Below are positions 1-64,000 of a DNA stretch of 64,000 bases, in pieces. Each line of letters opens with the position of its first letter. Positions within the stretch are counted from its first letter, which is position 1. The stretch spans positions 36,090-100,089 of the forward strand of contig JAFSKN010000007.1 in the NCBI GenBank assembly GCA_017448975.1, in the 5' to 3' direction. The notes under the pieces are model-generated. The model worked only from the letters and a program-made list of their open reading frames with translations, did no database searches and was not told the origin of the DNA. This DNA comes from Clostridia bacterium. GTDB taxonomy: Bacteria; Bacillota; Clostridia; Christensenellales; Aristaeellaceae. A program made the position numbers and the translations under genes.

Positions 1-1
1 G

Positions 2-193
2 GAAAACGTGATGCGGGAAATCCAGCGCTACGGGCTGTATGTGCTCCGCTATCGCCTGATGATCGACGGCAAGCCCCAGTATGTGAATGTCAAGGCCGCC
101 CTGGTGGAGGAGCGGGACGGAAAACAGCTCATCATCGGCGTGAACAACATCGACGCCCACGTGCGGATGGAAATGAGTCAGGCGGGCAAATGA
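2..193 (+). CDS. C-terminal fragment of a PAS/GGDEF-type sensor protein (partial)
   Basis: The reading frame is already open at the window edge and ends at a TGA at 191-193, so only the last 63 or so residues are present. The segment reads as a small mixed alpha/beta piece with RYRLMIDGKPQYVNVKA and LIIGVNNIDAHVRME. Similar strings follow PAS-like sensory regions in clostridial GGDEF and histidine-kinase proteins, which is the only basis for the family call. No catalytic motif is inside the window. The gene is followed after 15 bases by a strong intrinsic terminator, so it closes its transcription unit and converges on the alpha-glucosidase operon. The exact protein cannot be named from this fragment. 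Confidence 0.5.
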   Translation, partial: ENVMREIQRYGLYVLRYRLMIDGKPQYVNVKAALVEERDGKQLIIGVNNIDAHVRMEMSQAGK

Positions 194-208
194 TGCCATA
201 ACAAAAGA

Positions 209-245
209 AACAGTGCTGCTTTTTCCTGAACAGCACTGTTTTTTT
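209..245. terminator. Bidirectional intrinsic terminator
   Basis: AACAGTGCTG (209-218) pairs with CAGCACTGTT (231-240), followed by a T tract to 245 on the plus strand and preceded by an A-rich stretch (203-210) that acts as the T tract on the minus strand. It lies between convergent genes and can serve both. Confidence 0.85.
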
Positions 246-260
246 CGGCTTTTCAGCCTG

Positions 261-1928
261 TTACGACAGCTTCACGATCGCTTCGTAGGGCTGGAGCCAG
301 CCCTTCTGGTGGGTCGGGTAATTGGAGATCAGCTCCTGGCCCGCCGTTTCGTCCATGAGGGTGCAGGGGGCCTTGCGGCCGGTCCAGTTGAGGGCGACGG
401 TGAGGGTTTTGCCCGCATACACGCGCTGATAAGCCCAGACGTTGGGATCGTCTTCCAGAAGCGGAACGAATCTGCCGTACACGATCACGGGATGCGCGTG
501 GCGCAGGGCGATCAGCTTCTGGTAATAGCGGTAGACCGAATCCGGGTCCTTCATCTGATCCTCGGCGTTGATGAGCAGATAGTTTTTATTGACGGGCAGC
601 CAGGGCGTGCCGGTGGTAAACCCGGCGTTGGGCTGGGTGTTCCACTGCATGGGGGTGCGGGCGTTATCGCGGGAGATGCGGGCGAAATAGCGCAGCATAT
701 CCTGGGCGTCCACGCGGCCGCTTTCCACCCACTGCTTCCACGCGTTGTGGTTTTCCACGTCCTGATACTGGCTGATATCGGTAAAGTAGATGTTGGTCAT
801 GCCCAGTTCTTCGCCCTGGTAGACGTAGGGCGTGCCGCGCAGGGTGTGGATGAGCGTTGCCAGCATTTTCGCGCTCTTTACGCGGAAAAGCTCGCTGTCG
901 CAGCCGTAGCGGCTCACCTGACGCGGCTGGTCATGGTTCCCTAAATACACCGTGTTCCAGGCTTTGCCCTGTAAGGCCAGCTGCCAGCGGTTCAGGGTGG
1001 AGCGCACGTCGTTCAGCGGCGCGCCGTGATCGCTCCATTTGGCCAATTCGGTGCCGTCGTTCAGGCCGTCGTTGTGCTCGAAAGCGAACACCATGTTCAG
1101 CTCGCTCTGATCCTCGTTTTCATACCGCAGGGCGTTTTCCGTGGTGCCGCTGGTTTCGCCCACGGTGAGCAGGTCGTAACGGTTCAGCACCTCCTGCCGC
1201 ATCTCCCGCAAATAGCGGTGGGTCGCCTCGGTGTGCATGCAGGAGGGAGAAAAATCGCCGTACAGCGCGCCGGGAGCCACCGGCCCGTCGTCGAAGTTTT
1301 CCTTGCCGATCATGCCGATCACGTCCATGCGGAAGCCGTCGATGCCCTTATCGCACCACCAGCGCATCATCTCAAAGATGCTCTGGCGCACCTTGGGGTT
1401 TGCCCAGTTCAGGTCGGGCTGCTCCTTGGTGAACAGGTGCAGATAATACTGCGCGCTCGCTTCGTCGTATTCCCAGGCGGAGCCGGAAAAGCAGCTGCCC
1501 CAGTTGTTGGGCGGCCCGCCGTTGACGCCGTCGCGCCAGATATAGTAATCGCGGTACGGGTTGTCCCTGCCCTTCCGGCTTTCCACGAACCACTGATGCT
1601 CGTTGGAGGAATGGTTCGCCACCAGATCCATTACCAGCTTCATGCCCCGGGCGTGGATTTCCGACAGCATCCGGTCAAAATCGGCCATCGTGCCAAATTC
1701 CTTCATAATGGCGCGATAATCCGAAATATCATAGCCGTTGTCGTGATTGGGCGAGGCGTAGATCGGGCTGACCCAGATCACGTCCACCCCCAATTCCTTC
1801 AGGTAATCCAGGTGCGCAGTGATGCCGTTCAGATCGCCGATGCCGTCGCCGTTGGAATCGGCGAAAGAGCGCGGATAGATCTGGTACACCACCGCTTCTT
1901 TCCACCAGGCTTTTCTTTCTTCGCTCAT
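261..1928 (-). CDS. GH13 alpha-glucosidase, probably oligo-1,6-glucosidase type
   Basis: Cytoplasmic 555-residue hydrolase that splits short alpha-glucosides delivered by the importer upstream. The start ATG (MSEERKAWW) follows AGAAGGAGAGCTT. GH13 motifs are intact: QIYPRSF near 15-21, DLVANHSS at 101-108, GFRMDV at 198-203 with nucleophile Asp202, acid/base Glu258 in TVGETS, and NHDQPR with Asp333. There is no signal peptide. The residue after the nucleophile is Val203; in the GH13_31 oligo-1,6-glucosidase group Val at this place goes with alpha-1,6 preference, while maltases usually have Thr or Ala, so isomalto-oligosaccharides are the inferred substrate. Length fits the family (about 555-560). 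It is the last gene of a minus-strand operon with a binding protein and two permeases, separated from the permease by an intergenic element at 2033-2201. Confidence 0.92.
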   Translation of the reverse strand: MSEERKAWWKEAVVYQIYPRSFADSNGDGIGDLNGITAHLDYLKELGVDVIWVSPIYASPNHDNGYDISDYRAIMKEFGTMADFDRMLSEIHARGMKLVMDLVANHSSNEHQWFVESRKGRDNPYRDYYIWRDGVNGGPPNNWGSCFSGSAWEYDEASAQYYLHLFTKEQPDLNWANPKVRQSIFEMMRWWCDKGIDGFRMDVIGMIGKENFDDGPVAPGALYGDFSPSCMHTEATHRYLREMRQEVLNRYDLLTVGETSGTTENALRYENEDQSELNMVFAFEHNDGLNDGTELAKWSDHGAPLNDVRSTLNRWQLALQGKAWNTVYLGNHDQPRQVSRYGCDSELFRVKSAKMLATLIHTLRGTPYVYQGEELGMTNIYFTDISQYQDVENHNAWKQWVESGRVDAQDMLRYFARISRDNARTPMQWNTQPNAGFTTGTPWLPVNKNYLLINAEDQMKDPDSVYRYYQKLIALRHAHPVIVYGRFVPLLEDDPNVWAYQRVYAGKTLTVALNWTGRKAPCTLMDETAGQELISNYPTHQKGWLQPYEAIVKLS

Positions 1929-2032
1929 AAGCTCTCCTTCTGATATGAAAAAAAGGCAGAATAATTTATCTACCCCTCATGTTCGGTTGCAGATTGAAAT
2001 GAGAATCTTGCTTGCTGGAAACCAACCCTTAT

Positions 2033-2201
2033 GGCTTTCTCGGAAGGGGACGAACCGCCGATTTCCGCCAGTGGCGGAAATTAAATCGGCGGTGAGATCG
2101 ACCGAAAAGGAGCAATCTCCGCATGAAGCGGAGTTGCGACTATTGAGGTCGCGGATCTGGGGGAAACCTCTCTTTGGCCTCCAAAGAGAGGTTTCCCCCA
2201 G
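2033..2201 (+). repeat. Structured intergenic repeat, copy 1 (RNA-like domain plus long hairpin)
   Basis: This fills most of the gap between the permease and alpha-glucosidase genes. It has a flank GGCTTTCT.GGAAGGGG (2033-2049), then an 11-bp helix 2054-2064/2083-2093 capped by CCGCC-AGT-GGCGG, a 5-bp helix CGACC/GGTCG (2099-2103/2147-2151), a helix CTCCGC-ATGAA-GCGGAG (2117-2133) extended by GCAA/TTGC, and a perfect 21-bp hairpin at 2157-2201 starting CTGGGGGAAA. Copies at 14.1 and 40.7 kb share the layout with compensatory changes in the helices. Strand is uncertain, because the helices read as helices on both strands. It lies 12 bases past the permease stop codon. Function is unknown. Confidence 0.8.
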
Positions 2202-2213
2202 AAAACTTCGTTC

Positions 2214-3113
2214 TTACTTGATGGAGCCTTCCACCATGCCCTTGACGATATACTTCTGGGCGAAGATATACAGGATGATGATGGGCAGCATGGCCAGCAG
2301 GGTGGAAACCATGATCAGGTTCCACTGCTTCACGAAGGAGCCGTTGAAGCCCTGCACAGCCAGGGGGATGGTGCGGATATCGCCGGAAGCGCCCAGCACC
2401 AGCAGAGGCAGCAGGTAGTCGTTCCAGATCCACAGGCCGTTGAGCACAAGGACGGTGACGAACACGGGCTGCAAAAGCGGGAACACGATGCGGAAGAAGG
2501 TGCCCGCGCGGGAGCAGCCGTCGATGTCCGCCGCTTCTTCCAGCTCCAGGGGCACGCCCTTGATGAAGCCGTGGAAAATGAAGATGCTCATGGCTTCGCC
2601 GAAGCCCAGGTAAGCGAAGATGATGCCCTGATAGGAGCGCAGCATGGGGATGCCGATGAAGTCACCCACGGTTTTGAACCAGGTGAGCAGGGGAAACATA
2701 ACCACCTGGAAGGGGATGACCATAGCGGCCACGTAGGTCAGGAACAGGATGTTGCTCCACCTGGTCTTGTTGCGCACCAGCACCCAGGCGGCCATGGCCG
2801 AGAAGATGGAGATGGCGGCCAGAGACAGCACGGTGATGATCAGGCTGTCGCGGCAGGCGGAGAGGAAATTGAAAGTGGGATTGTTCCAAACGTCGGAGAT
2901 GTTTTGAAACAGGTTGGCCGGATTCTCCGGCAGGCCCACAGGCGCGTTGATGATTTCGGCATTGGTGCGCATGGAGTTCATGATCACAATGACGAAAGGC
3001 AGCATGAACAGGATAAAGAGGAGCAGCGTAAGGATTTCCAGGGCGATGCGCCGTCCCGGATGGGGAATGGAACCGGCCATGCGCTCGATCTGTTCGGGTT
3101 GCTTCTTAGCCAT
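2214..3113 (-). CDS. Sugar ABC transporter permease (MalG-like), importer i
   Basis: Inner-membrane permease of 299 residues, one half of the translocation channel of a CUT1 sugar importer. Six or so hydrophobic segments are visible, the first near 27-47. The cytoplasmic EAA loop that docks the ATPase is present as EAADIDGCSRAGTFFRIVFPL near 191-211. Its start codon overlaps the stop of the MalF-like gene by one base (TAATG), so the two are translationally coupled. Family and length match MalG/YcjP-type proteins. Its neighbours are the partner permease and binding protein upstream and a GH13 alpha-glucosidase downstream, so an alpha-glucoside or maltodextrin-like substrate is inferred. No ATPase gene accompanies it. 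Confidence 0.92.
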   Translation of the reverse strand: MAKKQPEQIERMAGSIPHPGRRIALEILTLLLFILFMLPFVIVIMNSMRTNAEIINAPVGLPENPANLFQNISDVWNNPTFNFLSACRDSLIITVLSLAAISIFSAMAAWVLVRNKTRWSNILFLTYVAAMVIPFQVVMFPLLTWFKTVGDFIGIPMLRSYQGIIFAYLGFGEAMSIFIFHGFIKGVPLELEEAADIDGCSRAGTFFRIVFPLLQPVFVTVLVLNGLWIWNDYLLPLLVLGASGDIRTIPLAVQGFNGSFVKQWNLIMVSTLLAMLPIIILYIFAQKYIVKGMVEGSIK

Positions 3114-4012
3114 TACGCCTCAACCTCCTTGCTCTTGTTGTAGGAGACCTGGATAATGGAGAAGATGGTCAGCACCACGAAGAACAGCACAGCCTTGGCT
3201 TGGCCCTGGGCCATGTTGTTGTACTTGAAAGCGGTCTGGTAGATGTTCAGAGCCAAAAGCTCGGAGCTGTTGACGGGCTTGTTCATGAAAATGCCCACGG
3301 GGCCGCCGTTGGTCAGGGCCACGTTCACGTCGTACATCTTGAAGCTGTTGGTCAGGGTGAGGAACAGGGAAATGGTGAAGGCGTTGGCCATGAGGGGGAT
3401 CTGGATCTTGGTGATCCGGGTCCAGTACTTGGCGCCGTCCACTTCCGCCGCTTCCATGACGGATTTGGAAATGCTCTGGATGGCCGCCACGTAGATCAGC
3501 ATGATATAACCGGCGTACTGCCAGGTGTTCACGGTGACCATGGTGAACATGACGGTATCCTTATTGGAAATCAGGGACTTGGAAATCAAATCCCAGCCGA
3601 TGGCCTGGCCCACGGAGGGCAGGATGTTGCTGAAAATGAACTGCCAGATCAGGCCCAGCACGATACCGCCGATCAGGTTGGGTACGAAGAAGCCCGCGCG
3701 GTACACGTTGCGGCCCCGGATCTCGCTGGTCACCAGCAGGGAGATGATGAACGCCACCACATTGACGGTGATGATGTTGATCACGGTGAATTTCAGCGTC
3801 ACCAGGAAGGAATGCAGGAATGCCGGTTCATTGAAAATGGCCGCGTAGTTATCAAAACCCACCATTTTGCTGAAGGAGCCGGTGCCCTGCCAGTCGGTGA
3901 AGGAATAGAAGATACCGTAGATGAACGGAATGATGATGACCATCAGAAACGCAAGCAGCGTCGGCACCAGAAACAGGAATTCCGTCAGCTTGCGTTTTTG
4001 TTTGCTGGTCAT
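3113..4012 (-). CDS. Sugar ABC transporter permease (MalF-like), importer i
   Basis: Permease of 299 residues pairing with the MalG-like protein. The chosen start (MTSKQKRKLTEFLFL) has AAGGGGGG about 9 bases upstream; a longer frame reaches 4081 but adds 23 charged residues with no homologous look. The protein begins with a hydrophobic segment (about residues 10-32) and carries the EAA loop EAAEVDGAKYWTRITKIQIP in its second half. It lies in the operon binding protein, this gene, MalG-like, alpha-glucosidase. A hairpin with a T run (4061-4108) separates it from the binding-protein gene, which would lower its expression relative to the binding protein, as is common in such operons. Confidence 0.92.
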   Translation of the reverse strand: MTSKQKRKLTEFLFLVPTLLAFLMVIIIPFIYGIFYSFTDWQGTGSFSKMVGFDNYAAIFNEPAFLHSFLVTLKFTVINIITVNVVAFIISLLVTSEIRGRNVYRAGFFVPNLIGGIVLGLIWQFIFSNILPSVGQAIGWDLISKSLISNKDTVMFTMVTVNTWQYAGYIMLIYVAAIQSISKSVMEAAEVDGAKYWTRITKIQIPLMANAFTISLFLTLTNSFKMYDVNVALTNGGPVGIFMNKPVNSSELLALNIYQTAFKYNNMAQGQAKAVLFFVVLTIFSIIQVSYNKSKEVEA

Positions 4013-4060
4013 AGGAGAATCCCCCCTTTTTTTGTGGGGGCGGATATGATCCGCCCGTTG

Positions 4061-4108
4061 AAAAACGGGGGCCGCGTCCAAGAATAAGGTTCTCCGGGCG
4101 CAGCCCCC
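4061..4108 (-). terminator. Intra-operon attenuator after binding-protein gene i
   Basis: On the minus strand GGGGGCTGCG (4108-4099) pairs with CGCGGCCCCC (4076-4067) and is followed by GTTTTTC. A second smaller hairpin GGGCGG..CCGCCC follows near 4036-4055. The position between the binding-protein gene and the permease genes suggests partial termination. Confidence 0.6.
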
Positions 4109-4142
4109 TGATCGGTTGGTTATGCTGATACTTTCAGGAAAA

Positions 4143-5375
4143 TTACTTGGCGATGCCAGCGATGGCGTCCTTCATCATGATCTCGAAGGTATCCACGTCG
4201 ATAGCGCCAGCGGCGAACAGCTCATAGATCTGGCCCAGGGTGCCCATGCCGAAGCCATCGGGCAGTTTGTACTGCTGCCAGTCATAGGTCTTGCCGGCGG
4301 CGTTCCATTCCATGACGGATTTGGACAGGGGGGTGGAGGGAGCGATGGTCACGTTGGTGAAAGCGGGCACCATGGCGGCCTTGTTCACCATGTAATCAGC
4401 GCCCTCAGCGGAGGTGGCCAGGAAGTCCAGGAAGGCCAGGGCCTCGTCCTTGTTGCCGTTTTCATTGACAACGTACCAGGAGGGAGGATTGACCAGGATG
4501 CCGTCGGTGTCTTCATGCAGGAAAGCATGGGGCGCGTAGGCGATTTCAAAGTCGGGATTCAGCACCACCAGGGAAGGATCCATCCAGTTGCCCTGATGAT
4601 AGAAAGCGGCCTTGCCATTGGCGAAAGCGGCCAGCTGGCTGTCCTGGGTGCCGTTGAGCAGCATGTCCTGGGTGCTGTACTGGAACAGCAGGGCCACGTA
4701 CTGGCAATACTGATGGAAGCGTTCTTCGTCCACTTTGCCTTCCAGCACCTGATCGATGTAGGTGGTGTCGTTGCGCTCGTTGCCCACGGTCAGGTATACG
4801 TTGAAGTTATGCAGACCGGTTACCCAGGTCATGCCGGTGGTGGTGCCGGCCACCATGGAAACCACCATGTCCAGGCCCAGTTCGCCCTTCATGGAATCCA
4901 GCTTTTCAAAGGCGGCCTTGAGGGCGTCGAAGTTGGTCAGGGTAGCGGGGTCGATGCCGGCCTTGTCCAGGATGGACTTATTGTAGGCCAGGCCGTAGCC
5001 TTCCACGGCCACGGGGAAGCCGACCACCTTGTCGCCGTCCATGTAGGCGGCGGCGGTGTACTGGGTCCATGCCGCGCCAGCCTGGTCAGCGATCTTGTCC
5101 TTCCACAGCTCGTAGCCGGAGGGGCCTTCGATGACCCAGATGTCGGGTTCGCGGCCGGACTGCATTTCGGCCTTGAGCACGGTGTTGTAGTCGGAGGAGC
5201 CGCCGCCGGTGATGACTTTCACATCAACGCCGGTCTTTTCCTTGTACAGCGCGGCAAATTCCTGCAGCGCGTTGGTGATTTCCACCTTGTTCTGGCAGAT
5301 CACGATGTCGGCCAGGGCATTGACGCTGACGAGCAGCATCATCATGCACAGAATGAGAGCAACCAGTTTCTTCAT
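4143..5375 (-). CDS. Extracellular sugar-binding protein, importer i
   Basis: Family 1 solute-binding protein of 410 residues that captures the substrate for the two permeases downstream. The true start is MKKLVALILCMMMLLV at 5375, preceded by GAAGGAGGATATCCT; the open frame extends to 5555 but that part is promoter sequence. A signal peptide ends near NALA-D (about residue 22), a signal-peptidase-I type site; there is no lipobox cysteine at that place. The mature part has the usual YNKSILDKAGIDP segment near 145-157 and the FPVAVEGYGLAYN stretch typical of maltose-type binding proteins. It is first in its operon, driven by a promoter at 5527-5555. The alpha-glucosidase at the end of the operon suggests alpha-linked glucans as ligand. 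Confidence 0.9.
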   Translation of the reverse strand: MKKLVALILCMMMLLVSVNALADIVICQNKVEITNALQEFAALYKEKTGVDVKVITGGGSSDYNTVLKAEMQSGREPDIWVIEGPSGYELWKDKIADQAGAAWTQYTAAAYMDGDKVVGFPVAVEGYGLAYNKSILDKAGIDPATLTNFDALKAAFEKLDSMKGELGLDMVVSMVAGTTTGMTWVTGLHNFNVYLTVGNERNDTTYIDQVLEGKVDEERFHQYCQYVALLFQYSTQDMLLNGTQDSQLAAFANGKAAFYHQGNWMDPSLVVLNPDFEIAYAPHAFLHEDTDGILVNPPSWYVVNENGNKDEALAFLDFLATSAEGADYMVNKAAMVPAFTNVTIAPSTPLSKSVMEWNAAGKTYDWQQYKLPDGFGMGTLGQIYELFAAGAIDVDTFEIMMKDAIAGIAK

Positions 5376-5526
5376 AGGATATCCTCCTTCATTGTGATAC
5401 GGCAGCGCCGTATATTTCAAGCAGCACCCGCTGCTATTGGATCGGTGGTCAGAAAAACGCCAAAATTTTCTGTCATTTTCAATATCAAAGGATACTTTTG
5501 ACATTTTGCCGACAACTTCTATTACA

Positions 5527-5555
5527 AGTTTAGCACATTCCCACAAAAAACGCAA
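5527..5555 (-). promoter_or_regulatory. Sigma-A promoter of sugar operon i
   Basis: On the minus strand TTGCGT (5555-5550), a 17-base spacer and TAAACT (5532-5527), about 150 bases before the binding-protein start. The -10 box is imperfect, and a palindromic operator sits just upstream. Confidence 0.55.
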
Positions 5556-5562
5556 CAGCTAA

Positions 5563-5576
5563 AATTGTATACAATT
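5563..5576. promoter_or_regulatory. Palindromic operator AATTGTATACAATT
   Basis: A perfect 14-bp palindrome just upstream of the -35 box of sugar operon i. The size and A/T-rich form resemble GntR-type operators (inference). No matching regulator gene lies next to it. Confidence 0.5.
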
Positions 5577-5641
5577 AATTCCAAATGAAAGGGCGGCTGG
5601 TTGCTGCTCCAAAGGGCGGTTTCCCGCAGGCATTCTTCGCA

Positions 5642-6475
5642 TTACCCCATGATCACGGCGCTGTCGGCCTTTTTCCGGTCTTCCAGCAGCCAGTCCAGCA
5701 CCTTTTGAATGTGGGCGTCCCAGAAGATCCAGTCGTGGCCGCCGGGGCCTTCGGCGTAGGTGAGGTCAGCGCCCAAGGCCAGCATGCGGTCCCGGGCGGC
5801 AAGGTTCAGCTGGTACAGGAAATCTTCCGTGCCGCAGGCCTGGTAGAGCTTGGGCACGCAGCCCTTGGCGGCGCAGGCCTGATACTGGGCAAACAGGTCG
5901 CTGCCGCTGCCTTTCAGGGCTTCGGGATCGCCGAACATGGCTTTCCAGTTGAAGGGGTTGGAGATCGTGGTGTCCTTGAAGGTTTTATAGATCGCTTCGA
6001 TGTCCACCGCGCCGGACATGCTGGCCGCCTTGGCGTAGCGCTCGGGCGCGGCGAGGGCCAGATGCCAGGCCCCGTAGCCGCCCATGGAAAAGCCCGCGAT
6101 GAAGGTGTCCTCCCGCCGGGGAGAGACGGGGAAGAGGGAGCAGATGTAGGCGGGCAGTTCCTTTGTGAAGAAGGTGGCCCATTGCTGGCCGCCGGGCATA
6201 TCCTGATAGAAATTATTCCCCGCGGAACAGGTGACCACGGCGATTTTCCGGTCCTGGGCGTAGCGGTCTATGCTGGAAAACCGCGTCCAGGAATTGGCGT
6301 CGCCGTACATGCCGTGGAGCAGGTACACCACCGGCAGGCCCTGTTCATAGCCGTAATCCCTTTTCAGGGTATCGTAATGCACCTGATCCCCGCTGGTGGG
6401 GGTGGGCAGGCACACATTGATGGTCAGATTGCTGTAAAGCGCGTGGCTGTACAGACAGCAGGTGAGAAAAGCCAT
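5642..6475 (-). CDS. Esterase of the EstA/esterase D alpha/beta-hydrolase family
   Basis: Cytoplasmic 277-residue alpha/beta hydrolase without signal peptide, likely removing acyl (for example acetyl) groups from imported sugars. The catalytic triad is visible as Ser130 in GFSMGGYG, Asp218 in GTEDFL and His247 in GGHDW. The oxyanion segment YLLHGMYGD lies at 51-59. Length and order match the tributyrin-esterase/acetylesterase group of Firmicutes. It is the last gene of operon ii, 41 bases after a MalG-like permease, which ties it to the sugar imported by that system. Start ATG follows AAGGTGGTTTCCC. Substrate is inferred from context only. Confidence 0.85.
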   Translation of the reverse strand: MAFLTCCLYSHALYSNLTINVCLPTPTSGDQVHYDTLKRDYGYEQGLPVVYLLHGMYGDANSWTRFSSIDRYAQDRKIAVVTCSAGNNFYQDMPGGQQWATFFTKELPAYICSLFPVSPRREDTFIAGFSMGGYGAWHLALAAPERYAKAASMSGAVDIEAIYKTFKDTTISNPFNWKAMFGDPEALKGSGSDLFAQYQACAAKGCVPKLYQACGTEDFLYQLNLAARDRMLALGADLTYAEGPGGHDWIFWDAHIQKVLDWLLEDRKKADSAVIMG

Positions 6476-6516
6476 GGGAAACCACCTTTTTATTTATTTG
6501 AAAGACGTTTTCACGC

Positions 6517-7368
6517 TTACCCCTTGATACCGGTGGTGGCGATGCCTTCCACCAGGGATTTCTGGAAAATCAGGAAGATGATGGTGGCGGGCACGATGGA
6601 CAGGGTGGACATGGCCAGGGTGGAGCCAATGTCCGAACCGGAGGACGGGTCGCTGAACAATTGCAGCGCCAGGGCCACAGGGCGCATGTTGGCGCGGTTT
6701 ACGTACAGCAGGGCGGAGAGGTAATCGTCCCAGCGCCAGATGAAGGAGAAGATGGCGGAGGTGACCAGGGCGGGCACGATCAAAGGCAGGATGATGCGGA
6801 AGAACGTGCCGTAGTAGGTGCAGCCGTCGATCTTGGCCGATTCGTCCAGGTCCTTGGGGATGCCGCCGATGAAGTTCATGATCAGGTACACGAAGAAGCC
6901 CTGGATGGCGAAGAAGTAGGGCAGGATCATGGGATAGTAGGTGCCCACCCAATTCAGATGGCGGTACCACATGAACTGCGGGATCATCAAAATCTGCGCG
7001 GGCAGCATCATGGTGGACAGCACCAGGGTAAACAGCAGCTTCTTGCCCTTGAATTTCAGCCGCTGGAGGGCGAAAGCCACAAAAGCGGAGGAAACCAGGG
7101 TACCGAAGGTGGCGGTAAAGGAAATGAAGAAGGAGTTCAGGAAGAAGGTGCCAAAGGTGTAGCCCATGAAGCCCTTCCAGCCGTTGACATAGTTATCCAG
7201 CGTCCACTGGGCGGGGATCAGCTGGCCGGAGGTGGGCAGCACCTGATCGGTGGGCTTAAAGGAACTGAGGGCCATCCACAGCAGGGGATAGATCATGATG
7301 AGGCCGCCAAAGGCCACCAGCACATGGAAAACGACCGTTTTGATTTTCTTGCTCGTCATTCTGCTCAT
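6517..7368 (-). CDS. Sugar ABC transporter permease (MalG-like), importer ii
   Basis: CUT1 permease of 283 residues with about six membrane segments (first near 12-32). The EAA-type loop reads DESAKIDGCTYYGTFFRIILP near 175-195, with a D replacing the first conserved E of the usual motif. It starts 8 bases after the MalF-like stop codon, and its ribosome site GGAAGGGGATG overlaps the end of that gene's neighbourhood. In operon ii it follows the binding protein and MalF-like permease and precedes an esterase. The substrate is probably an acylated or plant-derived oligosaccharide (inference from the esterase). No ATPase is encoded nearby. Confidence 0.92.
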   Translation of the reverse strand: MSRMTSKKIKTVVFHVLVAFGGLIMIYPLLWMALSSFKPTDQVLPTSGQLIPAQWTLDNYVNGWKGFMGYTFGTFFLNSFFISFTATFGTLVSSAFVAFALQRLKFKGKKLLFTLVLSTMMLPAQILMIPQFMWYRHLNWVGTYYPMILPYFFAIQGFFVYLIMNFIGGIPKDLDESAKIDGCTYYGTFFRIILPLIVPALVTSAIFSFIWRWDDYLSALLYVNRANMRPVALALQLFSDPSSGSDIGSTLAMSTLSIVPATIIFLIFQKSLVEGIATTGIKG

Positions 7369-7376
7369 CCCCTTCC

Positions 7377-8303
7377 TCAGCCGTCATAGACCCATTTTTT
7401 CCGGGTCCAGAAGAGCAGGATCGTAACGAGGGACACGATCAGCAGCATGATCCAGGCCAGGGCGGAGGCATAACCCATCTGGCTCTTTCCGGCGGAGGGG
7501 AACGCCTTGTTGTACTGGTACACCGTGTAGAACAGGGTGGAGTTCCGGGGCGCGCCGTTGGTGATCAGCTTGGACTGGGTGAAGGCTAAGAAAGAGTTGA
7601 TGGTCTGCTGCACCAGGTTGAAGAAGATGGTGGGGGTCAGCAGGGGCAGGGTCACGGTCCAGAACTGATGGAACTTGGTGGCCCCGTCCACGTCCGCCGC
7701 CTCGTACAGCTCCCGGGGGATCTGCTTTAAGGAGGACAGGAAAATCAGCATGGAGGAACCGAACTGCCACACCGTCAGGATGATCAGCACCCAAATGGCG
7801 GGGCCTTCGCTGAACCAGTTGTAACCCGCCATGCCGGGGAACACGGTGGACAGGATGGCGTTCAGGGTGCCGTTGGATTCAAATATCCTGCGCCACAGGA
7901 TGGCCACGGCCACACTGCCGCCGATGATGGAGGGCAGGTAGTAAACCGCCCGGTACAGGCCGATGGCCTTGCTCTTGTGGTTCAGGATCAGGGCCACGAT
8001 CAGGGCGAAGATCACCTTGAGCGGCGTGCCCACCAAAGCAAAGTAGCAGGTAACGCCCAGGGCTTTGGAGAAGATTTTGTCGTTGGTGAAAATCTTCACA
8101 TAATTATCCAGGCCGATCCATTGCGGCGCGGTCTGAATATCGTATTTGCAGAAGGAATAGTAAAGAGAAAGGCCCATGGGAATGGCCATGAACATCAGGA
8201 AGCCGACGATGAAGGGCAGGCTGAACACCAGCCCGGCCGTGGATTCCTTTTGCAGCCACGCCTGAAAGGGCGCCCTTTCCCGCTTGATGGCCTTGGTGGA
8301 CAA
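7377..8303 (-). CDS. Sugar ABC transporter permease (MalF-like), importer ii
   Basis: CUT1 permease of 308 residues, partner of the MalG-like protein. The start codon is TTG (8301-8303 on the complement), chosen because AAAGGAGGAG lies upstream at good distance and the protein begins MSTKAIKRERAPFQAW, a normal N terminus. Membrane segments begin near residue 28. The EAA loop is EAADVDGATKFHQFWTVTLP near 209-228. It follows the binding-protein gene with an attenuator-like hairpin in the 103-base gap, and is 8 bases from the MalG-like gene. Confidence 0.92.
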   Translation of the reverse strand: MSTKAIKRERAPFQAWLQKESTAGLVFSLPFIVGFLMFMAIPMGLSLYYSFCKYDIQTAPQWIGLDNYVKIFTNDKIFSKALGVTCYFALVGTPLKVIFALIVALILNHKSKAIGLYRAVYYLPSIIGGSVAVAILWRRIFESNGTLNAILSTVFPGMAGYNWFSEGPAIWVLIILTVWQFGSSMLIFLSSLKQIPRELYEAADVDGATKFHQFWTVTLPLLTPTIFFNLVQQTINSFLAFTQSKLITNGAPRNSTLFYTVYQYNKAFPSAGKSQMGYASALAWIMLLIVSLVTILLFWTRKKWVYDG

Positions 8304-8334
8304 GGGGATTCTCCTCCTTTATTTCAGATTGAAG

Positions 8335-8368
8335 AAAAGAGGGCGTCCAGAGGGCGCCCTCCTTTCAC
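8335..8368 (-). terminator. Intra-operon attenuator after binding-protein gene ii
   Basis: On the minus strand GAGGGCG and CGCCCTC pair around a short loop and are followed by TTTTCTTC. Two further small palindromes (GGGCTGGACAGCCC and CGATCCGGATCG) lie between it and the stop codon. It probably sets the binding-protein to permease ratio. Confidence 0.55.
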
Positions 8369-8406
8369 GGGCTGTCCAGCCCTGCGATCCGGATCGAAAG
8401 GAAAAA

Positions 8407-9741
8407 TCAGTAGTTCGCCGCCAGATCGTTCACGTTCTCCACGAAGTAAGCGCCGGCTTCTTCGGCGGTCATGCCGGGCTTGGGAGCCAGCATTTCATCG
8501 CTCAGGTACTTGATCACTTCGTCGTTGGCGGTGCCGGCATAGGCGGGAAGCGGCGGGAAGATGGGGGAGCTGTTCTCCGCCACGATCGCCAGATAAGCGG
8601 CGGCGGTGCCATAGGTGGCGTCCAGCTTGTTCAGTTCATCCGCGATTTCCACGGCCATGGCGCTGTTGGCGGGCACGCCGCGCTCGGCCTGCAGCTTGAT
8701 ATTGCCCTGAGGATCATTGATCAGGTAGTTCAGGAAAGCGACGGCCAGATCGGGGTTCTTGGTGTCGGTGGTGACGGAGAAGAACTGGCCGGGCTTCATG
8801 TAGTTGGAAGCCTGGGGATTGGCGCTGGGCCAGGCGGTGATGCCCAGTTCAATGCCATCCGCGGTAGCAGCGGCCTGGAAAGCGGCCAGCTGATTGGAGA
8901 AGGCGAAAGCGCACCAGGTACGCACGTCGTCGGTTTTGCCGAATACCAGGGGATGCATGTTCAGGTCGCCGGTGGTCGAAACATTGGCCTGTTCGTCGGT
9001 GTCAAACATCCAGCCTTCGGCCACGCACTTCACCAGGCGCTCATAGTAACCGGCCATTTCCTCGGCGGTGGGGATGACGCCATTGGCGTCCCACAGGGCG
9101 TTGTAGCCCAGGCCGCGGGCGTAATAGGTCAGGGGGTTTTCGGAGTTGCCTTCGCCGTAGGCCACGCCGATGCCCCGGGCGGCGTAAATCTTGCGGGAGA
9201 TTTCTTCAAACTCGTCCCAGGTCATGTTGTCGGGCACGGTGATGTCCAGGGAGTCGGTGAGGGTCTTGTTATACAGCAGGGAGGGGGCGTTCACACCGGC
9301 GCACAGGGCGTACAGGCCGTCGCCCACCATGCCGCTCTTGAGGATGCTGTCGGACAGGCCGCTCACATCCAGCGCGCCGCTTTCCACATAGGGGGTCAGA
9401 TCCAGCAGATCGCCCGCTTCCACCCACTGCTGCAGGTAGGCGTAGTCCTGCTGCATGATGTCGGGCAGGTCGTTGTTGGAAGCGTAGGTGCTCATCAGGG
9501 CCCAGTAGTTGCTCCAGTTCTGGGCGTTGGGGTTGAAGGTAACGTTGGGGTAGTTTTCGGTGAAGAAGTTGAGGGCTTCCAGGGTGACGGCGTCGCGCTT
9601 CTGGTTGCCCCACCAGCCGAAACGCAGTTCCACGTTTCCGGCGGAAGCGGGATCGTAGGTGCCGACCTTCAATTCGGCGTAAGCGGAAACCACCGCCAGC
9701 AGCATCATGGCCGCCAGCAAAACAGACAGCAACTTTTTCAT
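8407..9741 (-). CDS. Extracellular sugar-binding protein, importer ii
   Basis: Solute-binding protein of 444 residues, first gene of operon ii. It starts MKKLLSVLLAAMMLLAVVS with AAAGGAGGTTCGTCC upstream; the signal peptide ends near SAYA-E (about residue 22), a signal peptidase I site with no lipobox Cys. The mature protein shows the RFGWWGNQKRDAVTLEAL and FTENYPNV segments typical of family 1 binding proteins for oligosaccharides. A consensus promoter lies 30 bases upstream. Importer ii consists of this protein, two permeases and an esterase. Ligand unknown. Confidence 0.92.
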   Translation of the reverse strand: MKKLLSVLLAAMMLLAVVSAYAELKVGTYDPASAGNVELRFGWWGNQKRDAVTLEALNFFTENYPNVTFNPNAQNWSNYWALMSTYASNNDLPDIMQQDYAYLQQWVEAGDLLDLTPYVESGALDVSGLSDSILKSGMVGDGLYALCAGVNAPSLLYNKTLTDSLDITVPDNMTWDEFEEISRKIYAARGIGVAYGEGNSENPLTYYARGLGYNALWDANGVIPTAEEMAGYYERLVKCVAEGWMFDTDEQANVSTTGDLNMHPLVFGKTDDVRTWCAFAFSNQLAAFQAAATADGIELGITAWPSANPQASNYMKPGQFFSVTTDTKNPDLAVAFLNYLINDPQGNIKLQAERGVPANSAMAVEIADELNKLDATYGTAAAYLAIVAENSSPIFPPLPAYAGTANDEVIKYLSDEMLAPKPGMTAEEAGAYFVENVNDLAANY

Positions 9742-9770
9742 GGACGAACCTCCTTTAAGATGTTACACTT

Positions 9771-9799
9771 ATTATACAGGCACAAGATGCCGCTGTCAA
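9771..9799 (-). promoter_or_regulatory. Consensus sigma-A promoter of sugar operon ii
   Basis: On the minus strand TTGACA (9799-9794), 17-base spacer, TATAAT (9776-9771), 30 bases upstream of the binding-protein ATG. Both boxes are perfect, so the operon must be strongly expressed unless repressed. Confidence 0.85.
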
Positions 9800-9821
9800 G
9801 CGAAAACCATGATAAACAGGC

Positions 9822-9850
9822 AAAAAAAAGACCGAATCTGCCGATTCGGT
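9822..9850 (-). terminator. Intrinsic terminator of operon iii
   Basis: On the minus strand ACCGAAT (9850-9844) pairs with ATTCGGT (9837-9831) and is followed by eight T residues. It lies downstream of the dehydrogenase genes of operon iii and just upstream of the promoter of operon ii, insulating the two. Confidence 0.75.
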
Positions 9851-9854
9851 TTGC

Positions 9855-9872
9855 ATTGTTGTATCCAACAAT
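9855..9872. promoter_or_regulatory. Palindrome ATTGTTG-tatc-CAACAAT
   Basis: Seven-base inverted arms around a 4-base centre, upstream of the operon ii promoter and its preceding terminator. It resembles an operator for a dimeric repressor, but its distance from the -35 box (about 56 bases) makes the role unclear. The rest of the 9742-10057 gap holds the promoter, terminator and no gene. Confidence 0.35.
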
Positions 9873-10057
9873 TGACAAAAAGATTCCAATTTAATGTAAA
9901 ATTCAGTATTATACAGGACAGATAGGCCTTTTTCCAGCAAGCACGGCGTTTTTTCTGCGGCGAATGATATAATATGCAGAATTGCTACAAAAAATACATT
10001 CCGCGCGCGGCGCTCCTTCGCCGCTTCCGGCGTTCCATTGGATCACGACGGCAGCTT

Positions 10058-11158
10058 TTATTTTCTTCCCGACAGATCCGGCGTCAGATCCACGGCCTGG
10101 GCCTGGGCCTGGAGGCACAGCTCCGCCGCCTTGAAAGCGTGGGCCTGGGTCATGGCGTTCTCGGTGCGGTTCAGGCTGTCCAGGATCAATTGACCGAAGA
10201 AGGGGCAGCCTGTCACGCCGGTGGCGTTCACGTACTTTTCGCCGTCGCCGTTCACCAGATACACATGGTTGCCGCCCTCGTTTTCCCGGGCCACGTCGAT
10301 ATATTTGCGGATTTCAATGTAGCCCTTGGTGCCCAAGATCAGAGTGCGGCCGTCGCCCCAGGTGCGCAGGCCGTCGGGGGTGAACCAATCCACCCGGAAA
10401 TAGTTCGTGGTGCCGTTTTTGCCGGTGATGGCGCAGTCGCCGAAATCGTCCAGCTGGGGATGCTCCGGATTGCCGTAATTGGCAATGCGGCTGGAAATCA
10501 CTTTTCCGTCTTCCTCGCCCGCGAAATACAGATATTGTTCGATCTGATGGCTGCCGATGTCGCACAGGATGCCGCCGTAGTTTTCTTTGATGAAGAACCA
10601 GTCGGGCCGCCTGTCCGCCATGAGCCGGTGGGGCCCGAAGCCCGCCACATTCACCACTTTGCCGATCAGGCCCTGTTCCACCATGTACCCGGCCAGTACC
10701 GCGCCCTCCACGTGGAGGCGTTCGCTGTAATAGACCATATAGCGCCGGTTGGTTTTCTTCACCATCTCTTTTGCGCTGGCGAGCTGATCCAGGGTGGTGA
10801 AGGGAGCTTTGTCGGTGAAATAGTCCTTGCCCGCTGCCAGGGCTTTCAACCCCAGTTCGCAGCGCTGGCTGGTCACCGCTGCCCCGGCGATCATGTAGGT
10901 TTCCCTGTCCTCCAGAGCTTCTTCCTCGCTGCGGGCGGGTTTGGCCTGGGGGAAGGCTTTCAGAAAGGCTTCCACCTTCCTCGGGTCTTTGTCGTACACA
11001 TATTTCAGGGTGCCGCCCGCTTCGGTCAGGCCGTTGCACATGCCGTAAATGTGGCCGTGATCCAGCCGCACGGCGGAAAAGACGAATTCACCGGGCTTCA
11101 CCACCGGCTTCGCCTTGCCCTTGGGCGCGTAGTTCATGCCGGAGCTTACGTTGCTCAT
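10058..11158 (-). CDS. Gfo/Idh/MocA family oxidoreductase (second of pair)
   Basis: NAD(P)-dependent sugar or cyclitol dehydrogenase-like protein, 366 residues, cytoplasmic. The N-terminal nucleotide-binding fold has FSAVRLDHGHIYGM near 26-39 in place of the classic GxGxxG, a form seen in one branch of the family. The TDKAPF stretch (about 119-124) occupies the position of the usual EKP, and CDIGSHQIEQ carries the catalytic-region His. It is the last gene of operon iii, 27 bases after another dehydrogenase of the same superfamily. With importer iii this suggests oxidation or epimerisation of an imported sugar such as a uronate or inositol (inference). Start has TAAGGAGGATATAAGC upstream. Confidence 0.85.
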   Translation of the reverse strand: MSNVSSGMNYAPKGKAKPVVKPGEFVFSAVRLDHGHIYGMCNGLTEAGGTLKYVYDKDPRKVEAFLKAFPQAKPARSEEEALEDRETYMIAGAAVTSQRCELGLKALAAGKDYFTDKAPFTTLDQLASAKEMVKKTNRRYMVYYSERLHVEGAVLAGYMVEQGLIGKVVNVAGFGPHRLMADRRPDWFFIKENYGGILCDIGSHQIEQYLYFAGEEDGKVISSRIANYGNPEHPQLDDFGDCAITGKNGTTNYFRVDWFTPDGLRTWGDGRTLILGTKGYIEIRKYIDVARENEGGNHVYLVNGDGEKYVNATGVTGCPFFGQLILDSLNRTENAMTQAHAFKAAELCLQAQAQAVDLTPDLSGRK

Positions 11159-11185
11159 GCTTATATCCTCCTTACGGCTTGCGGA

Positions 11186-12340
11186 TTATTTCCTGTCAAA
11201 GCTCCCCAGCGTGATATCGCTGTCTCCCAACTCCAGTTGGGAAACGTTCTTTTCATAAAAATGCGGCGCGTGCGCCTGAATGCCCGCCACGGTATAGAAG
11301 AGATCGTCCTTTTGCAGGGGCAGGGATACGGCCTGCTTCATGGAACCCGCCTCATAGATAGCGGTGATCAGCTCCAGGGTCATACGCCCGTCCTCGCCGC
11401 TGATGGCGGGCAGGGTATTCGTTTCAATGGCGGTGAGCATGTTGTCGATCTGTCCGTTGTGGCCTTCATAGGGAACGGGGGGCAGGCTGTCCGCGAAAGT
11501 TTTGATTTCCGCTTCAAGCGCTTCATTGCGCTCCGGGAAGCCGTTGGGCTTGGACACGGAGGCGAAGGTGGAGAAGGGGGCTGCCAGCTTGGCTTTTTCG
11601 CACTGGAAGGTCAGCGTCTGTTCCTCCCCGTGGTGCACCACGGAGGCGGTGAGCAGGCCCAGGGCGCCGGGGTATTCCAAAATGGACATGGACAGATCCT
11701 CTACCTCGGCGTTGTCATGGGCGGTATTGGCCAGCACGCTGGTCACGCGCTGCGGCAGGCCCATCATCCAGCCTAACATATCGATGTGGTGCACGGCGTG
11801 GTTCAGGGTGCAGCCGCCGCCCTCCTTTTCCCAGGTGCCCCGCCACCACAGATCGTAGTAGCAATGGCCCCGCCACCAGAAGGAATCCACCTGGGCGCAG
11901 CGCACGGGCCCGGCAATGCCGCTGGAAAGCAACGCTTTCAGATCGCGGATGGGCTTGCGGAACCGGTTCTGGGCGATAACGGACAGCTTTTTGCCGCTTT
12001 CGTCCCGGGCCCGGAGCATGGCGTCGCATTCCTCCAGGGAAGCGGCCATGGGTTTTTCACAAAGGGCATGCTTCCCCGCCCGCAGGGCGTTGATGGTGAT
12101 TTCCGCGTGGACGTAGGGCGGGCAGCAGCAGTCCACCAGATCGATGTCCGGGCGGTTCAGAATATCGCGGTGATCCGGAAAGCATTCGCAGTCCAGCCCG
12201 TATTGGGCTTTTACTTTTTCCGCTTTTCCGGGCAGGATGTCCACCAGGGCGGCGATGCGCACGCGCTCCGGGAATCGCAGATAAGCCTGGATATGGGCGT
12301 GGGAGATATTGCCCGTGCCCACGATGGCGACTTGCAGCAT
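11186..12340 (-). CDS. Gfo/Idh/MocA family oxidoreductase (first of pair)
   Basis: Dehydrogenase of 384 residues. The start MLQVAIVGTGNISHAHIQAY places the Rossmann GxGxxxxxH motif at the very N terminus, and TTTTCAGGAGGACGC precedes it; the frame extends upstream to 12385 without family resemblance. CEKPMA near 94-99 is the canonical EKP motif, and LNHAVHHIDMLGWMMG carries the catalytic-domain His and Asp. It stands between the binding protein of importer iii and a second dehydrogenase, an arrangement common for catabolism of uncommon sugars. Substrate unknown. Confidence 0.88.
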   Translation of the reverse strand: MLQVAIVGTGNISHAHIQAYLRFPERVRIAALVDILPGKAEKVKAQYGLDCECFPDHRDILNRPDIDLVDCCCPPYVHAEITINALRAGKHALCEKPMAASLEECDAMLRARDESGKKLSVIAQNRFRKPIRDLKALLSSGIAGPVRCAQVDSFWWRGHCYYDLWWRGTWEKEGGGCTLNHAVHHIDMLGWMMGLPQRVTSVLANTAHDNAEVEDLSMSILEYPGALGLLTASVVHHGEEQTLTFQCEKAKLAAPFSTFASVSKPNGFPERNEALEAEIKTFADSLPPVPYEGHNGQIDNMLTAIETNTLPAISGEDGRMTLELITAIYEAGSMKQAVSLPLQKDDLFYTVAGIQAHAPHFYEKNVSQLELGDSDITLGSFDRK

Positions 12341-12433
12341 GAAAGCGTCCTCCTGAAAAGAGGGGAGCGCGTCATAGGCGCGCACCCCTCGGTATGCTGT
12401 TGATTCAGTTGAAATCCATCGATCCGCGGCGCA

Positions 12434-14026
12434 TTACATGTTGCCGGGGAACATGCCGCGATAGTTGCCATCCTTGTAGGCCTGACGGAATTCTTCGATC
12501 ATTTCGGCAGCGCCGGAGTTCAGGATATCCTGGATGCCAGCGTCGTACACTTCGTCAAACTTTTCGGCGTCGCAGCTCACAACGGCGGCCAGGAATTCGC
12601 CCTGCTTGCTCTTGACGGTGGAGCCATAGTCGGTTTCAGCCTGAATGGCCACGGTGAAGCTGATCTGGGTCCAGGCGTCGGTCAGAGCGTCCACATAGGA
12701 AGCGACCACGTCTTCTTCATAACCGGCGAAGGGCAGAGCCAGAGCGGCGGAGTTCTTTTCATCGCTGCCGTAGTACAGGCCGTTGGAGATGAAGCAGATA
12801 TCGCCGGCGTGCATCTTGTTCTCGTTGGGCACGGCGTCGGCGCTCTTCACACCGTAGGGGATGCCCAGGGTTTCGTCGATGCCCTCATAGTTGATGCCTT
12901 CGATACCGTTCTGCATGGCGAACATGTTCTCGGGAATGGCCATCCAGTCGAGGTACTTGATGGCGGCGATGGCGGTTTCTTCATTGGTGGTCAGGGGGAT
13001 GATGATGCTCAGGCCGTTGGCGGCATACTTGTCGTGCAGGGTCTTGCCGCCCAGAGATTCGTTCTTGAAGGGGTTCACGGTGACCCAGTGTCCTTCGGGA
13101 ACGTTCTTTTCCAGCTCGATCTGGTAGTTCTTGTCGGTGCGCCAGGGCTGGTCGGGCTGCTGGGAGAAGAAGCCGTTGTAGCCCATAATCAGAGCGGTGT
13201 CGTTGGCCTTGTCGTTGTCGGACAGGGCGAAGGTGTCGGGCAGCAGGCCTTCATGATACAGGGTGTTCAGCCAGCGGAAGCCTTCCTTGCTGCCGGGCAG
13301 CATTTCGGGGTTGCGGGCATAGGCGAACCAGTCTTCTTCGGTGACCTGGGTGAAGTCTACCCAAGCGTCGGTGAAGCGGCGCACGTTGTACAGGGGATCG
13401 GGGGCGTAGATGCCGAAGGAGAAGGGCATGGTGTTTTCACCGGCCAGCTGGGCTTCCTTGGCGGCGCGCAGATAGTTGGTGAATTCTTCGATATTGGTGG
13501 GCTTTTCCATGTTCAGGGCCTTGAGCCAGTCTTCACGGATGAAGTTGCCCACGTTGGCAACGCTGATGCGGCGGGCGGGGATGTACCACTGTTCCTTCAC
13601 GCCGTCGCCGTCATGATCGGTCTGGCCGTAGCCCAGCAGCTCTTCACCCAGGAAGGCTACCAGATTGGGGCCGTATTCGGCGATCAGATCGTCCAGCTGC
13701 CAGATGCCTTCGTCGTCGATGCACTGCTGCACCAGACCGCCGTTATAGGTAACGCAGATGTCGGGGGCGGTGCCGCCAGCCAGAGCGTTGGTCAGCAGGT
13801 CGCCTTCCGTCCACCGGGCGTAGGAAACGAATTCAAGTTTGATGTGGTTGGGATCGCCGAAGTTTTCCTGGGCGTAATGCAGCTGCCAGCAGTTGGTCAC
13901 GTCCAGACCGGTGATTTCACGGTCGTAGGTTTCCACGCGCAGGGTGATCCAGTCATCCGCCAGAGCGGAACCGGTCAGACCCAGCAGCAGAGCCAGGGTC
14001 AGCAGGATAGCCAGTGCCTTTTTCAT
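12434..14026 (-). CDS. Large extracellular binding protein (LplA/YtcQ-like), importer iii
   Basis: Solute-binding protein of 530 residues, the larger size class that pairs with LplB/LplC-type permeases. The signal peptide MKKALAILLTLALLLGLTG ends near SALA-D (about residue 23); no lipobox. Mature-part segments such as APDICVTYNGGLVQQC and VANVGNFIREDWLKAL are typical of this class. It follows the two permease genes, with the second copy of the structured repeat (14100-14203) in the gap. The family usually handles plant cell-wall or uronate-containing oligosaccharides; the two dehydrogenases downstream fit that idea but do not prove it. Confidence 0.9.
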   Translation of the reverse strand: MKKALAILLTLALLLGLTGSALADDWITLRVETYDREITGLDVTNCWQLHYAQENFGDPNHIKLEFVSYARWTEGDLLTNALAGGTAPDICVTYNGGLVQQCIDDEGIWQLDDLIAEYGPNLVAFLGEELLGYGQTDHDGDGVKEQWYIPARRISVANVGNFIREDWLKALNMEKPTNIEEFTNYLRAAKEAQLAGENTMPFSFGIYAPDPLYNVRRFTDAWVDFTQVTEEDWFAYARNPEMLPGSKEGFRWLNTLYHEGLLPDTFALSDNDKANDTALIMGYNGFFSQQPDQPWRTDKNYQIELEKNVPEGHWVTVNPFKNESLGGKTLHDKYAANGLSIIIPLTTNEETAIAAIKYLDWMAIPENMFAMQNGIEGINYEGIDETLGIPYGVKSADAVPNENKMHAGDICFISNGLYYGSDEKNSAALALPFAGYEEDVVASYVDALTDAWTQISFTVAIQAETDYGSTVKSKQGEFLAAVVSCDAEKFDEVYDAGIQDILNSGAAEMIEEFRQAYKDGNYRGMFPGNM

Positions 14027-14099
14027 GGTTGTGTCACTCCTTTTTTTATTTTCACCGCCGGGAAGGCGGTAAGGAACGAAATGGAAGTGGTCATCAGCG

Positions 14100-14203
14100 T
14101 CCGCAGCCTCAATCGGCGCGACTGCCCTTCATGGGCAGATCGCTTGTTTCGGCTGATTTCACCGCCGACGAAACTCCCGCCACAGGCGGTCGTCGGCGGT
14201 TCA
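14100..14203 (-). repeat. Structured intergenic repeat, copy 2 (RNA-like domain only)
   Basis: Read on the minus strand it has the same layout as copies 1 and 3: an 11-bp helix (14200-14190/14171-14161) capped by CCGCC-TGT-GGCGG, a 5-bp helix CAGCC/GGCTG, and CTGCCC-ATGAA-GGGCAG (14138-14122) extended by GCGA/TCGC. Each helix differs from the other copies by paired changes. The flanking GGCTTTCT box and the long CTGGGGGAAA hairpin are missing here. The permease stop TGA (14203-14201) is inside the element's first bases. It sits within a minus-strand operon, so it is co-transcribed in this orientation. Confidence 0.8.
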
Positions 14204-15115
14204 TCCTTTCACGGCTCCGATGGTGACGCCCGCCACGAAGTAGCGCTGCACGAAGGGATAAACGATCAGGATGGGCAGCGTGGCGAAGATGATGGAAGCG
14301 GGCTCAATGGATTCGGAAATATCCGTTGCCACGGTGGAACTGCCGCCTTCCATGGCCGCGATGTCCACGGCCTGGGAGCCTTTGATCAGGTGGTACAGCT
14401 TCAATTGCAGCGGCTGGTAGGCCTTGGTCTGGATATAGTACAGGGCGTCCTGGAAGCTGTTCCATTTGCCCACGGCGTAGAACAGGGTCAGGGTAGCCAG
14501 GGAGGCCATGGACAGGGGCAGTACGATTTGCAGCAGGATCTGGAAATCGTTGGCGCCGTCGATGGTGGCCGCTTCCTCCAGGGAATCGGGCAGCGCAGTG
14601 AAGAAGCTCTTTAAGATGATCATGTTGTAGGTGCTCAGCATGCCCGGCAGGATCAGGGACCAGGGGGAGTCCAGCAGGCCCAGTTCCTTGATGTTCAGGT
14701 AAATGGGAATGGTGCCGCCGGAGAAATACATGGTGAACAGGGCCATGAAGTTGAAGAATTTACGGCCCGCCAAGCGTTTCTTGGTCAGCGGATAGGCCAT
14801 GAGGATGGTTAGGACCATGGAAAAGAGGGTGTACACCACCGTGATTCCCACGGTGAACCACAGCGAGCGCATCATGGCCGGATCGGAGAAAATGGCCTTG
14901 TAGGCGCGGGTGTCCATCTCAACCGGCCAGAAAGATACTTTGCCGCTCAAAATAGCGGATTTGCTGCTCAGGGAGGTGGCCGCCACGTTGACGAAGGGCA
15001 GCAGGCAGGTCAGGCTGATGAGGAGGATAATGAGGGTCAGGATGATCTGCGGCATGGTCCATATCCGGGGCTTTTTCATGACGATATTGGGTTCAGCGGT
15101 TTTGTTCTGCATCAT
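14201..15115 (-). CDS. ABC transporter permease (LplC/YtcP-like), importer iii
   Basis: Permease of 304 residues. The start MMQNKTAEPNIVMKKPRIW follows AAGGGGGGTGGACAG, and this length fits the LplC/YtcP family; the frame continues upstream to 15526 only as an overlap with the partner gene. Membrane segments start near 25-47. The EAA loop is EEAATIDGANDFQILLQIVLP near 193-213, and the C terminus PFVQRYFVAGVTIGAVKG is the family signature. It lies 14 bases after the LplB-like gene. Importer iii has no ATPase gene here. Confidence 0.92.
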   Translation of the reverse strand: MMQNKTAEPNIVMKKPRIWTMPQIILTLIILLISLTCLLPFVNVAATSLSSKSAILSGKVSFWPVEMDTRAYKAIFSDPAMMRSLWFTVGITVVYTLFSMVLTILMAYPLTKKRLAGRKFFNFMALFTMYFSGGTIPIYLNIKELGLLDSPWSLILPGMLSTYNMIILKSFFTALPDSLEEAATIDGANDFQILLQIVLPLSMASLATLTLFYAVGKWNSFQDALYYIQTKAYQPLQLKLYHLIKGSQAVDIAAMEGGSSTVATDISESIEPASIIFATLPILIVYPFVQRYFVAGVTIGAVKG

Positions 15116-15129
15116 TCTGTCCACCCCCC

Positions 15130-16056
15130 TTACCAGATACCGTCTTCGCCAAGCTTCTTGGAAACGAAGTTGGCGCCGGAAATCAGAACCAGGCCCACCA
15201 GGGACTGGAACAGGCCCACGGCGGTGGCGCGCTCGAACTTGTGATTCTCGATACCGGTGCGGTATACGAAAGTCGAGAGCACGTCGCAATATTTGCGCAC
15301 CTGGGCGTTGCCCAGAATCTGGGGCCGGTCGAAGGAAATGTTCATCATCTGGCCCACGCTCAGGATCAAAAGCACCACGATGGTGGAGCGGATGCCGGGC
15401 AGCGTCACGTGCCAGATCTGCTGCATCTTGTTGGCGCCGTCGATCTTGGCGGCCTCGAACAGCTCCATGTTGATGCCGGTGATGGCGGACAGATACAGGA
15501 TGGTGCCCCAGCCCATGCCCTGCCATACGCCCACCAGGGTGTAGGTGAACTGCCAGTGGGGGCCGTCGGTCAGGAAGGGGATGCTCTTATCGATCCAGCC
15601 CCATTTGAGCAGCGTGGCGTTGATCAGGCCGCTGGTGGGGGAGAACAGCTGCAGCACCATACCGCCGATGATGATCCAGGACAGGAAATGAGGCAGATAC
15701 AGCAGCGTTTGAGATACTTTTTTGACCCCGATGCTCTTCATTTCGTTCAGCATGATGGCCAGCACGATGGGAACCGGGAAGCCCGCCGCCAGCCCCAGCA
15801 GATTCAGCCAGAGGGTATTCCACAGCGCGCTGGAAAAGTCCGACATTTTCATGACGAATTGGAAATTATCCAGCCCCACCCACGGGCTGCCCCACATGCC
15901 TTTGAACAGGTTGTACTTTTCAAAGGCCACAATGATGCCGATCATGGGCTTGTAGCAGAAGAGCAGATAGAAAGCCACCGGCAGGATCAGCATCACGTAC
16001 AGACGCCAGTCCCGGGCCAGCCAGTTCGTGCGCCGTTTGGCTTTTTTCAACTGCAC
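15130..16056 (-). CDS. ABC transporter permease (LplB/YteP-like), importer iii
   Basis: Permease of 308 residues, first gene of operon iii. N terminus MQLKKAKRRTNWLARDWRLY is basic, followed by a membrane segment near 21-41 (MLILPVAFYLLFCYKPMIGI). The EAA loop is FEAAKIDGANKMQQIWHVTLP near 204-224. Family and length agree with LplB/YteP permeases, which work with large binding proteins as found here. A promoter at 16114-16143 precedes it. Confidence 0.92.
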   Translation of the reverse strand: MQLKKAKRRTNWLARDWRLYVMLILPVAFYLLFCYKPMIGIIVAFEKYNLFKGMWGSPWVGLDNFQFVMKMSDFSSALWNTLWLNLLGLAAGFPVPIVLAIMLNEMKSIGVKKVSQTLLYLPHFLSWIIIGGMVLQLFSPTSGLINATLLKWGWIDKSIPFLTDGPHWQFTYTLVGVWQGMGWGTILYLSAITGINMELFEAAKIDGANKMQQIWHVTLPGIRSTIVVLLILSVGQMMNISFDRPQILGNAQVRKYCDVLSTFVYRTGIENHKFERATAVGLFQSLVGLVLISGANFVSKKLGEDGIW

Positions 16057-16113
16057 AAAATCCCCCCCTTGTTTTCTTATACGATTTCAAAATGACGAAT
16101 CTCCAACGAGGTC

Positions 16114-16143
16114 ATTATAGCATAAACGTATGGGTGATTTCAA
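16114..16143 (-). promoter_or_regulatory. Sigma-A promoter of operon iii
   Basis: On the minus strand TTGAAA (16143-16138), 18-base spacer, TATAAT (16119-16114), 58 bases upstream of the first permease gene. Confidence 0.7.
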
Positions 16144-16186
16144 TAGAAAGAAAGCGCAAAATTGTGCACATTGTTCTCATTTGATG

Positions 16187-17836
16187 CTATGAACGATTCT
16201 GACAGGCAGCGATGGCAAAATTGATCCTTTCCCGTACATCCAGCAGCCATTGGTCCGACGGGGGGTATTCCGTGAAGGTGATGGGCGGGATGCCCGCTTC
16301 CAGCACGCGCAGGGCTTCTTCCCGTCCTTTGCATGCTTCCAGCAGGGTCAGCGCCCGGTGGTCCTGGAACGCCTGGAGCATCAGCTCCATGCGCAGGGAA
16401 TTGATTGGGCCGTTCGGGCCGGGATACACCACGAAGGCGTCGCCGGAGGGGAAGTATCCTCCCGCGTCGGTCACTTCAAAGGGGTTCAGCCGATGAATGG
16501 ACAGGCCGGAATACCAGAAATTGTAGCCCCAATGGAGAAAGCCCCGGATGCCGTGGCGGTACAGCTGCAGGCCGATGACGCGAGTGCGGCAGCCGGACAT
16601 AGTGAAAAAACGGTTGGACAGGCGGTTTTTGTACTGGCCGCAGCAGTAATAGACCCACAGGTTCTGAACCTTCGCGTCCAGGAAGGGCTTTGCGGCATCG
16701 GTGGCGATCACGGGAAAGGTGAGGTCCGACGCCTGAAAGAGCTTCAAAGAGGACATGGCGTCCATCAGGGGGCAATCGCCGATCAGGGGCCGGACAAAGG
16801 CGCTCAGGCGGGCGTAGGGCTCCGCGGCGTTCTCGTGCGGCTCGTCCGAAAGATGGAAGCAGACCTTGTTCAGGGGCCATTTCCCTTTCAAGTAATTGAG
16901 CAGGGTGGGCAGGTATTGCTGTAAGAAGACTTTGTAATCCTTGCTCTCCGCGTCCACGTGCCACCCGAACAGCTTTTTTTCTTCGCCGTTTTCCCTGACC
17001 ACAATTTTGGGCGTAAACTTCGCCCCCCATTGGGTGAACAAGTGGGGCATTTCCAGCCATTCCACGCCGTGCTTTTTGCACAGCGCCATCCATCGGCCCA
17101 GCCGTTCAAAGGAAAAAGTGTAATGCTCTCCGCTTTTTTCGATCTCCGCCAGCTGGATGGTGGGCCGCTCGCCGCCCACCCGGGTGTCCAGGGGCGGGGT
17201 ATACAGGGGCGTCAGCAGCATGTTGATTCCGTGGCGGGCGGCATTTTCCATATATTTTTCGATCATGTCCCACCAGGGAACGGTGAAGGGCGTCAATTGA
17301 TACCAGGTGGTGACGCAGTCGCAGGCGAACCAATCCGTGTGCAGCACGGTCTGCCGGGGCAGCACGGGGGAGAGGACGGACAGGGTGAACACCGTTTCCG
17401 CGCTTTCCCCTTCCGGGCTTTCCAGACGCACGCGGAGGGGGAAGATGCCTGTCTCCGCGTCCTCGGGGATTTCGACGGAACAGAAAAGCGTCCGCCATTG
17501 GTTGGGATAGGCGGTGATTTCCGCTCCTTCCTCCAAGGGGTACAGGGGATCGGGATAGAGTCCCGGCGCGTCGCGGAGCAGGAAATCGTCCCCGTCGCCG
17601 TAGCCGGTCAGCTCGGCGGGAACCAGCCCCACCCGAAACAAGTGGAGCGCGGCGGGCAGAGCGCCGGTTTCCGCCTTCACCGAAATGCCTTTTGTCAGGC
17701 GCGGCGCGCGGTAGGCGATTTGAAAGGAATATTTTTCTCCCCGCAGGGCGGAGCCCTGGGCGTAAGCCGGTCCCGGATCGGCGTCCGGGAACACTTTGAC
17801 CAAAGCGCTGACGGGGCGAATATCCAAGGACGGCAT
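16187..17836 (-). CDS. DUF4091 protein, GH123-like glycosidase
   Basis: Protein of 549 residues starting MPSLDIRPVSALVKVF with ATCAGGAGGGAATCGTT upstream. An N-terminal beta-rich region (about 1-165) is followed by a TIM-barrel-like part starting with LHTDWFACDCVTTWYQ. The motif CFHLSDEPHENA holds an Asp-Glu pair like the catalytic pair of GH123 N-acetyl-beta-galactosaminidases, which use substrate-assisted catalysis; the DUF4091 family is related to GH123. No signal peptide, so it would act on imported sugars. Its own promoter (17867-17895) faces away from the serine hydrolase gene. Possible substrate: N-acetylhexosaminides or glycolipid glycans (inference). Enzymatic activity of DUF4091 members is not uniformly established. 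Confidence 0.75.
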   Translation of the reverse strand: MPSLDIRPVSALVKVFPDADPGPAYAQGSALRGEKYSFQIAYRAPRLTKGISVKAETGALPAALHLFRVGLVPAELTGYGDGDDFLLRDAPGLYPDPLYPLEEGAEITAYPNQWRTLFCSVEIPEDAETGIFPLRVRLESPEGESAETVFTLSVLSPVLPRQTVLHTDWFACDCVTTWYQLTPFTVPWWDMIEKYMENAARHGINMLLTPLYTPPLDTRVGGERPTIQLAEIEKSGEHYTFSFERLGRWMALCKKHGVEWLEMPHLFTQWGAKFTPKIVVRENGEEKKLFGWHVDAESKDYKVFLQQYLPTLLNYLKGKWPLNKVCFHLSDEPHENAAEPYARLSAFVRPLIGDCPLMDAMSSLKLFQASDLTFPVIATDAAKPFLDAKVQNLWVYYCCGQYKNRLSNRFFTMSGCRTRVIGLQLYRHGIRGFLHWGYNFWYSGLSIHRLNPFEVTDAGGYFPSGDAFVVYPGPNGPINSLRMELMLQAFQDHRALTLLEACKGREEALRVLEAGIPPITFTEYPPSDQWLLDVRERINFAIAACQNRS

Positions 17837-17866
17837 AACGATTCCCTCCTGATATGATGTGGAAAT

Positions 17867-17895
17867 ATTATATCGTTTTTTGCTTTTTTTCGCAA
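17867..17895 (-). promoter_or_regulatory. Sigma-A promoter of the DUF4091 gene
   Basis: On the minus strand TTGCGA (17895-17890), 17-base A-rich spacer, TATAAT (17872-17867), 30 bases from the start codon. It is back to back with the promoter at 17912-17940. Confidence 0.75.
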
Positions 17896-17911
17896 CAGGG
17901 CCCCGCAAGCG

Positions 17912-17940
17912 TTGCCTTTCCTTTTCTTCTATTATATAAT
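17912..17940 (+). promoter_or_regulatory. Sigma-A promoter of the serine hydrolase gene
   Basis: TTGCCT (17912-17917), 17-base spacer, TATAAT (17935-17940), 30 bases before the ATG at 17971. Only 16 bases separate it from the divergent promoter, so a shared regulator is possible. Confidence 0.75.
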
Positions 17941-17970
17941 GAAAAAAACGCGATTGTTGGAGGTGGCTTT

Positions 17971-19383
17971 ATGATGATTCGCATCACGCCGGAGGAAGCG
18001 GGCGTCCGCCGGGAGGGGATTTTGCGCTTTTTGGAAGAAATGAAGGAAAAGCACCTGCATATGCACGATATGATGATGCTGCGGCACGGCAAAGTGTTTT
18101 ATGAAGCGTCTTTTGCCCCGTGGAGCCGGGACAACCTGCACATGCTGTTTTCCCTGAGCAAGAGCTTCACCTCCACGGCGGTGGGCTTTGCGGTGCAGGA
18201 GGGGCTTTTATCCCTGACCGACAGGCTGGTGGATTTTTTCCCGGAGCTTCTGCCCGCCGGGCCCTGTGAAAACATGCGGAAGATCACGGTGAAGCACCTG
18301 CTCACCATGAACACCGGACACGGCGTGGAGCCGGAGGACCACAGCGACTGCTGGGAGAAGGGTTTCCTGCGCAGCTACGTGGAATTTGAGCCCGGCACCC
18401 ATTTCCTGTACAACACCTTCGGCACCCACATGCTCTCCGCCATCGTGCAGAAGGTGACGGGCAAAAAGCTGCTGGCTTATCTCCGGGAAAAGCTCATGGA
18501 TCCCCTGGGCATGAGCCCGGATATCTGGACGGAGGAATCGCCCTCCGGCGTGGCTACCGGCGGCTACGGCATGAACGTGCGGGTGGAGGATATCGCCAAA
18601 TTGGGCCAGTTCTATTTGCAGCGGGGCAAGTGGGAAGGCAGGCAGTTGCTCAACGAGCAGTGGATCATGGACGCGCAAACCGCCTGGTCGGACAATTCCC
18701 CCACCGGGGGCGATTCGGACTGGGGCCGGGGCTACGGCTATCAGTTCTGGATGTGCACGCCAAAGCACGTGTTCCGGGGCGACGGGGCTTTCGGCCAGTA
18801 CTGCATCATCATGCCCGACCAGGATATGGTGATCGCCATCAACAGCGGCGTGGAGGACATGGGCGCGGTGATGAAATCCATCTGGGATAACGTCCTGCCC
18901 GCCGTGGACGCCTTCGCCGACGCCGGCGATGAAAAAATCGATCTTCCTTCTTCCTTCGTCACCGCCGCCCGGTGGGAGGACATGGGCAAGGAAGTGTCCG
19001 CCCCCGTGCCGGAGGAAGCCTGGCTTGGCAAATATGTTTTGCAGCCCGGCAACGATCTGGCCGAAACCGTCGAAATTCAAAAGGACAAGGTGCTGCTGGA
19101 CGGCTGCGAAATGCCCCTTTGCCTGGACAAGTGGACGCCCTTTACCTGGAAAGCGAAGAAAAATGACGGCGCTTTGGAGCACGCCATTGTCCGCGTGATG
19201 GAGCATGCCGCGGTTCGGGCCGCCCGGCGGGAGGACGCGCTGATCCTGCACGCGTGCTTTGTGAACACGCCCTTTGAAATTGTGCTGAAACTGACCTTCA
19301 CCGCCCACGGCATCCGCGTCCACACCCGCCGCAACGTGGGCTTCGGCCAGACGGAATTCGACCTGATAGGATACAAAGCGTAA
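17971..19383 (+). CDS. Serine hydrolase, class C beta-lactamase/esterase family
   Basis: Cytoplasmic 470-residue protein of the beta-lactamase-like (Pfam Beta-lactamase) superfamily. Start ATG follows GGAGGTGGCTTT; the frame runs further upstream but through promoter sequence. The Ser-x-x-Lys motif SLSKSF is near 61-66, and GYGMNV around 197-202 occupies the Tyr-x-Asn-like region. The end part (about 350-470) is a separate beta-rich domain. No signal peptide is visible, so a role in antibiotic resistance is unlikely; esterase or peptidase activity is more plausible. It is followed 9 bases later by a membrane acyltransferase, so acyl-group metabolism could link the two (inference). Confidence 0.85.
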   Translation: MMIRITPEEAGVRREGILRFLEEMKEKHLHMHDMMMLRHGKVFYEASFAPWSRDNLHMLFSLSKSFTSTAVGFAVQEGLLSLTDRLVDFFPELLPAGPCENMRKITVKHLLTMNTGHGVEPEDHSDCWEKGFLRSYVEFEPGTHFLYNTFGTHMLSAIVQKVTGKKLLAYLREKLMDPLGMSPDIWTEESPSGVATGGYGMNVRVEDIAKLGQFYLQRGKWEGRQLLNEQWIMDAQTAWSDNSPTGGDSDWGRGYGYQFWMCTPKHVFRGDGAFGQYCIIMPDQDMVIAINSGVEDMGAVMKSIWDNVLPAVDAFADAGDEKIDLPSSFVTAARWEDMGKEVSAPVPEEAWLGKYVLQPGNDLAETVEIQKDKVLLDGCEMPLCLDKWTPFTWKAKKNDGALEHAIVRVMEHAAVRAARREDALILHACFVNTPFEIVLKLTFTAHGIRVHTRRNVGFGQTEFDLIGYKA

Positions 19384-19392
19384 ATAAACAGG

Positions 19393-20571
19393 ATGTGGAA
19401 AATGGACTGGATGTACCTGTTTTATTTTCTGCTGGGCGCGCTGCTCTTTGGGGGCGCGGCGGTTTGCCGCCCCAAGGAGTGGAACGAGGAATACACTTCT
19501 TTGAAACAGACCGGAATCCTCAAGGGCGTCTGCGCCCTGGGGGTGGCGCTGCACCATATGGCCCAGAAAACCTGCGCCCCCTGGAACGAGGCTAAGTATA
19601 TCGTGCATGGGCTGGATCTGTTTGTGCCCATCGGGTATCTGTTCGTGGCGGTGTTCCTGTTCTGCAGCGGCCTGGGCCTGTATAAAAGCTGGAAAAACAA
19701 ACCGGATTACCTGCGGGTTTTTCCGCGCCGCCGTATCCTGCCCATGGTGCTGGCCTTTTATCTGTCTGAGATCATCTATACGCTGGTGCGCTTAGCCGTG
19801 GGGGAAAAGATGGATACCGCGGCGATTCTGTGGTATCTTTCGGGCTTTCAAATGGCGAACTACAATGCCTGGTATCAGATCGTAATCCCGTTTTTCTACC
19901 TGGCCTTTTATCTTTCCTTCCGTTTTTGCAGGCGGGAAGGGGCTGCCATTGGCTGGGTCACCCTGTTCACCCTGGCCTATACGCTGCTGGGGGCCTGTCT
20001 GGATCATCATGGCGCGGGATGGATGCGGGGCGAATGGTGGTACAACAGCATCATCCTGTTCCCCTTGGGGATGGTCTTTGGCAAATACGAGGCGCGGGTG
20101 ACGGCGTTCCTGAAAAAAGGCTATGGGTTTTGGCTGGCGCTGTCTTTTGCCGCCGTCTTTGTCCTGTATCATATTTCCGTTCTGGCTGCCGACAAATGGT
20201 GGGGCTATTACGGGGAAAACTGGGGCGATCCCCTCAAAGTGCCGCACCGGCTGGGCTGCTGTGTTTCTCAATGGCTGGTGTGCGTGGCTTTCGTGGCGTT
20301 CTGGTTCCTGCTGCTGATGAAGGTCCGTCTGGGCAATAAGCTCCTGGCTATGCTTGGCAGCGTCACCCTGTCGTTCTACCTGATCCACGGCATTTTTGTG
20401 GATCTGTTTGGCTTCAGCTTTGCCGGCGTGGCCCCCAGCGCCGTGTATATCAGAAACGTGCCCCTGTATATCCTTGCCGTGCTCTCCTGCTCCGCGCTGG
20501 CAACAGCCCTGTTTCACTTCCTGTGGAAGGGACTGGTAAAGCTCACCGGATGCGGGAAAAGCGCGGCCTGA
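19393..20571 (+). CDS. Acyltransferase 3 family membrane protein
   Basis: Integral membrane protein of up to 392 residues with about ten hydrophobic segments (the first at 7-24). LHHMAQKT near 52-59 and FVAVFLFCSGLGLYKSW near 83-99 match the histidine and loop regions of acyltransferase-3 (OafA-like) proteins, which move acyl groups onto carbohydrates at the membrane. An internal ATG at 19402 has better spacing from AGGA and may be the real start. It follows the serine hydrolase gene without a terminator, forming a two-gene unit. The acceptor is unknown. Confidence 0.75.
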   Translation: MWKMDWMYLFYFLLGALLFGGAAVCRPKEWNEEYTSLKQTGILKGVCALGVALHHMAQKTCAPWNEAKYIVHGLDLFVPIGYLFVAVFLFCSGLGLYKSWKNKPDYLRVFPRRRILPMVLAFYLSEIIYTLVRLAVGEKMDTAAILWYLSGFQMANYNAWYQIVIPFFYLAFYLSFRFCRREGAAIGWVTLFTLAYTLLGACLDHHGAGWMRGEWWYNSIILFPLGMVFGKYEARVTAFLKKGYGFWLALSFAAVFVLYHISVLAADKWWGYYGENWGDPLKVPHRLGCCVSQWLVCVAFVAFWFLLLMKVRLGNKLLAMLGSVTLSFYLIHGIFVDLFGFSFAGVAPSAVYIRNVPLYILAVLSCSALATALFHFLWKGLVKLTGCGKSAA

Positions 20572-20593
20572 TCCTTGGAAAGCGAGAAAGAAA

Positions 20594-21196
20594 ATGGAAA
20601 TCAAAACCGCCGAATTTGTCACCAGCATGAGCGTTTACGCCGCCCCCGACCCCGCCCTGCCCCAAATCGCCGTGGCGGGAAAGAGCAACGTGGGCAAATC
20701 CAGCCTGATCAACAGCCTGTGCCGCCGCAAGGCCCTGGCAAAGACCAGCGCTACCCCCGGCAAAACAAGGCTGATCAACCTGTTCCTGCTCAACGGCAGC
20801 TTTCATTTGGTGGACCTGCCGGGTTACGGCTTCGCCAAGGTGGATAAGCAGGAAAAGCAGCGCTGGGGCGGCATGATGGAAAAATATTTCCGGGAAACCA
20901 AAGAACTGCGCCTGACCCTGCATTTGGTGGATATTCGCCACGAGCCCACCCAGGACGATATGCAGATGAACGCCTTCCTGCGGGCTACGGGCCAGCCCTT
21001 CCTGGTAGTCGCCACCAAGGCGGATAAGATTTCCCGAGGGGCGCGGATGAAAAACCTGGCCCCCATCTGCCGTGCTTTGCAGGTGCAGCCCTGGCAGGTC
21101 ATCTGCTATTCCTCCGAAACGGGGGACGGGCGGGACGCCCTGCTGGACGCCCTGGAAAAAGCCCTGGCACAATCGGAAGAAACAACAGAAAAATAA
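20594..21196 (+). CDS. engB: Ribosome biogenesis GTPase EngB (YsxC/YihA)
   Basis: Essential GTPase of 200 residues involved in large-subunit ribosome assembly. G1 GKSNVGKSS lies at 29-37, the G2 region ATPGKTRLIN at 52-61, G3 DLPGYGFAKV near 73-82 and G4 TKADK near 142-146. Length is typical. It starts 22 bases after the acyltransferase gene with only a weak ribosome site (GAGAAAGAAA) and ends in a strong terminator. The position between sugar genes and a sigma factor has no obvious functional meaning. Confidence 0.97.
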   Translation: MEIKTAEFVTSMSVYAAPDPALPQIAVAGKSNVGKSSLINSLCRRKALAKTSATPGKTRLINLFLLNGSFHLVDLPGYGFAKVDKQEKQRWGGMMEKYFRETKELRLTLHLVDIRHEPTQDDMQMNAFLRATGQPFLVVATKADKISRGARMKNLAPICRALQVQPWQVICYSSETGDGRDALLDALEKALAQSEETTEK

Positions 21197-21198
21197 GG

Positions 21199-21236
21199 AA
21201 AATCCGCCGGGCAAGAAAACCGGCGGATTTTTTTCA
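21199..21236 (+). terminator. Intrinsic terminator after engB
   Basis: AAATCCGCCGG and CCGGCGGATTT form a perfect stem around GCAAGAAAA, followed by a run of T. Confidence 0.9.
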
Positions 21237-21314
21237 GAAAAACCGCAATGCTTTCTGTTTTTTTGCGAGTAATACAGGTGAAAGGTCTTTCAAACGAGGA
21301 AGAGGAGGAAATCC

Positions 21315-21872
21315 ATGGAGGACAGCCGGATCGTAGACTTGTACCTGAATCGGGACGAGCAGGCCGTAGCCTGCGCCCAGGACCGGTACGGGGCGTACTG
21401 TGAGGCCATCGCCCGGCGCATTTTGGGCGACCGGCAGGACGCGGAGGAGTGCGTGAACGCCGCGTGGCTGGCTGCCTGGAACAGTATTCCGCCCCAAAAA
21501 CCCCGGGATTTGAAAGGCTATCTGGCAAAACTGGTGCGCCGGATCAGCCTGGACGCCTGCCGGAAACGGGACGCCGCGAAGCGCGGAGGCGGGGAAAGGG
21601 CGGCGGCGCTGGAAGAACTGGGAGATTGCCTGCCCGGCGGGGAAACGGTGGAAGCCCGCATGGAAAACCGGATGCTGGCCGAGAGCATCCAGGCGTTTCT
21701 GAACCGTCTGCCGGAAACGGAAAAGCGCGTTTTTCTGCTTCGGTACTGGCATTTGTACGGCATCGGGGAGATCGCGGAAAAAACGGGCTTTTCCCAAAGC
21801 AAGGTGGCGTCCATGCTGTTCCGCGCGCGGATCAGGCTGAAAAACCGCATGATTAAGGAGGGAATCTTGTGA
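21315..21872 (+). CDS. Sigma-70 family (ECF-like) RNA polymerase sigma factor
   Basis: Sigma factor of 185 residues with region 2 in the first 80 residues (QDAEECVNAAWLAAWN, the core-binding and -10 recognition part) and region 4 at about 125-182 with the helix-turn-helix LYGIGEIAEKTGFSQSKVASMLFRARIRL. Start ATG has GAGGAAGAGGAGGAAATCC upstream. Its stop overlaps the GTG start of a DUF4179 membrane protein by three bases, the standard clostridial arrangement of a sigma factor with its presumed anti-sigma partner. The pair probably responds to an envelope signal (inference). Confidence 0.9.
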   Translation: MEDSRIVDLYLNRDEQAVACAQDRYGAYCEAIARRILGDRQDAEECVNAAWLAAWNSIPPQKPRDLKGYLAKLVRRISLDACRKRDAAKRGGGERAAALEELGDCLPGGETVEARMENRMLAESIQAFLNRLPETEKRVFLLRYWHLYGIGEIAEKTGFSQSKVASMLFRARIRLKNRMIKEGIL

Positions 21873-22894
21873 CCAGGGAAGATTTGCTTGCGGCCATTGG
21901 AGAAATCGACGAGACCATGGCCATGGAAGCGGATACGGAAAGGAAAGCTTATCGAATGAAGGGAAAACGCCTGCTGGCGGTCGTTGCAGCGGTGCTGCTG
22001 CTCACCTGTACGGCGGGGGCGCTGGCCGCCGTCAATGAGGATATCAACGCGCTTTTATACCGGGTCTGGCCCTGGGCGTCTCAAGCCCTGAAGCCTGTGA
22101 ACCTGGTGTGTGAGGATCAGGGCATCCGCATGGAGGTGGTGTCCGCTTCCCTCCGGGGACAGGAGGCTTTCGTGACCCTGACCATGCGGGATATGACCGG
22201 GGACCGTATAGATGGCACCGTGGACCTGTTTGACAGCGAAACCTTGTGGCTGCCCTATGACGGCTCCGGCACCTGCACCCTGCTGGATTATGACCCGGAA
22301 ACCGGCACGGCATCCTTTGCCGTATATATGCGGTTCAGTGAACAGCCTGCGGAAACGGACAAGGTGACGTTCAGCGTCAGCCGCGTTTTGACGGGCAAAC
22401 GGAAAATCACCGTGGATCTGACCCCGTTGCTGGGGGAAATCCGGGAAGCGGAAACCGTGCCCGTCCCTGGCGGCATCCGGGGCGGATCGGTGGATGGCGA
22501 CGGCGTGGAGGTGCTGAACCCGGAAAACAGCCGTGAAATCACCGTGACAGAGGGCGTCACCCTCGCCGGGGCGGGCCTGTGCGGCGGCGCGCTGCACGTG
22601 CAGCTCCGGTACGACGATATTTACCATACGGATAACCACGGCTTCCTTGCCCTGACCGATACGGCGGGCAACGATTACGGTCATGGCGAACTGCCAAAAG
22701 GCATTGGCACCGTGAGCTGGTTCGGCAGGGAAACGAACGGCGTCGATTCCAGCGACAGCTGGCAGGAATACATCTTCACGGATTATCCGGAGAAACTGGA
22801 AAATCTTGTGCTGACGGGCGAATTTATTACAGCCGATCCCTATATCGCGGGCGATTGGAAGGTTTCATTCCCGCTGAAAAGTATAAGCGAATAA
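21869..22894 (+). CDS. DUF4179 membrane protein, presumed anti-sigma factor
   Basis: Protein of 341 residues translated from a GTG that overlaps the sigma-factor stop (GTGA). A short cytoplasmic N-terminal part (1-30) would hold the sigma factor; one membrane helix at about 34-53 (LLAVVAAVLLLTCTAGALAA) leads to a beta-rich outside domain of nearly 290 residues. This is the usual DUF4179 arrangement next to ECF sigma factors. No enzyme motif is visible. It ends just before a long hairpin shared with the convergent mannosidase gene. The anti-sigma role is inferred from topology and overlap. Confidence 0.82.
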   Translation: MTREDLLAAIGEIDETMAMEADTERKAYRMKGKRLLAVVAAVLLLTCTAGALAAVNEDINALLYRVWPWASQALKPVNLVCEDQGIRMEVVSASLRGQEAFVTLTMRDMTGDRIDGTVDLFDSETLWLPYDGSGTCTLLDYDPETGTASFAVYMRFSEQPAETDKVTFSVSRVLTGKRKITVDLTPLLGEIREAETVPVPGGIRGGSVDGDGVEVLNPENSREITVTEGVTLAGAGLCGGALHVQLRYDDIYHTDNHGFLALTDTAGNDYGHGELPKGIGTVSWFGRETNGVDSSDSWQEYIFTDYPEKLENLVLTGEFITADPYIAGDWKVSFPLKSISE

Positions 22895-22895
22895 C

Positions 22896-22935
22896 GCCAA
22901 AAGCCATAGCGGACTTGACCGCTATGGCCTTTGGC
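22896..22935. terminator. Convergent-gene hairpin
   Basis: A 17-base arm starting GCCAAAAGCCATAGCGG pairs with its near-complement starting CCGCTATGG around a 6-base loop. There is no T tract; it separates the DUF4179 and GH38 genes. Confidence 0.6.
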
Positions 22936-22951
22936 ATCATGACGAACAAAA

Positions 22952-25900
22952 TCAGAGGCTGGCAGGCGTGAACCGGATGGTTTTCACCTCAAAGGGATGG
23001 AAATGCAGGACGATCTTGCCGTCCGTGACCGGCCGGGCTTCCAGCCTGTTTTCCAGCATGTCGCACAGGTACGCGGCCTGAATGGGGATATTCACCGCGA
23101 GATGGCAGGCGGTGTCGCCCCGCTTGGCTTCGTACAGGCGCAGGATCACATCGCCGCTGCCGTCCTCGGCGGGCTTTACGGTGTCGATGAACACGTTGGA
23201 CGCGTCCACGCTGAACGCGCTGAAAGGCGCGCAGCCGCTTTCCGCCGTTTGCAGGGGCACGTTCAGGTCGTAGGCTTCCCGCACCACGGGGCTGTCCAGG
23301 AAGGAACCGTTCCAGCCGGTAAAGGCGTAGGTGAAGGTGTGCACCCCGTTGTCCGCCCGCATTTCGGGGGAGGCGGCGGCTCGCAGCAGAGACAATTGCA
23401 GGGCGTTGCCGTTCATGCTGATACCGTATTTACAGTCGTTCAGCACCGCCGCGCCGTGGCTCTGGTCGCACAGGGCGCTGTACCGCTGGTTGCAGACCTC
23501 GAACCGGTCCTTGTCGTACAGGCGGGAGCGGTGGTTGGGCCGGGCCAGATAGCCGAATTGGATCTCGTTGACGCCCTCGGCGGCGGTGACGTTCACGGGG
23601 AATTCCACCTTGAGCAGGCGGTGAAGCTCGCGCCAGTCCACGGTGGTAACGAAATCCAGACGTTCGCTGGCCGCCGTCAAAACGATGTCCTGCTCCCAGG
23701 CGGAATTCATGATCTTGCGGGATACGTGCAGAATCGCCCGCAGACCGGACGCCTCTTTCACGGTCAGCTCTGCCTTTTCCTCCAGCGACACCGGCTGGTC
23801 GATGTAATTGGAATCGATGTCCCAGGCGTCGAAGATGCGGGGCACATCCTTGTAGGCCAGCAGGTGATTCATGGGCCCGGCGGCATATTCCCGGCCGGTC
23901 TGATCCGTAAAGGATACCACTTCGCCCAGGCTGTTGAGCACAGCCTTCACCAGGTCATTTTCGATCACCGCGCCGGTTTCCGTAAGATAAGCGCGGGCCG
24001 TGTGCTCGTTTTCGGAAGCGGTGCCGCAAGGCGTCAGGCACATCGCGCCGCAGGGGGGCACGGTGACCAGGCCCACCAAACCTTCCGCCGTATGCTGTAC
24101 AGGAACGGGTTCGCCCTCCGACGTAACCGCGCCGTTTGCGAAACATTCAGGCAATTTGACCAGCCCCGTCCGGGGGAAGGACAGGGAATTGAACACGGAG
24201 AAACCATCGCCGGAAGTCAGGGCATTCAGGGCGTCCTTCTTTACGGCCTCCGCTTCGCCGATGATCCACCGGTGATCCCTGCGGGCGTCCTCGTATACCT
24301 TGGCGATGGAGGAACCGGGCAGGATATCGTGGAACTGGTTCAGCAGCAGCTTTTTCCAGGCCGCGTCCATGCGGGGGAGAGGATAGGCAAAGCTTCGGGC
24401 CGTCGCCGCCGCCAGCGCGCCCCACATTTCGGCTTCCCGGAGGGCCAGCTCCGACCGGCGGTTGCCTTTTTTGATGGCGGCCTGGGAGGTGTAAACGCCC
24501 CGATGGGCGGAGAAATAGAGCTCGCCCACGTAGGTATTTTTCGGGCCGCCCTTTGCTTCCATATCCTCAAAGAACTGGACGGGGCCCTCCATTTTGACCC
24601 GGGGCATACCCTCCAAATCCTTTTCCCGCAGCAGGTATTCGATGTAATCCCGGGCGGGGCCGCCGCCGCCGTCGCCATAGCCGAAGGGCAGCAGGAAGGA
24701 ATCCAGGCCCCGTTTCTGCACCCGGCCCTTCCAGGTCTGGCAGATTTCCTTGGGGTCGGTCTGGTAGGTGTAGCTGGTGGGCAGGAAGGTGTCGATTTTG
24801 GAGCCGTCCGCGCCCTCCCAGGTGAAATAGTGGTAGGGGAAGCGGTCGCCCTCGTTGTAGCTCCAGAAAATTTTCTGGGTCACCAAATATTTGACCCCCG
24901 TGCCCTTCAGAATCTGGGGCAGGGCGGCGGAATAGCCGAAGGTATCCGGCAGCCACAGCACCACGGAATCTACGCCGAATACTTCCTTATAATAGCGCTT
25001 GCCGTGGATCACCTGACGGATCAGCGATTCGCCGGAGGTCATGTTGGTGTCCGGCTCCACCCACATGGCGCCCTCGGCGATCCATTGGCCCTTCTTCGCC
25101 GCTTTCACGATGCGGGCAAACAGCTCGGGATAGTATTCCCGGCACATTTCATAGGCGGCGGGCTGGCTTTGGATGTATTTGTATTCGGAGTATTCCTCCA
25201 GCAGCCGCAACTGCTGGGCGAAGGTGCGGCTGGTTTTCCGGTGGGTTTCCGCCATGGGCCACAGCCAGGCTAAATCCAGGTGCGCGTTGCCCACGGCATA
25301 GAAGACCGGGGCGGTGGTGCCGTTCACGGCCTGGAGGGCGGGGCGCAGGGCTTCCCGGGCGGCTTTGTAGCTTTCGATCCTGGCTTCCGGGGGCTGTTCA
25401 AAATCGGCGATCAGGGTGGCCTGCTCCAAAGCGGTGGCCACGCTGTCCGCCCGCAGGCTTTCGGGGTCCACCTGTTCCGCCAGCAGCTTTAAGGTCATCA
25501 TATCCATATAAAGCTGATAGGCGTCCTCGTTCCAGATACCGAAGGTCACGTCCCCCAGGGTGTTCCGGGGGCCGGGGCCGTTGAGCCCCTCATAGCTGCC
25601 GGGCAGCACCGGGCCGGTGGCGCAGGCATAGCCCTTGTGCTCCGGGAAATCGTGGCCGCCGTAGGCTTCGATCAAAAGATCGTAGCTTTCGCCGGGCACG
25701 CCGCAGGCCGTGAGCACGTTATCCACGATATAGTGATGGGGCACGGTCACCCATTCCGCCCGGCGGGTGCCGAAGGATAAGCCGTTTACATAGATGGTGG
25801 ATTCCCAGCCGGTTTGCAGATCCATCACGACGCGCTTGCCCGCCGCGGCCTCCGGCAGGGTGATTTTGCCGCGCATCCAGCAGTATTCCCAGGGTTTTCC

Positions 25901-26080
25901 CCACTTTTCGCCGGGAAGGATGGGCTGGAAATCGCCCTTCGCCGCTTCCTCCGGCGGCAGGTGCTCCGCGGTAAAAAAGGCGGCCAGATCGATGCGCCCC
26001 AGGGGCAGGTACAAGTCCTCCTTCAGCGCTTCGATCCAGTGATCCACCCGGCTTCTCCATTCCGAATGCATGTACTTCAT
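22952..26080 (-). CDS. GH38 alpha-mannosidase
   Basis: Cytoplasmic Zn-dependent alpha-mannosidase of 1042 residues, the usual size. Zn ligands sit in GNAHLDLAWLWP (His267, Asp269) and NQFHDILPGS (His584); the nucleophile is Asp379 in WLPDTFGYS. The N-terminal beta domain (about 1-245), the catalytic barrel and the C-terminal beta-sandwich part (about 640-1042) are all present. There is no signal peptide. The ATG follows AAAGGAGGAAACC. It is divergent from a LacI regulator, and a LacI-type box (26223-26236) lies in its upstream region, so both are likely one regulon. Expected substrate: mannosides from N-glycans or yeast mannan after import (inference). Confidence 0.95.
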   Translation of the reverse strand: MKYMHSEWRSRVDHWIEALKEDLYLPLGRIDLAAFFTAEHLPPEEAAKGDFQPILPGEKWGKPWEYCWMRGKITLPEAAAGKRVVMDLQTGWESTIYVNGLSFGTRRAEWVTVPHHYIVDNVLTACGVPGESYDLLIEAYGGHDFPEHKGYACATGPVLPGSYEGLNGPGPRNTLGDVTFGIWNEDAYQLYMDMMTLKLLAEQVDPESLRADSVATALEQATLIADFEQPPEARIESYKAAREALRPALQAVNGTTAPVFYAVGNAHLDLAWLWPMAETHRKTSRTFAQQLRLLEEYSEYKYIQSQPAAYEMCREYYPELFARIVKAAKKGQWIAEGAMWVEPDTNMTSGESLIRQVIHGKRYYKEVFGVDSVVLWLPDTFGYSAALPQILKGTGVKYLVTQKIFWSYNEGDRFPYHYFTWEGADGSKIDTFLPTSYTYQTDPKEICQTWKGRVQKRGLDSFLLPFGYGDGGGGPARDYIEYLLREKDLEGMPRVKMEGPVQFFEDMEAKGGPKNTYVGELYFSAHRGVYTSQAAIKKGNRRSELALREAEMWGALAAATARSFAYPLPRMDAAWKKLLLNQFHDILPGSSIAKVYEDARRDHRWIIGEAEAVKKDALNALTSGDGFSVFNSLSFPRTGLVKLPECFANGAVTSEGEPVPVQHTAEGLVGLVTVPPCGAMCLTPCGTASENEHTARAYLTETGAVIENDLVKAVLNSLGEVVSFTDQTGREYAAGPMNHLLAYKDVPRIFDAWDIDSNYIDQPVSLEEKAELTVKEASGLRAILHVSRKIMNSAWEQDIVLTAASERLDFVTTVDWRELHRLLKVEFPVNVTAAEGVNEIQFGYLARPNHRSRLYDKDRFEVCNQRYSALCDQSHGAAVLNDCKYGISMNGNALQLSLLRAAASPEMRADNGVHTFTYAFTGWNGSFLDSPVVREAYDLNVPLQTAESGCAPFSAFSVDASNVFIDTVKPAEDGSGDVILRLYEAKRGDTACHLAVNIPIQAAYLCDMLENRLEARPVTDGKIVLHFHPFEVKTIRFTPASL

Positions 26081-26222
26081 TTATGCGGTTTCCTCCTTTG
26101 AAAGTGCGTGTTGAAAACGGTACAAAATCAGACGCTGCATATTTTCGCCGCCGGGGCGCAAAATCCTGCGCCAGGATCAGGCACAGGGAAAAAATTGATT
26201 TTCCGAAACTTTCGTGTTTGCG

Positions 26223-26236
26223 GGTAAACGTTTTCG
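26223..26236 (-). promoter_or_regulatory. LacI-type operator, site 0
   Basis: On the minus strand CGAAAACGTTTACC, sharing CGAAAACGWTTA with the boxes at 26322 and 27399. It lies about 145 bases upstream of the mannosidase start. A catabolite-control (CcpA) site is an alternative, since the two classes look alike. Confidence 0.55.
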
Positions 26237-26286
26237 GCAAGTGAAAAAAATACACAAAAAAATATCGAAAAAAGTGAAAACGCCTA

Positions 26287-26316
26287 TTGACATACGGGGG
26301 GGGTATATGTTATACT
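26287..26316 (+). promoter_or_regulatory. Sigma-A promoter of the LacI gene
   Basis: TTGACA (26287-26292), 18-base spacer containing an 8-G run, TATACT (26311-26316). The operator at 26322 covers the expected transcription start, which fits autorepression. The 26081-26386 gap contains this promoter, two operators and no gene. Confidence 0.75.
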
Positions 26317-26321
26317 GTACA

Positions 26322-26334
26322 CGAAAACGATTTA
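26322..26334 (+). promoter_or_regulatory. LacI-type operator, site 1
   Basis: CGAAAACGATTTA starting 5 bases past the -10 box of the LacI gene; an identical 13-mer is at 27399-27411. Confidence 0.65.
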
Positions 26335-26386
26335 GTACCGAAACAAACGATTGAACGCCGAAAACAAATGAGGGGAGGAAAGCCCT

Positions 26387-27412
26387 ATGGGTGTCACCAT
26401 TCGGGATTTGGCTGAACACTGCGGGCTTTCTGTATCGGCTGTCAGCAAAGCGTTGAACGGGTACAGCGACATCAGCGAGGCCACGCGCCAGGCGGTCATG
26501 ACCGCCGTGCGGGAGTTGGATTATCACCCCAACGCCCACGCAAGGGCGCTTAAAGGCGGGCGCAGCTACAATCTGGGCGTGCTGTTCTCCGACGATTCCC
26601 AAAGCGGCCTGACCCACCCCTTTTTCTCCACCGTGCTGGAGCATTTCAAGCGCGAGGCTGAGCAGGAGGGGTACGACATCACTTTCATCGGCCACCGCAT
26701 GGGCAACGGCCGCGTGACGTATCTGGATCACTGCCGCTACCGGGAAGTGGACGGCGTGTGCATGGCCTGTCTGGACTTTGACGACGCCGAGGTGCGGGAA
26801 GTAACGGAAAGCGAGCTGCCCGTGGTCACCATCGACCGCCGGTTCCAGGACGTGCCCAGCGTAATGTCCGACAATGAAGGGGGCATCCGGGCACTGATGG
26901 ACTATGCGTACAGCTTGGGCCACCGCCGCATCGCCTATGTCCACGGCCCTTCCAGCGCCGTTTCCGACGTCCGGCTGAAAGCGTTCCGGGAATCGGCGGA
27001 GCGCCTGGGCCTGACGGTGCCGGCCGAATACCTGCTGCCCTGCCGGTACACCGATCCGGAAAACGCCAGGGCCATCGTGCAGGTGCTGCTTTCCCTGCCC
27101 CAGCGGCCCACCTGCATCCTCATGTGCGACGATTACAACACCACCGGCGCGAAGCAGGCCGCCGTGGAATCTGGGGTCAATATTCCCAGGGACGTGTCCC
27201 TGGCGGGGTTTGACGGCCTCTCCCAGATGCAGAACTTCTCCCCCCGGCTGACCACCGTGTACCAGGACGCGCCCCGGATGGGCCGGGAAGCGGCGCGGCT
27301 GCTGATCGCCCAGATCGAAAACCGGCCCACGGCCGAATCCGTTATCGTGCCGGTGCGGCTCCTGCGGGGCGAAACGGTAGCGCCCGTTGCCCAGGGACCG
27401 AAAACGATTTAA
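26387..27412 (+). CDS. LacI family transcriptional regulator
   Basis: DNA-binding sugar-responsive repressor of 341 residues. The N-terminal helix-turn-helix and hinge are MGVTIRDLAEHCGLSVSAVS through LDYHPNAHARALKGG (1-62); the rest is a periplasmic-binding-protein-like effector domain (NLGVLFSDDSQ onward, with VDGVCMACLDFDD and LAGFDGLSQMQ). Start ATG has GAGGGGAGGAAAGCCCT upstream. It sits between the divergent GH38 gene and importer iv; identical operator-like 13-mers flank it, one overlapping its own stop codon, so it likely represses itself, the importer and perhaps the mannosidase. The effector is probably a mannose-containing oligosaccharide (inference). Confidence 0.95.
   Translation: MGVTIRDLAEHCGLSVSAVSKALNGYSDISEATRQAVMTAVRELDYHPNAHARALKGGRSYNLGVLFSDDSQSGLTHPFFSTVLEHFKREAEQEGYDITFIGHRMGNGRVTYLDHCRYREVDGVCMACLDFDDAEVREVTESELPVVTIDRRFQDVPSVMSDNEGGIRALMDYAYSLGHRRIAYVHGPSSAVSDVRLKAFRESAERLGLTVPAEYLLPCRYTDPENARAIVQVLLSLPQRPTCILMCDDYNTTGAKQAAVESGVNIPRDVSLAGFDGLSQMQNFSPRLTTVYQDAPRMGREAARLLIAQIENRPTAESVIVPVRLLRGETVAPVAQGPKTI
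27399..27411 (+). promoter_or_regulatory. LacI-type operator, site 2
   Basis: CGAAAACGATTTA, identical to site 1, overlaps the last codons and stop of the LacI gene and precedes importer iv. A clear promoter between here and 27553 was not identified. Confidence 0.6.
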
Positions 27413-27552
27413 CTATAGTTTTTTGCAAATAATGATTTCAATTTTGCCGATATATACCACTGTATGGGCGAAAGTTGACTGCTCAAAAAAATAAACTAAA
27501 ACAATTTCGCTATTTGACCGGATGCCAAAGATCAGCAAAGGAGTTGGGGATT

Positions 27553-28458
27553 GTGAAAGAATTCTTTCATAACACTTGGAAACACAGGGCGCATGTGGTG
27601 ATGGCGCTGCCCGCTTTCCTGGTGCTGCTGTTCATCATGTACGTGCCCATGAGCGGCCTGGTGCTGGCCTTTGAAAAGTTCGACTATTCCAAGGGCATCT
27701 TCGGCAGCGATTGGGTGGGCCTGGCCAACTTTGAATTCCTGATCAAATCCAAGAACACCTTCGTGAACATGACGGTGAACACGGTGCTGTACTATCTGCT
27801 GTTCACCATCGTGGGCACCTTCCTCAACATCGTGGTGGCCATCGCCATCGACCAATTGGCCTTCAAGAAAATGGCCAAGACCATGCAGACCTTGATGATC
27901 ATTCCGGTATTCATCTCCTACGCGGCCGTGCAGTTCATCGTGTTCGCGTTCATCGATTCCCGCACAGGACTCATCAACAACGTCTTTGGCACTTCCACCC
28001 GCTTCTATTCCAAAGCCGATTACTGGCCCTGGATTCTGCTGGTGGTGAAGGTGTGGAAGGATACGGGCTACGGCTCGGTACTGTACATGTCCGTGCTCTC
28101 CGGCATCGACACCTCCCTTTATGAGGCCGCGGATATCGACGGCGCAAACAAATGGCAGCAGATCCGCCACATCACCGTTCCAGCCCTGATCCCCATGGTC
28201 ACGGTGATGCTGCTACTGTCCGTGGGCAACGTGATGCGCTCCGATACCGGCCTGTTCTATCAGGTCACCCGCAATAACGGCGCGCTGTACAGCACCACCC
28301 AGGTCATTGATTCTTATATCCTCAACCAGATTTTGAAATCCTCCAACTTCGGCTACACCGCCGCCGCGTCCTTCTTCCAATCCGTGATCGGCCTGCTGCT
28401 GATGCTGCTGGCTAACTTCTCGGTTCGCAAGATCGAGCCGGAAAACGCCCTGTTCTGA
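27553..28458 (+). CDS. ABC transporter permease (LplB/YteP-like), importer iv
   Basis: Permease of 301 residues counted from the GTG at 27553 (VKEFFHNTWKHRAHVV), which has AAAGGAG nine bases upstream and gives the normal family length; an earlier TTG at 27475 would add 26 residues not typical of the family. The first membrane segment is ALPAFLVLLFIMYVPMSGLV, and the EAA loop reads YEAADIDGANKWQQIRHITVP. It heads the importer iv operon with a YtcP-like permease and a binding protein. Regulation by the upstream LacI protein is likely because of the operator at 27399. Confidence 0.9.
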   Translation: MKEFFHNTWKHRAHVVMALPAFLVLLFIMYVPMSGLVLAFEKFDYSKGIFGSDWVGLANFEFLIKSKNTFVNMTVNTVLYYLLFTIVGTFLNIVVAIAIDQLAFKKMAKTMQTLMIIPVFISYAAVQFIVFAFIDSRTGLINNVFGTSTRFYSKADYWPWILLVVKVWKDTGYGSVLYMSVLSGIDTSLYEAADIDGANKWQQIRHITVPALIPMVTVMLLLSVGNVMRSDTGLFYQVTRNNGALYSTTQVIDSYILNQILKSSNFGYTAAASFFQSVIGLLLMLLANFSVRKIEPENALF

Positions 28459-28480
28459 CGCTGCAAAGGAGGAAACCAAA

Positions 28481-29413
28481 ATGACGGATATGGCATATAA
28501 AAAGGTTTACAAAAAGCGGTGGGAAAAGAAAAAGAAGGGGATCGGGCAGTACATCCTGCTGTTGCTGGTGTTCCTGTTCACGGTGTTCTGCTTCGCCCCG
28601 GTGCTGCTGGTGTTCATTTCCGCGTTCACGGATGAAATGTATATCAACCAGCACGGCTTCTCCTTCTTCCCGGCGGTATGGAGCATGAACGGCATGGATT
28701 CCGTGCTGCGCTACGGCAGCCAGCTGATCCGCTCCTACGGCGTCACGATCTTCGTTACCATTTCGGGCACCCTGCTGGGCCTGCTGATCATGAGCATGTA
28801 CGCCTTCTCCATCAGCCGCCGCGATTTCAGGCTGTCCAAGTTCCTGTCCGTGTTCCTGTTGATCCCCATGCTGTTTAACGGCGGCCAACTGGCGGGCTAC
28901 ATCGTGTTTACCAGCTGGTACGGCCTCAAGGACAGCTTGCTCTTGCTGATCCTGCCCCTGTGCGTAACCACTATGAACGTGATCATCCTGCGCACGTACA
29001 TCGCCAACAGCATCCCGGGCGAGCTGATGGAAGCCGCCACCATTGACGGCGCGGGTGACTACCGCACCTTCTTCCAGATCACCCTGCCCCTGCTCAAGCC
29101 CTCCCTGGCAGCCGTGGGCTTCATGATGGCCACCGCCTATTGGAACGACTGGCAGAACGCCCTGCTGTACATCGTGAGCAACAACAAAAAGCCCCTGCAG
29201 CTGCTTTTGATCAACATTCAAAAGAGTATCGAATTCCTTTTGAACAACAACAACGTGCCCGCCAGCGCCCGCGCGGCCATGGGCGGCACCATTCCCCAGT
29301 ATTCCTCCACTATGGCCACGGTGATCGTGGTCATCGGCCCCATTATGGTGGCCTACCCCTTCTTCCAGAAGTACTTCGTCAAGGGCCTCACCGTAGGTTC
29401 GGTGAAAGGTTAA
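28481..29413 (+). CDS. ABC transporter permease (LplC/YtcP-like), importer iv
   Basis: Permease of 310 residues with CAAAGGAGGAAACCAAA before the ATG. The N terminus MTDMAYKKVYKKRWEKKKKG is very basic; membrane segments start near 21. The EAA loop is MEAATIDGAGDYRTFFQITLP near 182-202, and the end YFVKGLTVGSVKG matches the YtcP signature. It lies 22 bases after the partner permease. Confidence 0.92.
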   Translation: MTDMAYKKVYKKRWEKKKKGIGQYILLLLVFLFTVFCFAPVLLVFISAFTDEMYINQHGFSFFPAVWSMNGMDSVLRYGSQLIRSYGVTIFVTISGTLLGLLIMSMYAFSISRRDFRLSKFLSVFLLIPMLFNGGQLAGYIVFTSWYGLKDSLLLLILPLCVTTMNVIILRTYIANSIPGELMEAATIDGAGDYRTFFQITLPLLKPSLAAVGFMMATAYWNDWQNALLYIVSNNKKPLQLLLINIQKSIEFLLNNNNVPASARAAMGGTIPQYSSTMATVIVVIGPIMVAYPFFQKYFVKGLTVGSVKG

Positions 29414-29475
29414 TCAGGTTTCAATGCCCCAGCGCTTGGGGCGTTAGAAATAAAAAAACTTAGGAGGCAACTGTT

Positions 29476-30942
29476 ATGAAGAAGCTCGTATCCCTGATGC
29501 TGGTTCTGTGCATGCTGCTGAGCGTTTGCGCGCTGGCCCATGCCGATGACAAGGTCGTCATCAACCTGACCCGCTGCACCTTCAACCTGGCCACCCCCGA
29601 TTCTGAACAGGTCAAGAAGGTGGAAGACGCCATTAACGCCTACATCGCCGACAAAATCAACGTGCAGATCAAGCTGACCGACATCGGCAGCGGCGAATAC
29701 ACCGAGAAGGCCAACCTGGCCCTGGCGAACAACGAGATCAACCTGCTGTGGACGGCTTCCTGGGAATCCGTCATCGGCACCAACGATCTGGTTCCCAAGA
29801 ACGCTGTGTATGATATCACTGATCTGCTGCCCGGCACCGCCCTGTACGGCTCCATGGCCGAAGGCCAGTGGGAAGCCACCAAGTACAATGGCCGCAACTA
29901 CTTCGTGCCCGTGTACAAGGACAACGTGGAAGGCTACGACGTGATGTTCCGCAAGGATCTGGTTGAAAAGTACGACTGGGATATCACCTCCGTCAAGAGC
30001 CTGGCCGATCTGGAGCCCATGCTGGCCGACGCCAAGGCCGAAGGCCTGAAGTATCCCTTCCTCACCCAGAAGACCGCTATGTTCTATCGCTGGTATATCG
30101 GTGATTTCGACTTCTTCACCGCTGATGCCAACACCAACTTCTTCGCCGTGGACCGCGCCACCAACGAAGTGGTGGACACCATCCTCACTCCCCAGTACGC
30201 CGAATTCTGCAAGCTCATGGGCGAATGGGCCGATAAGGGCTATGTGTCCGAAGACGAAGCTAACAAAGTGACCACCGATACCACCACCCAGAGCAAGGAT
30301 TGGGCCATCTCCTGGTGGACCGACATCCCCGTGAACGAAGAAGCCAACAGCCGCTATAAGCAGGATGTGGTCATGCAGCCCATCGCTTCTCGCTTCGCCC
30401 ACAGCACCTCCGCCCTGGGCAGCTGCTACTGCATCACCGCCAACAGCACCGAAGAACAGGCCAAGGCCGCGATCGCTTTCCTGGGACTGCTGTATACCGA
30501 TGCTACTCTGGCTGATATGTATACCTTCGGCATCGAGGGCGAAGACTTTGAATACACCCAGGAAGAGGGTCAGGCCATCAAGCATGTGACCCAGCACTCC
30601 GACAAGTACAACCACAGCATGTGGGAATCCGCCTCCGCTACCATCGTGACCCCCATGTACAACGAGCCCGACAACAAGGCTGACCTGTATATCGAGTTCA
30701 ATGGCGGCGCTGAAACCTCCTGCGCGGCTGGCTTCCGTTTCGACAAGACCCCTGTTGAAGCCTCCTACACCGCTTGCTCCTCCCTGTTTGAACAGTACGG
30801 CTTCCAGCTTGAAAACGGCGCGATCCCCGCTGATGCCGTGGATGCTTACATCGAACAGTATCAGGCTGAACTGGACGCCGCCGGCTATCAGGAAGTGCTG
30901 GCCGAATTCCAGAATCAGTACAACACCTGGAAAGCTCAATAA
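29476..30942 (+). CDS. Large extracellular binding protein, importer iv
   Basis: Solute-binding protein of 488 residues, third gene of the importer iv operon. Signal peptide MKKLVSLMLVLCMLLSVCA ends near AHA-D (about residue 24). Cysteines occur inside the hydrophobic stretch but not in a lipobox position at the cleavage region. The mature part shows FVPVYKDNVEGYDVMFRKDL and the C-terminal QYNTWKAQ common in this class (DUF3502-like proteins are a related group). Start follows TTAGGAGGCAACTGTT, and a terminator at 31009-31050 ends the operon. With the LacI gene and GH38 next door, a mannoside ligand is the best guess. Confidence 0.9.
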   Translation: MKKLVSLMLVLCMLLSVCALAHADDKVVINLTRCTFNLATPDSEQVKKVEDAINAYIADKINVQIKLTDIGSGEYTEKANLALANNEINLLWTASWESVIGTNDLVPKNAVYDITDLLPGTALYGSMAEGQWEATKYNGRNYFVPVYKDNVEGYDVMFRKDLVEKYDWDITSVKSLADLEPMLADAKAEGLKYPFLTQKTAMFYRWYIGDFDFFTADANTNFFAVDRATNEVVDTILTPQYAEFCKLMGEWADKGYVSEDEANKVTTDTTTQSKDWAISWWTDIPVNEEANSRYKQDVVMQPIASRFAHSTSALGSCYCITANSTEEQAKAAIAFLGLLYTDATLADMYTFGIEGEDFEYTQEEGQAIKHVTQHSDKYNHSMWESASATIVTPMYNEPDNKADLYIEFNGGAETSCAAGFRFDKTPVEASYTACSSLFEQYGFQLENGAIPADAVDAYIEQYQAELDAAGYQEVLAEFQNQYNTWKAQ

Positions 30943-31008
30943 GTTCTTTCAATCAAACGCTATGGGGTCTGTGAAAAAATAGCATTTCAAACCCCAACGA
31001 AAAAAACA

Positions 31009-31050
31009 GAAATCTCTCAAGGGGCAGTACTTGGGAGATTTCCGTTTTTT
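31009..31050 (+). terminator. Intrinsic terminator of importer iv operon
   Basis: GAAATCTCTCAAG pairs with CTTGGGAGATTTC around GGGCAGTA, followed by CGTTTTTT. The 30943-31273 gap otherwise contains an isolated TATAAT (31053-31058), a short GGTATA/TATACC inverted repeat, and the promoter at 31194. Confidence 0.85.
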
Positions 31051-31193
31051 GGTATAATCAGGTTGATGACAAACTATACCGAAAGGAATTATGGCACAGA
31101 GCAGGGCAGATTGCCAGTCTTTACCCTCCCGCGCGTTACCATGAACCCAAAGGGGAAACGCGACCTTTTTTTCCTTTTTTCCCTAAAAATCGC

Positions 31194-31222
31194 TTGTATT
31201 GCATTCTGCTCCATGATATGAT
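31194..31222 (+). promoter_or_regulatory. Sigma-A promoter of the phn operon
   Basis: TTGTAT (31194-31199), 17-base spacer, TATGAT (31217-31222), about 50 bases before the phnC start. No Pho-box-like repeat was recognised by eye. Confidence 0.6.
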
Positions 31223-31273
31223 GATAGCTGTGATGGAAAGGCCATCCCGACGAATCGGAAGGAGACGATTTTC

Positions 31274-32032
31274 TTGATTGAATTCAAACATGTGGATAAA
31301 GTGTATCCCAACGGCGTTAAAGGCCTGCAGGATATTAATCTGACCATTGATCAGGGCGAGTTCGTGGCCATTATCGGTCTGAGCGGCGCGGGAAAATCCA
31401 CTCTGATCCGCACAATCAACCGGATGATCGACGTAACGAGCGGCCAGCTGATTGTGGACGGCACCGACGTGATGACCCTGAAAGGCAAGAGCATGCGCCG
31501 CTTTCGCCGCAAGATCGGCATGATCTTTCAGTCCTATAACCTGGTCACCCGCGCCACCGCCATCAAAAACGTGCTGACCAGCATGGTGCCTGACATGAAT
31601 TTTTTCCGCGTGCTGCTGGGGCTGTTCACCAAGGAGCAGAAGATGCACGCGCTGGAAGCGCTGGACAAAGTGGGCATTCTGGACAAAGCGTATACCCGGT
31701 GCGACCAGCTTTCCGGCGGCCAGCAGCAGCGCGTGTCCCTGGCCCGCACGCTGAACCAAAACCCCACCATCATTCTGGCGGACGAGCCGGTGGCGGCGCT
31801 GGATCCCATCACGGCCAAACAGGTGATGAGCGACTTTAAGCGCATCAACGAAGAAATGAACATCACCGTGCTCATCAATATCCATCATGTGGATCTGGCG
31901 CTGAATTACTGCTCCCGCGTGATCGGCATCCGCGCGGGCAGGATCGTGTACGACGGCCCCACCACCAGCGTGACGCAGGAGATATTGGACGATATCTACA
32001 ACGGCGCCGCCATTCCCACGGCGGAGAAGTGA
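31274..32032 (+). CDS. phnC: Phosphonate-type ABC transporter ATPase PhnC
   Basis: ATP-binding subunit of 252 residues. It begins at a TTG (IEFKHVDKVYPNGVKGLQD follows) with GGAAGGAGACG upstream. Walker A is GLSGAGKST near 35-43, the Q-loop IFQSYNL, signature LSGGQQQR near 148-155 and Walker B IILADEP near 168-174, all intact. The sequence KVYPNGVKGLQDINL is typical of PhnC. It energises the two PhnE-type permeases that follow. This is the only importer ATPase encoded in the window besides the MacB-type exporter. The substrate could be a phosphonate, phosphite or another phosphorus compound. Confidence 0.92.
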   Translation: MIEFKHVDKVYPNGVKGLQDINLTIDQGEFVAIIGLSGAGKSTLIRTINRMIDVTSGQLIVDGTDVMTLKGKSMRRFRRKIGMIFQSYNLVTRATAIKNVLTSMVPDMNFFRVLLGLFTKEQKMHALEALDKVGILDKAYTRCDQLSGGQQQRVSLARTLNQNPTIILADEPVAALDPITAKQVMSDFKRINEEMNITVLINIHHVDLALNYCSRVIGIRAGRIVYDGPTTSVTQEILDDIYNGAAIPTAEK

Positions 32033-32039
32033 GGCGGCC

Positions 32040-32915
32040 ATGAAGAAAAAAACTGCTGAAGCGGCCTATAAAACGCCGCTGCTGGATCGGATCATCAAGC
32101 CCCGCACCATCACCCTGCCCAATGGCCACACCGTGCAGAAGCCGGTTTCCCGGACGCCGTTCATCGCGGTGATCGTGCTGGCGGTGATCTATATATCCGC
32201 GAAAGTGACGGGCTTTGATTTCGCCATCATTATCAACCGGGGCTATCAGCTGGGCTATATCTTAGGCCGCATCTTCCATCCCAACTGGAGCTATTTCGGC
32301 GGCGACGCGGCGAACACGTCCAAGCTGTTCAGCGCCCTGTTCGACACCATCAAAATGTCCATCATGGGCTCGGTGATCGGCGCGACGCTGGCGCTGCCCA
32401 TCGCCGTGCTGTCCTCCACCAACATCAACAAAAACGGCGTGGTGGTGTGGGGCCTGCGAATCCTGCTGATGATCATCCGCACGCTGCCCACCCTGATCAT
32501 CGCCAAGTTCGCCGCGCTGATTTTCGGCCTGGGCACCTTCGCGGGCACCATGGCCATTATCGTGTTTACCTTCGGCGTGGTGGCCAAAATGATGTACGAA
32601 TCCATCGAGACCATCGACATGGGCGCTTTCGAGGCCACCGAGAGCTTCGGGGCCAACAAGTTCCAGTCCTTCTGGAGCGCCTGCATCCCGCAGATTTTGC
32701 CCACTTATCTCTCCTACTGCCTGTACAGCCTGGAAATGAATATCCGCGCCGCGGCCATTCTGGGCTATGTGGGCGCGGGCGGCCTGGGCATCCTGATCAA
32801 TGAGTTCATCGGCTGGCGTGATTATGAAAGCTTGGGCGCGGTGCTGCTGGCGCTGTTCGTGGTGGTCTTTATCATTGAAAACACCAGCCAGTATCTGCGG
32901 AAAAAGCTGAGCTGA
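32040..32915 (+). CDS. phnE: Phosphonate-type ABC permease PhnE (first)
   Basis: Permease of 291 residues, starting 7 bases after phnC stops, with GAGGCGGCC as a ribosome site. Membrane segments occur at about 38-58, 110-130 and 145-190 and near the C terminus. The conserved loop is GAFEATESFGANKFQSFWSAC followed by IPQILPTYLSY, and YVGAGGLGILINEFIGWRDY is a PhnE signature. Two tandem PhnE genes are common in Firmicutes and form a heterodimeric channel. Confidence 0.92.
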   Translation: MKKKTAEAAYKTPLLDRIIKPRTITLPNGHTVQKPVSRTPFIAVIVLAVIYISAKVTGFDFAIIINRGYQLGYILGRIFHPNWSYFGGDAANTSKLFSALFDTIKMSIMGSVIGATLALPIAVLSSTNINKNGVVVWGLRILLMIIRTLPTLIIAKFAALIFGLGTFAGTMAIIVFTFGVVAKMMYESIETIDMGAFEATESFGANKFQSFWSACIPQILPTYLSYCLYSLEMNIRAAAILGYVGAGGLGILINEFIGWRDYESLGAVLLALFVVVFIIENTSQYLRKKLS

Positions 32916-32929
32916 GGAGGGGAAGAAAG

Positions 32930-33772
32930 ATGGGAAAAACAAAACAAACGCTGAATCCGGATCGTCCCCTCACCATCGAGGAAGCGTACGCTTCCCGGCC
33001 CCGGCTCTGGTGGCTGTATACGCTGATCCTTTTGATCGTGGCGGCGCTGCTGGGCTGGAGCGGAACGTCGATCACCTATAAGGGCCTGGCGACGAAGGGC
33101 ATCTCCATTGCCCAGGGCATCGGCAACGGCCTGATCCATCCGGATACCGACCTGCTGTTTAATCTGACAACCGAAGGCGTTCCTTATCAGCTGCTGCAAA
33201 CCGTGGCCATCGCCGTGCTTGGCACCATCATCGGCGGCATCCTGGCCATTCCCTTTAGCTTCCTGGCCTGCGACAAGATCGTGCCCAAGTGGGTGGCAGT
33301 GATCTTCCGGGCGGTGATTTTGGGCATCCGCACCATTCCCAGCCTGGTATGGGCGCTGGTGTGGATCCGCGTGACCGGGCCCAACGCTTTCTGCGGCGTG
33401 GTCACAGAATCCGTCTGCTCCATCGGCATGATCTGCAAAATGTACATCAACGCCATCGAAGACATCGACATTAAAATTCTGGAAAGCTTAGACGCCTCGG
33501 GGTGCAACGGCTTTCAGAAAATCCGCTACGGCATCCTGCCCCAGATCATCCCCAATTTTATTTCCACCGTGATCTATCGCTTTGACATCAACGTGAAGGA
33601 CGCCACCACCCTGGGCATCGTCGGCGCGGGCGGCATTGGCGCGGCGCTGATTCAGTGCATGAATTCCAGCCGGTGGAGCATGGTGGGCGCGTATCTGTGC
33701 GGCATGGTGGTGCTGATGGTCGTGATCGAAATCTTCTCTACCAGGATCCGTTCCAAGCTGGCGCGAGGATAA
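32930..33772 (+). CDS. phnE: Phosphonate-type ABC permease PhnE (second)
   Basis: Permease of 280 residues, 14 bases after the first PhnE gene, with GAGGAGGGGAAGAAAG upstream of the ATG. Loop sequence KILESLDASGCNGFQKIRYG and GIVGAGGIGAALIQCMNSSRW mark it as PhnE-like. It is slightly diverged from the first permease, as expected for a heterodimer. The next gene (phosphoesterase) starts 2 bases after its stop, so the operon is tightly coupled. Confidence 0.92.
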   Translation: MGKTKQTLNPDRPLTIEEAYASRPRLWWLYTLILLIVAALLGWSGTSITYKGLATKGISIAQGIGNGLIHPDTDLLFNLTTEGVPYQLLQTVAIAVLGTIIGGILAIPFSFLACDKIVPKWVAVIFRAVILGIRTIPSLVWALVWIRVTGPNAFCGVVTESVCSIGMICKMYINAIEDIDIKILESLDASGCNGFQKIRYGILPQIIPNFISTVIYRFDINVKDATTLGIVGAGGIGAALIQCMNSSRWSMVGAYLCGMVVLMVVIEIFSTRIRSKLARG

Positions 33773-33774
33773 GC

Positions 33775-35265
33775 ATGAACACACGTTTGACGGTTTATTT
33801 TACCTCCGATACCCACGGTTACCTGTATCCCACCCATTTCAGAGATTTGCGGCCCCACCCCATGGGGCTGCTTTCCATGCGCTTCCCCAAGGACGAAAAC
33901 ACGCTGATCATCGATGGCGGCGATACCGTCCAGGGTTCGCCCCTGACATATTACTGCCATGTCAGCGGCATCGATTCCCCTGTGGCGCGGGCCATGAACG
34001 ACCGGGGGTACGATTATGTGACCTTAGGCAATCATGATTTCAATTACGGGCCCGAATTCCTGGGCCGATACCTGCGCGAGCTCAGCGCCCAGTGCCTGTG
34101 CGCCAATGTTCAGGATGAAAAAGGCCGCCTGCCCCTGCTTCCAGGCACGGTGCGCGTGCTGGGAAACGGCCTGCGCGTGGGATTGGTGGGCATCGTGTCG
34201 GACTGGGTGAACCGTTGGGAAAAGAAAGAAAACCTGGTGGGGCTCACGGTATCCGGCCCGCTGGAAGCGGCCCGGAAAGCAATCGCGGCCCTGCCTCCCC
34301 ACGACGTGCTGATCGGCATCTATCACGGCGGGATCGAAAAGGATCTATCCACGGGGCGCAGCCTGTCCGACACGGACGAAAATATCGCCTGCCGTTTATG
34401 CGAAGAACTGCCTTTCGATCTGCTGCTGACCGGCCATCAGCACATTGCCCTGGCGGAAGGAAGCTGGCACGGAACGCATATCGTGCAAACGCCCTGCAAC
34501 GCCGAACAATATGTAAAAGTCACCCTGGACGAAGACGGGCGTTTTCATTCCTCTCTGTGCGGCGTGCCGGATCACGCGGAGCTGACCGATGGTGAACAGC
34601 AGCTGTTCAGCGATTTGAACGCTTGGCTGGATCATCCGGTGGGCCATCTTTCGCAGCCCATTTGGCCGGAGGATCATCTGACCATGGCCCTGCGCGGCAC
34701 GCCCATTGCCGATTTCTTCAACATGGTGCAGCTGGAAGCCAGCGGCGCGGATATAAGCTGCGCGGCCTTGGCCAACAGCGTGCGGGGCTTTGACAGCCAG
34801 GTGACCGTTCGGGACGTGGTGGCCAGTTATGTGTACAGCAATACGCTCAAGGTGTTGGAAGTAACGGGAGAAATTTTGCGGAAAGCGCTGGAACAGTGCG
34901 CCACCTATTTCCAGGTGGACGCCCGGAAGCAGGTGCGCATTGACCCGCATTTCCTGGAACCCAAAGAAGCGCATTATAATTATGATTACTTTGCGGGCAT
35001 CACTTATGCGTTCGATCTGAACCGTCCCGCGGGCAGCCGGGTGGTGGAGCTGAAGCGGAACGGCAGGGAAATCGCCCCGGAGGAAACGCTGTCCCTTTGC
35101 ATGTGCGATTATCGGGCGACCGGCGCCGGAGATTTTGACTTTTACCGGTCCTGCAAAATCCTGCGGGAGATTCAGACCGATGTGAGCGAACTGATTCTGA
35201 ATTATCTCCGCGCCCATCCCCTGGTGAATATTCCAATAAAACGGTCTTTTCAGGTTTACCCGTAA
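33775..35265 (+). CDS. 5'-nucleotidase/cyclic phosphodiesterase family metallophosphoesterase
   Basis: Protein of 496 residues in the UshA/YfkN-like family: an N-terminal calcineurin-type phosphoesterase domain and a C-terminal 5'-nucleotidase domain. Metal-binding motifs are TSDTHGY (10-16), IDGGDTVQGS (45-54), TLGNHDFNYG (about 83-92) and LTGHQHIAL (about 219-227). The C-terminal domain has DISCAALANSVRG and SNTLKVLEVTGEIL. Unlike most family members it has no signal peptide, so it should work inside the cell. The start ATG is 2 bases after the second phnE; the frame is open upstream but within that gene. As last gene of the phn operon it may release phosphate from the imported compound (inference). 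Confidence 0.9.
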   Translation: MNTRLTVYFTSDTHGYLYPTHFRDLRPHPMGLLSMRFPKDENTLIIDGGDTVQGSPLTYYCHVSGIDSPVARAMNDRGYDYVTLGNHDFNYGPEFLGRYLRELSAQCLCANVQDEKGRLPLLPGTVRVLGNGLRVGLVGIVSDWVNRWEKKENLVGLTVSGPLEAARKAIAALPPHDVLIGIYHGGIEKDLSTGRSLSDTDENIACRLCEELPFDLLLTGHQHIALAEGSWHGTHIVQTPCNAEQYVKVTLDEDGRFHSSLCGVPDHAELTDGEQQLFSDLNAWLDHPVGHLSQPIWPEDHLTMALRGTPIADFFNMVQLEASGADISCAALANSVRGFDSQVTVRDVVASYVYSNTLKVLEVTGEILRKALEQCATYFQVDARKQVRIDPHFLEPKEAHYNYDYFAGITYAFDLNRPAGSRVVELKRNGREIAPEETLSLCMCDYRATGAGDFDFYRSCKILREIQTDVSELILNYLRAHPLVNIPIKRSFQVYP

Positions 35266-35335
35266 CCTCGCTCAGACCCAGGAACGATTGCGGCGCAAAC
35301 AGCGCACAGCGCGTCGACCAAGCCGATGCGCCGAA

Positions 35336-35363
35336 AGAGCCGAACACCGGCTCTCTTTTTTTG
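35336..35363 (+). terminator. Intrinsic terminator of the phn operon
   Basis: AGAGCCG pairs with CGGCTCT around AACAC and is followed by CTTTTTTTG. Confidence 0.8.
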
Positions 35364-35397
35364 CCAAAAACGAAAACACCGCCGGAGAACCGGCGGT
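35362..35397 (-). terminator. Intrinsic terminator of the ferredoxin gene
   Basis: On the minus strand ACCGCCGG and CCGGCGGT form an 8-bp stem around TTCT, followed by GTTTTCGTTTTTGG. It is back to back with the phn-operon terminator. Confidence 0.75.
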
Positions 35398-35424
35398 ATC
35401 TGCCGCAAAGCGGCGGGAATTCAA

Positions 35425-35595
35425 TTATTCCTGAGCAGGAGCGCCAACGGGGCAGGTTTCAGCGCAAACGCCGCATTCGATGCACTTGTCCGCGTCGATT
35501 TCGTACTTGCCATCGCCTTCAGCGATCGCTTCCTGGGGGCATTCGGCGGCACAGGCGCCGCAGCTGATGCACGCATCGGAAATTTTGTAAGCCAT
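35425..35595 (-). CDS. 2[4Fe-4S] ferredoxin
   Basis: A 56-residue low-potential electron carrier beginning MAYKISDACISCGACAAECP. Two CxxCxxCxxxCP clusters are present, CISCGACAAECP and CIECGVCAETCP, each binding one [4Fe-4S] cluster. TTTGGAGGTGTCATA precedes the ATG. Size and spacing match clostridial-type ferredoxins of obligate anaerobes. It is a single-gene unit with its own terminator at 35362-35397. Its partner enzymes are not in the window. Confidence 0.97.
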   Translation of the reverse strand: MAYKISDACISCGACAAECPQEAIAEGDGKYEIDADKCIECGVCAETCPVGAPAQE

Positions 35596-35705
35596 TATGA
35601 CACCTCCAAATATAGATCGTGTATTCTCTCACGTCGTCCTTATCATACCATTACCCCGCCAAAAAGGCAAGCATTTCGCAAAATTTTTCTATGCAAGGAA
35701 CGAAA

Positions 35706-35769
35706 CTGGGGGAAACCACTCTTTGGGGGTCAAAGAGCGCTTTCCCCCAGCCCCCCTTCCGAGAAAGCC
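35706..35769 (-). repeat. Truncated copy of the intergenic repeat (hairpin plus flank, no RNA-like domain)
   Basis: The long hairpin CTGGGGGAAA...TTTCCCCCAG (35706-35750) is directly joined to the complement of the GGCTTTCTCGGAAGGGG flank (35751-35769). In copies 1 and 3 these two parts are separated by about 110 bases of RNA-like domain. The stem has two mismatches here. It lies in the 224-base gap between the ferredoxin and transpeptidase genes. Confidence 0.65.
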
Positions 35770-35819
35770 ATAAAAGGAAGGGATTAGCTTCTTTTCAATT
35801 GGATTTCAACAGCAGTGTG

Positions 35820-37577
35820 TTATTTATTCGCTTCCGCGTTCATGGCGTCGATCTGGGATTTGCGCATGAGGGTGGTGCATTTGGCGCAGGGGGTCAGCTT
35901 GGCGAAAGCGCCGGTATCCAGTTCGCCGTAGGTGAATTCCGTCAGCGGCAGGAAGCGGGATTTCACGCTGGGGCAGTTCTGATTCTCGTGGTAATACTTG
36001 CCGCCGTTGGGATTGTAGTACAGCGGGTAATCGTCGTCCACCGGGTAGGGGCGGTTGCGGCCCGTATCGTCCCAGATGAGCACTTTGGTGTTCACCTTAA
36101 GATTGTCCCACAGCCACTTGATGTTCTGGCCCTGCTCATTGGCGGCCTTCTGCACCCGGATGCAGCCGTGGCTGGCCTTCTGGCCCAGCTGCTTCACAGT
36201 GGAGGAATAATCCCGGCGGTCGGCGGGCGTGTCCACGTTGCCGATATAGGGCACCTCATGAATGGCGCAGCCGCCGTTGACGCGCATGCCGTAGGCGCAC
36301 CAAAGATTGCCCGCCGGGAAACCGCCCATTTTGCTGATCATCACAAATTCGCCGGAGGGCGTTTCGTTCCAGGACTGCTTGGCGTTGTTCAGGCCCGTGG
36401 ACACCAGCAGACTGCCGATGCACTTGCCCTCGGAGAAAATATACATGCGCTGTTCCACTTTATCGATCAGCAGGCCGTAATCCGTGCGGGGGGTAATGGT
36501 TTTCAGCAGGGCGGTTTTCACATAGCCCTGGATCAGGTCGTCCGTCACCCCGTAGCCCCGGCGGCTGGCGCAGTTGGGGCCGTAGGAGGAATTGTAGGCT
36601 TCCACCAGGGTCCATCCGTCGTCCCGGGTTTCCAGGATATGCAGGCCCTGGGAATCATAGGTGATTTCGCCCACGATGTTGTCTTTGCCGCTGGCATTGT
36701 CCGGCGTTTTCCGAAGCTGGTATACATCCCGCTGGTCTTTGCCTTTGACCTTGCTGCTGTCAATGACCACAAGGGGCTGCATCATCACTTCCCAAATGGC
36801 CGCTTCGTCAAATTCGCCGATGGGCAGCGTCCAATAATTGCTTTCCCCGTCCATGGGGGCGTGGGCGCTGGGAATCATGGTTTCCTGCACCGGTTCAGAA
36901 TCTGCGGATACGGACGCCGCCGCGGTCCCGCCGCCGGGCGTCACGGTCAGGGGGATCCGGTAGGCCGTGGCCGTATAGCCGAAAACGTCCGTCAAGGAAA
37001 ACTGCACAACGTAATCACCGGGGGCAATGGGGCTGCCGCCAACGGTTCCATCCCAGCTTCCCGCGCTCTCCCCCGCGGGTATTTCCCGGGAAAGCACCAA
37101 AACCCAGGCGTCGCTGTCCGCAGCCTTTACGCTGATGGTCAGGGTGCCCGGTTCGTTCACCTGGATGGTCAGGGGCAATTGTTCCCCTGAAATCAGGGTT
37201 TGGCTGACGGTCATGGACAAAATCTTGGGGCTGGGTTCCCCCACCGTGATGGCCTGGGCGGCGTTTTCGCCGTTCATGGCAACGCTCAGCAGGTATTCTC
37301 CCGCCGGAATATCAGCGCCCGATGCGTCCGTGCCGTCCCAAGTCAGGTGATTGACCCCGGCGGAAACGGAAACGCTTTCCCGGATCACGGAAAAGCTCTC
37401 TCCCGTGGGCAGCAGCAATTCCAGCTTCGCTTCGCCCTCCGACGGCGCTGAAAAACTGATCCTTTCGATTTTCCCCGGCCGAACCGTTTCCGGGTATACG
37501 GTAAAGCCCAAGCCCTCCGCCAAGGCGGCACAGGGAAGGAGCAAAAGCAGCAATAAGGTTACGAGCCATTTCCACAT
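35820..37577 (-). CDS. L,D-transpeptidase (YkuD) with Ig/FlgD-like repeats
   Basis: Secreted cell-wall enzyme forming 3-3 cross-links or attaching proteins to peptidoglycan. The start chosen (MWKWLVTLLLLLLLPC) gives a clean signal peptide ending near ALA-E; a start at 37610 adding 11 residues is possible and has a closer ribosome site. Two FlgD/Ig-like beta domains (about 20-105 and 115-205; DGTDASGADIPAGEYLLSVA and DGTVGGSPIAPGDYVVQFSL) precede a linker, a small SH3-like part (about 270-350) and the YkuD domain with GGCAIHEVPY and catalytic SHGCIRV near 475. The tail has YYHENQNC and CAKC, a possible Cys-rich metal site. Length 585. Confidence 0.9.
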   Translation of the reverse strand: MWKWLVTLLLLLLLPCAALAEGLGFTVYPETVRPGKIERISFSAPSEGEAKLELLLPTGESFSVIRESVSVSAGVNHLTWDGTDASGADIPAGEYLLSVAMNGENAAQAITVGEPSPKILSMTVSQTLISGEQLPLTIQVNEPGTLTISVKAADSDAWVLVLSREIPAGESAGSWDGTVGGSPIAPGDYVVQFSLTDVFGYTATAYRIPLTVTPGGGTAAASVSADSEPVQETMIPSAHAPMDGESNYWTLPIGEFDEAAIWEVMMQPLVVIDSSKVKGKDQRDVYQLRKTPDNASGKDNIVGEITYDSQGLHILETRDDGWTLVEAYNSSYGPNCASRRGYGVTDDLIQGYVKTALLKTITPRTDYGLLIDKVEQRMYIFSEGKCIGSLLVSTGLNNAKQSWNETPSGEFVMISKMGGFPAGNLWCAYGMRVNGGCAIHEVPYIGNVDTPADRRDYSSTVKQLGQKASHGCIRVQKAANEQGQNIKWLWDNLKVNTKVLIWDDTGRNRPYPVDDDYPLYYNPNGGKYYHENQNCPSVKSRFLPLTEFTYGELDTGAFAKLTPCAKCTTLMRKSQIDAMNAEANK

Positions 37578-37626
37578 GATATCCCAAAAACTCCTTCGCA
37601 AAATCGGCATAAAAATGCCTCATCTT

Positions 37627-37655
37627 ATTTTATCATTTTTCTTTCAACGCCACAA
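37627..37655 (-). promoter_or_regulatory. Possible promoter of the L,D-transpeptidase gene
   Basis: On the minus strand TTGTGG (37655-37650), 17-base spacer, TAAAAT (37632-37627). Two tandem copies of TCTATTGTAA occur further upstream (37681-37700). Confidence 0.4.
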
Positions 37656-37740
37656 GAGAGAAATGTGTCAAAAAAGTAAATCTATTGTAATCTATTGTAA
37701 GCGTTTTTTATGTCCGTTTTTCCAGAGGACTTTTTTCACA

Positions 37741-37870
37741 GCCCCCGCCCAGGGCTAACGCCCGGCCTCCGCTGAAAAACATCCACCGGATGATTGTCCG
37801 GGCGCTTCGGCCCCCGCGCGGCAGAGCCCCGCGATACGATTACAGTCGGGGGAGTGCCCCCGACGCCCCT
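37741..37870. repeat. GC-rich palindromic intergenic stretch with a dispersed repeat
   Basis: Several short inverted repeats fill this part of the 37578-37969 gap. Bases 37832-37870 (CGATACGATTACAGTCGGGG, then AGTGCCCCCGAC) recur in reverse orientation at 48033-48072. No reading frame here looks coding. Confidence 0.6.
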
Positions 37871-37918
37871 TCCGCTGATATGTTGCCTGACTGTTATCAA
37901 GATACGTGAATTGATATT

Positions 37919-37950
37919 AAAAAAGGTGCCCGGCAGCGAACTGCCGGGCA
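37919..37950 (-). terminator. Intrinsic terminator of phnD
   Basis: On the minus strand TGCCCGGCAG and CTGCCGGGCA form a 10-bp stem around TTCG, followed by CCTTTTTT, about 20 bases past the stop. Confidence 0.9.
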
Positions 37951-37969
37951 GGAGATGATTGGTTGAAAA

Positions 37970-39016
37970 TTACTTCACCACAGACAGGGCCTGACGGGCG
38001 GCGTCATAGTCGCTGTCCTGGGCGATGGCGTAGCCGGTGTGGCTGTACACGGAGAAGATGGCCTTGCCTTCTTCGGTATTGATGATGTTGATCAGGGCCG
38101 TCTGCAGGGCCTGGATGAATTCGGGATTGTTGATCTCGGCCTTGGCGGTGGTGATGGCTACGGTGTCGTTATAGATGCCGGGGGTGACGCCGATGACGTT
38201 CAGTTCGTCCCAGATGGCGCCTTCGCGGCCCATGCCCTGCTTGCCGGTATCGTCCTTCTGATCGGTGGGCAGGTTCCAGGGCGCTTCGTAGTCGCGGCGG
38301 CCGTCAGCGTAGCAGCAGATGATGTCCACCTGTTCGGCGGCGGCCTGCGCGAAAGCGTCGGCATAGCCCAGGGTTACCACGCTGGACAGGTCGGAAATTT
38401 TCTTGCCCTCGTAGTTGCTCATCAGCCACATGGTGGGATAGATGTAGCCGGCGGAAGAGGAGGTGTTGGCAACGGCCCAGGTGCAGTCGTTCAGTTCGTC
38501 CCAGGTGAGCTTTTCACCGGCGTTGACCTTGGCGGCCAGGGCCTTGCCCTTTTCAGTGGGAGCCGCGTAGATCAGGGAACGGTAGAAGGTTACCTGATTG
38601 TCGGTGGGAAGGGTCTTGTTGGCCACGCCGTTCCAGTCGGCGGGGTTTTCGCTGTCATTGGACAGGCCGGCGCGGGTGGCGGTCAGGATGACGGCCACTT
38701 CCTGGTTCTGGCTGTAAATGGCGTAGGTGCCGCCGGGCAGCCAGCCCACGTCGATGGTGCCGGCGCTCATGGCTTCGCCGGTGGCTTCATAGCTGGTGCC
38801 AACGGAAATATCCACTTTGCCGATGTCGTAGCCCAGCTTGGCCATTTCAGCCTTCACCAGTTCAGGCAGGTTTTTGGTGCCGGTGATGATCACGTCCGCG
38901 TCCTTGGAAGGAACGAACTGGAAGGTCAGGGTGTCCATCTTTTTGTTGTCGGCCAGGGCAGCGGCGCAGCCCAGGGTCAGAACCAGAACCAGAATCAGGG
39001 AGACGAGCTTTTTCAT
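37970..39016 (-). CDS. phnD: Phosphonate-type binding protein PhnD
   Basis: Extracellular binding protein of 348 residues for the PhnC-PhnE-PhnE importer. The signal peptide MKKLVSLILVLVLTLGCAA ends near ALA-D (about residue 22); Cys17 is preceded by TLG, a poor lipobox. LTFQFVPSKDADVIITGTKN and VSVGTSYEATGEAMSAGTIDVGW (split here) fit PhnD: the SxxxxxE/A and GxxDVG(W) segments. It is encoded on the strand opposite to phnC-phnE and 4.2 kb from them, with four other transcription units or elements between, so its level is set separately. Start has GGAGGAAAAGAAAGC upstream. Ligand not deducible from sequence by eye. Confidence 0.9.
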   Translation of the reverse strand: MKKLVSLILVLVLTLGCAAALADNKKMDTLTFQFVPSKDADVIITGTKNLPELVKAEMAKLGYDIGKVDISVGTSYEATGEAMSAGTIDVGWLPGGTYAIYSQNQEVAVILTATRAGLSNDSENPADWNGVANKTLPTDNQVTFYRSLIYAAPTEKGKALAAKVNAGEKLTWDELNDCTWAVANTSSSAGYIYPTMWLMSNYEGKKISDLSSVVTLGYADAFAQAAAEQVDIICCYADGRRDYEAPWNLPTDQKDDTGKQGMGREGAIWDELNVIGVTPGIYNDTVAITTAKAEINNPEFIQALQTALINIINTEEGKAIFSVYSHTGYAIAQDSDYDAARQALSVVK

Positions 39017-39183
39017 GCTTTCTTTTCCTCCTTCAAGCTGTTGCAGTGATGTAAATCAGCGCATAGATAGTATAATATATATGGCAGGAAAATGTGTGTA
39101 TAAAGTATTACGTTTGCATTACTTGTTTGTGATTATCTCCTGGAAGCGCGGGCGCATTGCGTTTGACCGCTCACTGCGTGCAT

Positions 39184-39870
39184 TTAAGGATTATCCCGGA
39201 TCAGCCGGTACTGCCCGCCGCGCAGCACGCGCAGCAGGGTTTCGTTGTCCCGGATGCGGCATTCTGTTTCAATGCCGCCGCAGCAGGGATCGTCCGGCTT
39301 ATGGAAGTCCGAACCGGCGGTCATGATCTTTCCGTTCATCCGGGCCCAGTCCTCCGCCAGGGCGTTGTGGGAATTGTGGCGGGGGTTGCCGTTGTATACC
39401 TCGTAGCCGTCGAAGAGATCGGGGTGCATCATCACGGTATTGCAGCGGAAGGGATGGGCGTGCACCACCAGGAAGCCCGCTTTCCGGGCGCTTTCGCTCA
39501 ATTGTTCCATGGTCATGTCCCGCATGTCCCCGGTTTTCAAAAGCCAATCCTCCGTGACGCCGTAAATCAGGTAATCGTTGGGGATGTAGGCGGGCCAGCC
39601 CACGGGAGTCAGGTTGATTTCGCAGGCCAAAAGTACGTCGAAATCGTCCCCGGCGGCGTTTTTCAAAGCCTCCCAGCCCCGGATAAAATGGGCCACCTTT
39701 TCCGGCCAGGAGAGTTCCTCCATGCGGCTGTAGGTGCCCCGGTTGATGTGGTTGGTGCTCACTGCGCCGCTGTACCCGGCTTCCCGATAGCGGCGGATCA
39801 GCGTTTCCGCGGGACAGGTGGAGCAGGCGCTCACTTCGCTGTTGTGGCAATGCAGTTCAAGACGGTACAT
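39184..39870 (-). CDS. PHP domain phosphoesterase-like protein
   Basis: Metal-dependent PHP-fold protein of 228 residues. Metal ligands are visible in order: ELHCHNSE (5-12), STNHINRG (38-45), ACEINL (about 81-86), VVHAHPFR (about 134-141) and GSDFHKP (about 190-196). It is short, without polymerase or other extra domain, as in the PHP family that cleaves small phosphate esters such as histidinol phosphate or trinucleotides. Its start overlaps the end of the methyltransferase gene by 14 bases, so the two are coupled. Located next to PhnD, it could act on phosphorus compounds (weak inference). Confidence 0.85.
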   Translation of the reverse strand: MYRLELHCHNSEVSACSTCPAETLIRRYREAGYSGAVSTNHINRGTYSRMEELSWPEKVAHFIRGWEALKNAAGDDFDVLLACEINLTPVGWPAYIPNDYLIYGVTEDWLLKTGDMRDMTMEQLSESARKAGFLVVHAHPFRCNTVMMHPDLFDGYEVYNGNPRHNSHNALAEDWARMNGKIMTAGSDFHKPDDPCCGGIETECRIRDNETLLRVLRGGQYRLIRDNP

Positions 39871-40606
39871 GATTTTGCTCCTTGTGCTTTTGTTGACAGT
39901 CCGGCAGGGGACTGTGGATCATGAAGGATTTGGTCAGGCCCAGCAGTTTTTCCCGCTTCACCTGCCCGCCGGGGAACAGACGCTTCAAATCCCGCAGGGA
40001 CAGCAAATGGATGCTGTCCACGGCGTTAACGCATTGTTCCCAATCATTGCTTTTCTGGAAATAGCCCAAATCGAAATGCTGAAACAGCCAGGCCCGGACG
40101 GTCAGGGGCAGGAACTGAAAAAAGGGAAACATGAAGTGCTGCTCCAAGGGGAAGCACCGGTTGGGCGTTTGCAGAAAGTAATGTTTTCCAACCCGCCGCA
40201 TGCCGTCCGCCATCCGCTGCCATTCCGGGAAGCGGCCCACATGCTCCATGCAGGAATTGCTGAATACCAGATCGAATTCCCCGTCCGCAAATGCGCTCAA
40301 GTCCGTGGCGTCACCCGCGATAAAGCGCACGTTGGGCACGGTTTCCGCGATTCCGCGCTTTTCCATATTCAAAAGCGTGATTTCACAGCGATCCAGGTAC
40401 TGAAAAGCCAGGGCGTTCCAGAAATCGTAGGTGCCGCCGATATCCAGGATGCGGACGGTTCGGGAAGGTTCGGCGGTCAGGATATTGTCAAACGCGACAC
40501 GGAAAAATGCCTGCTCGAAGTAGCGCATCCTTTTCGCACGAAAGCGGCGGGCCAGGGAACGCTCATTGGAAAAGAGCGCCTGTTTGAACAGGTATTTGCT
40601 CAGCAT
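39857..40606 (-). CDS. Class I SAM-dependent methyltransferase
   Basis: Protein of 249 residues with a Rossmann-like SAM domain: motif I ILDIGGTYDFWNAL near 53-66, motif II-like LLNMEKRG near 78-85, FIAGDATDLSAF near 94-105, and motif IV LVFSNSCMEHVG near 113-124. The form resembles the glycan- or small-molecule-modifying Methyltransf_11/25 type rather than DNA or rRNA methylases. The N terminus (MLSKYLFKQALFSNERSLARR) is basic. It has a promoter at 40647-40674 and is coupled to the PHP gene. Substrate unknown. Confidence 0.82.
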   Translation of the reverse strand: MLSKYLFKQALFSNERSLARRFRAKRMRYFEQAFFRVAFDNILTAEPSRTVRILDIGGTYDFWNALAFQYLDRCEITLLNMEKRGIAETVPNVRFIAGDATDLSAFADGEFDLVFSNSCMEHVGRFPEWQRMADGMRRVGKHYFLQTPNRCFPLEQHFMFPFFQFLPLTVRAWLFQHFDLGYFQKSNDWEQCVNAVDSIHLLSLRDLKRLFPGGQVKREKLLGLTKSFMIHSPLPDCQQKHKEQNHVPS

Positions 40607-40646
40607 GGACGACTCTCCCTCCGCGCGAATTCCTTGGGCCGTCCTG

Positions 40647-40674
40647 ATTATACTATAAGGGTGCGCATTTGAAA
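40647..40674 (-). promoter_or_regulatory. Sigma-A promoter of the methyltransferase-PHP unit
   Basis: On the minus strand TTTCAA (40674-40669), 16-base spacer, TATAAT (40652-40647), 41 bases from the start codon. Confidence 0.6.
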
Positions 40675-40679
40675 AGAAC

Positions 40680-40712
40680 GAAAAAGAGGAAGCCGCAGAT
40701 TTTACGGCTTCC
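40680..40712 (-). terminator. Intrinsic terminator downstream of hsp20
   Basis: GGAAGCCG and CGGCTTCC form a stem; on the minus strand it is followed by TCTTTTTC. It ends transcription coming through the repeat element from hsp20. Confidence 0.65.
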
Positions 40713-40718
40713 CCTTTT

Positions 40719-40886
40719 GGCTTTCTTGGAAGGGGACGAACCGCCGATGACCGCCTGTGGCGGGAATATCATCGGCGGTGAGATCATCCGAAACAAGCAA
40801 TGTCCGCATGAAGCGGACTTGCGCCGATTGAGGATGCGGAACTGGGGGAAACCATTCTTTGGCCTCCAAAGAATGGTTTCCCCCAG
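40719..40886 (+). repeat. Structured intergenic repeat, copy 3 (RNA-like domain plus long hairpin)
   Basis: Same architecture as copy 1: GGCTTTCT flank (40719), 11-bp helix 40740-40750/40769-40779 capped by CCGCC-TGT-GGCGG, a 5-bp helix CATCC/GGATG, GTCCGC-ATGAA-GCGGAC (40802-40818) extended by GCAA/TTGC, and a perfect 21-bp hairpin at 40842-40886. Compared with copies 1 and 2 the outer helix, the apical helix, the 5-bp helix and the final hairpin all change in both arms at once. It starts 13 bases after the hsp20 stop. Confidence 0.82.
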
Positions 40887-40899
40887 TTACATTTTCGGA

Positions 40900-41373
40900 T
40901 CAGTTCTTCGCGCTCTCCTGGGCTTCGCCGTGGCCGATGGCAATACGGCGGGCACCGGCGGGTTCAGCGGGCTGGGTCTTGGGCATGGACACGTACAGGA
41001 TGCCGTTCCTGTAATCAGCGGTGATGCGGTCCTGATCGATGCCCTCCAGGCTGAAGGAACGGGATACGTGGCCCGTGCGGCGCTCGCTGTAATAGGCCTT
41101 TTCATCCTTGCGTTCGCTCTGGGTATCGGCGGAAATGGTCAGGGTGTCGTTTTCCACGGTCAGGCTGATCTGGTCTTCCTTCACGCCGGGAAGCTCGGCC
41201 TCCAGGGTGTAATGGTCGCTGTCGTCGTGGATATCCACCCGGAAGCCCACGTTGCCCATCCAGTCGTTCATATCGAAGAAGGAACGGAAGAAACGGTCGT
41301 CAAACAGGGAGGGCAGGCGCTTTTCCTGGGGCAGATTGTGGTGAGAACGGTAAGGCATCATAGAATACAGCAT
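40900..41373 (-). CDS. Hsp20/alpha-crystallin small heat-shock protein
   Basis: ATP-independent chaperone of 157 residues that holds unfolding proteins. Start MLYSMMPYRSHHNLPQ follows GCAAGGAGGTTTTCACC; the frame extends 14 residues upstream without support. The alpha-crystallin domain spans about 42-135 (FRVDIHDDSDHYTLEAELPG, DTLTISADTQ, GILYVSMPK). The C-terminal Ile-x-Ile motif needed for oligomer contacts is present as IAI near 146-148. Regulation is clear from sequence: two CtsR-type heptad repeats lie at the promoter. It is a monocistronic unit ending in repeat copy 3. Confidence 0.95.
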   Translation of the reverse strand: MLYSMMPYRSHHNLPQEKRLPSLFDDRFFRSFFDMNDWMGNVGFRVDIHDDSDHYTLEAELPGVKEDQISLTVENDTLTISADTQSERKDEKAYYSERRTGHVSRSFSLEGIDQDRITADYRNGILYVSMPKTQPAEPAGARRIAIGHGEAQESAKN

Positions 41374-41466
41374 GGTGAAAACCTCCTTGCATCTTTCGGG
41401 CGGCAGCCCGGTCATCGTTTGCTTTGCCGCCAGCGGTCACTTTCATTTTCCCCCGCTGACGAGCAC

Positions 41467-41495
41467 AGTATACTATAAAGATCAAAGAAGGTCAA
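41467..41495 (-). promoter_or_regulatory. Sigma-A promoter of hsp20
   Basis: On the minus strand TTGACC (41495-41490), 17-base spacer, TATACT (41472-41467). The -35 box lies inside the first CtsR box. Confidence 0.75.
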
Positions 41496-41496
41496 A
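41480..41496 (+). promoter_or_regulatory. CtsR-type operator, site 1
   Basis: GATCAAAGAAGGTCAAA fits the CtsR consensus RGTCAAANANRGTCAAA with one mismatch. It covers the -35 box, so binding would block transcription until heat stress. Confidence 0.75.
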
Positions 41497-41505
41497 TTAA
41501 TTAAA

Positions 41506-41522
41506 AGTCAAAGAAGGTCAAT
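41506..41522 (+). promoter_or_regulatory. CtsR-type operator, site 2
   Basis: AGTCAAAGAAGGTCAAT, one mismatch from the CtsR consensus, 26 bases from site 1 and in the same orientation. Confidence 0.75.
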
Positions 41523-41613
41523 AAACGGTGAAAGAACGGAAAAAAACCTCTTTTTTCTCGTTCTTTCTCATGAATTTAAATTATTTCTTGCTTTTTTAAT
41601 TTTGATTTGATTT

Positions 41614-42351
41614 TTATAATCCGGAAACAATATCCCGCACGATGGCGGCGGCCATGGCCAGCCCCATAGCGGCGGGGACAAACATCATGCTGCCTGGGGT
41701 GTCCCGGCGGGGGACGTTGGCGGCGGGGGTTTCCGCTTGCAGGGCGGCTGCTTCCTCGGGCCGGAGAGCAAGGGCTTCTTCCGTGGAATAGGCCACCCGC
41801 AGGGCAGGGATGCCACGCTTGCGAAGCTCTCTGCGCATGATGCGGGCTAAAGGGCAGTTTTTCGTTTCAAAAATATCGCCCACCCGCACCTGGGCGGGGT
41901 CCAGGCGGTTGCCCGCGCCCATGGCGCTGATGATGGGCACATTTAAGCGATAGGCGCGCTCAACTAAATTTAATTTGGCAGTCACGGTATCAATGGCGTC
42001 GGCAATATAATCGTAGGAGGAAAGGTCTACCTGATCCGCGTTTTCCGGCAGGTAAAACAGGGGATGGGCCGTCACTTTGATCGCCGGGTTGATGTCTCGG
42101 AGCCGTCGGGCTATGGCATCGGCCTTGGGCTGACCCAAAGTGCTATGGAGCGCGACGATCTGGCGGTTCAGATTGGTCAGGCTCACGGCGTCCGGGTCAA
42201 AGAGAACCATGGTTCCCACGCCGCTGCGGGCCAGGGCTTCGGCCACATAGCCGCCTACGCCGCCCACGCCGAACAGGGCCACCTTGGCGCGGCCCAATTT
42301 TTCAACGCCCTCCCGCCCAATCAGCAGGGCGGAACGGGAAAACTGATCCAT
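41614..42351 (-). CDS. tcdA: tRNA threonylcarbamoyladenosine dehydratase TcdA (ThiF/E1-like)
   Basis: E1-like enzyme of 245 residues that cyclises t6A to ct6A in tRNA using ATP. The nucleotide-binding GVGGVGGYVAEAL is at 28-40, LFDPDAVSLTNLNRQ at 49-63 and the Asp-rich DAIDTVTAKLNLVE near 117-130. The C-terminal PVIPAAMG-like part reads SMMFVPAAMGLAMA, a membrane-near helix as in TcdA/CsdL. The catalytic Cys region is around NCPLARIMRRELRKRG. Length and order match the TcdA subfamily rather than ThiF or MoeB. It appears to be a single-gene unit. Confidence 0.9.
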   Translation of the reverse strand: MDQFSRSALLIGREGVEKLGRAKVALFGVGGVGGYVAEALARSGVGTMVLFDPDAVSLTNLNRQIVALHSTLGQPKADAIARRLRDINPAIKVTAHPLFYLPENADQVDLSSYDYIADAIDTVTAKLNLVERAYRLNVPIISAMGAGNRLDPAQVRVGDIFETKNCPLARIMRRELRKRGIPALRVAYSTEEALALRPEEAAALQAETPAANVPRRDTPGSMMFVPAAMGLAMAAAIVRDIVSGL

Positions 42352-42439
42352 CCGAATCCCTCCACAAAAAGAATATCAACATTATATTCCCTCGTTTTTC
42401 AACCGTCAATTGCTGATTGTCAGCACAACTGGTTGCTCA

Positions 42440-42863
42440 TGAATTAAAGAGGGATACCCTGGGGCCTCCGCGGCCCCAGACCCCGCGGCAGGGGATGATC
42501 CCCTGCACCCTCTCCTGCGGAAATTACTTGATGCGTATGGTCGACTTGGTTCCCGCTGTTGCATTGAAAAGGATAGCAAAACTTGACGGCCTTATGCTTC
42601 TGGCCCGGCCGCCTTTGGCGGCCAACCCGGATGCAAAGCATCCGGGGAAAGCCAGGGAATAATCCCTTAGGAAAAAGCCAGCTTTTTCCCTGGGATTTTC
42701 CCGGCTTTCTTGGGCCAGAAGCCTTCATGCTTTCGTAAACCCCAGCACGGCAGGCGGTGCTTGCCCGGCATATTTTTCAAGCTGCTTCGCTAAGTGAGGG
42801 TCCAGGGGCGTCACGCCCCTGGTCGGGGGGTTGGGGGCAGAGCGCCCCCAACGTCTCCTCGTC
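42440..42863. repeat. Palindrome-rich intergenic region
   Basis: The 512-base gap after tcdA contains no convincing gene. It is packed with inverted repeats: GGCCGCC-TTT-GGCGGCC near 42607, GGATGC-AAA-GCATCC near 42629, an outer pair TTCTGGCCC/GGGCCAGAA (about 42597/42713), and CCAGGGGCGT-C-ACGCCCCTGG followed by TTGGGGGC..GCCCCCAA (42808-42852) just after the desulfurase stop, which may terminate that gene. Confidence 0.6.
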
Positions 42864-43988
42864 TCATGCGTGGGCCATGGCCAGCACAGCGGATAAAAAG
42901 CTGTCCACATCCCGGTCGGTGTTGAAGGGGCCCAAGCTGGCGCGGACGGCTCCTGCGGTGCCCAGCCAGGCGTGGATGGCGGGGGCGCAGTGGAGCCCGC
43001 CCCGGACGGCGATTTTCTGCTGATTCAGGGCGTCGGCGGCTTGGCCGCTGTCCATGCCCCGCAGGTTGAAGCTGATCACTCCCGTATGGGCGGCGTCGGA
43101 CGGGCCCTCGTACACGGTGACGCCGGAAATATTGCCAAGCCCCTCCCGCAGCCTGGCGCGGAGGGTTTGTTCGTATTCCGTGATGGCGCCCCGATGACGC
43201 AGCATGAATTTGAGGCCCTGGGTCAGTCCCGCGATGCCGGGCAGGTTGGCGGTGCCGCTTTCCAGCCGGTCGGGCAGCATGGCGGGCTGGCGCAGGCTTT
43301 CGCTGGCCGACCCGGTGCCCCCTTCCCGGAGGGGGCGGGGCAGCATGCCGTCCCCCAGGCACAAGAGCCCCGTGCCCATGGGACCCAGCAGGCCCTTGTG
43401 GCCCGGCATGGCGATCATATCGGCATGGATGGAAGCGATGTCCTCCGTTCCGGCGGTCTGGGCGGCGTCCAGCAGCAGAGGAACGCCCTGGTCGTGGCAG
43501 GCCCGGGCGATTGCCTGGGCGGGCTGGATGAGGCCCGTCACGTTGCTGGCGTGGCACAGCACCATGAGGGCGGTTTTCGGCCCGATGGCCCTGCGCACCG
43601 TGTCCGGGGAGAGCAGACCCCGGGGATCGGGCTCCAGCATGCGCACGGTGATTTTGCCCGCGTCGTGATAGCCCATGAGGGGCCGCAGCACCGCGTTGTG
43701 CTCCGCGTGGGATACCAGCACCTCGTCCCCCGCGTGCAAGGTGCCCCGGATGGCAGTGTTCAGCGCGTCCGTGCAGTTCAGGCAGAAGATCACCTTTTCC
43801 GGCCCGGAAACGCCCGCGTATTCCGCCGCCAGTTCCCGGCAACGCTCCATGATGCGGCCTCCCGCCAGCGCTCCCGCGTGGCCGCCCCGGCCCGGATTGC
43901 CCGCGATTTTTTCCATCACGCCGCAGACGGCTTTGATCACCTCCGGCGGTTTGGGATAGCTGGTGGCGGCGTTGTCCAGATAAATCAT
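42864..43988 (-). CDS. Cysteine desulfurase (class V aminotransferase)
   Basis: PLP enzyme of 374 residues that removes sulfur (or selenium) from cysteine. Start MIYLDNAATSYPKP follows GGGGAGGAGATCAGC; a longer frame to 44033 is not supported. The PLP-lysine is Lys198 in MPGHKG, the PLP-stacking His is in SHAEHNAV (93-100), and the catalytic Cys335 lies in RGGLHCAP. The form matches the short clostridial group often found with DUF3343, a suggested sulfur/selenium carrier. Indeed a DUF3343 gene is divergent 72 bases away. A role in selenium or Fe-S sulfur supply is inferred; no Fe-S scaffold genes are nearby. Confidence 0.92.
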   Translation of the reverse strand: MIYLDNAATSYPKPPEVIKAVCGVMEKIAGNPGRGGHAGALAGGRIMERCRELAAEYAGVSGPEKVIFCLNCTDALNTAIRGTLHAGDEVLVSHAEHNAVLRPLMGYHDAGKITVRMLEPDPRGLLSPDTVRRAIGPKTALMVLCHASNVTGLIQPAQAIARACHDQGVPLLLDAAQTAGTEDIASIHADMIAMPGHKGLLGPMGTGLLCLGDGMLPRPLREGGTGSASESLRQPAMLPDRLESGTANLPGIAGLTQGLKFMLRHRGAITEYEQTLRARLREGLGNISGVTVYEGPSDAAHTGVISFNLRGMDSGQAADALNQQKIAVRGGLHCAPAIHAWLGTAGAVRASLGPFNTDRDVDSFLSAVLAMAHA

Positions 43989-44060
43989 GCTGATCTCCTC
44001 CCCATGGGCGCACAGCGGCCCGCTGTTTCTCATAGACTATATGAGGAAGGAGGGAAAACC

Positions 44061-44333
44061 ATGACCCAACAGGAAGCATTCGGCATCGCGGCGTTTTCTT
44101 CCCGACAGCAGGTGATGCGCTTTGACAGTGCCCTGCGCAGGAAGGGACTGCGCGCTGATATTATATCGACCCCCCGGGACGTGGCCTTGGGCTGCGGCCT
44201 GTCCGTACAGTTCGATTTGAACGATACCCCCGCCGTGATGGAAACCTACCGCCAATCCCGCCCCGGCAGCCTGATCGGCTTTTACCGGGTGGATCGGCTG
44301 CGCAACGGGCGAACCAAGGTGACGGCGCTTTGA
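44061..44333 (+). CDS. DUF3343 protein, putative Se/S carrier
   Basis: Small protein of 90 residues starting MTQQEAFGIAAFSSRQQVMR with GAAGGAGGGAAAACC upstream. The DUF3343 pattern is visible: N-terminal beta-alpha FSSRQQVMRFDSAL, STPRDVALGCGLSVQFD with the conserved Cys in GCG, and SLIGFYRVD at the end. The family is often linked to cysteine desulfurase, YedF and selenium genes in Clostridia. Its divergent partner here is exactly such a desulfurase, with a 72-base shared upstream region. The Cys would carry persulfide or selenide (inference). Confidence 0.82.
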   Translation: MTQQEAFGIAAFSSRQQVMRFDSALRRKGLRADIISTPRDVALGCGLSVQFDLNDTPAVMETYRQSRPGSLIGFYRVDRLRNGRTKVTAL

Positions 44334-44337
44334 TCAG

Positions 44338-44444
44338 TGTGGAGTTTGGAGTGTGGAGAGTGGAGCTTTATTAAGTGCTTAGCATTCACTGAATAAAGCT
44401 GAAAACGAAAATCTATAAAAAACTCCACACTCCACTCTCCACAC
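44338..44444. repeat. Imperfect long inverted repeat of GTGTGGAG type
   Basis: The left arm (44338-44366) GTGTGGAG.TTGGAGTGTGGAGAGTGGAG has its complement in CTCCACACTCCACTCTCCAC (44423-44444), with an inner stem AGCTTTATT/AATAAAGCT (44365-44400). Such purine-rich arms are seen as miniature dispersed repeats in gut Firmicutes; no transposase is near. It lies between DUF3343 and feoA. Confidence 0.6.
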
Positions 44445-44467
44445 TTTTAGCAGGGGAGGGAATTTAG

Positions 44468-44704
44468 ATGCGCGATTTATCAACCCTGCCGCTTGGCCGG
44501 TCAGGCCGGGTGCTTTGTCTGCGGGCGGGGGAGGGGATGGGCAGGCGGCTCATGGACTTGGGCTTTACGCCGGGGGCTCGGGCGTCGTGCGTGCTGGCCG
44601 CGCCGGGGGACGGTATGCGGGCGTACCGGGTGCGGGGGGCGGTGATCGCCCTGCGGCGCAGGGAAGCCCGAACGGTGATTTTGGAGGGAGATAACCATGA
44701 ATGA
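44468..44704 (+). CDS. feoA: Ferrous iron transport protein FeoA
   Basis: SH3-like cytoplasmic protein of 78 residues. The sequence SGRVLCLRAGEGMGRRLMDLGFTPGA is the FeoA signature (Leu-Gly repeats around residues 13-37). It overlaps the start of feoB by 8 bases, the usual coupled arrangement. GCAGGGGAGGGAATTTAG provides a ribosome site. FeoA is thought to modulate the FeoB channel. Confidence 0.92.
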   Translation: MRDLSTLPLGRSGRVLCLRAGEGMGRRLMDLGFTPGARASCVLAAPGDGMRAYRVRGAVIALRRREARTVILEGDNHE

Positions 44705-46724
44705 ACCGCGGGTGATCGCCCTGGCGGGCAACCCCAACGTGGGAAAATCCACCTTGTTCAACGGTCTGACCGGTATGCGGCAGCACACCGGCAACTGGCC
44801 CGGCAAAACCGTTTCCGCCGCCCGGGGCCTGTGCCGGACGGGCGGGGAACCGGTTTATTTGGTGGATATTCCGGGGGCTTATTCCCTGTGGGCACAGTCG
44901 GCGGAGGAGGAAGCGGCCCTGGAAAATGTGTGCTTTGGCGGGGCCGACGCGGTGCTGGTGGTGTGCGCGGCGGCCAGCTTAGAAAGAAACCTGAATTTGG
45001 TCTATCAGATCATCGAGGCGAAAGACAAGGTAGCCGTATGCGTCAATTTGCTGGACGAAGCGGAAAAGCAGGGCATTTTTGTGGATCTGGAAGCGTTGTC
45101 CCGTCATTTGGGCGTGCCCGTCACCGGCGCTTGCGCAAGAGACGGGAAGGGGTTAAAACAGGCGCTCGCCGTTGCTTTGGGCGCAATCAACCAGCCGCCC
45201 CATCCCCGCCGGGCCTTGTATCCGGAACCGATCGAGCGGGCGGCGGCACAGCTGGAGGTTCTGCTGCCGGAAGAAATGCGCCAATGGGTGCAGCCCCGGT
45301 TCGCCGCCCTGCGCCTGCTGGAGGGAGACGGCCTGTTCCTGCGGCTGCTTAGGCAGCGGGTAGCCATCGATGCGTCTGTGATGCAGGCGGCGGAAAAAGC
45401 GCGGGCAGAATTGAGCCTTTCCCGGCAGGGCGTTTCCTCCCTGCTGGTGGAGGGTATTTATCACGCGGCGGAGGACGCCTGCCAAAAGGCGGTGAAAACC
45501 CCTGCCCAGCCATGGGACAAAGCCCTGCGGGCGGATCGGCTGCTGACCGGCTTTCGGGGCGTGCCGGTGATGCTTTTGCTGCTGGCCCTGGTGTTTTACC
45601 TGACCATCCGGGGGGCCAACGCGCCCTCCGAATGGCTGTCCAGAGGCTTTGAAGCGCTGGGGACGGCGGCAGACGGGCTGCTCCAACACCTGGGCGCGTC
45701 CGCCTTCCTTCGCGGCCTGATCGTGGAGGGAGTGCTTGCTGCTTTGGGCAAGGTGATTTCCGTGATGCTGCCGCCCATGGCGATTTTCTTTCCCCTGTTC
45801 ACGCTGCTGGAGGATTCCGGCTATCTGCCCAGGATCGCTTTTACCCTGGATGGCCTGTTCGAGCGGTGCCGCGCCTGCGGCAAGCAGGCCCTGACCATGT
45901 GCATGGGCCTGGGCTGCAACGCCGTGGGCGTCACCGGCTGCCGCATCATCGACAGCCCCCGGGAGCGGCTCATCGCCATCCTGACCAACAGTCTGATGCC
46001 CTGCAACGGGCGTTTCCCGCTGCTGATCACCGTGGCGGCGGTATTTTTTGGCGGCGGCGGCGCGGCAAGCTCCGCCCTGCTGCTGGCGGGGCTCATCGGA
46101 CTGTCCGCCGGAATGACGCTGCTTTTGTCCCGTCTGCTGTCGGCTACGGTACTGCGGGGCCTGCCCTCCGCCTATACCTTGGAGCTGCCGCCCTACCGGG
46201 TGCCCCGAATAGGCCAGGTGATCGTCCGCTCGGTGCTGGACCGCACCCTGTTTGTGCTGGGCCGGGCGGCGGCGGTGGCGGCCCCGGCGGGACTGGTGAT
46301 TTTTCTGCTGAGCCGGGTCTCTGTGGCGGGAAGCACTTTGCTTTCTTATTTGACGGGCTTTCTGGACCCTCTGGGACGCTTCATGGGCCTTGACGGGGTG
46401 ATTTTGACCGGTTTTTTGCTGGGCTTTCCCGCCAATGAAATCGTGCTGCCCCTGATCCTGCTGGCTTACGGGGCGGAAGGCGGCTGGAATATGCCGGGGG
46501 ATATATCCTCTTTGGGAAACATCCTGCGCGCTCATGGCTGGACGGGGCTGACGGCGCTGAACGTGATGCTGTTTTCTCTGTTCCATTTTCCCTGCTCCAC
46601 CACCCTGATCACCGTGTATAAGGAAACGAAAAGCGGGAAATGGACGCTGCTTGCCCTGCTGCTGCCCCTGGCCTTGGGCGTAATACTGTGTGCCCTGACC
46701 AACGGCATTGCAATTTTTTTCTGA
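44697..46724 (+). CDS. feoB: Ferrous iron transporter FeoB
   Basis: Membrane Fe(II) transporter of 675 residues. The N-terminal G-protein domain has G1 GNPNVGKST (11-19), G3 DIPGAYSL near 57-64 and a G4-like VNLLDEAEKQG near 117-127 (NLLDE in place of NxMD). A helical regulatory part (about 160-275) and two Gate-type membrane cores follow, with the conserved CMGLGCNAVGVTGCRI near 401-416. Size is typical of the shorter clostridial FeoB. The operon feoA-feoB matches anaerobic life where Fe(II) is the available form. No Fur box was clear in the upstream region. Confidence 0.95.
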   Translation: MNEPRVIALAGNPNVGKSTLFNGLTGMRQHTGNWPGKTVSAARGLCRTGGEPVYLVDIPGAYSLWAQSAEEEAALENVCFGGADAVLVVCAAASLERNLNLVYQIIEAKDKVAVCVNLLDEAEKQGIFVDLEALSRHLGVPVTGACARDGKGLKQALAVALGAINQPPHPRRALYPEPIERAAAQLEVLLPEEMRQWVQPRFAALRLLEGDGLFLRLLRQRVAIDASVMQAAEKARAELSLSRQGVSSLLVEGIYHAAEDACQKAVKTPAQPWDKALRADRLLTGFRGVPVMLLLLALVFYLTIRGANAPSEWLSRGFEALGTAADGLLQHLGASAFLRGLIVEGVLAALGKVISVMLPPMAIFFPLFTLLEDSGYLPRIAFTLDGLFERCRACGKQALTMCMGLGCNAVGVTGCRIIDSPRERLIAILTNSLMPCNGRFPLLITVAAVFFGGGGAASSALLLAGLIGLSAGMTLLLSRLLSATVLRGLPSAYTLELPPYRVPRIGQVIVRSVLDRTLFVLGRAAAVAAPAGLVIFLLSRVSVAGSTLLSYLTGFLDPLGRFMGLDGVILTGFLLGFPANEIVLPLILLAYGAEGGWNMPGDISSLGNILRAHGWTGLTALNVMLFSLFHFPCSTTLITVYKETKSGKWTLLALLLPLALGVILCALTNGIAIFF

Positions 46725-46840
46725 AATGGTCAAAACATGGGAGGAATTTTCCATTTCACGTCGAATACAAACACCAGATACAAAGAGATAAAGAAAAAAC
46801 CGGCAGGTGCCGGTCATATAACGAGAGAGGAGTTGTTCCC

Positions 46841-47380
46841 ATGAAAACCAACATCACGGCCAAGAATATGATCGTTACCCCGGGCATCAGCAACCGGATC
46901 TTCAAAAAAACCGCCACCATGGAGCGGTATTTGAAGCCTGATACGGAAATGTTTGTGCGGCTGCGCAAGGAGAGGGACGAGCGCATTTGCGAAATCACCG
47001 TTCCCATGAAGGATGTGACCCTGCGCGCGGAATCCTCCAGCAAGGATAACCTGTTTATGTCCATCGACAGCGCTCTGGCCAAGCTGGAACGCCAGATCCT
47101 CCGCCACCGCACCAAGCTGGAAAAGCGTCTGCGCGAGGACGCGTACAAGGAGGAAACGCCCGAATTCATCGAGGACATCACCGCTTACGGCCCCTCCGAC
47201 AGGAAAGTGGTGCGTACCAAGGAATTCCCCGTGCGCCCCATGGCCGTGGAGGACGCCATCCTGCAGATGGAGCTGCTGGGCCACACATTCTTCGTATTCG
47301 TCAATATCGAAACCGAGCGCACCAACGTGCTGTATTTGCGCAAGGACGGCAATTTGGGCCTGATGGTGCCGGAAGCCTAA
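46841..47380 (+). CDS. hpf: Long-form ribosome hibernation promoting factor
   Basis: Ribosome-binding protein of 179 residues. The N-terminal RaiA-like domain (about 1-100: NITAKNMIVTPGISNRIFKK, ICEITVPM, NLFMSIDSALAKLERQILRH) sits in the 30S decoding region; the C-terminal domain (about 125-179: VVRTKEFPVRPMAVEDAILQ through DGNLGLMVPEA) mediates ribosome dimerisation. Two-domain layout indicates the long form that makes 100S particles in stationary phase. AGAGAGGAGTTGTTCCC precedes the ATG, and a short hairpin ACCGGCA/TGCCGGT lies in the leader. A terminator follows. Confidence 0.95.
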   Translation: MKTNITAKNMIVTPGISNRIFKKTATMERYLKPDTEMFVRLRKERDERICEITVPMKDVTLRAESSSKDNLFMSIDSALAKLERQILRHRTKLEKRLREDAYKEETPEFIEDITAYGPSDRKVVRTKEFPVRPMAVEDAILQMELLGHTFFVFVNIETERTNVLYLRKDGNLGLMVPEA

Positions 47381-47399
47381 AAAATCGTTATTTCGACCG

Positions 47400-47425
47400 G
47401 GGCGGGATTTCCCGCCCTTTTTTTA
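47400..47425 (+). terminator. Intrinsic terminator after hpf
   Basis: GGGCGGGA and TCCCGCCC pair tightly and are followed by seven T residues; the tail reaches the last codons of the convergent mnmM gene. Confidence 0.85.
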
Positions 47426-47989
47426 TTGTTTCTGCACCGCGAAGCATTCCGGCGCGCCGGGCCCGGCGTTGAGGAATTTTTGGTGCAGCACGTTGAACCG
47501 CTGGGGCGCCAGGGCGGAAAGGAAAGCGGTGAGGGCGGATCGTTCCCGGTCGCCCTCCGCGTGGCCCGGATAGGCGCAGATCACCAGAACGCCTAAGGGT
47601 TTCAGCAGAGAAAGGGCGCTTTCCACGGCTTTTTCCGTGGTTTCCCAGTGGGTGGTCACGGTGTGATCGCCTCCCGGAAGCCAGCCCAAATTGAACACCA
47701 CGGCGGAAACGGGTTCTTTTACCTTTTCGGCCATTTGCTCGTGGCCCAAGCAGAAAAGCGCGGCGCGGGAAAGAACGCCCGCTTCCTCCAAGCGCTTTTT
47801 TGTGCTTTCCACGGCCTTTTCCTGCACGTCGAAAGCGTACACCCTGCCCTTTTCGCCAACTAACTGGCACAGGAACAGGGTGTCGTGGCCGTTGCCCATG
47901 GTGGCGTCCACTACCCTGTCGCCGGGAGCCACGGCCTGACGCAAGATGTCCGCCGCTAAATAGCGGGCGGAACGCAATTCATAGGACAT
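47423..47989 (-). CDS. mnmM: tRNA 5-(aminomethyl)uridine methyltransferase MnmM (YtqB)
   Basis: Class I SAM methyltransferase of 188 residues, the exact YtqB/MnmM length when started at MSYELRSARYLAAD (47989); an ATG directly before it (47992) sits too near AGAGG. The SAM motif DATMGNGHDTLFLCQLVG lies at about 30-47, and the MnmM hallmark FNLGWLPGGDHTVTT at about 103-117. The enzyme completes mnm5 modification of wobble uridine in Gram-positive bacteria that lack MnmC. It converges on hpf. A frame running upstream to 48112 passes through repeat sequence and is not accepted. Confidence 0.92.
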   Translation of the reverse strand: MSYELRSARYLAADILRQAVAPGDRVVDATMGNGHDTLFLCQLVGEKGRVYAFDVQEKAVESTKKRLEEAGVLSRAALFCLGHEQMAEKVKEPVSAVVFNLGWLPGGDHTVTTHWETTEKAVESALSLLKPLGVLVICAYPGHAEGDRERSALTAFLSALAPQRFNVLHQKFLNAGPGAPECFAVQKQ

Positions 47990-48032
47990 CATAACCTCTT
48001 GAACAAAAATATAATAGGGGCACAAAATTAAA

Positions 48033-48072
48033 GGGGGGTGTCGGGGGAACTCCCCCGACTGTAATCGTATCG
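48033..48072 (-). repeat. Dispersed repeat shared with 37832-37870
   Basis: On the minus strand CGATACGATTACAGTCGGGG followed by a self-complementary GAG..CCCCCGAC part. It differs from the 37.8-kb copy by few bases. Short hairpins GACCGGC/GCCGGTC follow. No gene in the 47993-48284 gap. Confidence 0.65.
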
Positions 48073-48249
48073 ACCGGCTTTGCCGGTCGGGCGGGGCGAA
48101 TTTTGCTTGCAAAATTCATACCTTGCGTTTTTTCCGCCCGGAAATTTCAAACGCCCTGCGCTTCCGCGAAGCGAAAAGCGCGGGGCGTTTGGGATTTCAG
48201 GAAAAAACGTCAGGGGGGTTTCCGAAAGGGGGAAGGAATCCCCCTTTCG

Positions 48250-48282
48250 CGTTACGATGAACCCCTTGGGTTCATCGTAACG
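48250..48282. terminator. Perfect 15-bp hairpin after pyrB
   Basis: CGTTACGATGAACCC pairs with GGGTTCATCGTAACG around CTT, two bases beyond the pyrB stop. There is no T tract. A related string, CGTTACCATGAACCC, occurs at about 31135, so this may be a repeat that doubles as a terminator. Confidence 0.6.
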
Positions 48283-48284
48283 GA

Positions 48285-49385
48285 TTAGACCTGTTCCATT
48301 TCGCAGTAGGCGCAGTAATACCGGGTAGGGATGCGGGTGGGCACGCCCTGCACCATGATCTGGTGTACGGGATAGAAAAGCGGTTCCAGGCCCTGCTCGG
48401 TGGAGGAAATGCAGCGGGGGTTCTTGCAATGCCTGCCCGTGGTGATTTTCACGGGGCCGGGCTTGGCGGGCAGCTCTGTTTCGGCCATAAGCTTCAAAAT
48501 CAGGGCCTTGCGCATGATTTTGCCGTACATCACCTGTTTGAAATAGCAGGCCCGGGGGTCGGCGTCCACCTTCACGTCGATTTCGTTGACCCGGGGGAGC
48601 GGGTGCATCACGATCATATCCTTGGGGGCCAGGCGCATTTTTTCTTCATCCAAAATATAGCTGTCTTTCAGCCGCAGGTATTCTTCCACGCTGAAAAACC
48701 GTTCCTGCTGGATGCGGGTCATGTACAGGGCGTCCAGGCCGCCAATTTCTTCTTCAAGGGACACCGCCTCCCGGTAGGGGGCCTGGGCTTCTTTCAAAGC
48801 ATTGATGATCCCGGCGGGCACCCGCAGCTCCTGGGGGGAGATGAGCACGAATTCGTTGCCGGGATAGCGGATCAGCGCTTCGATGAGGGAATGTACCGTG
48901 CGGCCGAATTTCAAATCGCCGCACAGGCCGATTTTCAAATGATCCAGCCTGCCCTTTTCCTTTTTCAGGGTCATGAGGTCGGCCAGGGTCTGGGTGGGGT
49001 GGTAATGTCCGCCATCCCCGGCGTTGATCACCGGCACGGTGGTGGACTGCACCGCCGCCCAGGGCGCGCCCTCCAGGGGGTGGCGCATGGCAATGATGTC
49101 CGCGTAGCAGCTCACGGTGCGCACGGTGTCCTTCACGCTTTCGCCCTTGGAGGCGGAAGAGCTGCTGGCCCCGGCAAAGCCCAATACCTGCCCGCCCAAT
49201 TCCCACATGGCCGCCTCAAAGGACAGGCGCGTGCGGGTGCTGGGCTCAAAAAACAGGGTGGCCAGCTTTTTGCCCTCCATCCGGTGGGCGTAGGCTTCCG
49301 GGTTCTGTTCGATGTCCGTCGCCGAGGAAAGCAGCTCGTCCAGTTCTTCCACCGTTAGATCGGTAATACTCAATAAATGGCGCAT
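48285..49385 (-). CDS. pyrB: Aspartate carbamoyltransferase with fused PyrI-type zinc domain
   Basis: Pyrimidine biosynthesis enzyme joining carbamoyl phosphate and aspartate. Residues 1 to about 305 are a complete PyrB: FFEPSTRTRLSFE at 45-57, GDGGHYHPTQTL near 123-134 and MHPLPRVNEID near 262-272. The last 50 residues carry CKNPRC (Cys320, Cys325) and CAYC (Cys358, Cys361), the CxxxxC/CxxC zinc site of PyrI, but the nucleotide-binding domain of PyrI is absent. So one polypeptide holds catalytic and Zn domains. Start follows TAAAGGAGGAACGCAG. It is 13 bases after the esterase gene, so it may be expressed from the GH35 operon. No other pyr gene is near. Confidence 0.93.
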   Translation of the reverse strand: MRHLLSITDLTVEELDELLSSATDIEQNPEAYAHRMEGKKLATLFFEPSTRTRLSFEAAMWELGGQVLGFAGASSSSASKGESVKDTVRTVSCYADIIAMRHPLEGAPWAAVQSTTVPVINAGDGGHYHPTQTLADLMTLKKEKGRLDHLKIGLCGDLKFGRTVHSLIEALIRYPGNEFVLISPQELRVPAGIINALKEAQAPYREAVSLEEEIGGLDALYMTRIQQERFFSVEEYLRLKDSYILDEEKMRLAPKDMIVMHPLPRVNEIDVKVDADPRACYFKQVMYGKIMRKALILKLMAETELPAKPGPVKITTGRHCKNPRCISSTEQGLEPLFYPVHQIMVQGVPTRIPTRYYCAYCEMEQV

Positions 49386-49398
49386 CTGCGTTCCTCCT

Positions 49399-50589
49399 TT
49401 ACTTCTCGCCGATCAGGCGGGCGAAATTGTAGAAACCCAAATACCACACGCCGAAATCATGCCCGCCGGGCACATGCTGGAGCACGAAATTCTTTTCGCT
49501 CAGCTGTTCCGTCATGGGCTCCAAATTGTCCACGGCGGCGGAGGAGCTGGCCCGGGCAATGCTGTCCTCATTGCCGCAAATGCTGTAAAACACCCGCACG
49601 GGCAGCTCGGGATGGGCGGTCAGGGTGGCGGCGGTGATGGCCGCCGGGTTGGTGGTGGGGCAGGCGGAGAAAGCGCCGAAAGCGCTGAACAGGTCCAAAC
49701 ATTTGCCGATGCCAAGGTTGATGGTCTGCATGCCGCCCATGCTCAGGCCCGCCATGGCGCAGCGCTGGCGGTCCGTGATGTCCACGGCATACTTCGCCGC
49801 CAGGGCGGGCAGCAGGTCGTTGCGCAATTCCTGATCGAAGCTATAAAAGGCGTTTTGATCGGAGGTTTTGCCCGCCCGGCCGTTGGGGGTGACCACGATG
49901 AAGGGGGTGATTTCTCCCTTTTGGATCAGGTTGTCCATGATGCGCTTTACCTTGGAATCTTCGTTTGTCATGCCCCATTCGTATTCGCTGCCGCCGATGC
50001 CATGGCACAGGATCAGCAGATCGTAGGTTTGGGTTTCATCGTAGCCGTAGGGCAGGTACACGAAAGCGGTTTTTTCGTACAGGGAATTGTCGCCGAAGTA
50101 ATCGTGGGCCGCGTAGACGAATTTTTCAATGGTGCCCCGCTGCTCCGCCAGTCTGGTGTAGGCGGAGGGCACTTGATCCTCGTACACCGTGCCGCGCTCG
50201 GCCTTGATGGCGGCGTCAATATCCTCCTGGGAGGTGAAGGCCTGCCAGGCGGTGAAAGTCCCCTCCCCTTCAAAGGTAAAGTACAGGTCGTGCACGCCCG
50301 CTAAGCTGATCTTGAGGCGGTTTTCTTTGGTGACGCGGACGAACACGGCGGTGGCGATGGGATCGCCCTCCATGCCGTCGGCATACACGCGAATCACCAG
50401 CTTGCTGTCCGTGGCGCCTTTGATGCGCAGCAGGGACGCGCCCGCGCCGAAATCAACGCCGGTGCAGGCCAGGGCTTCCAAGCCGGGATTGTCCACCGTC
50501 ACTTCCATGTAGGGGTTCACCCCTTCCGCCACAGCGGAGCACAGAGAAAGCGCCAGCGCGAGCGCCAGCAGCAGCGACAGTTTTTTCAT
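49399..50589 (-). CDS. Secreted CE1-like esterase (feruloyl/acetyl esterase type)
   Basis: Exported alpha/beta hydrolase of 396 residues. Signal peptide MKKLSLLLALALALSLCSA ends near AVA-E (about residue 21). A beta-rich N-terminal part (about 24-115) resembles a carbohydrate-binding or accessory domain. The esterase domain follows: YLPYGYDETQTYDLLILCHG near 179-197, Ser283 in GLSMGG, Asp342 in GNEDS and His377 in PGGHDFG, the CE1 triad order. Such enzymes release ferulate or acetate from plant xylan. It lies between GH35 and pyrB on the minus strand, 14 bases after the GH35 stop, so polysaccharide breakdown is the shared role. Confidence 0.88.
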   Translation of the reverse strand: MKKLSLLLALALALSLCSAVAEGVNPYMEVTVDNPGLEALACTGVDFGAGASLLRIKGATDSKLVIRVYADGMEGDPIATAVFVRVTKENRLKISLAGVHDLYFTFEGEGTFTAWQAFTSQEDIDAAIKAERGTVYEDQVPSAYTRLAEQRGTIEKFVYAAHDYFGDNSLYEKTAFVYLPYGYDETQTYDLLILCHGIGGSEYEWGMTNEDSKVKRIMDNLIQKGEITPFIVVTPNGRAGKTSDQNAFYSFDQELRNDLLPALAAKYAVDITDRQRCAMAGLSMGGMQTINLGIGKCLDLFSAFGAFSACPTTNPAAITAATLTAHPELPVRVFYSICGNEDSIARASSSAAVDNLEPMTEQLSEKNFVLQHVPGGHDFGVWYLGFYNFARLIGEK

Positions 50590-50603
50590 GAAGAATGCCT
50601 CCT

Positions 50604-52832
50604 TTATAATGCCAGTTCGTATACCGGCTGCACCCGGATGCCGTTCAGGTCGGCGATCAGGGCGTTCACCTTTTCGTTCCGCGCGGCCATGGCGGATTCC
50701 ACGTTCACCGTGGCCCCCTGCCGCAGGGGCGCGATGTTCAGCACCAAGGGCGTTTGCAGCCTGCCCTTCACGTCCATGAGCCCAAATTCCCAGGTGTCCC
50801 CGTTGCAGAAATTGTCGCTGACCATTTCGTTGCCCAGGAACAGCATGCCGATGTCGCCCGCATAATCGATTTGCAGCCGGGCGTCCTTGAGGCGGTCAAG
50901 GGCGTCCTCGGGCACCTTCACCACCCAGCGGTGGGGGGCGGCCAATTCCGCCGTGACGGGGATTTCCCGGGCCTGTGCGTTGATTTGATACACCCCGAAG
51001 CAGCCGCCGTTTTCCTTCCGGACAGCGGCGGAATCAGAAAGCAGCCCGGCGGGATAAGTCTGCACCGTGTTTTCCGCCTGGGTGGTTTCCAGGCGCAGCT
51101 TTCCCTGCTCGTCTTCCAGCAGCGCCCCGTCGGTAAACAGCAAGCCGCCGTTTTTCAGCAGGTACATGCGGTTGGCATTTTCCCGGCCGATCACCAGCAC
51201 GTCCGTTTCCTTTCCGTCTTTGGAAACGGTAAAGAAATCCCTGCCGCCGCTTACTTTCGCGCCGTCCTCGAAGCGGAAAGCGCCGTCCATGCCGTCGGGG
51301 ATCATGAACACGTAGGTGGCCCGCCCCCCGATCACCGTGCGCAGCACGGGCTGGGCGTTGGCTTGTTTCAATAAAATGCCGTCCAAATCGAAATGGAAGG
51401 GCAGGATGGCGTTTTCTTCGGATGCCATGCCGATCTCAAAGCGGAAATCTTCACCGGCAGTGCGCAGCACGATTTCCTCCTGCTTCTTTTCGGGCATCAA
51501 GCGGTGATCCTGGAAATTATTGATGAACAGGAAGCCGCGTTTCCCGTCCGTGCGGACGGCGAAGCGCAGGGTATATAAATCTCTCGGGTCGATCTGGCTG
51601 GCTCCTTCCGGCAGCACCGTTTCCAGGGGCGCTAACCGGTCCCCGAAGGACGCGAGGAAGTAATGGATGGCTTTCAGGCGGCGGTAGGATTCCCGCACCT
51701 GACCGAATTCCCCTAAGGCCGCCTGATAATCGTAGGAGCGCTTGGGCACCTGGGCCTCGTTCATGTACGCGCCGGTTTTGCCCATGGGATTGGTGCCGCC
51801 CTGGAACATATAGTAGCCGATGAAATTGCAGCCGGAGCCCAACTTGATATTGGCTAAAGCGTCCACGCTCTTGTAGGGATAAATGAAGCGGTAGTAGTAG
51901 CAGCACATCATGCCCGCGCCCATTTCACAGCAGGCGTAGGGCCGGGTTTCCGGTTCGTATGCCGTGGTGAAATCGTCGGCGCAGGTCACGCCGTTGTGAT
52001 GGTAATCCTCGTAAATGTATTCCTCGGTGGCGGGATGCTCTCCCTTGTGGGAATAGAAGATCCAGGGCCGGTAGGCGTAGCCGCCCCACAGGGGCATGAC
52101 CTTCGGCGAATAGGCCGCCCCGCCCCAGGCGGTGCCGGTAAAGAAGGCGGGGATCAGGCCGCAGGAAAGGGCGATGTCCCGCAGGGCTAAGATGTATTTT
52201 TCTCCTTCCGTGCCGGGGCTGACCCACTCGTTGGAAATGCCCGTGGTCATTTCCCAGGGGGCGGAGGAGTGCATATACTCGTTGTCCAGCTGCACGCCGA
52301 TGACGGGGCCGCCGTCCTTGAAGAACAGCCCCCGCACCTGCTCGCCGATTTTGCCGTACAGGCGGCGCACGTAAGACAGGAAGACTTCGTTGGTGGTGCG
52401 CACCTCGAAGGGCTTGCCGTACAGCCAATCCGGCAGGCCGCCGTTGCGCACTTCGCCGTGATCGAAGGGGCCGATGCGCAGGATCACGTACAGGCCGTGC
52501 TTCGCGCACAGCGCCACAAACCGGCGCAGGTTTTTAGAGCCGGAAAAATCGAAAGTCCCTTCCTCTTCCTCGATGTGGTTCCAGAACAGGTAAGTGGACA
52601 CCACGTTCACGCCGCCTAAGCGCATTTTGATCAGCTCGTCCTCCCAGCGGTTTTCGTTCATGCGGCTGTAATGAAATTCGCCGGACACCGCCAGGAAGGG
52701 CTTGCCGTTTTTCTCCAAATAATAGTTGTTGAAGGAAAGCGTATCCCCGCTGGGGGAAACGCCGGTGAAATCCTCTCCCAAAGGGTACACGGGGGAGAGG
52801 GAAAGGGTTTTCAAATCGATTTCGTACCGCAT
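50604..52832 (-). CDS. GH35-like beta-galactosidase
   Basis: Protein of 742 residues without signal peptide. Start MRYEIDLKTLSLSP follows AAAGAAAGGATACAATCC; the frame extends 19 residues upstream without ribosome site. TIM-barrel motifs of GH35 are visible: SGEFHYSR near 50-57, YLFWNHIEEEEG near 81-92, LRIGPFDHGE near 118-127, and VQLDNEYM with acid/base Glu185. Glu303 in CCEMGAGM is a candidate nucleophile, in an atypical context (family members usually have ENW or EFW). C-terminal beta-sandwich domains fill about 400-742. First gene of the unit GH35, esterase, pyrB. Substrate: beta-galactosides of plant or host glycans (inference). Confidence 0.87.
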   Translation of the reverse strand: MRYEIDLKTLSLSPVYPLGEDFTGVSPSGDTLSFNNYYLEKNGKPFLAVSGEFHYSRMNENRWEDELIKMRLGGVNVVSTYLFWNHIEEEEGTFDFSGSKNLRRFVALCAKHGLYVILRIGPFDHGEVRNGGLPDWLYGKPFEVRTTNEVFLSYVRRLYGKIGEQVRGLFFKDGGPVIGVQLDNEYMHSSAPWEMTTGISNEWVSPGTEGEKYILALRDIALSCGLIPAFFTGTAWGGAAYSPKVMPLWGGYAYRPWIFYSHKGEHPATEEYIYEDYHHNGVTCADDFTTAYEPETRPYACCEMGAGMMCCYYYRFIYPYKSVDALANIKLGSGCNFIGYYMFQGGTNPMGKTGAYMNEAQVPKRSYDYQAALGEFGQVRESYRRLKAIHYFLASFGDRLAPLETVLPEGASQIDPRDLYTLRFAVRTDGKRGFLFINNFQDHRLMPEKKQEEIVLRTAGEDFRFEIGMASEENAILPFHFDLDGILLKQANAQPVLRTVIGGRATYVFMIPDGMDGAFRFEDGAKVSGGRDFFTVSKDGKETDVLVIGRENANRMYLLKNGGLLFTDGALLEDEQGKLRLETTQAENTVQTYPAGLLSDSAAVRKENGGCFGVYQINAQAREIPVTAELAAPHRWVVKVPEDALDRLKDARLQIDYAGDIGMLFLGNEMVSDNFCNGDTWEFGLMDVKGRLQTPLVLNIAPLRQGATVNVESAMAARNEKVNALIADLNGIRVQPVYELAL

Positions 52833-52914
52833 GGATTGTATCCTTTCTTTTGGATGCCTGCCGCTGTACCATTCGGAAGCGGCAATCAATTTCGTTCATC
52901 ATGCCCGGCGATTA

Positions 52915-53043
52915 CAGACCCCTCAGTCGGCTTCGCCGCCAGCTCCCCTGTTAGGGGAGCCCCATCGCCTCCCCTATAAGGGGAGGTGCCCCGAAGGGGC
53001 GGAGGGGTTTCCCAGCTGTAGGAGCGGATATCCGCCCCTACAT
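52915..53043. repeat. Cluster of dispersed gut-Firmicutes type palindromic repeats
   Basis: Three adjacent motifs: CCCCTCAGTCGGCTTCGCCG with CAGCTCCCCTGTTAGGGGAGC; CCTCCCC-TATAA-GGGGAGG with GCCCCGAAGGGGC; and GTAGGAGCGGATATCCGCCC then CTAC. Similar motifs are common between genes of Oscillospiraceae-like genomes (general knowledge). They lie in the 296-base gap between GH35 and the MmeI-like gene, which holds no gene. Confidence 0.65.
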
Positions 53044-53128
53044 CCGAAAACCGAACAATCTTGGGAAAGCCAGCACAATGAATGAGATACGTTTTTGGCA
53101 GACGTTATCAATTGTGCGCCTTTCGGAT

Positions 53129-55909
53129 TCACGAACGCGCTTCGCCGGTTTTTTCCTGGTACAGCCGCATCAGCCAGGCGACGCAGGCGGCCTCGTCCGT
53201 CTCCTTGATGGGCATGCCGTAGGCTTTCATCACGGCGCCGTCGTTGGCCTGGTGGGCCTTGCGGAGCTCGGGCGGCATGGTCAGGGGGTCATACAGGTCG
53301 GCCAGGGAGGAATCGGGATACAAAGCGCGGGCGTCTAAGATGGCCTGGGCCGTTTTTTCGATTTGCGCTTTTTGTTCATCCGTAGGCGTAGGCCAGGGGA
53401 AGTTGTTGTAAACAATACCTTTAGAATACTGATAATCGCTTTTCATTCTCCCAGCAACTGCCCTCATCCATGCCATATGAACATTTGATATTAAAACACC
53501 AAATAAGAACTTATCTCCATCAGGGATAATCAGCCCGCTGCCATTAATGATTATTTCAGGTTTGACGACACTTATCGGAACATAACGTCTGTTTTCAGAT
53601 GAAACTTTGGGAATTACGATCATTTCACGATCAGGCTGTGCTTCAAAAAAGAATAAATGCGGCACATCAGCTTTTTTTCTTGTTGGCTCTGCTGTGCTCT
53701 TTTCTCTTTCTTCTTTGATAATAGCCAGACGTTTCATCAATTCATGACTATTTCTGATAACAGAAGGCGAAACATCTTTTAACCAGAAACAATACCGAAT
53801 CTTGCCTTTGATTAGCTCGTCTGCTCCCATAAAAGGCCGAATGTATTGTTCCAAATTTGGCTCATATCGAAGTATTTCATTTCGTTCCTCTTCGGAAAGC
53901 ACGAATTGCTTGCTTCCAGCGACAGCACCATATGAAATAGTTGGAACGCTGCTTATAGGTGAAGCGCGATTGCAAATGATAACATTTTGTGAATTGACCA
54001 AATAGGCATTGATATTTTCAACTTGTTCCCTGCCGCCATTTGAGTATATGTATTTTATCGTATCTGAAATAGGACTGAAAGATATAATCACGCAATGAAC
54101 GTGCGCTTTCAATTTTGCTTCGCTGTCCCATTGAAATGTGCGATATGCAAAGTTAATGTGAATTTGATGCTGGAACATATATGTCCATAAAGGAGCAACC
54201 TGTTCGCCTTGTGTTATCGAGTTTGTTGAAACAAACGCAACATGAATAGATGTACCAGCGATAAAGTTTGCGGCTACGCCATACCATCCGGCGACGTAAT
54301 CTAAATCGCCTACTCCTTTTAATGCTTTGCCGAAAATACGAACAAGCTCTTGCTTCTGCTGTGCATTCTGTTCTTTCTTTCCCACGAACGGCGGGTTCCC
54401 CATGATATAATTCAGCTTTTCCTTGGGCACCACGTCGTTCCAGTCCATGCGCAGGGCGTTGCCCTCCACGATGTGGGCGTTGGTTTTCAGGGGCAGGAAG
54501 TCCAGGGACGTATGCACGATGTCCTCGGTGGCCTTCATCATTTGGTTTTCGGCGATCCAAAGGGCCGTCCGGGCGACGGTGACGGCGAAATCGTTGATCT
54601 CGATGCCGTAAAACTGGCTGATGCTCACCTTGATGGGCGAAATGTTTTCAAAGCCCATGGTGATCTGTCCATGGGAAAGGAGGGCCAGGATTTCGTTTTC
54701 GATCTTGCGGATGCTCAAATAGCTTTCGGTCAAAAAATTCCCGCTGCCCGCCGCCGGGTCCAGCCAGGACAGCCCGGCCAGCTTGTCCTGCAATTCCCGC
54801 AGCCGCTTTTCCTGGGTCTTTACCACGGCGATCTGCTTGATTTCTTCCAGCTCCGCTTTCAGATCGTCCAGAAACAGGGGGTCGATCACTTTATGAATGT
54901 TTTCGATGCTGGTATAGTGCATGCCGCCGCTGCGGCGGGTTTCCGGGTTCAGGGTGCTTTCAAACACAGCGCCGAAGATGGTGGGGCTGATTTCGCTCCA
55001 GTCAAAATTATCGGAGGCGTTGCGCAGGATCAGGTTCATGATCTCGTCGGTGAAGGGGGGAATTTCAATGTCCTCGTCGGAGAACAGGCCGCCGTTGACG
55101 TAGGGGAACGCGGCCAGCAGGGGATCGTCGTCGGCTAAATAGGGGTCCCGCTGTTCCGGCTTCTGATCCAGCACCCGGAACAGATCGCGCAGTCCCTTCC
55201 GGGCGTGGGCCGCGTCAAACTGGGCCATATAGTCGTGGAACATGCCCCGCTTGCCGAAAATGCCCGCGTCCTCCCCATACAGGCAGAACACGATGCGCAC
55301 GCACAGCTTGTTCAGGCTTTTCAGCGTTTCGGGATCGTCCGGCTTTTTGTACTGTTTAAGGAGCGCGTCGTAAATCTGCCCCACCAGACGCCCCGCGTCC
55401 AGGGAGAGCTTCATTTCGTCCGTGACCTGCTTGGTTTCCCTGTTGGTGAGGAAATCCAGCATGTGATATTTCATTTGCAGGTCGGAAAGCGTCAACTTCA
55501 CAGGCTTCGGCTTCCGCTGGTTCATATCGTAAATCCATATTTCCGCGAAATTGGATACGACGATCCAGCGGGCCTTTTCCTCAAAGGGCAGCCCGTTATC
55601 GTACATCTTCGCCTGCTCGTAGGGCGTCATGCCGTCATGGCCCGCCTGGGGCTTGTCCAGGGCGATGCCCAAGGATTTCTGCTCGATCAGCACGTGGGTC
55701 TCCGGGATATAAGCGTCAATGCGCTTGGTGTTCCCGTCCGGGCCGATCACTTTCTTTTCAAAATCGACGCGCTCCGTCACGCGCTCCACGCCGATGATAT
55801 TGGAAAGAATTTCGATCCAGTAAGAGCGCGCGTCCTCATCCTCGCGGCCCTTGTCGTTCCATCTGTAAAAGAATTGGCGGGCGGCTTCCCGCTGCTGGGC
55901 GTCTGTCAT
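53129..55909 (-). CDS. MmeI-like type IIL restriction-modification protein
   Basis: Single-chain endonuclease-methyltransferase of 926 residues (MmeI is about 919). The N-terminal nuclease has Asp65 and Glu76-x-Lys78 in RIDAYIPETHVLIEQKS, a PD-(D/E)xK site. A helical spacer (about 150-375) leads to an N6-adenine methyltransferase with motif I LDPAAGSGNF (383-392) and motif IV NPPF (505-508). The C-terminal third would read the target. DNA from about 53430 to 54370 (residues about 513-826) is strikingly AT-rich: the line 53701-53760 is 30 % GC against 67 % at 54421-54480. That block covers the target-recognition part, as if it was exchanged. The last 100 residues return to host composition. 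Promoter at 55963. Confidence 0.9.
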   Translation of the reverse strand: MTDAQQREAARQFFYRWNDKGREDEDARSYWIEILSNIIGVERVTERVDFEKKVIGPDGNTKRIDAYIPETHVLIEQKSLGIALDKPQAGHDGMTPYEQAKMYDNGLPFEEKARWIVVSNFAEIWIYDMNQRKPKPVKLTLSDLQMKYHMLDFLTNRETKQVTDEMKLSLDAGRLVGQIYDALLKQYKKPDDPETLKSLNKLCVRIVFCLYGEDAGIFGKRGMFHDYMAQFDAAHARKGLRDLFRVLDQKPEQRDPYLADDDPLLAAFPYVNGGLFSDEDIEIPPFTDEIMNLILRNASDNFDWSEISPTIFGAVFESTLNPETRRSGGMHYTSIENIHKVIDPLFLDDLKAELEEIKQIAVVKTQEKRLRELQDKLAGLSWLDPAAGSGNFLTESYLSIRKIENEILALLSHGQITMGFENISPIKVSISQFYGIEINDFAVTVARTALWIAENQMMKATEDIVHTSLDFLPLKTNAHIVEGNALRMDWNDVVPKEKLNYIMGNPPFVGKKEQNAQQKQELVRIFGKALKGVGDLDYVAGWYGVAANFIAGTSIHVAFVSTNSITQGEQVAPLWTYMFQHQIHINFAYRTFQWDSEAKLKAHVHCVIISFSPISDTIKYIYSNGGREQVENINAYLVNSQNVIICNRASPISSVPTISYGAVAGSKQFVLSEEERNEILRYEPNLEQYIRPFMGADELIKGKIRYCFWLKDVSPSVIRNSHELMKRLAIIKEEREKSTAEPTRKKADVPHLFFFEAQPDREMIVIPKVSSENRRYVPISVVKPEIIINGSGLIIPDGDKFLFGVLISNVHMAWMRAVAGRMKSDYQYSKGIVYNNFPWPTPTDEQKAQIEKTAQAILDARALYPDSSLADLYDPLTMPPELRKAHQANDGAVMKAYGMPIKETDEAACVAWLMRLYQEKTGEARS

Positions 55910-55950
55910 ATCCGGTCACCTCGTTTTTCGCGGCGCGGTCTTCGGTACAT

Positions 55951-56032
55951 AGAACCGTTGGTATTATACCAGATAGCGCGAGGCAGGGCAATGGTTCTGT
56001 TGAGAAAACGCATGGGTCACGAATGGTTCTGT
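55951..56032. promoter_or_regulatory. Three AAYGGTTCT repeats around the restriction-gene promoter
   Basis: AATGGTTCTGT occurs at 55990-56000 and 56022-56032, and its inverse (AACGGTTCT on the minus strand) at 55951-55959. The set brackets the MmeI-like promoter and lies between it and the divergent HTH gene, so it may be an operator cluster. Confidence 0.45.
55963..55991 (-). promoter_or_regulatory. Sigma-A promoter of the MmeI-like gene
   Basis: On the minus strand TTGCCC (55991-55986), 17-base spacer, TATAAT (55968-55963), 54 bases from the start codon. Confidence 0.7.
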
Positions 56033-56095
56033 ACAAATATGCTCTTTTTTTCTTTGTTTGCATGTCGTATGATAAGGCTGCGGGAGGGAAACGCC

Positions 56096-56689
56096 ATGAA
56101 GTACAGAAACGCGCAGGATATTTTTCCTGAAAACCTGCTCCGGCAGATTCAGAAATACGTGTCCGGGGAAACGGTTTACATCCCGGCGGGCAGCGTGAAG
56201 AAAGCCTGGGGGGAATCCTCCGGCTATCAGCAGTTCATCCGGGAGCGGAACGCGGACATGCGCGCCGCCTTTTCCCAGGGAAAAACCATCGGGGAATTGA
56301 TGGAGCAGTACGCGCTTTCCTATGATTCGGTGAAGCGCATCGTTTACAGCAGAAAGGAGGCCCCCATGCTGAAATACAGCGCCACTTTATCGTCCGCGAA
56401 AGCCTACGGGGAGGCGGAGAAAATGGACGCCTGGATTCATTTGTATCTCAATGAGGAGGGCAGGAACATTCCCTTTTCCGATGGGTTGAAGCTGTTCGAC
56501 CGGTATTATTTCAGCCCGGCGCTGATGCCCCTCCGGCTGTTCCGCCGGTGCGCCGGGCTTGGAGCCGGATATGAAATACCGCATCGACCCGGACTGGTTC
56601 GCCCAGCACGTGGAAAAGCTGGAACAGGCCATCCGGCAGGACGCCGATATGCCGCCCCTGATCGTCCATTATGTGGAAGGGGAATTTGA
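56096..56689 (+). CDS. CD3324-like/Mor-type helix-turn-helix protein, run on into next gene
   Basis: The first 88 or so residues form a known small HTH type: MKYRNAQDIFPENLLRQIQK, YQQFIRERNADMRAAF, GKTIGELMEQYALSYDSVKR and IVYSRKE, which looks complete. CGGGAGGGAAACGCC precedes the ATG. No stop codon ends it there; the frame continues through the ribosome site and into the next gene (from Met91) and finally into out-of-frame sequence after the frameshift near 56560, ending at 56689. So as written the protein is a 197-residue hybrid whose last 35 residues are nonsense (HRPGLVRPARGKAGTG). The HTH part is probably a DNA-binding regulator, divergent from the restriction gene. Confidence 0.7.
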   Translation: MKYRNAQDIFPENLLRQIQKYVSGETVYIPAGSVKKAWGESSGYQQFIRERNADMRAAFSQGKTIGELMEQYALSYDSVKRIVYSRKEAPMLKYSATLSSAKAYGEAEKMDAWIHLYLNEEGRNIPFSDGLKLFDRYYFSPALMPLRLFRRCAGLGAGYEIPHRPGLVRPARGKAGTGHPAGRRYAAPDRPLCGRGI

Positions 56690-56843
56690 ACTCAACGACG
56701 GCAACCACCGGCACAAGGCTTATGAAAACCTGGGCGTGGAAAACGTATGGGCCATCGTGTGGATCACAGAGGAAACGGAGTATCAGGATTTTTTGGCCCG
56801 GTACGGGGATTGCGTAAAGGATTGCAAAGTAATCCGTGGGTAA
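56366..56843 (+). pseudogene. ParB/Srx-like domain protein broken by a frameshift
   Basis: A start MLKYSATLSSAKAYGEAEKM has AGAAAGGAGGCCCCC upstream. The frame runs to LMPLRLFRRCAGL at about 56562; the natural continuation MKYRIDPDWFAQHVEKLEQA is in the +1 frame from 56571 and ends at 56843. It contains FELNDGNHRHKAYENLG, the DGxHRxxA motif of ParB and sulfiredoxin-like folds. Removing one G from the GGG at about 56559-56561 restores a 158-residue protein. A sequencing error is the simple alternative to a true mutation. Function unknown; ParB-like proteins of this size may bind nucleotides or DNA. Confidence 0.65.
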
Positions 56844-56858
56844 ATCCGCCCTGTAAGG

Positions 56859-56893
56859 AAACAGCACTTTGGGAGGCCGGGTGCTGTTTTTTC
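56859..56893 (+). terminator. Intrinsic terminator after the ParB-like gene
   Basis: AAACAGCAC pairs with GTGCTGTTT around a 13-base loop, followed by TTTC. Confidence 0.75.
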
Positions 56894-56929
56894 TTGTTCA
56901 CAATTTGTTCATAAAATTTTGCGCTGCTT

Positions 56930-56949
56930 TTAAAGTTGCCTTAAGGTTG
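56930..56949 (+). promoter_or_regulatory. Direct repeat TTAARGTTG upstream of the MacAB-type operon
   Basis: TTAAAGTTG (56930-56938) and TTAAGGTTG (56941-56949) are repeated with an 11-base period, as OmpR-type response regulators like. A weak -10 (TATTGT) lies 18 bases after TTAAGG. No two-component genes are adjacent. Confidence 0.4.
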
Positions 56950-57010
56950 ATCTGTTAAAAACTGTATTGTAAACCGATTCTTGCTCCGAGGGGGAGAAAG
57001 GAAGGAAACT

Positions 57011-58087
57011 ATGGAACTTCAAATGGATCCCGCGGCGATTTCCGCCGCAAAAGAAAAAGACGCGAAAAAAGCAAAGCGCAGGAAAAAAATTATCAAGCGG
57101 GTCATTTTGATCTTGCTTCTGCTGGCGGTGCTGGGAGGCCTGGGCTTTTTGGGCTATAAACGGCTGGAGGCGGAATATACGGTGACCTATCAGGAATACA
57201 CCGCCACCACCGGCACCATTTCCAATTCCCTGTCCTTCAGCGGCACTTTGCAGACCATCAACAATAAAACCTATACCGCCTCCGGCACCGTAACGGTGCG
57301 GAACTTGTACGTGAGCGTTGGCACGGATGTGAAAGCCGGGGATAAGCTGATGCGGCTCAGCAACGGCCAGACCTTAACGGCGGATTTCGACGGCCGGGTG
57401 AACCAGCTGCCGGTGGCTGAGGGCGACGAAGTGCCCAGCGGGGAAACCCTGGCGCAGGTGGTGGATTTCACCCACATGAAGGTATCCGTCCGGGTGGATG
57501 AATACGATATTTCCGATGTGAAAGCGGGGGACGCCTGCCGCGTCACCACCACCGCCACGGAAAACACCTTTGATTCCGTGATCGACAACATCAATTACGT
57601 TTCCTCCTCCACCGGCTCCGTGGCGTACTACACCGCCATCGCTTATGTGGACGTGCAGGACGGCGTATATCCCGGCATGCAGGTGACGGTGACGATCCCC
57701 AAGGAAGAAGCCGCGAACGTGGTGATCCTCAAGGAAGACGCCCTGAGCTTTGACCGCACCAACCAGGCTTATGTGTATCAGAAGGACGCCCAGGGCAATC
57801 TGCAGGAAGTATATGTGAAAACGGGCGTCAGCAACGGCAACTATGTGGAAATCACCGAAGGGCTCAAGAGCGGCGACACCGTGTTTGTGGAGGTGGAGGC
57901 TGAAACCACCAGCACCGCAAGCCTGCTGTCCAGCCTGTTCGGCAGGCAGAGCTTCATGGGCGGCGGCGGCAGCCGTCCCAGCTCTGGCAGCGGCAGCGGC
58001 GGAAGCGGCGGCAGCGGCAGCTGGCCCAGCGCGCCCGGCGGTTCCGGCGGATCAGGATCGGGCGGATTTGGCGGTGGCAGGCCATGA
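57011..58087 (+). CDS. MacA-like HlyD-family adaptor protein
   Basis: Membrane-anchored adaptor of 358 residues for the ABC exporter that follows. Start MELQMDPAAISAAKEKD has GAAAGGAAGGAAACT; a basic stretch KKAKRRKKIIKR precedes one membrane helix at about 33-52 (VILILLLLAVLGGLGFLGYK). The lipoyl/beta-barrel parts follow (ASGTVTVRNLYVSVGTDVKA, GDKLMRL, FDGRVNQLPVAEGDEV, then DEYDISDVKAGDACRV). The long coiled coil of Gram-negative MacA is missing, as in Gram-positive YknX-like adaptors. The tail from about 317 is Gly/Ser/Pro-rich, low complexity. It overlaps the ATPase gene by 4 bases. Confidence 0.9.
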   Translation: MELQMDPAAISAAKEKDAKKAKRRKKIIKRVILILLLLAVLGGLGFLGYKRLEAEYTVTYQEYTATTGTISNSLSFSGTLQTINNKTYTASGTVTVRNLYVSVGTDVKAGDKLMRLSNGQTLTADFDGRVNQLPVAEGDEVPSGETLAQVVDFTHMKVSVRVDEYDISDVKAGDACRVTTTATENTFDSVIDNINYVSSSTGSVAYYTAIAYVDVQDGVYPGMQVTVTIPKEEAANVVILKEDALSFDRTNQAYVYQKDAQGNLQEVYVKTGVSNGNYVEITEGLKSGDTVFVEVEAETTSTASLLSSLFGRQSFMGGGGSRPSSGSGSGGSGGSGSWPSAPGGSGGSGSGGFGGGRP

Positions 58088-58782
58088 GCAATTCCGAATT
58101 TTTCCGCATGACGGACGTGAATAAATTCTATCCCATGGGCGAAGAGCAGGCGCACATCCTGAAGAATGTGAACCTCAAGATCGAGGCGGGGGAATACCTG
58201 TCCGTGCTGGGCCCCAGCGGCAGCGGGAAAAGCACCCTGATGAACATCATCGGCTGTTTGGACACCGCCACCTCCGGCAAGTATATCTTAGAGGGGCAGG
58301 AAATCGAGGAACTGACCGAGGTGGAGCTGGCGCAGATCCGCTCCAGCAAGATCGGCTTCATTTTCCAGAACTCCCAGCTGCTGCCCCGGCTCACCGCCCA
58401 GAAGAATGTGGAAATGCCCCTGATCTACGCGGGCGTTCCGCCCCGGGAACGCAAAAGGCGGGCCTGCGAAATGCTGGAGAGGGTGGGCCTTTCCGACCGG
58501 ATGCAGCATTATCCCAACCAGCTTTCCGGCGGCCAGCAGCAGCGCGTGGCCATCGCAAGGGCCCTGGTGGGCAATCCCTCCATCCTGCTGGCGGACGAAC
58601 CCACCGGCGCCCTGGACCAGAAAACGGGGCGGCAGGTGATGGCCCTGTTTCAGGAGCTCAACCGGGAAGGCCGCACGGTGGTGATGATCACCCACGATAT
58701 GAACATCGCCGCCTATGCCCGCCGGGTGGTGCACATCATCGACGGGGTGCTGACGGAGGGGGGCGAAACAAAGGATGCTTAA
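58084..58782 (+). CDS. MacB-type ABC transporter ATPase
   Basis: ATPase of 232 residues of the LolD/MacB/YknY class. Walker [10 protein letters not shown] at about 39-47, Q-loop [14 protein letters not shown] near 86-99, signature [15 protein letters not shown] near 142-156, Walker [14 protein letters not shown] near 163-175 and H-loop MITHDM near 196-201 are intact. The ATG overlaps the adaptor stop (ATGA), and its own end overlaps the permease start by 8 bases. It powers the FtsX-type permease for efflux of peptides, antibiotics or lipids. Confidence 0.95.
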
Positions 58783-59974
58783 ATCCCTGATTATGATCAA
58801 AGAATGTTTCGGCATGTCCCTGAGCAATATCCGCAGCAACAAAATGCGGTCGTTCCTCACGGTGCTGGGCATCCTGATCGGCGTCAGCGCCGTGATCGCG
58901 CTGATCACCACCGTTTCCGGCTTTTCGGGCACCCTGTCCTCTTCCTTCCTGCGCATGGGCGCGGGCACGCTGACGGTGTCCGTTTCCGGCAGCGATTTGA
59001 AAAGCGGCCTCAACGCGGAGGATATCGCGGAACTGACGGCGCTGGACGAGGTGGAGGGCATCACCCCCACGGTGTCCCTGCGCAGCCGGGTATCCCGGGG
59101 CGGGGAATACAAAACCAACGTGTCCATCTCCGGCAAAAACGCCTATTACTTTTACAGAAACGATACGGCGGTCAGCCGGGGCCGGGCCATCCATCCCACG
59201 GACGAGAGCAGCAGCACCTTCGTGTGCCTGATCAACCAGACCATCGTGGACGAACTGTTCTTCGGCGTGGACCCCATCGGGGAAAACATGTATATCGACG
59301 GCATCCCCTTCCTGGTGATCGGCATCCTGGCGGATGACGCGGGGGAGAGCATTTCCAACATCATGAGCGGCAGCACCGCCATTTTGATCCCCTACACCAC
59401 GGCGCTGAAAATGAACAATTCCAGCGACGTGACCAACTTTACCGTGTATCTGGCGGAGGGCGTGGATTCCGAAGCGGCGTCCTCCCGGATCGAGGAAGTT
59501 ATGGACGCCATGTTCAGCTTCGAGGACGATTGCTTCACCATCACCAGCATGAGCAGCATTGAGGACACCATGAACAGCATGCTTTCCATGGTGAGCAGCC
59601 TGCTGGCGGGCATCGCGTCCATCGCCCTGGTGGTGGGCGGCATCGGCATCATGAACATGATGCTCACCACCGTCACCGAGCGCACCGTGGAAATCGGCCT
59701 GAAAAAGGCGCTGGGCGCCATTCCCTGGCAGATTCAGATGCAGTTTCTGATCGAATCCTTCCTGCTGTCCATGATCGGCGGCTTGGCGGGGGTGGTGCTG
59801 GGGCTGGTTCTGTCCTTCATCCTGTGCCAGGTCATGGGCTCCACCTTCGTGATTTCCACCGGGGCCATTCTGCTGGGCGTTTCCTTCTCCGCTTTGGTGG
59901 GCATCATTTTCGGCTGGGCCCCCGCCCGGAAAGCAAGCAAGCTGAACCCCATCGACGCGCTTCGCGCAATGTGA
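58775..59974 (+). CDS. MacB/YknZ-like ABC permease (FtsX family)
   Basis: Permease of 399 residues. One membrane helix near 23-45 (LTVLGILIGVSAVIALITTV) is followed by a large outside MacB periplasmic core-like domain (about 50-265) and three helices near the end (SLLAGIASIALVVGGIGIMN, MIGGLAGVVLGLVLSFILCQ and SFSALVGIIFGWAPARKASK). MMLTTVTERTVEIGLKKALG is the conserved cytoplasmic loop, and PARKASKLNPIDALRAM the family C terminus. Together with the adaptor and ATPase it forms a MacAB-like exporter. Confidence 0.95.
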   Translation: MLKSLIMIKECFGMSLSNIRSNKMRSFLTVLGILIGVSAVIALITTVSGFSGTLSSSFLRMGAGTLTVSVSGSDLKSGLNAEDIAELTALDEVEGITPTVSLRSRVSRGGEYKTNVSISGKNAYYFYRNDTAVSRGRAIHPTDESSSTFVCLINQTIVDELFFGVDPIGENMYIDGIPFLVIGILADDAGESISNIMSGSTAILIPYTTALKMNNSSDVTNFTVYLAEGVDSEAASSRIEEVMDAMFSFEDDCFTITSMSSIEDTMNSMLSMVSSLLAGIASIALVVGGIGIMNMMLTTVTERTVEIGLKKALGAIPWQIQMQFLIESFLLSMIGGLAGVVLGLVLSFILCQVMGSTFVISTGAILLGVSFSALVGIIFGWAPARKASKLNPIDALRAM

Positions 59975-59997
59975 TAAAAAATTGGAGGTATCGCGGT

Positions 59998-61068
59998 ATG
60001 AAAAAGTTCCTGTCTGTCCTGGCGGCGGCGCTGCTGCTGGTTTCCGTTTCCTTTTCCGCTCTGGCGGAGGCCGTCACCATGAACGGTACGGTGGTGAACA
60101 TCGCGCCCCAAACGATTCACGCGGTTCTGGGCGGCACGGTAAAGGACGTTGCTGTTTCGGAGGGCGACCAGGTGAGCGCCGGCGATGTGCTGGTTACGCT
60201 GGAGGGCAATAAGGTGTACGCCCTGGAGGACGGCACGGTGCATTTCTTCGGCGAAGTGGGCGACAGCGCGGAAATGGTAACGGACCGCTACGGCGCGGTG
60301 GCCTACATCGAGCCCGCCTGTGAGTACACCGTTTCCGCTTCCACCAAAAACGCTTATGACAATGAAGCAAACAGGATCATCCATCCCGGTGAAACGGTCT
60401 ATCTGCGCTGCGTGAGCGACAGCAAGCACACGGGCACCGGCATTGTCACCTCCTTCTCCGACAGCACCTTCAATATCGAGGTGACCTCGGGCGATTTCCT
60501 CAAGGGCGAAGCCGTCTACGTCTTCCGTGATGCCGGTTACGCGGTCACCTCCCGCATCGGGAAAGGCAACATTGCCCGGCAGAACCCCGTGGCCTACACG
60601 GGCGAGGGCGTGATCGTGAACTATACCGTGGCCGACGGCAGCAAAGTGAAGAAGGGCGACGTGCTGTTTGAAACCCTTCCCGGCTCCTTCACCCACCAGA
60701 CGGAAGACCTGAACGTTATCAAGGCGGCGGTGGACGGCGTGATCTCCTCCATCAGCCTGAATCGGGGCGACAGCGTGGAAGCGGGAACCGCCGCGGCGGA
60801 ATTCTTCGCCAACGCGTACATGCGCATTCAGGCCTCCGTAACCGAAACCGATCTGCAGTATTTCAAAGTGGGCGATCAGGTAAAAATCGAACTGATTTAC
60901 CTGGAGAACGGCGAATATACCATCATGGGCACGGTAGAAAAAATCTCCCGCATCGGCGCGGCGTCCGATGAAGAGTCGGATGAAGCTTCGTTCACGGTGT
61001 ACATCGTGCCCGCCGAAACAGATAAACTGCTCTACGGCATGACCGCCATCGTCAGCCAGGCACAATAA
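59998..61068 (+). CDS. Second, secreted HlyD/lipoyl-like adaptor protein
   Basis: Protein of 356 residues, fourth gene of the exporter operon. It starts MKKFLSVLAAALLLVSVSFS with TTGGAGGTATCGCGGT upstream; the signal peptide ends near ALA-E (about residue 23) with no membrane anchor afterwards. Biotin/lipoyl-like half motifs occur at both ends (HAVLGGTVKDVAVSEGDQVS and AVDGVISSISLNRGDSVEAG), separated by beta-barrel parts, as in HlyD proteins. Unlike the first adaptor it has no helix and no low-complexity tail. It may cap or extend the exporter outside the membrane (inference). A terminator follows. Confidence 0.78.
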   Translation: MKKFLSVLAAALLLVSVSFSALAEAVTMNGTVVNIAPQTIHAVLGGTVKDVAVSEGDQVSAGDVLVTLEGNKVYALEDGTVHFFGEVGDSAEMVTDRYGAVAYIEPACEYTVSASTKNAYDNEANRIIHPGETVYLRCVSDSKHTGTGIVTSFSDSTFNIEVTSGDFLKGEAVYVFRDAGYAVTSRIGKGNIARQNPVAYTGEGVIVNYTVADGSKVKKGDVLFETLPGSFTHQTEDLNVIKAAVDGVISSISLNRGDSVEAGTAAAEFFANAYMRIQASVTETDLQYFKVGDQVKIELIYLENGEYTIMGTVEKISRIGAASDEESDEASFTVYIVPAETDKLLYGMTAIVSQAQ

Positions 61069-61093
61069 AACGCAATAAGGCGCGAATAACGCG

Positions 61094-61121
61094 CTGAGCC
61101 GGGTTCGTCCCGGCTCTTTTC
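61094..61121 (+). terminator. Intrinsic terminator of the exporter operon
   Basis: GAGCCGGG pairs with CCCGGCTC around TTCGT, followed by TTTTC. Confidence 0.8.
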
Positions 61122-61196
61122 GTGCGCGGAAAAGGATTTCGGAAAAATGTGACCATTCAGTTAGCAATTGTAAATACGAAAAACCCCTTGAAATAT

Positions 61197-61256
61197 AAGG
61201 TCACTGAAAAAGGTACGCTGTTACAAAAAGGGCGGCGTATCTTTTTCAGTGACCTT
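61197..61256. repeat. 60-bp inverted repeat with 22-bp arms
   Basis: An arm starting AAGGTCACTGAAAAAG and its complement ending CTTTTTCAGTGACCTT match at 21 of 22 positions around a 16-base centre. No T tract or transposase accompanies it, so it may be a miniature element or end remnant. The rest of the 61122-61307 stretch shows nothing else. Confidence 0.65.
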
Positions 61257-61307
61257 GTAAATCAGGGATTTGCGGCGGTTTTTTTCTTTTTCAGCCGGTG
61301 GGTTTTT

Positions 61308-61598
61308 TCACCGCTTGTCTTTGTCGATGAATTCCAATGTGACGGTGGACAGCGCGGCGAAAGCGGCCACAAACAGCAGAAGCCTGAGCCAGTAGTTCAG
61401 AATGTTTTCCTTGGTGTTTTCGTAAGCGTCCACCTGGCTGGCTTCGGCGATCTTATTTTGCAGCATATCTTCCACCTTATCTTCGCCGATCGCGGTCATC
61501 ACGCCTCCGACGGTGGAGGTGAGGGTATAACCGTCGTCCCGCCGCGCAGCAACAGCGGGGTCAGAAGCGATTTTGTCCATGAGCTCGCCAACCGTCAT
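61308..61598 (-). CDS. Hypothetical small membrane protein, possibly 5' truncated
   Basis: Frame of 96 residues starting MTVGELMDKIASDPAV. The first 60 residues are polar; one membrane helix lies at about 69-86 (YWLRLLLFVAAFAALSTVTL) and the end is charged (EFIDKDKR). I do not recognise a family. No ribosome site precedes the ATG, and only bases of a foreign gene fragment (61583-61744, opposite strand) lie upstream, so the original start may have been lost. It could be a remnant rather than a working gene. Confidence 0.45.
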   Translation of the reverse strand: MTVGELMDKIASDPAVAARRDDGYTLTSTVGGVMTAIGEDKVEDMLQNKIAEASQVDAYENTKENILNYWLRLLLFVAAFAALSTVTLEFIDKDKR

Positions 61599-61744
61599 AT
61601 ATCGACTGCGATTATTACCGCTATCTCCAGGGCGATCCCATCGCCGTTCACCAGTTTAACGGCAGATACATGACGCAATACGAATTTGCGGAAGAAACCC
61701 GGGCAGAATTGAACAGAATGCGGAAGAACCGAATGGATCAGTAG
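61583..61744 (+). pseudogene. 3' remnant of a SARP/BTAD-type response regulator
   Basis: A short frame without start codon reads SYIDCDYYRYLQGDPIAV, HQFNGRYMTQYEFAEETRAE, LNRMRKNRMDQ and stop. This resembles the C-terminal end of clostridial response regulators with a SARP/BTAD output domain (typical pattern D-Y-x-R-x-L-x-G-D-P-x-A followed by G-x-Y-M-x-x-Y). All upstream domains are absent; a stop codon at 61580 bounds the fragment. It abuts the minus-strand membrane-protein frame, so a deletion or rearrangement joined two gene pieces here. Confidence 0.6.
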
Positions 61745-61801
61745 CATTTCTTGAATAAAGTATTCAAAACGCTCAATCATGATGTTGATTGAGGCAATTA
61801 T

Positions 61802-63733
61802 TTATGTGGGAAACTCGAAAATGACGGATTCAAAGGGCCGCAGGCTGTAGGTGAGGCGGTGGGAATAGCCGTCGCACTCTTTCCAATCGGCGGTCAGGGG
61901 CGGGATGCCGCCGATCTCGGCGGGATTGCCCTGGCCGGGCAGGCTGTCATAGGTGCTGAAAACGCGCTTATACAGGCCGCCGAAGGGCACGCCCGCGGAA
62001 TAGTCGTGGTAGGATACCGGGGAGAAATTCAGCACCACCAGCACCGCGCCGTCGTAGTTCCAGGGATTGCGGCGGATGTAGGCCAGCAGGTTCCGGTCCG
62101 CGTCTCCCTTGTTCACCCACTCGAAGATGGCGGGGTTTTTGCTGTCGCTGTGCAGGACGGGGTATTGCTTATACAGCCCCAGCAGATTGCGCACGCACTG
62201 CATCACGTCCCGGTGGCCGAATTCGTCTGCCAGATGCCAGTCGATGCTGTGCTTCACGTCCCATTCTTTTTCCTGGGCGAATTCCTGGCCCATGAACAGC
62301 AGCTTCTTGCCGGGGAAGGTGAACTGCCAGGTGTACAGGGTCTTTACCTCGCCCATCTGATCCTGGATGCCCCCCGGCGCTTTCTTCACCATGGTGCCCT
62401 TGCCGTACACCACTTCGTCGTGGCTGAGCACCAGCACGAAGTTTTCGCTGAACGCGTAATCCGCGATGTGGGTGAGCTGGCCATGATGATACCGGCGATA
62501 GATGGGATCGAGATTCATGTACCGCAGGGTATCGTTCATCCAGCCCATGTTCCACTTGAAGGTGAAGCCCAGGCCGCCGTGCTTCACGTCCTCGGTGATG
62601 CCCCATTCGGGGGAGGAATCCTCCGCGATGAGGAAGCCGGTGGTCTTGCCGCAGACCTCGGTGTTCAGCTGGCGCAGAAAATCCATGCTTTCCAGATTGG
62701 CCCGGCCGCCGAACTTGTTGGGCCGCCATTCGGAGCGGTCATAGTCGTTATAGAGCATGGAAGCCACGGCGTCCACGCGGAGGGCGTCGATGTGGAATTC
62801 CTTGATCCAGTACATGGCGTTGGCGATCAGGAAGGAACGTACCTCGGGCTTGCCGTGGTCAAAGGCCAAGGTGCCCCACACAGGGAATTCCCGGCGCAGG
62901 GGATCGCTGTTTTCATAGAGCGGCGTGCCGTCGAACCAGCCCATGGCGAAGGCGTCCTTGGGGAAGTGGGCGGGCACCCAGTCCAAAATGACGCCGATCC
63001 CCGCCCGGTGCAGGGTGTTCACGAAGGAACGGAAGTCGTCGGGCGTGCCGTAGCGGCTGGTGGGGGCGTAGTAGCCCGTCACCTGATAGCCCCAGGACAG
63101 GTCGAAGGGATGCTCACAGATGCCCATGAGCTCCACGTGGGTATAGCCCATGTAGGTGACGTAGTTCACCAGATCGTCCGCAAGCTGGGTATAATTCAGG
63201 AAACCGTCCTCGTCCTCCGGGCCCCGGTAGCCCTTTTTCCAGGAGCCTAAATGCACCTCGTAAATGGACATGGGCTTTTCCAGCACCTTGGTGTTATCCC
63301 GCTGGGCCTGATGCGCGTCGTCCGACCACTGGAAGTTGTCCAGTCCCCACACGATGGAGGCGTTGTTGGGCCGCTTTTCAAACCAGAACCCGTAGGGGTC
63401 GCTCTTATAGCGTTTCACCCCGTCCGCGCCGGTGATCACGTAGCGGTAGGCGTCGCCCTGGCCCACGTCCGCCAGGAAACATTCCCACACGCCGCTGTCG
63501 CCTTCGCTGCGGTGCATCCACTTTTCGTTTTCCCAGCCGGTCTTGGCGGTAATAACGGAAACATACTGGGCATTGGGGGCCCACACATTGAACCAGGTGC
63601 CCTTCACACCCTCCGCTTCGCCGGGGTGCGCGCCTAATTTACGGTAGACCTCATAATCGGTGCCTTGGTGGAACAGGAAGCTGTCGAACCCGGTGAATAC
63701 CTTTCTCGTTTCGTTGTCCATGCGCTTGTCCAT
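61802..63733 (-). CDS. glgB: 1,4-alpha-glucan branching enzyme GlgB
   Basis: Glycogen branching enzyme of 643 residues (GH13, with N-terminal CBM48-like domain at about 25-120: GTWFNVWAPNAQYVSVI). Catalytic motifs: DWVPAHFP (251-258), ALRVDAVASMLY with nucleophile Asp321, Glu371 in AEDSSPEWG, and LSHDEV with Asp439. GSWKKG and YMGYTHVELM are GlgB signatures. The start may be MDNETRKVF at 63721, since GAAAGG touches the first ATG directly. It makes alpha-1,6 branches in glycogen. It is preceded by another GH13 gene on the same strand, 12 bases away, suggesting an alpha-glucan operon. Confidence 0.95.
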   Translation of the reverse strand: MDKRMDNETRKVFTGFDSFLFHQGTDYEVYRKLGAHPGEAEGVKGTWFNVWAPNAQYVSVITAKTGWENEKWMHRSEGDSGVWECFLADVGQGDAYRYVITGADGVKRYKSDPYGFWFEKRPNNASIVWGLDNFQWSDDAHQAQRDNTKVLEKPMSIYEVHLGSWKKGYRGPEDEDGFLNYTQLADDLVNYVTYMGYTHVELMGICEHPFDLSWGYQVTGYYAPTSRYGTPDDFRSFVNTLHRAGIGVILDWVPAHFPKDAFAMGWFDGTPLYENSDPLRREFPVWGTLAFDHGKPEVRSFLIANAMYWIKEFHIDALRVDAVASMLYNDYDRSEWRPNKFGGRANLESMDFLRQLNTEVCGKTTGFLIAEDSSPEWGITEDVKHGGLGFTFKWNMGWMNDTLRYMNLDPIYRRYHHGQLTHIADYAFSENFVLVLSHDEVVYGKGTMVKKAPGGIQDQMGEVKTLYTWQFTFPGKKLLFMGQEFAQEKEWDVKHSIDWHLADEFGHRDVMQCVRNLLGLYKQYPVLHSDSKNPAIFEWVNKGDADRNLLAYIRRNPWNYDGAVLVVLNFSPVSYHDYSAGVPFGGLYKRVFSTYDSLPGQGNPAEIGGIPPLTADWKECDGYSHRLTYSLRPFESVIFEFPT

Positions 63734-63745
63734 CCTTTCGTTTGC

Positions 63746-64000
63746 TTAGGTTATCCGGGGGCGGAAAATGGCGGTGGATTGGGCTTCAATGGAAACCTGG
63801 AATTGGCCGACGCTTACGTGGCCGATCCGTTCATCTGTTTCCAGGAAGTCCTGGTTGGTCGTACAGAAAACGCGGTGTATCGCAATCCCATCCGGGATGC
63901 CCACGTCCCGCAAAGGCAGGGTGAGCACCTGGGCGTGATTCAGGTTATTGACGGCCACAATGACGGTGGCCGCTTCGTTAAACCGGGCGTAGGCGATGAA
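63746..64000 (-). CDS. C-terminal part of a GH13 enzyme (neopullulanase/cyclomaltodextrinase-like), partial
   Basis: Only the last 84 residues are in the window; the frame is open at the right edge. They read FIAYARFNEAATVIVAVNNL and end VSIEAQSTAIFRPRIT, the beta-sandwich C-terminal domain found after the barrel in GH13 maltodextrin enzymes. The YARFNEAATVIVAVNN part matches clostridial neopullulanase-type proteins best, though any alpha-amylase-family enzyme is possible. It stops 12 bases before glgB, so both are probably co-transcribed. Confidence 0.65.
   Translation of the reverse strand, partial: FIAYARFNEAATVIVAVNNLNHAQVLTLPLRDVGIPDGIAIHRVFCTTNQDFLETDERIGHVSVGQFQVSIEAQSTAIFRPRIT

Follow-up and report, generated by a model that had tools for sequence, protein, structure and literature searches.

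To our knowledge, few systems choose DNA hairpins as insertion sites by their shape. HEARO and OMEGA guide RNAs can occur as stand-alone dispersed copies, and GTTRRRY is one of the end boxes of integron attC sites. The other box, RYYYAAC, figures in a description of attC-like single-stranded DNA motifs such as OTH-22-1 (PMC8632094). REP and REPIN elements are described as carrying a GTAG or GTGG tetranucleotide at the foot of the hairpin, and the proposed mode of movement for REP elements is in trans, as single strands of DNA (PMC6006769). IS607, in the account of PMC6188088, inserts at GG with a preference for (G)GG, has GG ends and shows neither terminal inverted repeats nor target duplication, and group IIC introns are reported to target a DNA stem-loop and to exploit lagging strands (PMC10190682).

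Here we describe a folded element present in dozens of copies per genome in a gut bacterium and its relatives. Like REP and REPIN elements, which go with RAYT (TnpA_REP, HUH Y1), it is short, high-copy, hairpin-forming and mostly intergenic; unlike them, it has 33 pairs that form two dissimilar arms arranged in direct order, it has no GTAG or GTGG at the hairpin foot (among the six flanking bases, just the G that abuts the core is fixed across 107 elements), and a Y1 gene was found in only 3 of the 12 high-copy genomes (those with 16 or more matches; the other 13 of the 25 genomes with copy counts are low-copy). It shares with IS607 a GG target, a GG end and the lack of inverted ends and target duplication, but differs in its hairpin targets, its strand bias and the absence of any IS607 transposase over the cut-off in 29 genomes. 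Insertion beside DNA stem-loops and coupling to replication recall group IIC introns, although the element is far shorter, has no Rfam intron match and occurs in eight high-copy genomes in which no reverse transcriptase was found.

Folded DNA and conserved short motifs are likewise features of attC sites, but none of the 107 elements has the RYYYAAC and GTTRRRY boxes at both ends, and the copies are dispersed singly, with no cassettes noticed. Guide-type RNAs of the HEARO and OMEGA kind, structured as the element is, had been named among the candidates to consider: there is no Rfam match, and a TnpB domain scores over the cut-off in 1 of the 12 high-copy genomes, in a search for which TnpB was the partner considered. 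Unlike classical MITEs of DDE transposons, the element has no terminal inverted repeats or target-site duplication, and unlike IS110/IS1111 systems it is accompanied by a DEDD transposase in none of the 12 high-copy genomes. Because it fails a tested defining feature of IS607, REP elements and group IIC introns, we class it as probably a small non-autonomous, hairpin-forming mobile DNA. In the parts of the literature that our search reached, no description was recognised as this element.

Three copies and their neighbours

The window, by which we mean the whole 64-kb stretch of DNA that was analysed, contains three copies, at 2049-2155 (+), 14100-14205 (-) and 40735-40840 (+). The original prediction was right about these copies and their paired changes: the outer helix ends TTT/AAA, CGA/TCG and TGA/TCA, the apical CTCCGC, CTGCCC and GTCCGC and the shorter CGACC, CAGCC and CATCC each have their partners, and the loops are constant as described.

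Copy 1 has the core GACGAA...GCGGA, with a moving unit of about ACGAA...GCGG, and scores 129.3 bits against our covariance model R1. On its left lies the target flank GGCTTTCTCGGAAGGG (2033-2048, +), whose terminal G run abuts the element, and on its right a terminator-like hairpin CTGGGGGAAACC..GGTTTCCCCCAG (2157-2201, no strand assigned), which, by analogy with the empty site at copy 3, is taken as a target predating the insertion. Beyond it is an ABC permease gene (2214-3113, -; PF00528, E 1.2e-21), to which copy 1 is downstream and antisense. Copy 3 (R1 123.2 bits) adjoins and has as its target the terminator-like hairpin (40842-40886, no strand assigned) of an Hsp20 gene (40900-41415, -; PF00011, E 1.2e-23), which has an element-free counterpart in two relatives (G005 and G010). 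The hairpins 3′ of copies 1 and 3 therefore lie outside the element, and the earlier assignment of this part to it has to be given up. Near-identical long terminator-like hairpins of this kind (CTGGGGGAAACC..CTTTGG..CCAAAG..GGTTTCCCCCAG) recur downstream of unrelated genes.

Copy 2, of a GATGAA subfamily, is flanked by two genes that share a direction. The first, an ABC permease gene (BPD_transp_1; 14201-15526, -; PF00528, E 3e-7), ends at the copy, whose first bases form its stop codon, GGA TGA. The second (12434-14026, -) has no Pfam match at E<=0.001 and probably encodes a secreted binding protein, because its product begins MKKALAILLTLALLLG. The claim that all copies begin or end within about 15 bases of a stop codon holds for copy 2, the sole copy starting on one, and for copies 1 and 3 only if the adjoining hairpin is counted.

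A covarying fold of two arms

Thirty-four of 45 regular-expression candidates in the window's genome (G000) have a recognisable 5′ end and were aligned (A3). The alignment gives the layout GACGAA-[P1, apical hairpin]-TGAGATC-[P2]-GAAA-nn-[P3]-nn-ATTGAG-[P2']-CGGA, in which arm 1 is P1, of 10-11 bp with an apical CCGCC-WGT-GGCGG hairpin and with GACGAA and TGAGATC beside it, and arm 2 is P2-P3, with a constant GAAA/ATTGA internal loop and a terminal CGGA. By eye, G.A juxtapositions adjoin P1 and occur below P3, and the C3-G48 pair is T3-A48 in the GATGAA subfamily.

In these 34 copies, both partners have changed together at 17 of the 33 pairs, each in one copy or more, and 97.8% of cells pair, against 87.6% after shuffling. 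Cells changed on both sides number 96, compared with 22.5 in shuffles and at most 21 when partners are slid by 1-3 columns, and the covariation score is 0.264, compared with 0.081 in shuffles and at most 0.055 for slid partners. Among 81 full-length copies from relatives, all four Watson-Crick types occur at several P1, P2 and P3 pairs. DNA folding of all three window copies gives z of -5.6 to -7.1 on either strand.

At the gathering score, Rfam has no match in the whole window, and in 10 related loci it finds only one real tRNA; with strong covariation and many homologues in the covariance-model search, the proposal of a structured family without an Rfam match is borne out. A relaxed Rfam search of copy 1 returned a Histidine-leader (28.4 of 49 bits, E 0.0086) over the neighbouring hairpin and ten weaker matches, all sub-threshold and taken as chance.

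The original prediction went further and read the paired changes as selection on RNA. Among 4,390 paired cells of 144 distinct copies, however, G-T occurs 31 times and A-C 24 times (27:23 in an earlier count; the P2b columns, where the alignment misplaces a gap, are excluded from A3 and A6), so that pairing is nearly symmetric between the strands and the balance is too close to settle which strand is functional. In a control of 20 tRNAs from the fetched DNA, 17 G-T and 5 A-C fall in 240 stem cells, a comparison that is only suggestive because tRNAs are much older. To that extent, the counts give no reason to infer selection at the RNA level for most copies. The element also cautions that perfect covariation of bacterial intergenic repeats need not imply RNA.

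Distribution and copy number

The window's genome (3.08 Mb, 80 contigs, 85% complete) holds 56 BLASTN matches to copy 1 and 70 matches to R1 (cmsearch) at E<=1, 58 of them above 70 bits. Among 41 genomes, at least 21 have matches at E<=0.001, all in the window's genus, within which, among the matches listed, copies vary from 0 to 68 (G000-G024; stricter filters than the E<=1 scan). Four genomes have none (G007, G017, G021 and G022). Larger genomes tend to hold more copies (rho 0.58 in the 25 genomes counted).

Across 396 genomes from the order, 14 have matches, all in the window's family, in a scan that may miss weak or rare copies because scoring was limited to nine candidates per genome. Another genus of the family is represented by three near-complete genomes, G408, G310 and G206, which carry 43-47 matches each (44, 43 and 47; E<=0.01). 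A pattern scan of named genomes gave at least 99 stretches; among the matches listed (80), these come from uncultured Clostridia, with ruminants as the named sources, apart from one Gemmobacter match that is probably chance. The same kind of scan of IMG/VR gave 57 stretches, with elements at E<1e-10 in three (L478, L451 and L434), two further weak matches (L451 and L476) and none at E<=0.1 in the remaining stretches; phage and plasmid records had no match to copy 1.

In more distant relatives, arm 2 (NNNCC-GAAA...ATTGAGG-NN-GCGGA) is kept and the 5′ half is replaced, sometimes in tandem arrays. Relatives of this kind, with another 5′ half such as GCCCAGTGGGC..AGCGACCCG..GAGTC, were seen at L330 and L332 (genus g22), L329 and L343 (g26), L097/L251 and L098, and the g22 loci form tandem arrays with a period of about 91.

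Empty sites, target rule and nesting

Orthologous and paralogous sites are found without the ~104-nt unit. At the copy-3 site, G005 and G010 retain the terminator-like hairpin of hsp20 as well as a flank of the CCCCTTCC type. The permease/next-gene junction of copy 2 is empty in at least eight genomes (G010, G023, G020, G022, G001, G044, G015 and G007) and probably in four more whose orthology is less certain at about 70% identity (G013, G005, G041 and G042); G004 has a tandem pair there and G012 a decayed remnant. Palindromic host repeats are filled in L020 and empty in L011, L015, L027, L100 and others, the empty form being gtccaggg^aggtcacctccctgg. Family-C repeats are empty in L038 and L123 (gtgcggggg^gcacgcggggg), and the g20 locus in L365 compared with L379 gives gatttggg^taacaactgcc.

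By our own count, 18 of 37 copies in the window's genome are hosted by larger repeats common to other copies. Dispersed multi-hairpin repeats of a few hundred nucleotides (for example, GCTTCTGGCCCGG..CCGGATGCTTTGCATCCGG..GGGCCAGAAGC), which host elements in flanks such as L012, L016 and L036, were present in many of the intergenic regions of this genome that we viewed. The element also lies within itself: nested copies occupy the P1 apical loop in L031, L032, L033, L105 and L206, and in L114 three copies in a row, up to the contig end, are nested at the P3 loop, an arrangement that could also be read as tandem duplication.

The target rule was derived from the 107 of 142 elements with distinct flanks. 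Because a G precedes the core in all 107 and the core itself starts with G, we read the insertion as flush, between two Gs (G|G); at the other end, 92 elements have an A after GCGG. Perfect hairpins of 7 bp or longer are found in the 46 nt downstream of 34 elements, compared with 4 of 107 control windows, upstream of 18 compared with 10, and on either side of 45 compared with 14; none occurs in the tested windows of the other 62. The tandem start-to-start distance of 104 nt (C54) sets the moving unit at about ACGAA...GCGG, with a 3′ boundary that is not exact because the first 1-3 right-hand bases are often unlike those of the empty site. Comparison of empty and filled sites shows no target duplication, and the ends are not inverted repeats, with 3-7 of 12 terminal bases matching, mostly 5-6. 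The original prediction had weighed a known simple DNA transposon end against the RNA reading; what emerged is indeed a mobile DNA element, but one with no inverted ends, target duplication or identified transposase. In L346 (435-3104, -) an open frame seems to traverse a copy, a possible in-frame insertion for which L348, L360 and L367 were flagged too.

Strand bias with replication

Replichores were set by eye from GC skew at 20, 20 and 19 sampled stretches in G408, G310 and G206, positive skew marking the leading strand. At E<=1e-6, 111 of 134 matches merge into 97 loci, and in 71 of these the readable strand opposes fork movement (p=5.5e-6). The counts are 23 of 30 in G408, 27 of 33 in G310 and 21 of 34 in G206, the last not significant alone (p=0.23). 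Including one match at E 1.4e-6 gives 72 of 98, and all 134 matches give 80 of 113 (p=1.1e-5). Gene orientation does not account for the bias: neighbouring genes run in the same direction as the element in 28 cases and in the opposite direction in 26 (29 loci; four sides without an ORF), and in G408 in 30 and 24 cases (27 loci with fetched context, 20 of them head-on). Since the readable strand opposes the fork, its complement would be the lagging-strand template, which is exposed there.

Copies on permease stop codons

The GATGAA subfamily sits on ABC-permease stop codons, in sense before the next gene; at copy 2 and at sites like it, the codon itself comes from the element. In the window's genome (L033), at L205 and in G310 of another genus (L407), an element stands at the junction between a permease gene and one for a MalK-type ATPase, with permeases 81-86% and ATPases 76-85% identical and with compensatory differences between the elements in P1 and its hairpin. 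The retained copy at L033 has another nested inside it, two copies stand in tandem at L205, and a paralogous, more distant operon (L265; permease 57-58%) carries the element at the same place. At L500, L504 and L505 (G408 and G206), loci whose orthology is not established, no such junction was found.

Certain copies, foremost those on permease stop codons, appear to have been retained and may now serve as mRNA hairpins between cistrons. The junction copies are the best case for a present-day function, probably of this kind; REP sequences, as one report has it, can raise mRNA stability (PMC6006769). That the element has been kept at a transporter stop codon in two genera suggests how a parasite may turn into part of an operon.

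Mechanism and alternatives

We think it probable that the element is a non-autonomous mobile DNA of about 104 nt and two folded arms, moving in folded single-stranded form at the replication fork, a reading that draws on its structure, dispersal, empty sites, GG rule, hairpin enrichment, nesting and strand bias. One strand would fold on becoming single-stranded at the fork; a recombinase or transposase acting in trans would recognise this single-stranded intermediate by its fold, probably by the constant arm 2; and the fold would be joined flush after GG to a second DNA strand, which in many cases lies within or next to a hairpin of its own. Self-insertion would follow because the element offers two target hairpins. 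A bolder version, tentative and on balance doubtful, is that of a selfish 104-nt fold that travels as single-stranded DNA into fork hairpins by shape and GG, recursively and without the known single-strand transposases, its mover being a new enzyme class or host template switching. Dozens of insertions per genome, together with empty sites, nesting and strand bias, amount to a natural experiment on the movement of folded single-stranded DNA.

A structured RNA acting in cis or in trans, as a regulatory RNA or as intercistronic mRNA hairpins with dispersal secondary, would explain the strong covariation and constant unpaired motifs, the GATGAA copies in sense between permease and next gene, and the junction kept with compensatory differences in L033, L205 and L407 and at the L265 paralogue. 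Yet most copies show no consistent arrangement towards genes (28 in the same direction, 26 opposite), empty sites are common, the strand follows replication, G-U pairs are scarce (31 of 4,390 cells, against 17 of 240 in tRNA stems), and the junction did not turn up at L500, L504 and L505, three loci of less certain relationship. We regard this explanation as unlikely for the family as a whole, and the RNA-rather-than-DNA-repeat argument of the original prediction is not supported: an orthologous site may have or lack a copy, some copies have inserted into others, and their strand tracks replication. The subfamily between sugar-transport genes may have an RNA role. That no dedicated enzyme exists, hairpin segments being copied to other hairpins by template switching through GG microhomology during lagging-strand synthesis, would fit the strand bias, the GG at both ends, the 1-3-nt changes at the right junction, the other multi-hairpin repeats in the same genome and the failure to find a partner gene. 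Constant ends and loops, which suggest recognition, and the recurrence of identical unit boundaries make this rather improbable.

Equally hard to credit is conservative insertion of the IS607 kind, in which a serine recombinase would exchange strands over a 2-bp GG and the element would be a miniature derivative. GG insertion, the GG end and the lack of terminal inverted repeats and target duplication all match, and serine recombinases with weak matches to the IS607 transposase model (NF033518) occur in 11 of 12 high-copy genomes. But they occur in 9 of 13 low-copy genomes too, none of the 29 genus genomes has a match over the cut-off, and the weak matches lie mostly in open frames of about 400-650 aa, those inspected by eye starting like resolvase catalytic domains. 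Because leading strands are rich in G, GG alone as the rule would predict the opposite strand bias, and the hairpin preference would go unexplained. Least probable by some way, in our view, is a retroelement like a group IIC intron, whose RNA would enter DNA next to a stem-loop at the fork: the element, too, often has a hairpin bordering its site, and four of the 12 high-copy genomes but none of the 13 low-copy ones have reverse transcriptase genes (RVT_1), yet 104 nt without recognised group II domains or an Rfam match, the eight high-copy genomes with RVT_1 undetected and a readable strand that would lie on the leading-strand template all speak against it.

Search for a possible mobilizing enzyme

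For the preferred reading of a folded single strand moved in trans, the missing enzyme is a concrete and findable target. Our partner scan covered the Y1, RVT_1, IS110, TnpB and IS607 families. Each of the five went undetected in at least 8 of the 12 high-copy genomes, none separated the high-copy genomes completely from the low-copy ones, and G005 (92% complete, 45 matches) had none over the cut-off. These absences carry less weight because the assemblies are only 65-96% complete. Y1_Tnp (PF01797) was found in 10 of 29 genus genomes and not in G005, G009, G010 or G013; TnpB (PF07282) exceeded the cut-off in 3 of 29 and IS110 (PF01548) in two, G014 (5 element matches) and G043 (elements not counted). 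RVT_1, in 6 of 29, came nearest to a signal, with a rho of 0.52 against copy number (partial 0.32), and serine recombinases gave 0.51 (partial 0.24); genome size may carry part of both correlations.

The neighbour scan took in 96 of 102 ORFs. No mobile-element family recurs near g20 copies, the maximum being 3 of 96 neighbouring ORFs, and the families that do recur are transporter and beta-lactamase-fold genes (both statements for the best 25 of 101 families). Serine-recombinase-like genes, recognised by eye and by weak NF033518 matches, were seen at G000:C51 (L516) and at G005:C25:29000-36000 (L515), where three in a row resemble integrative elements.
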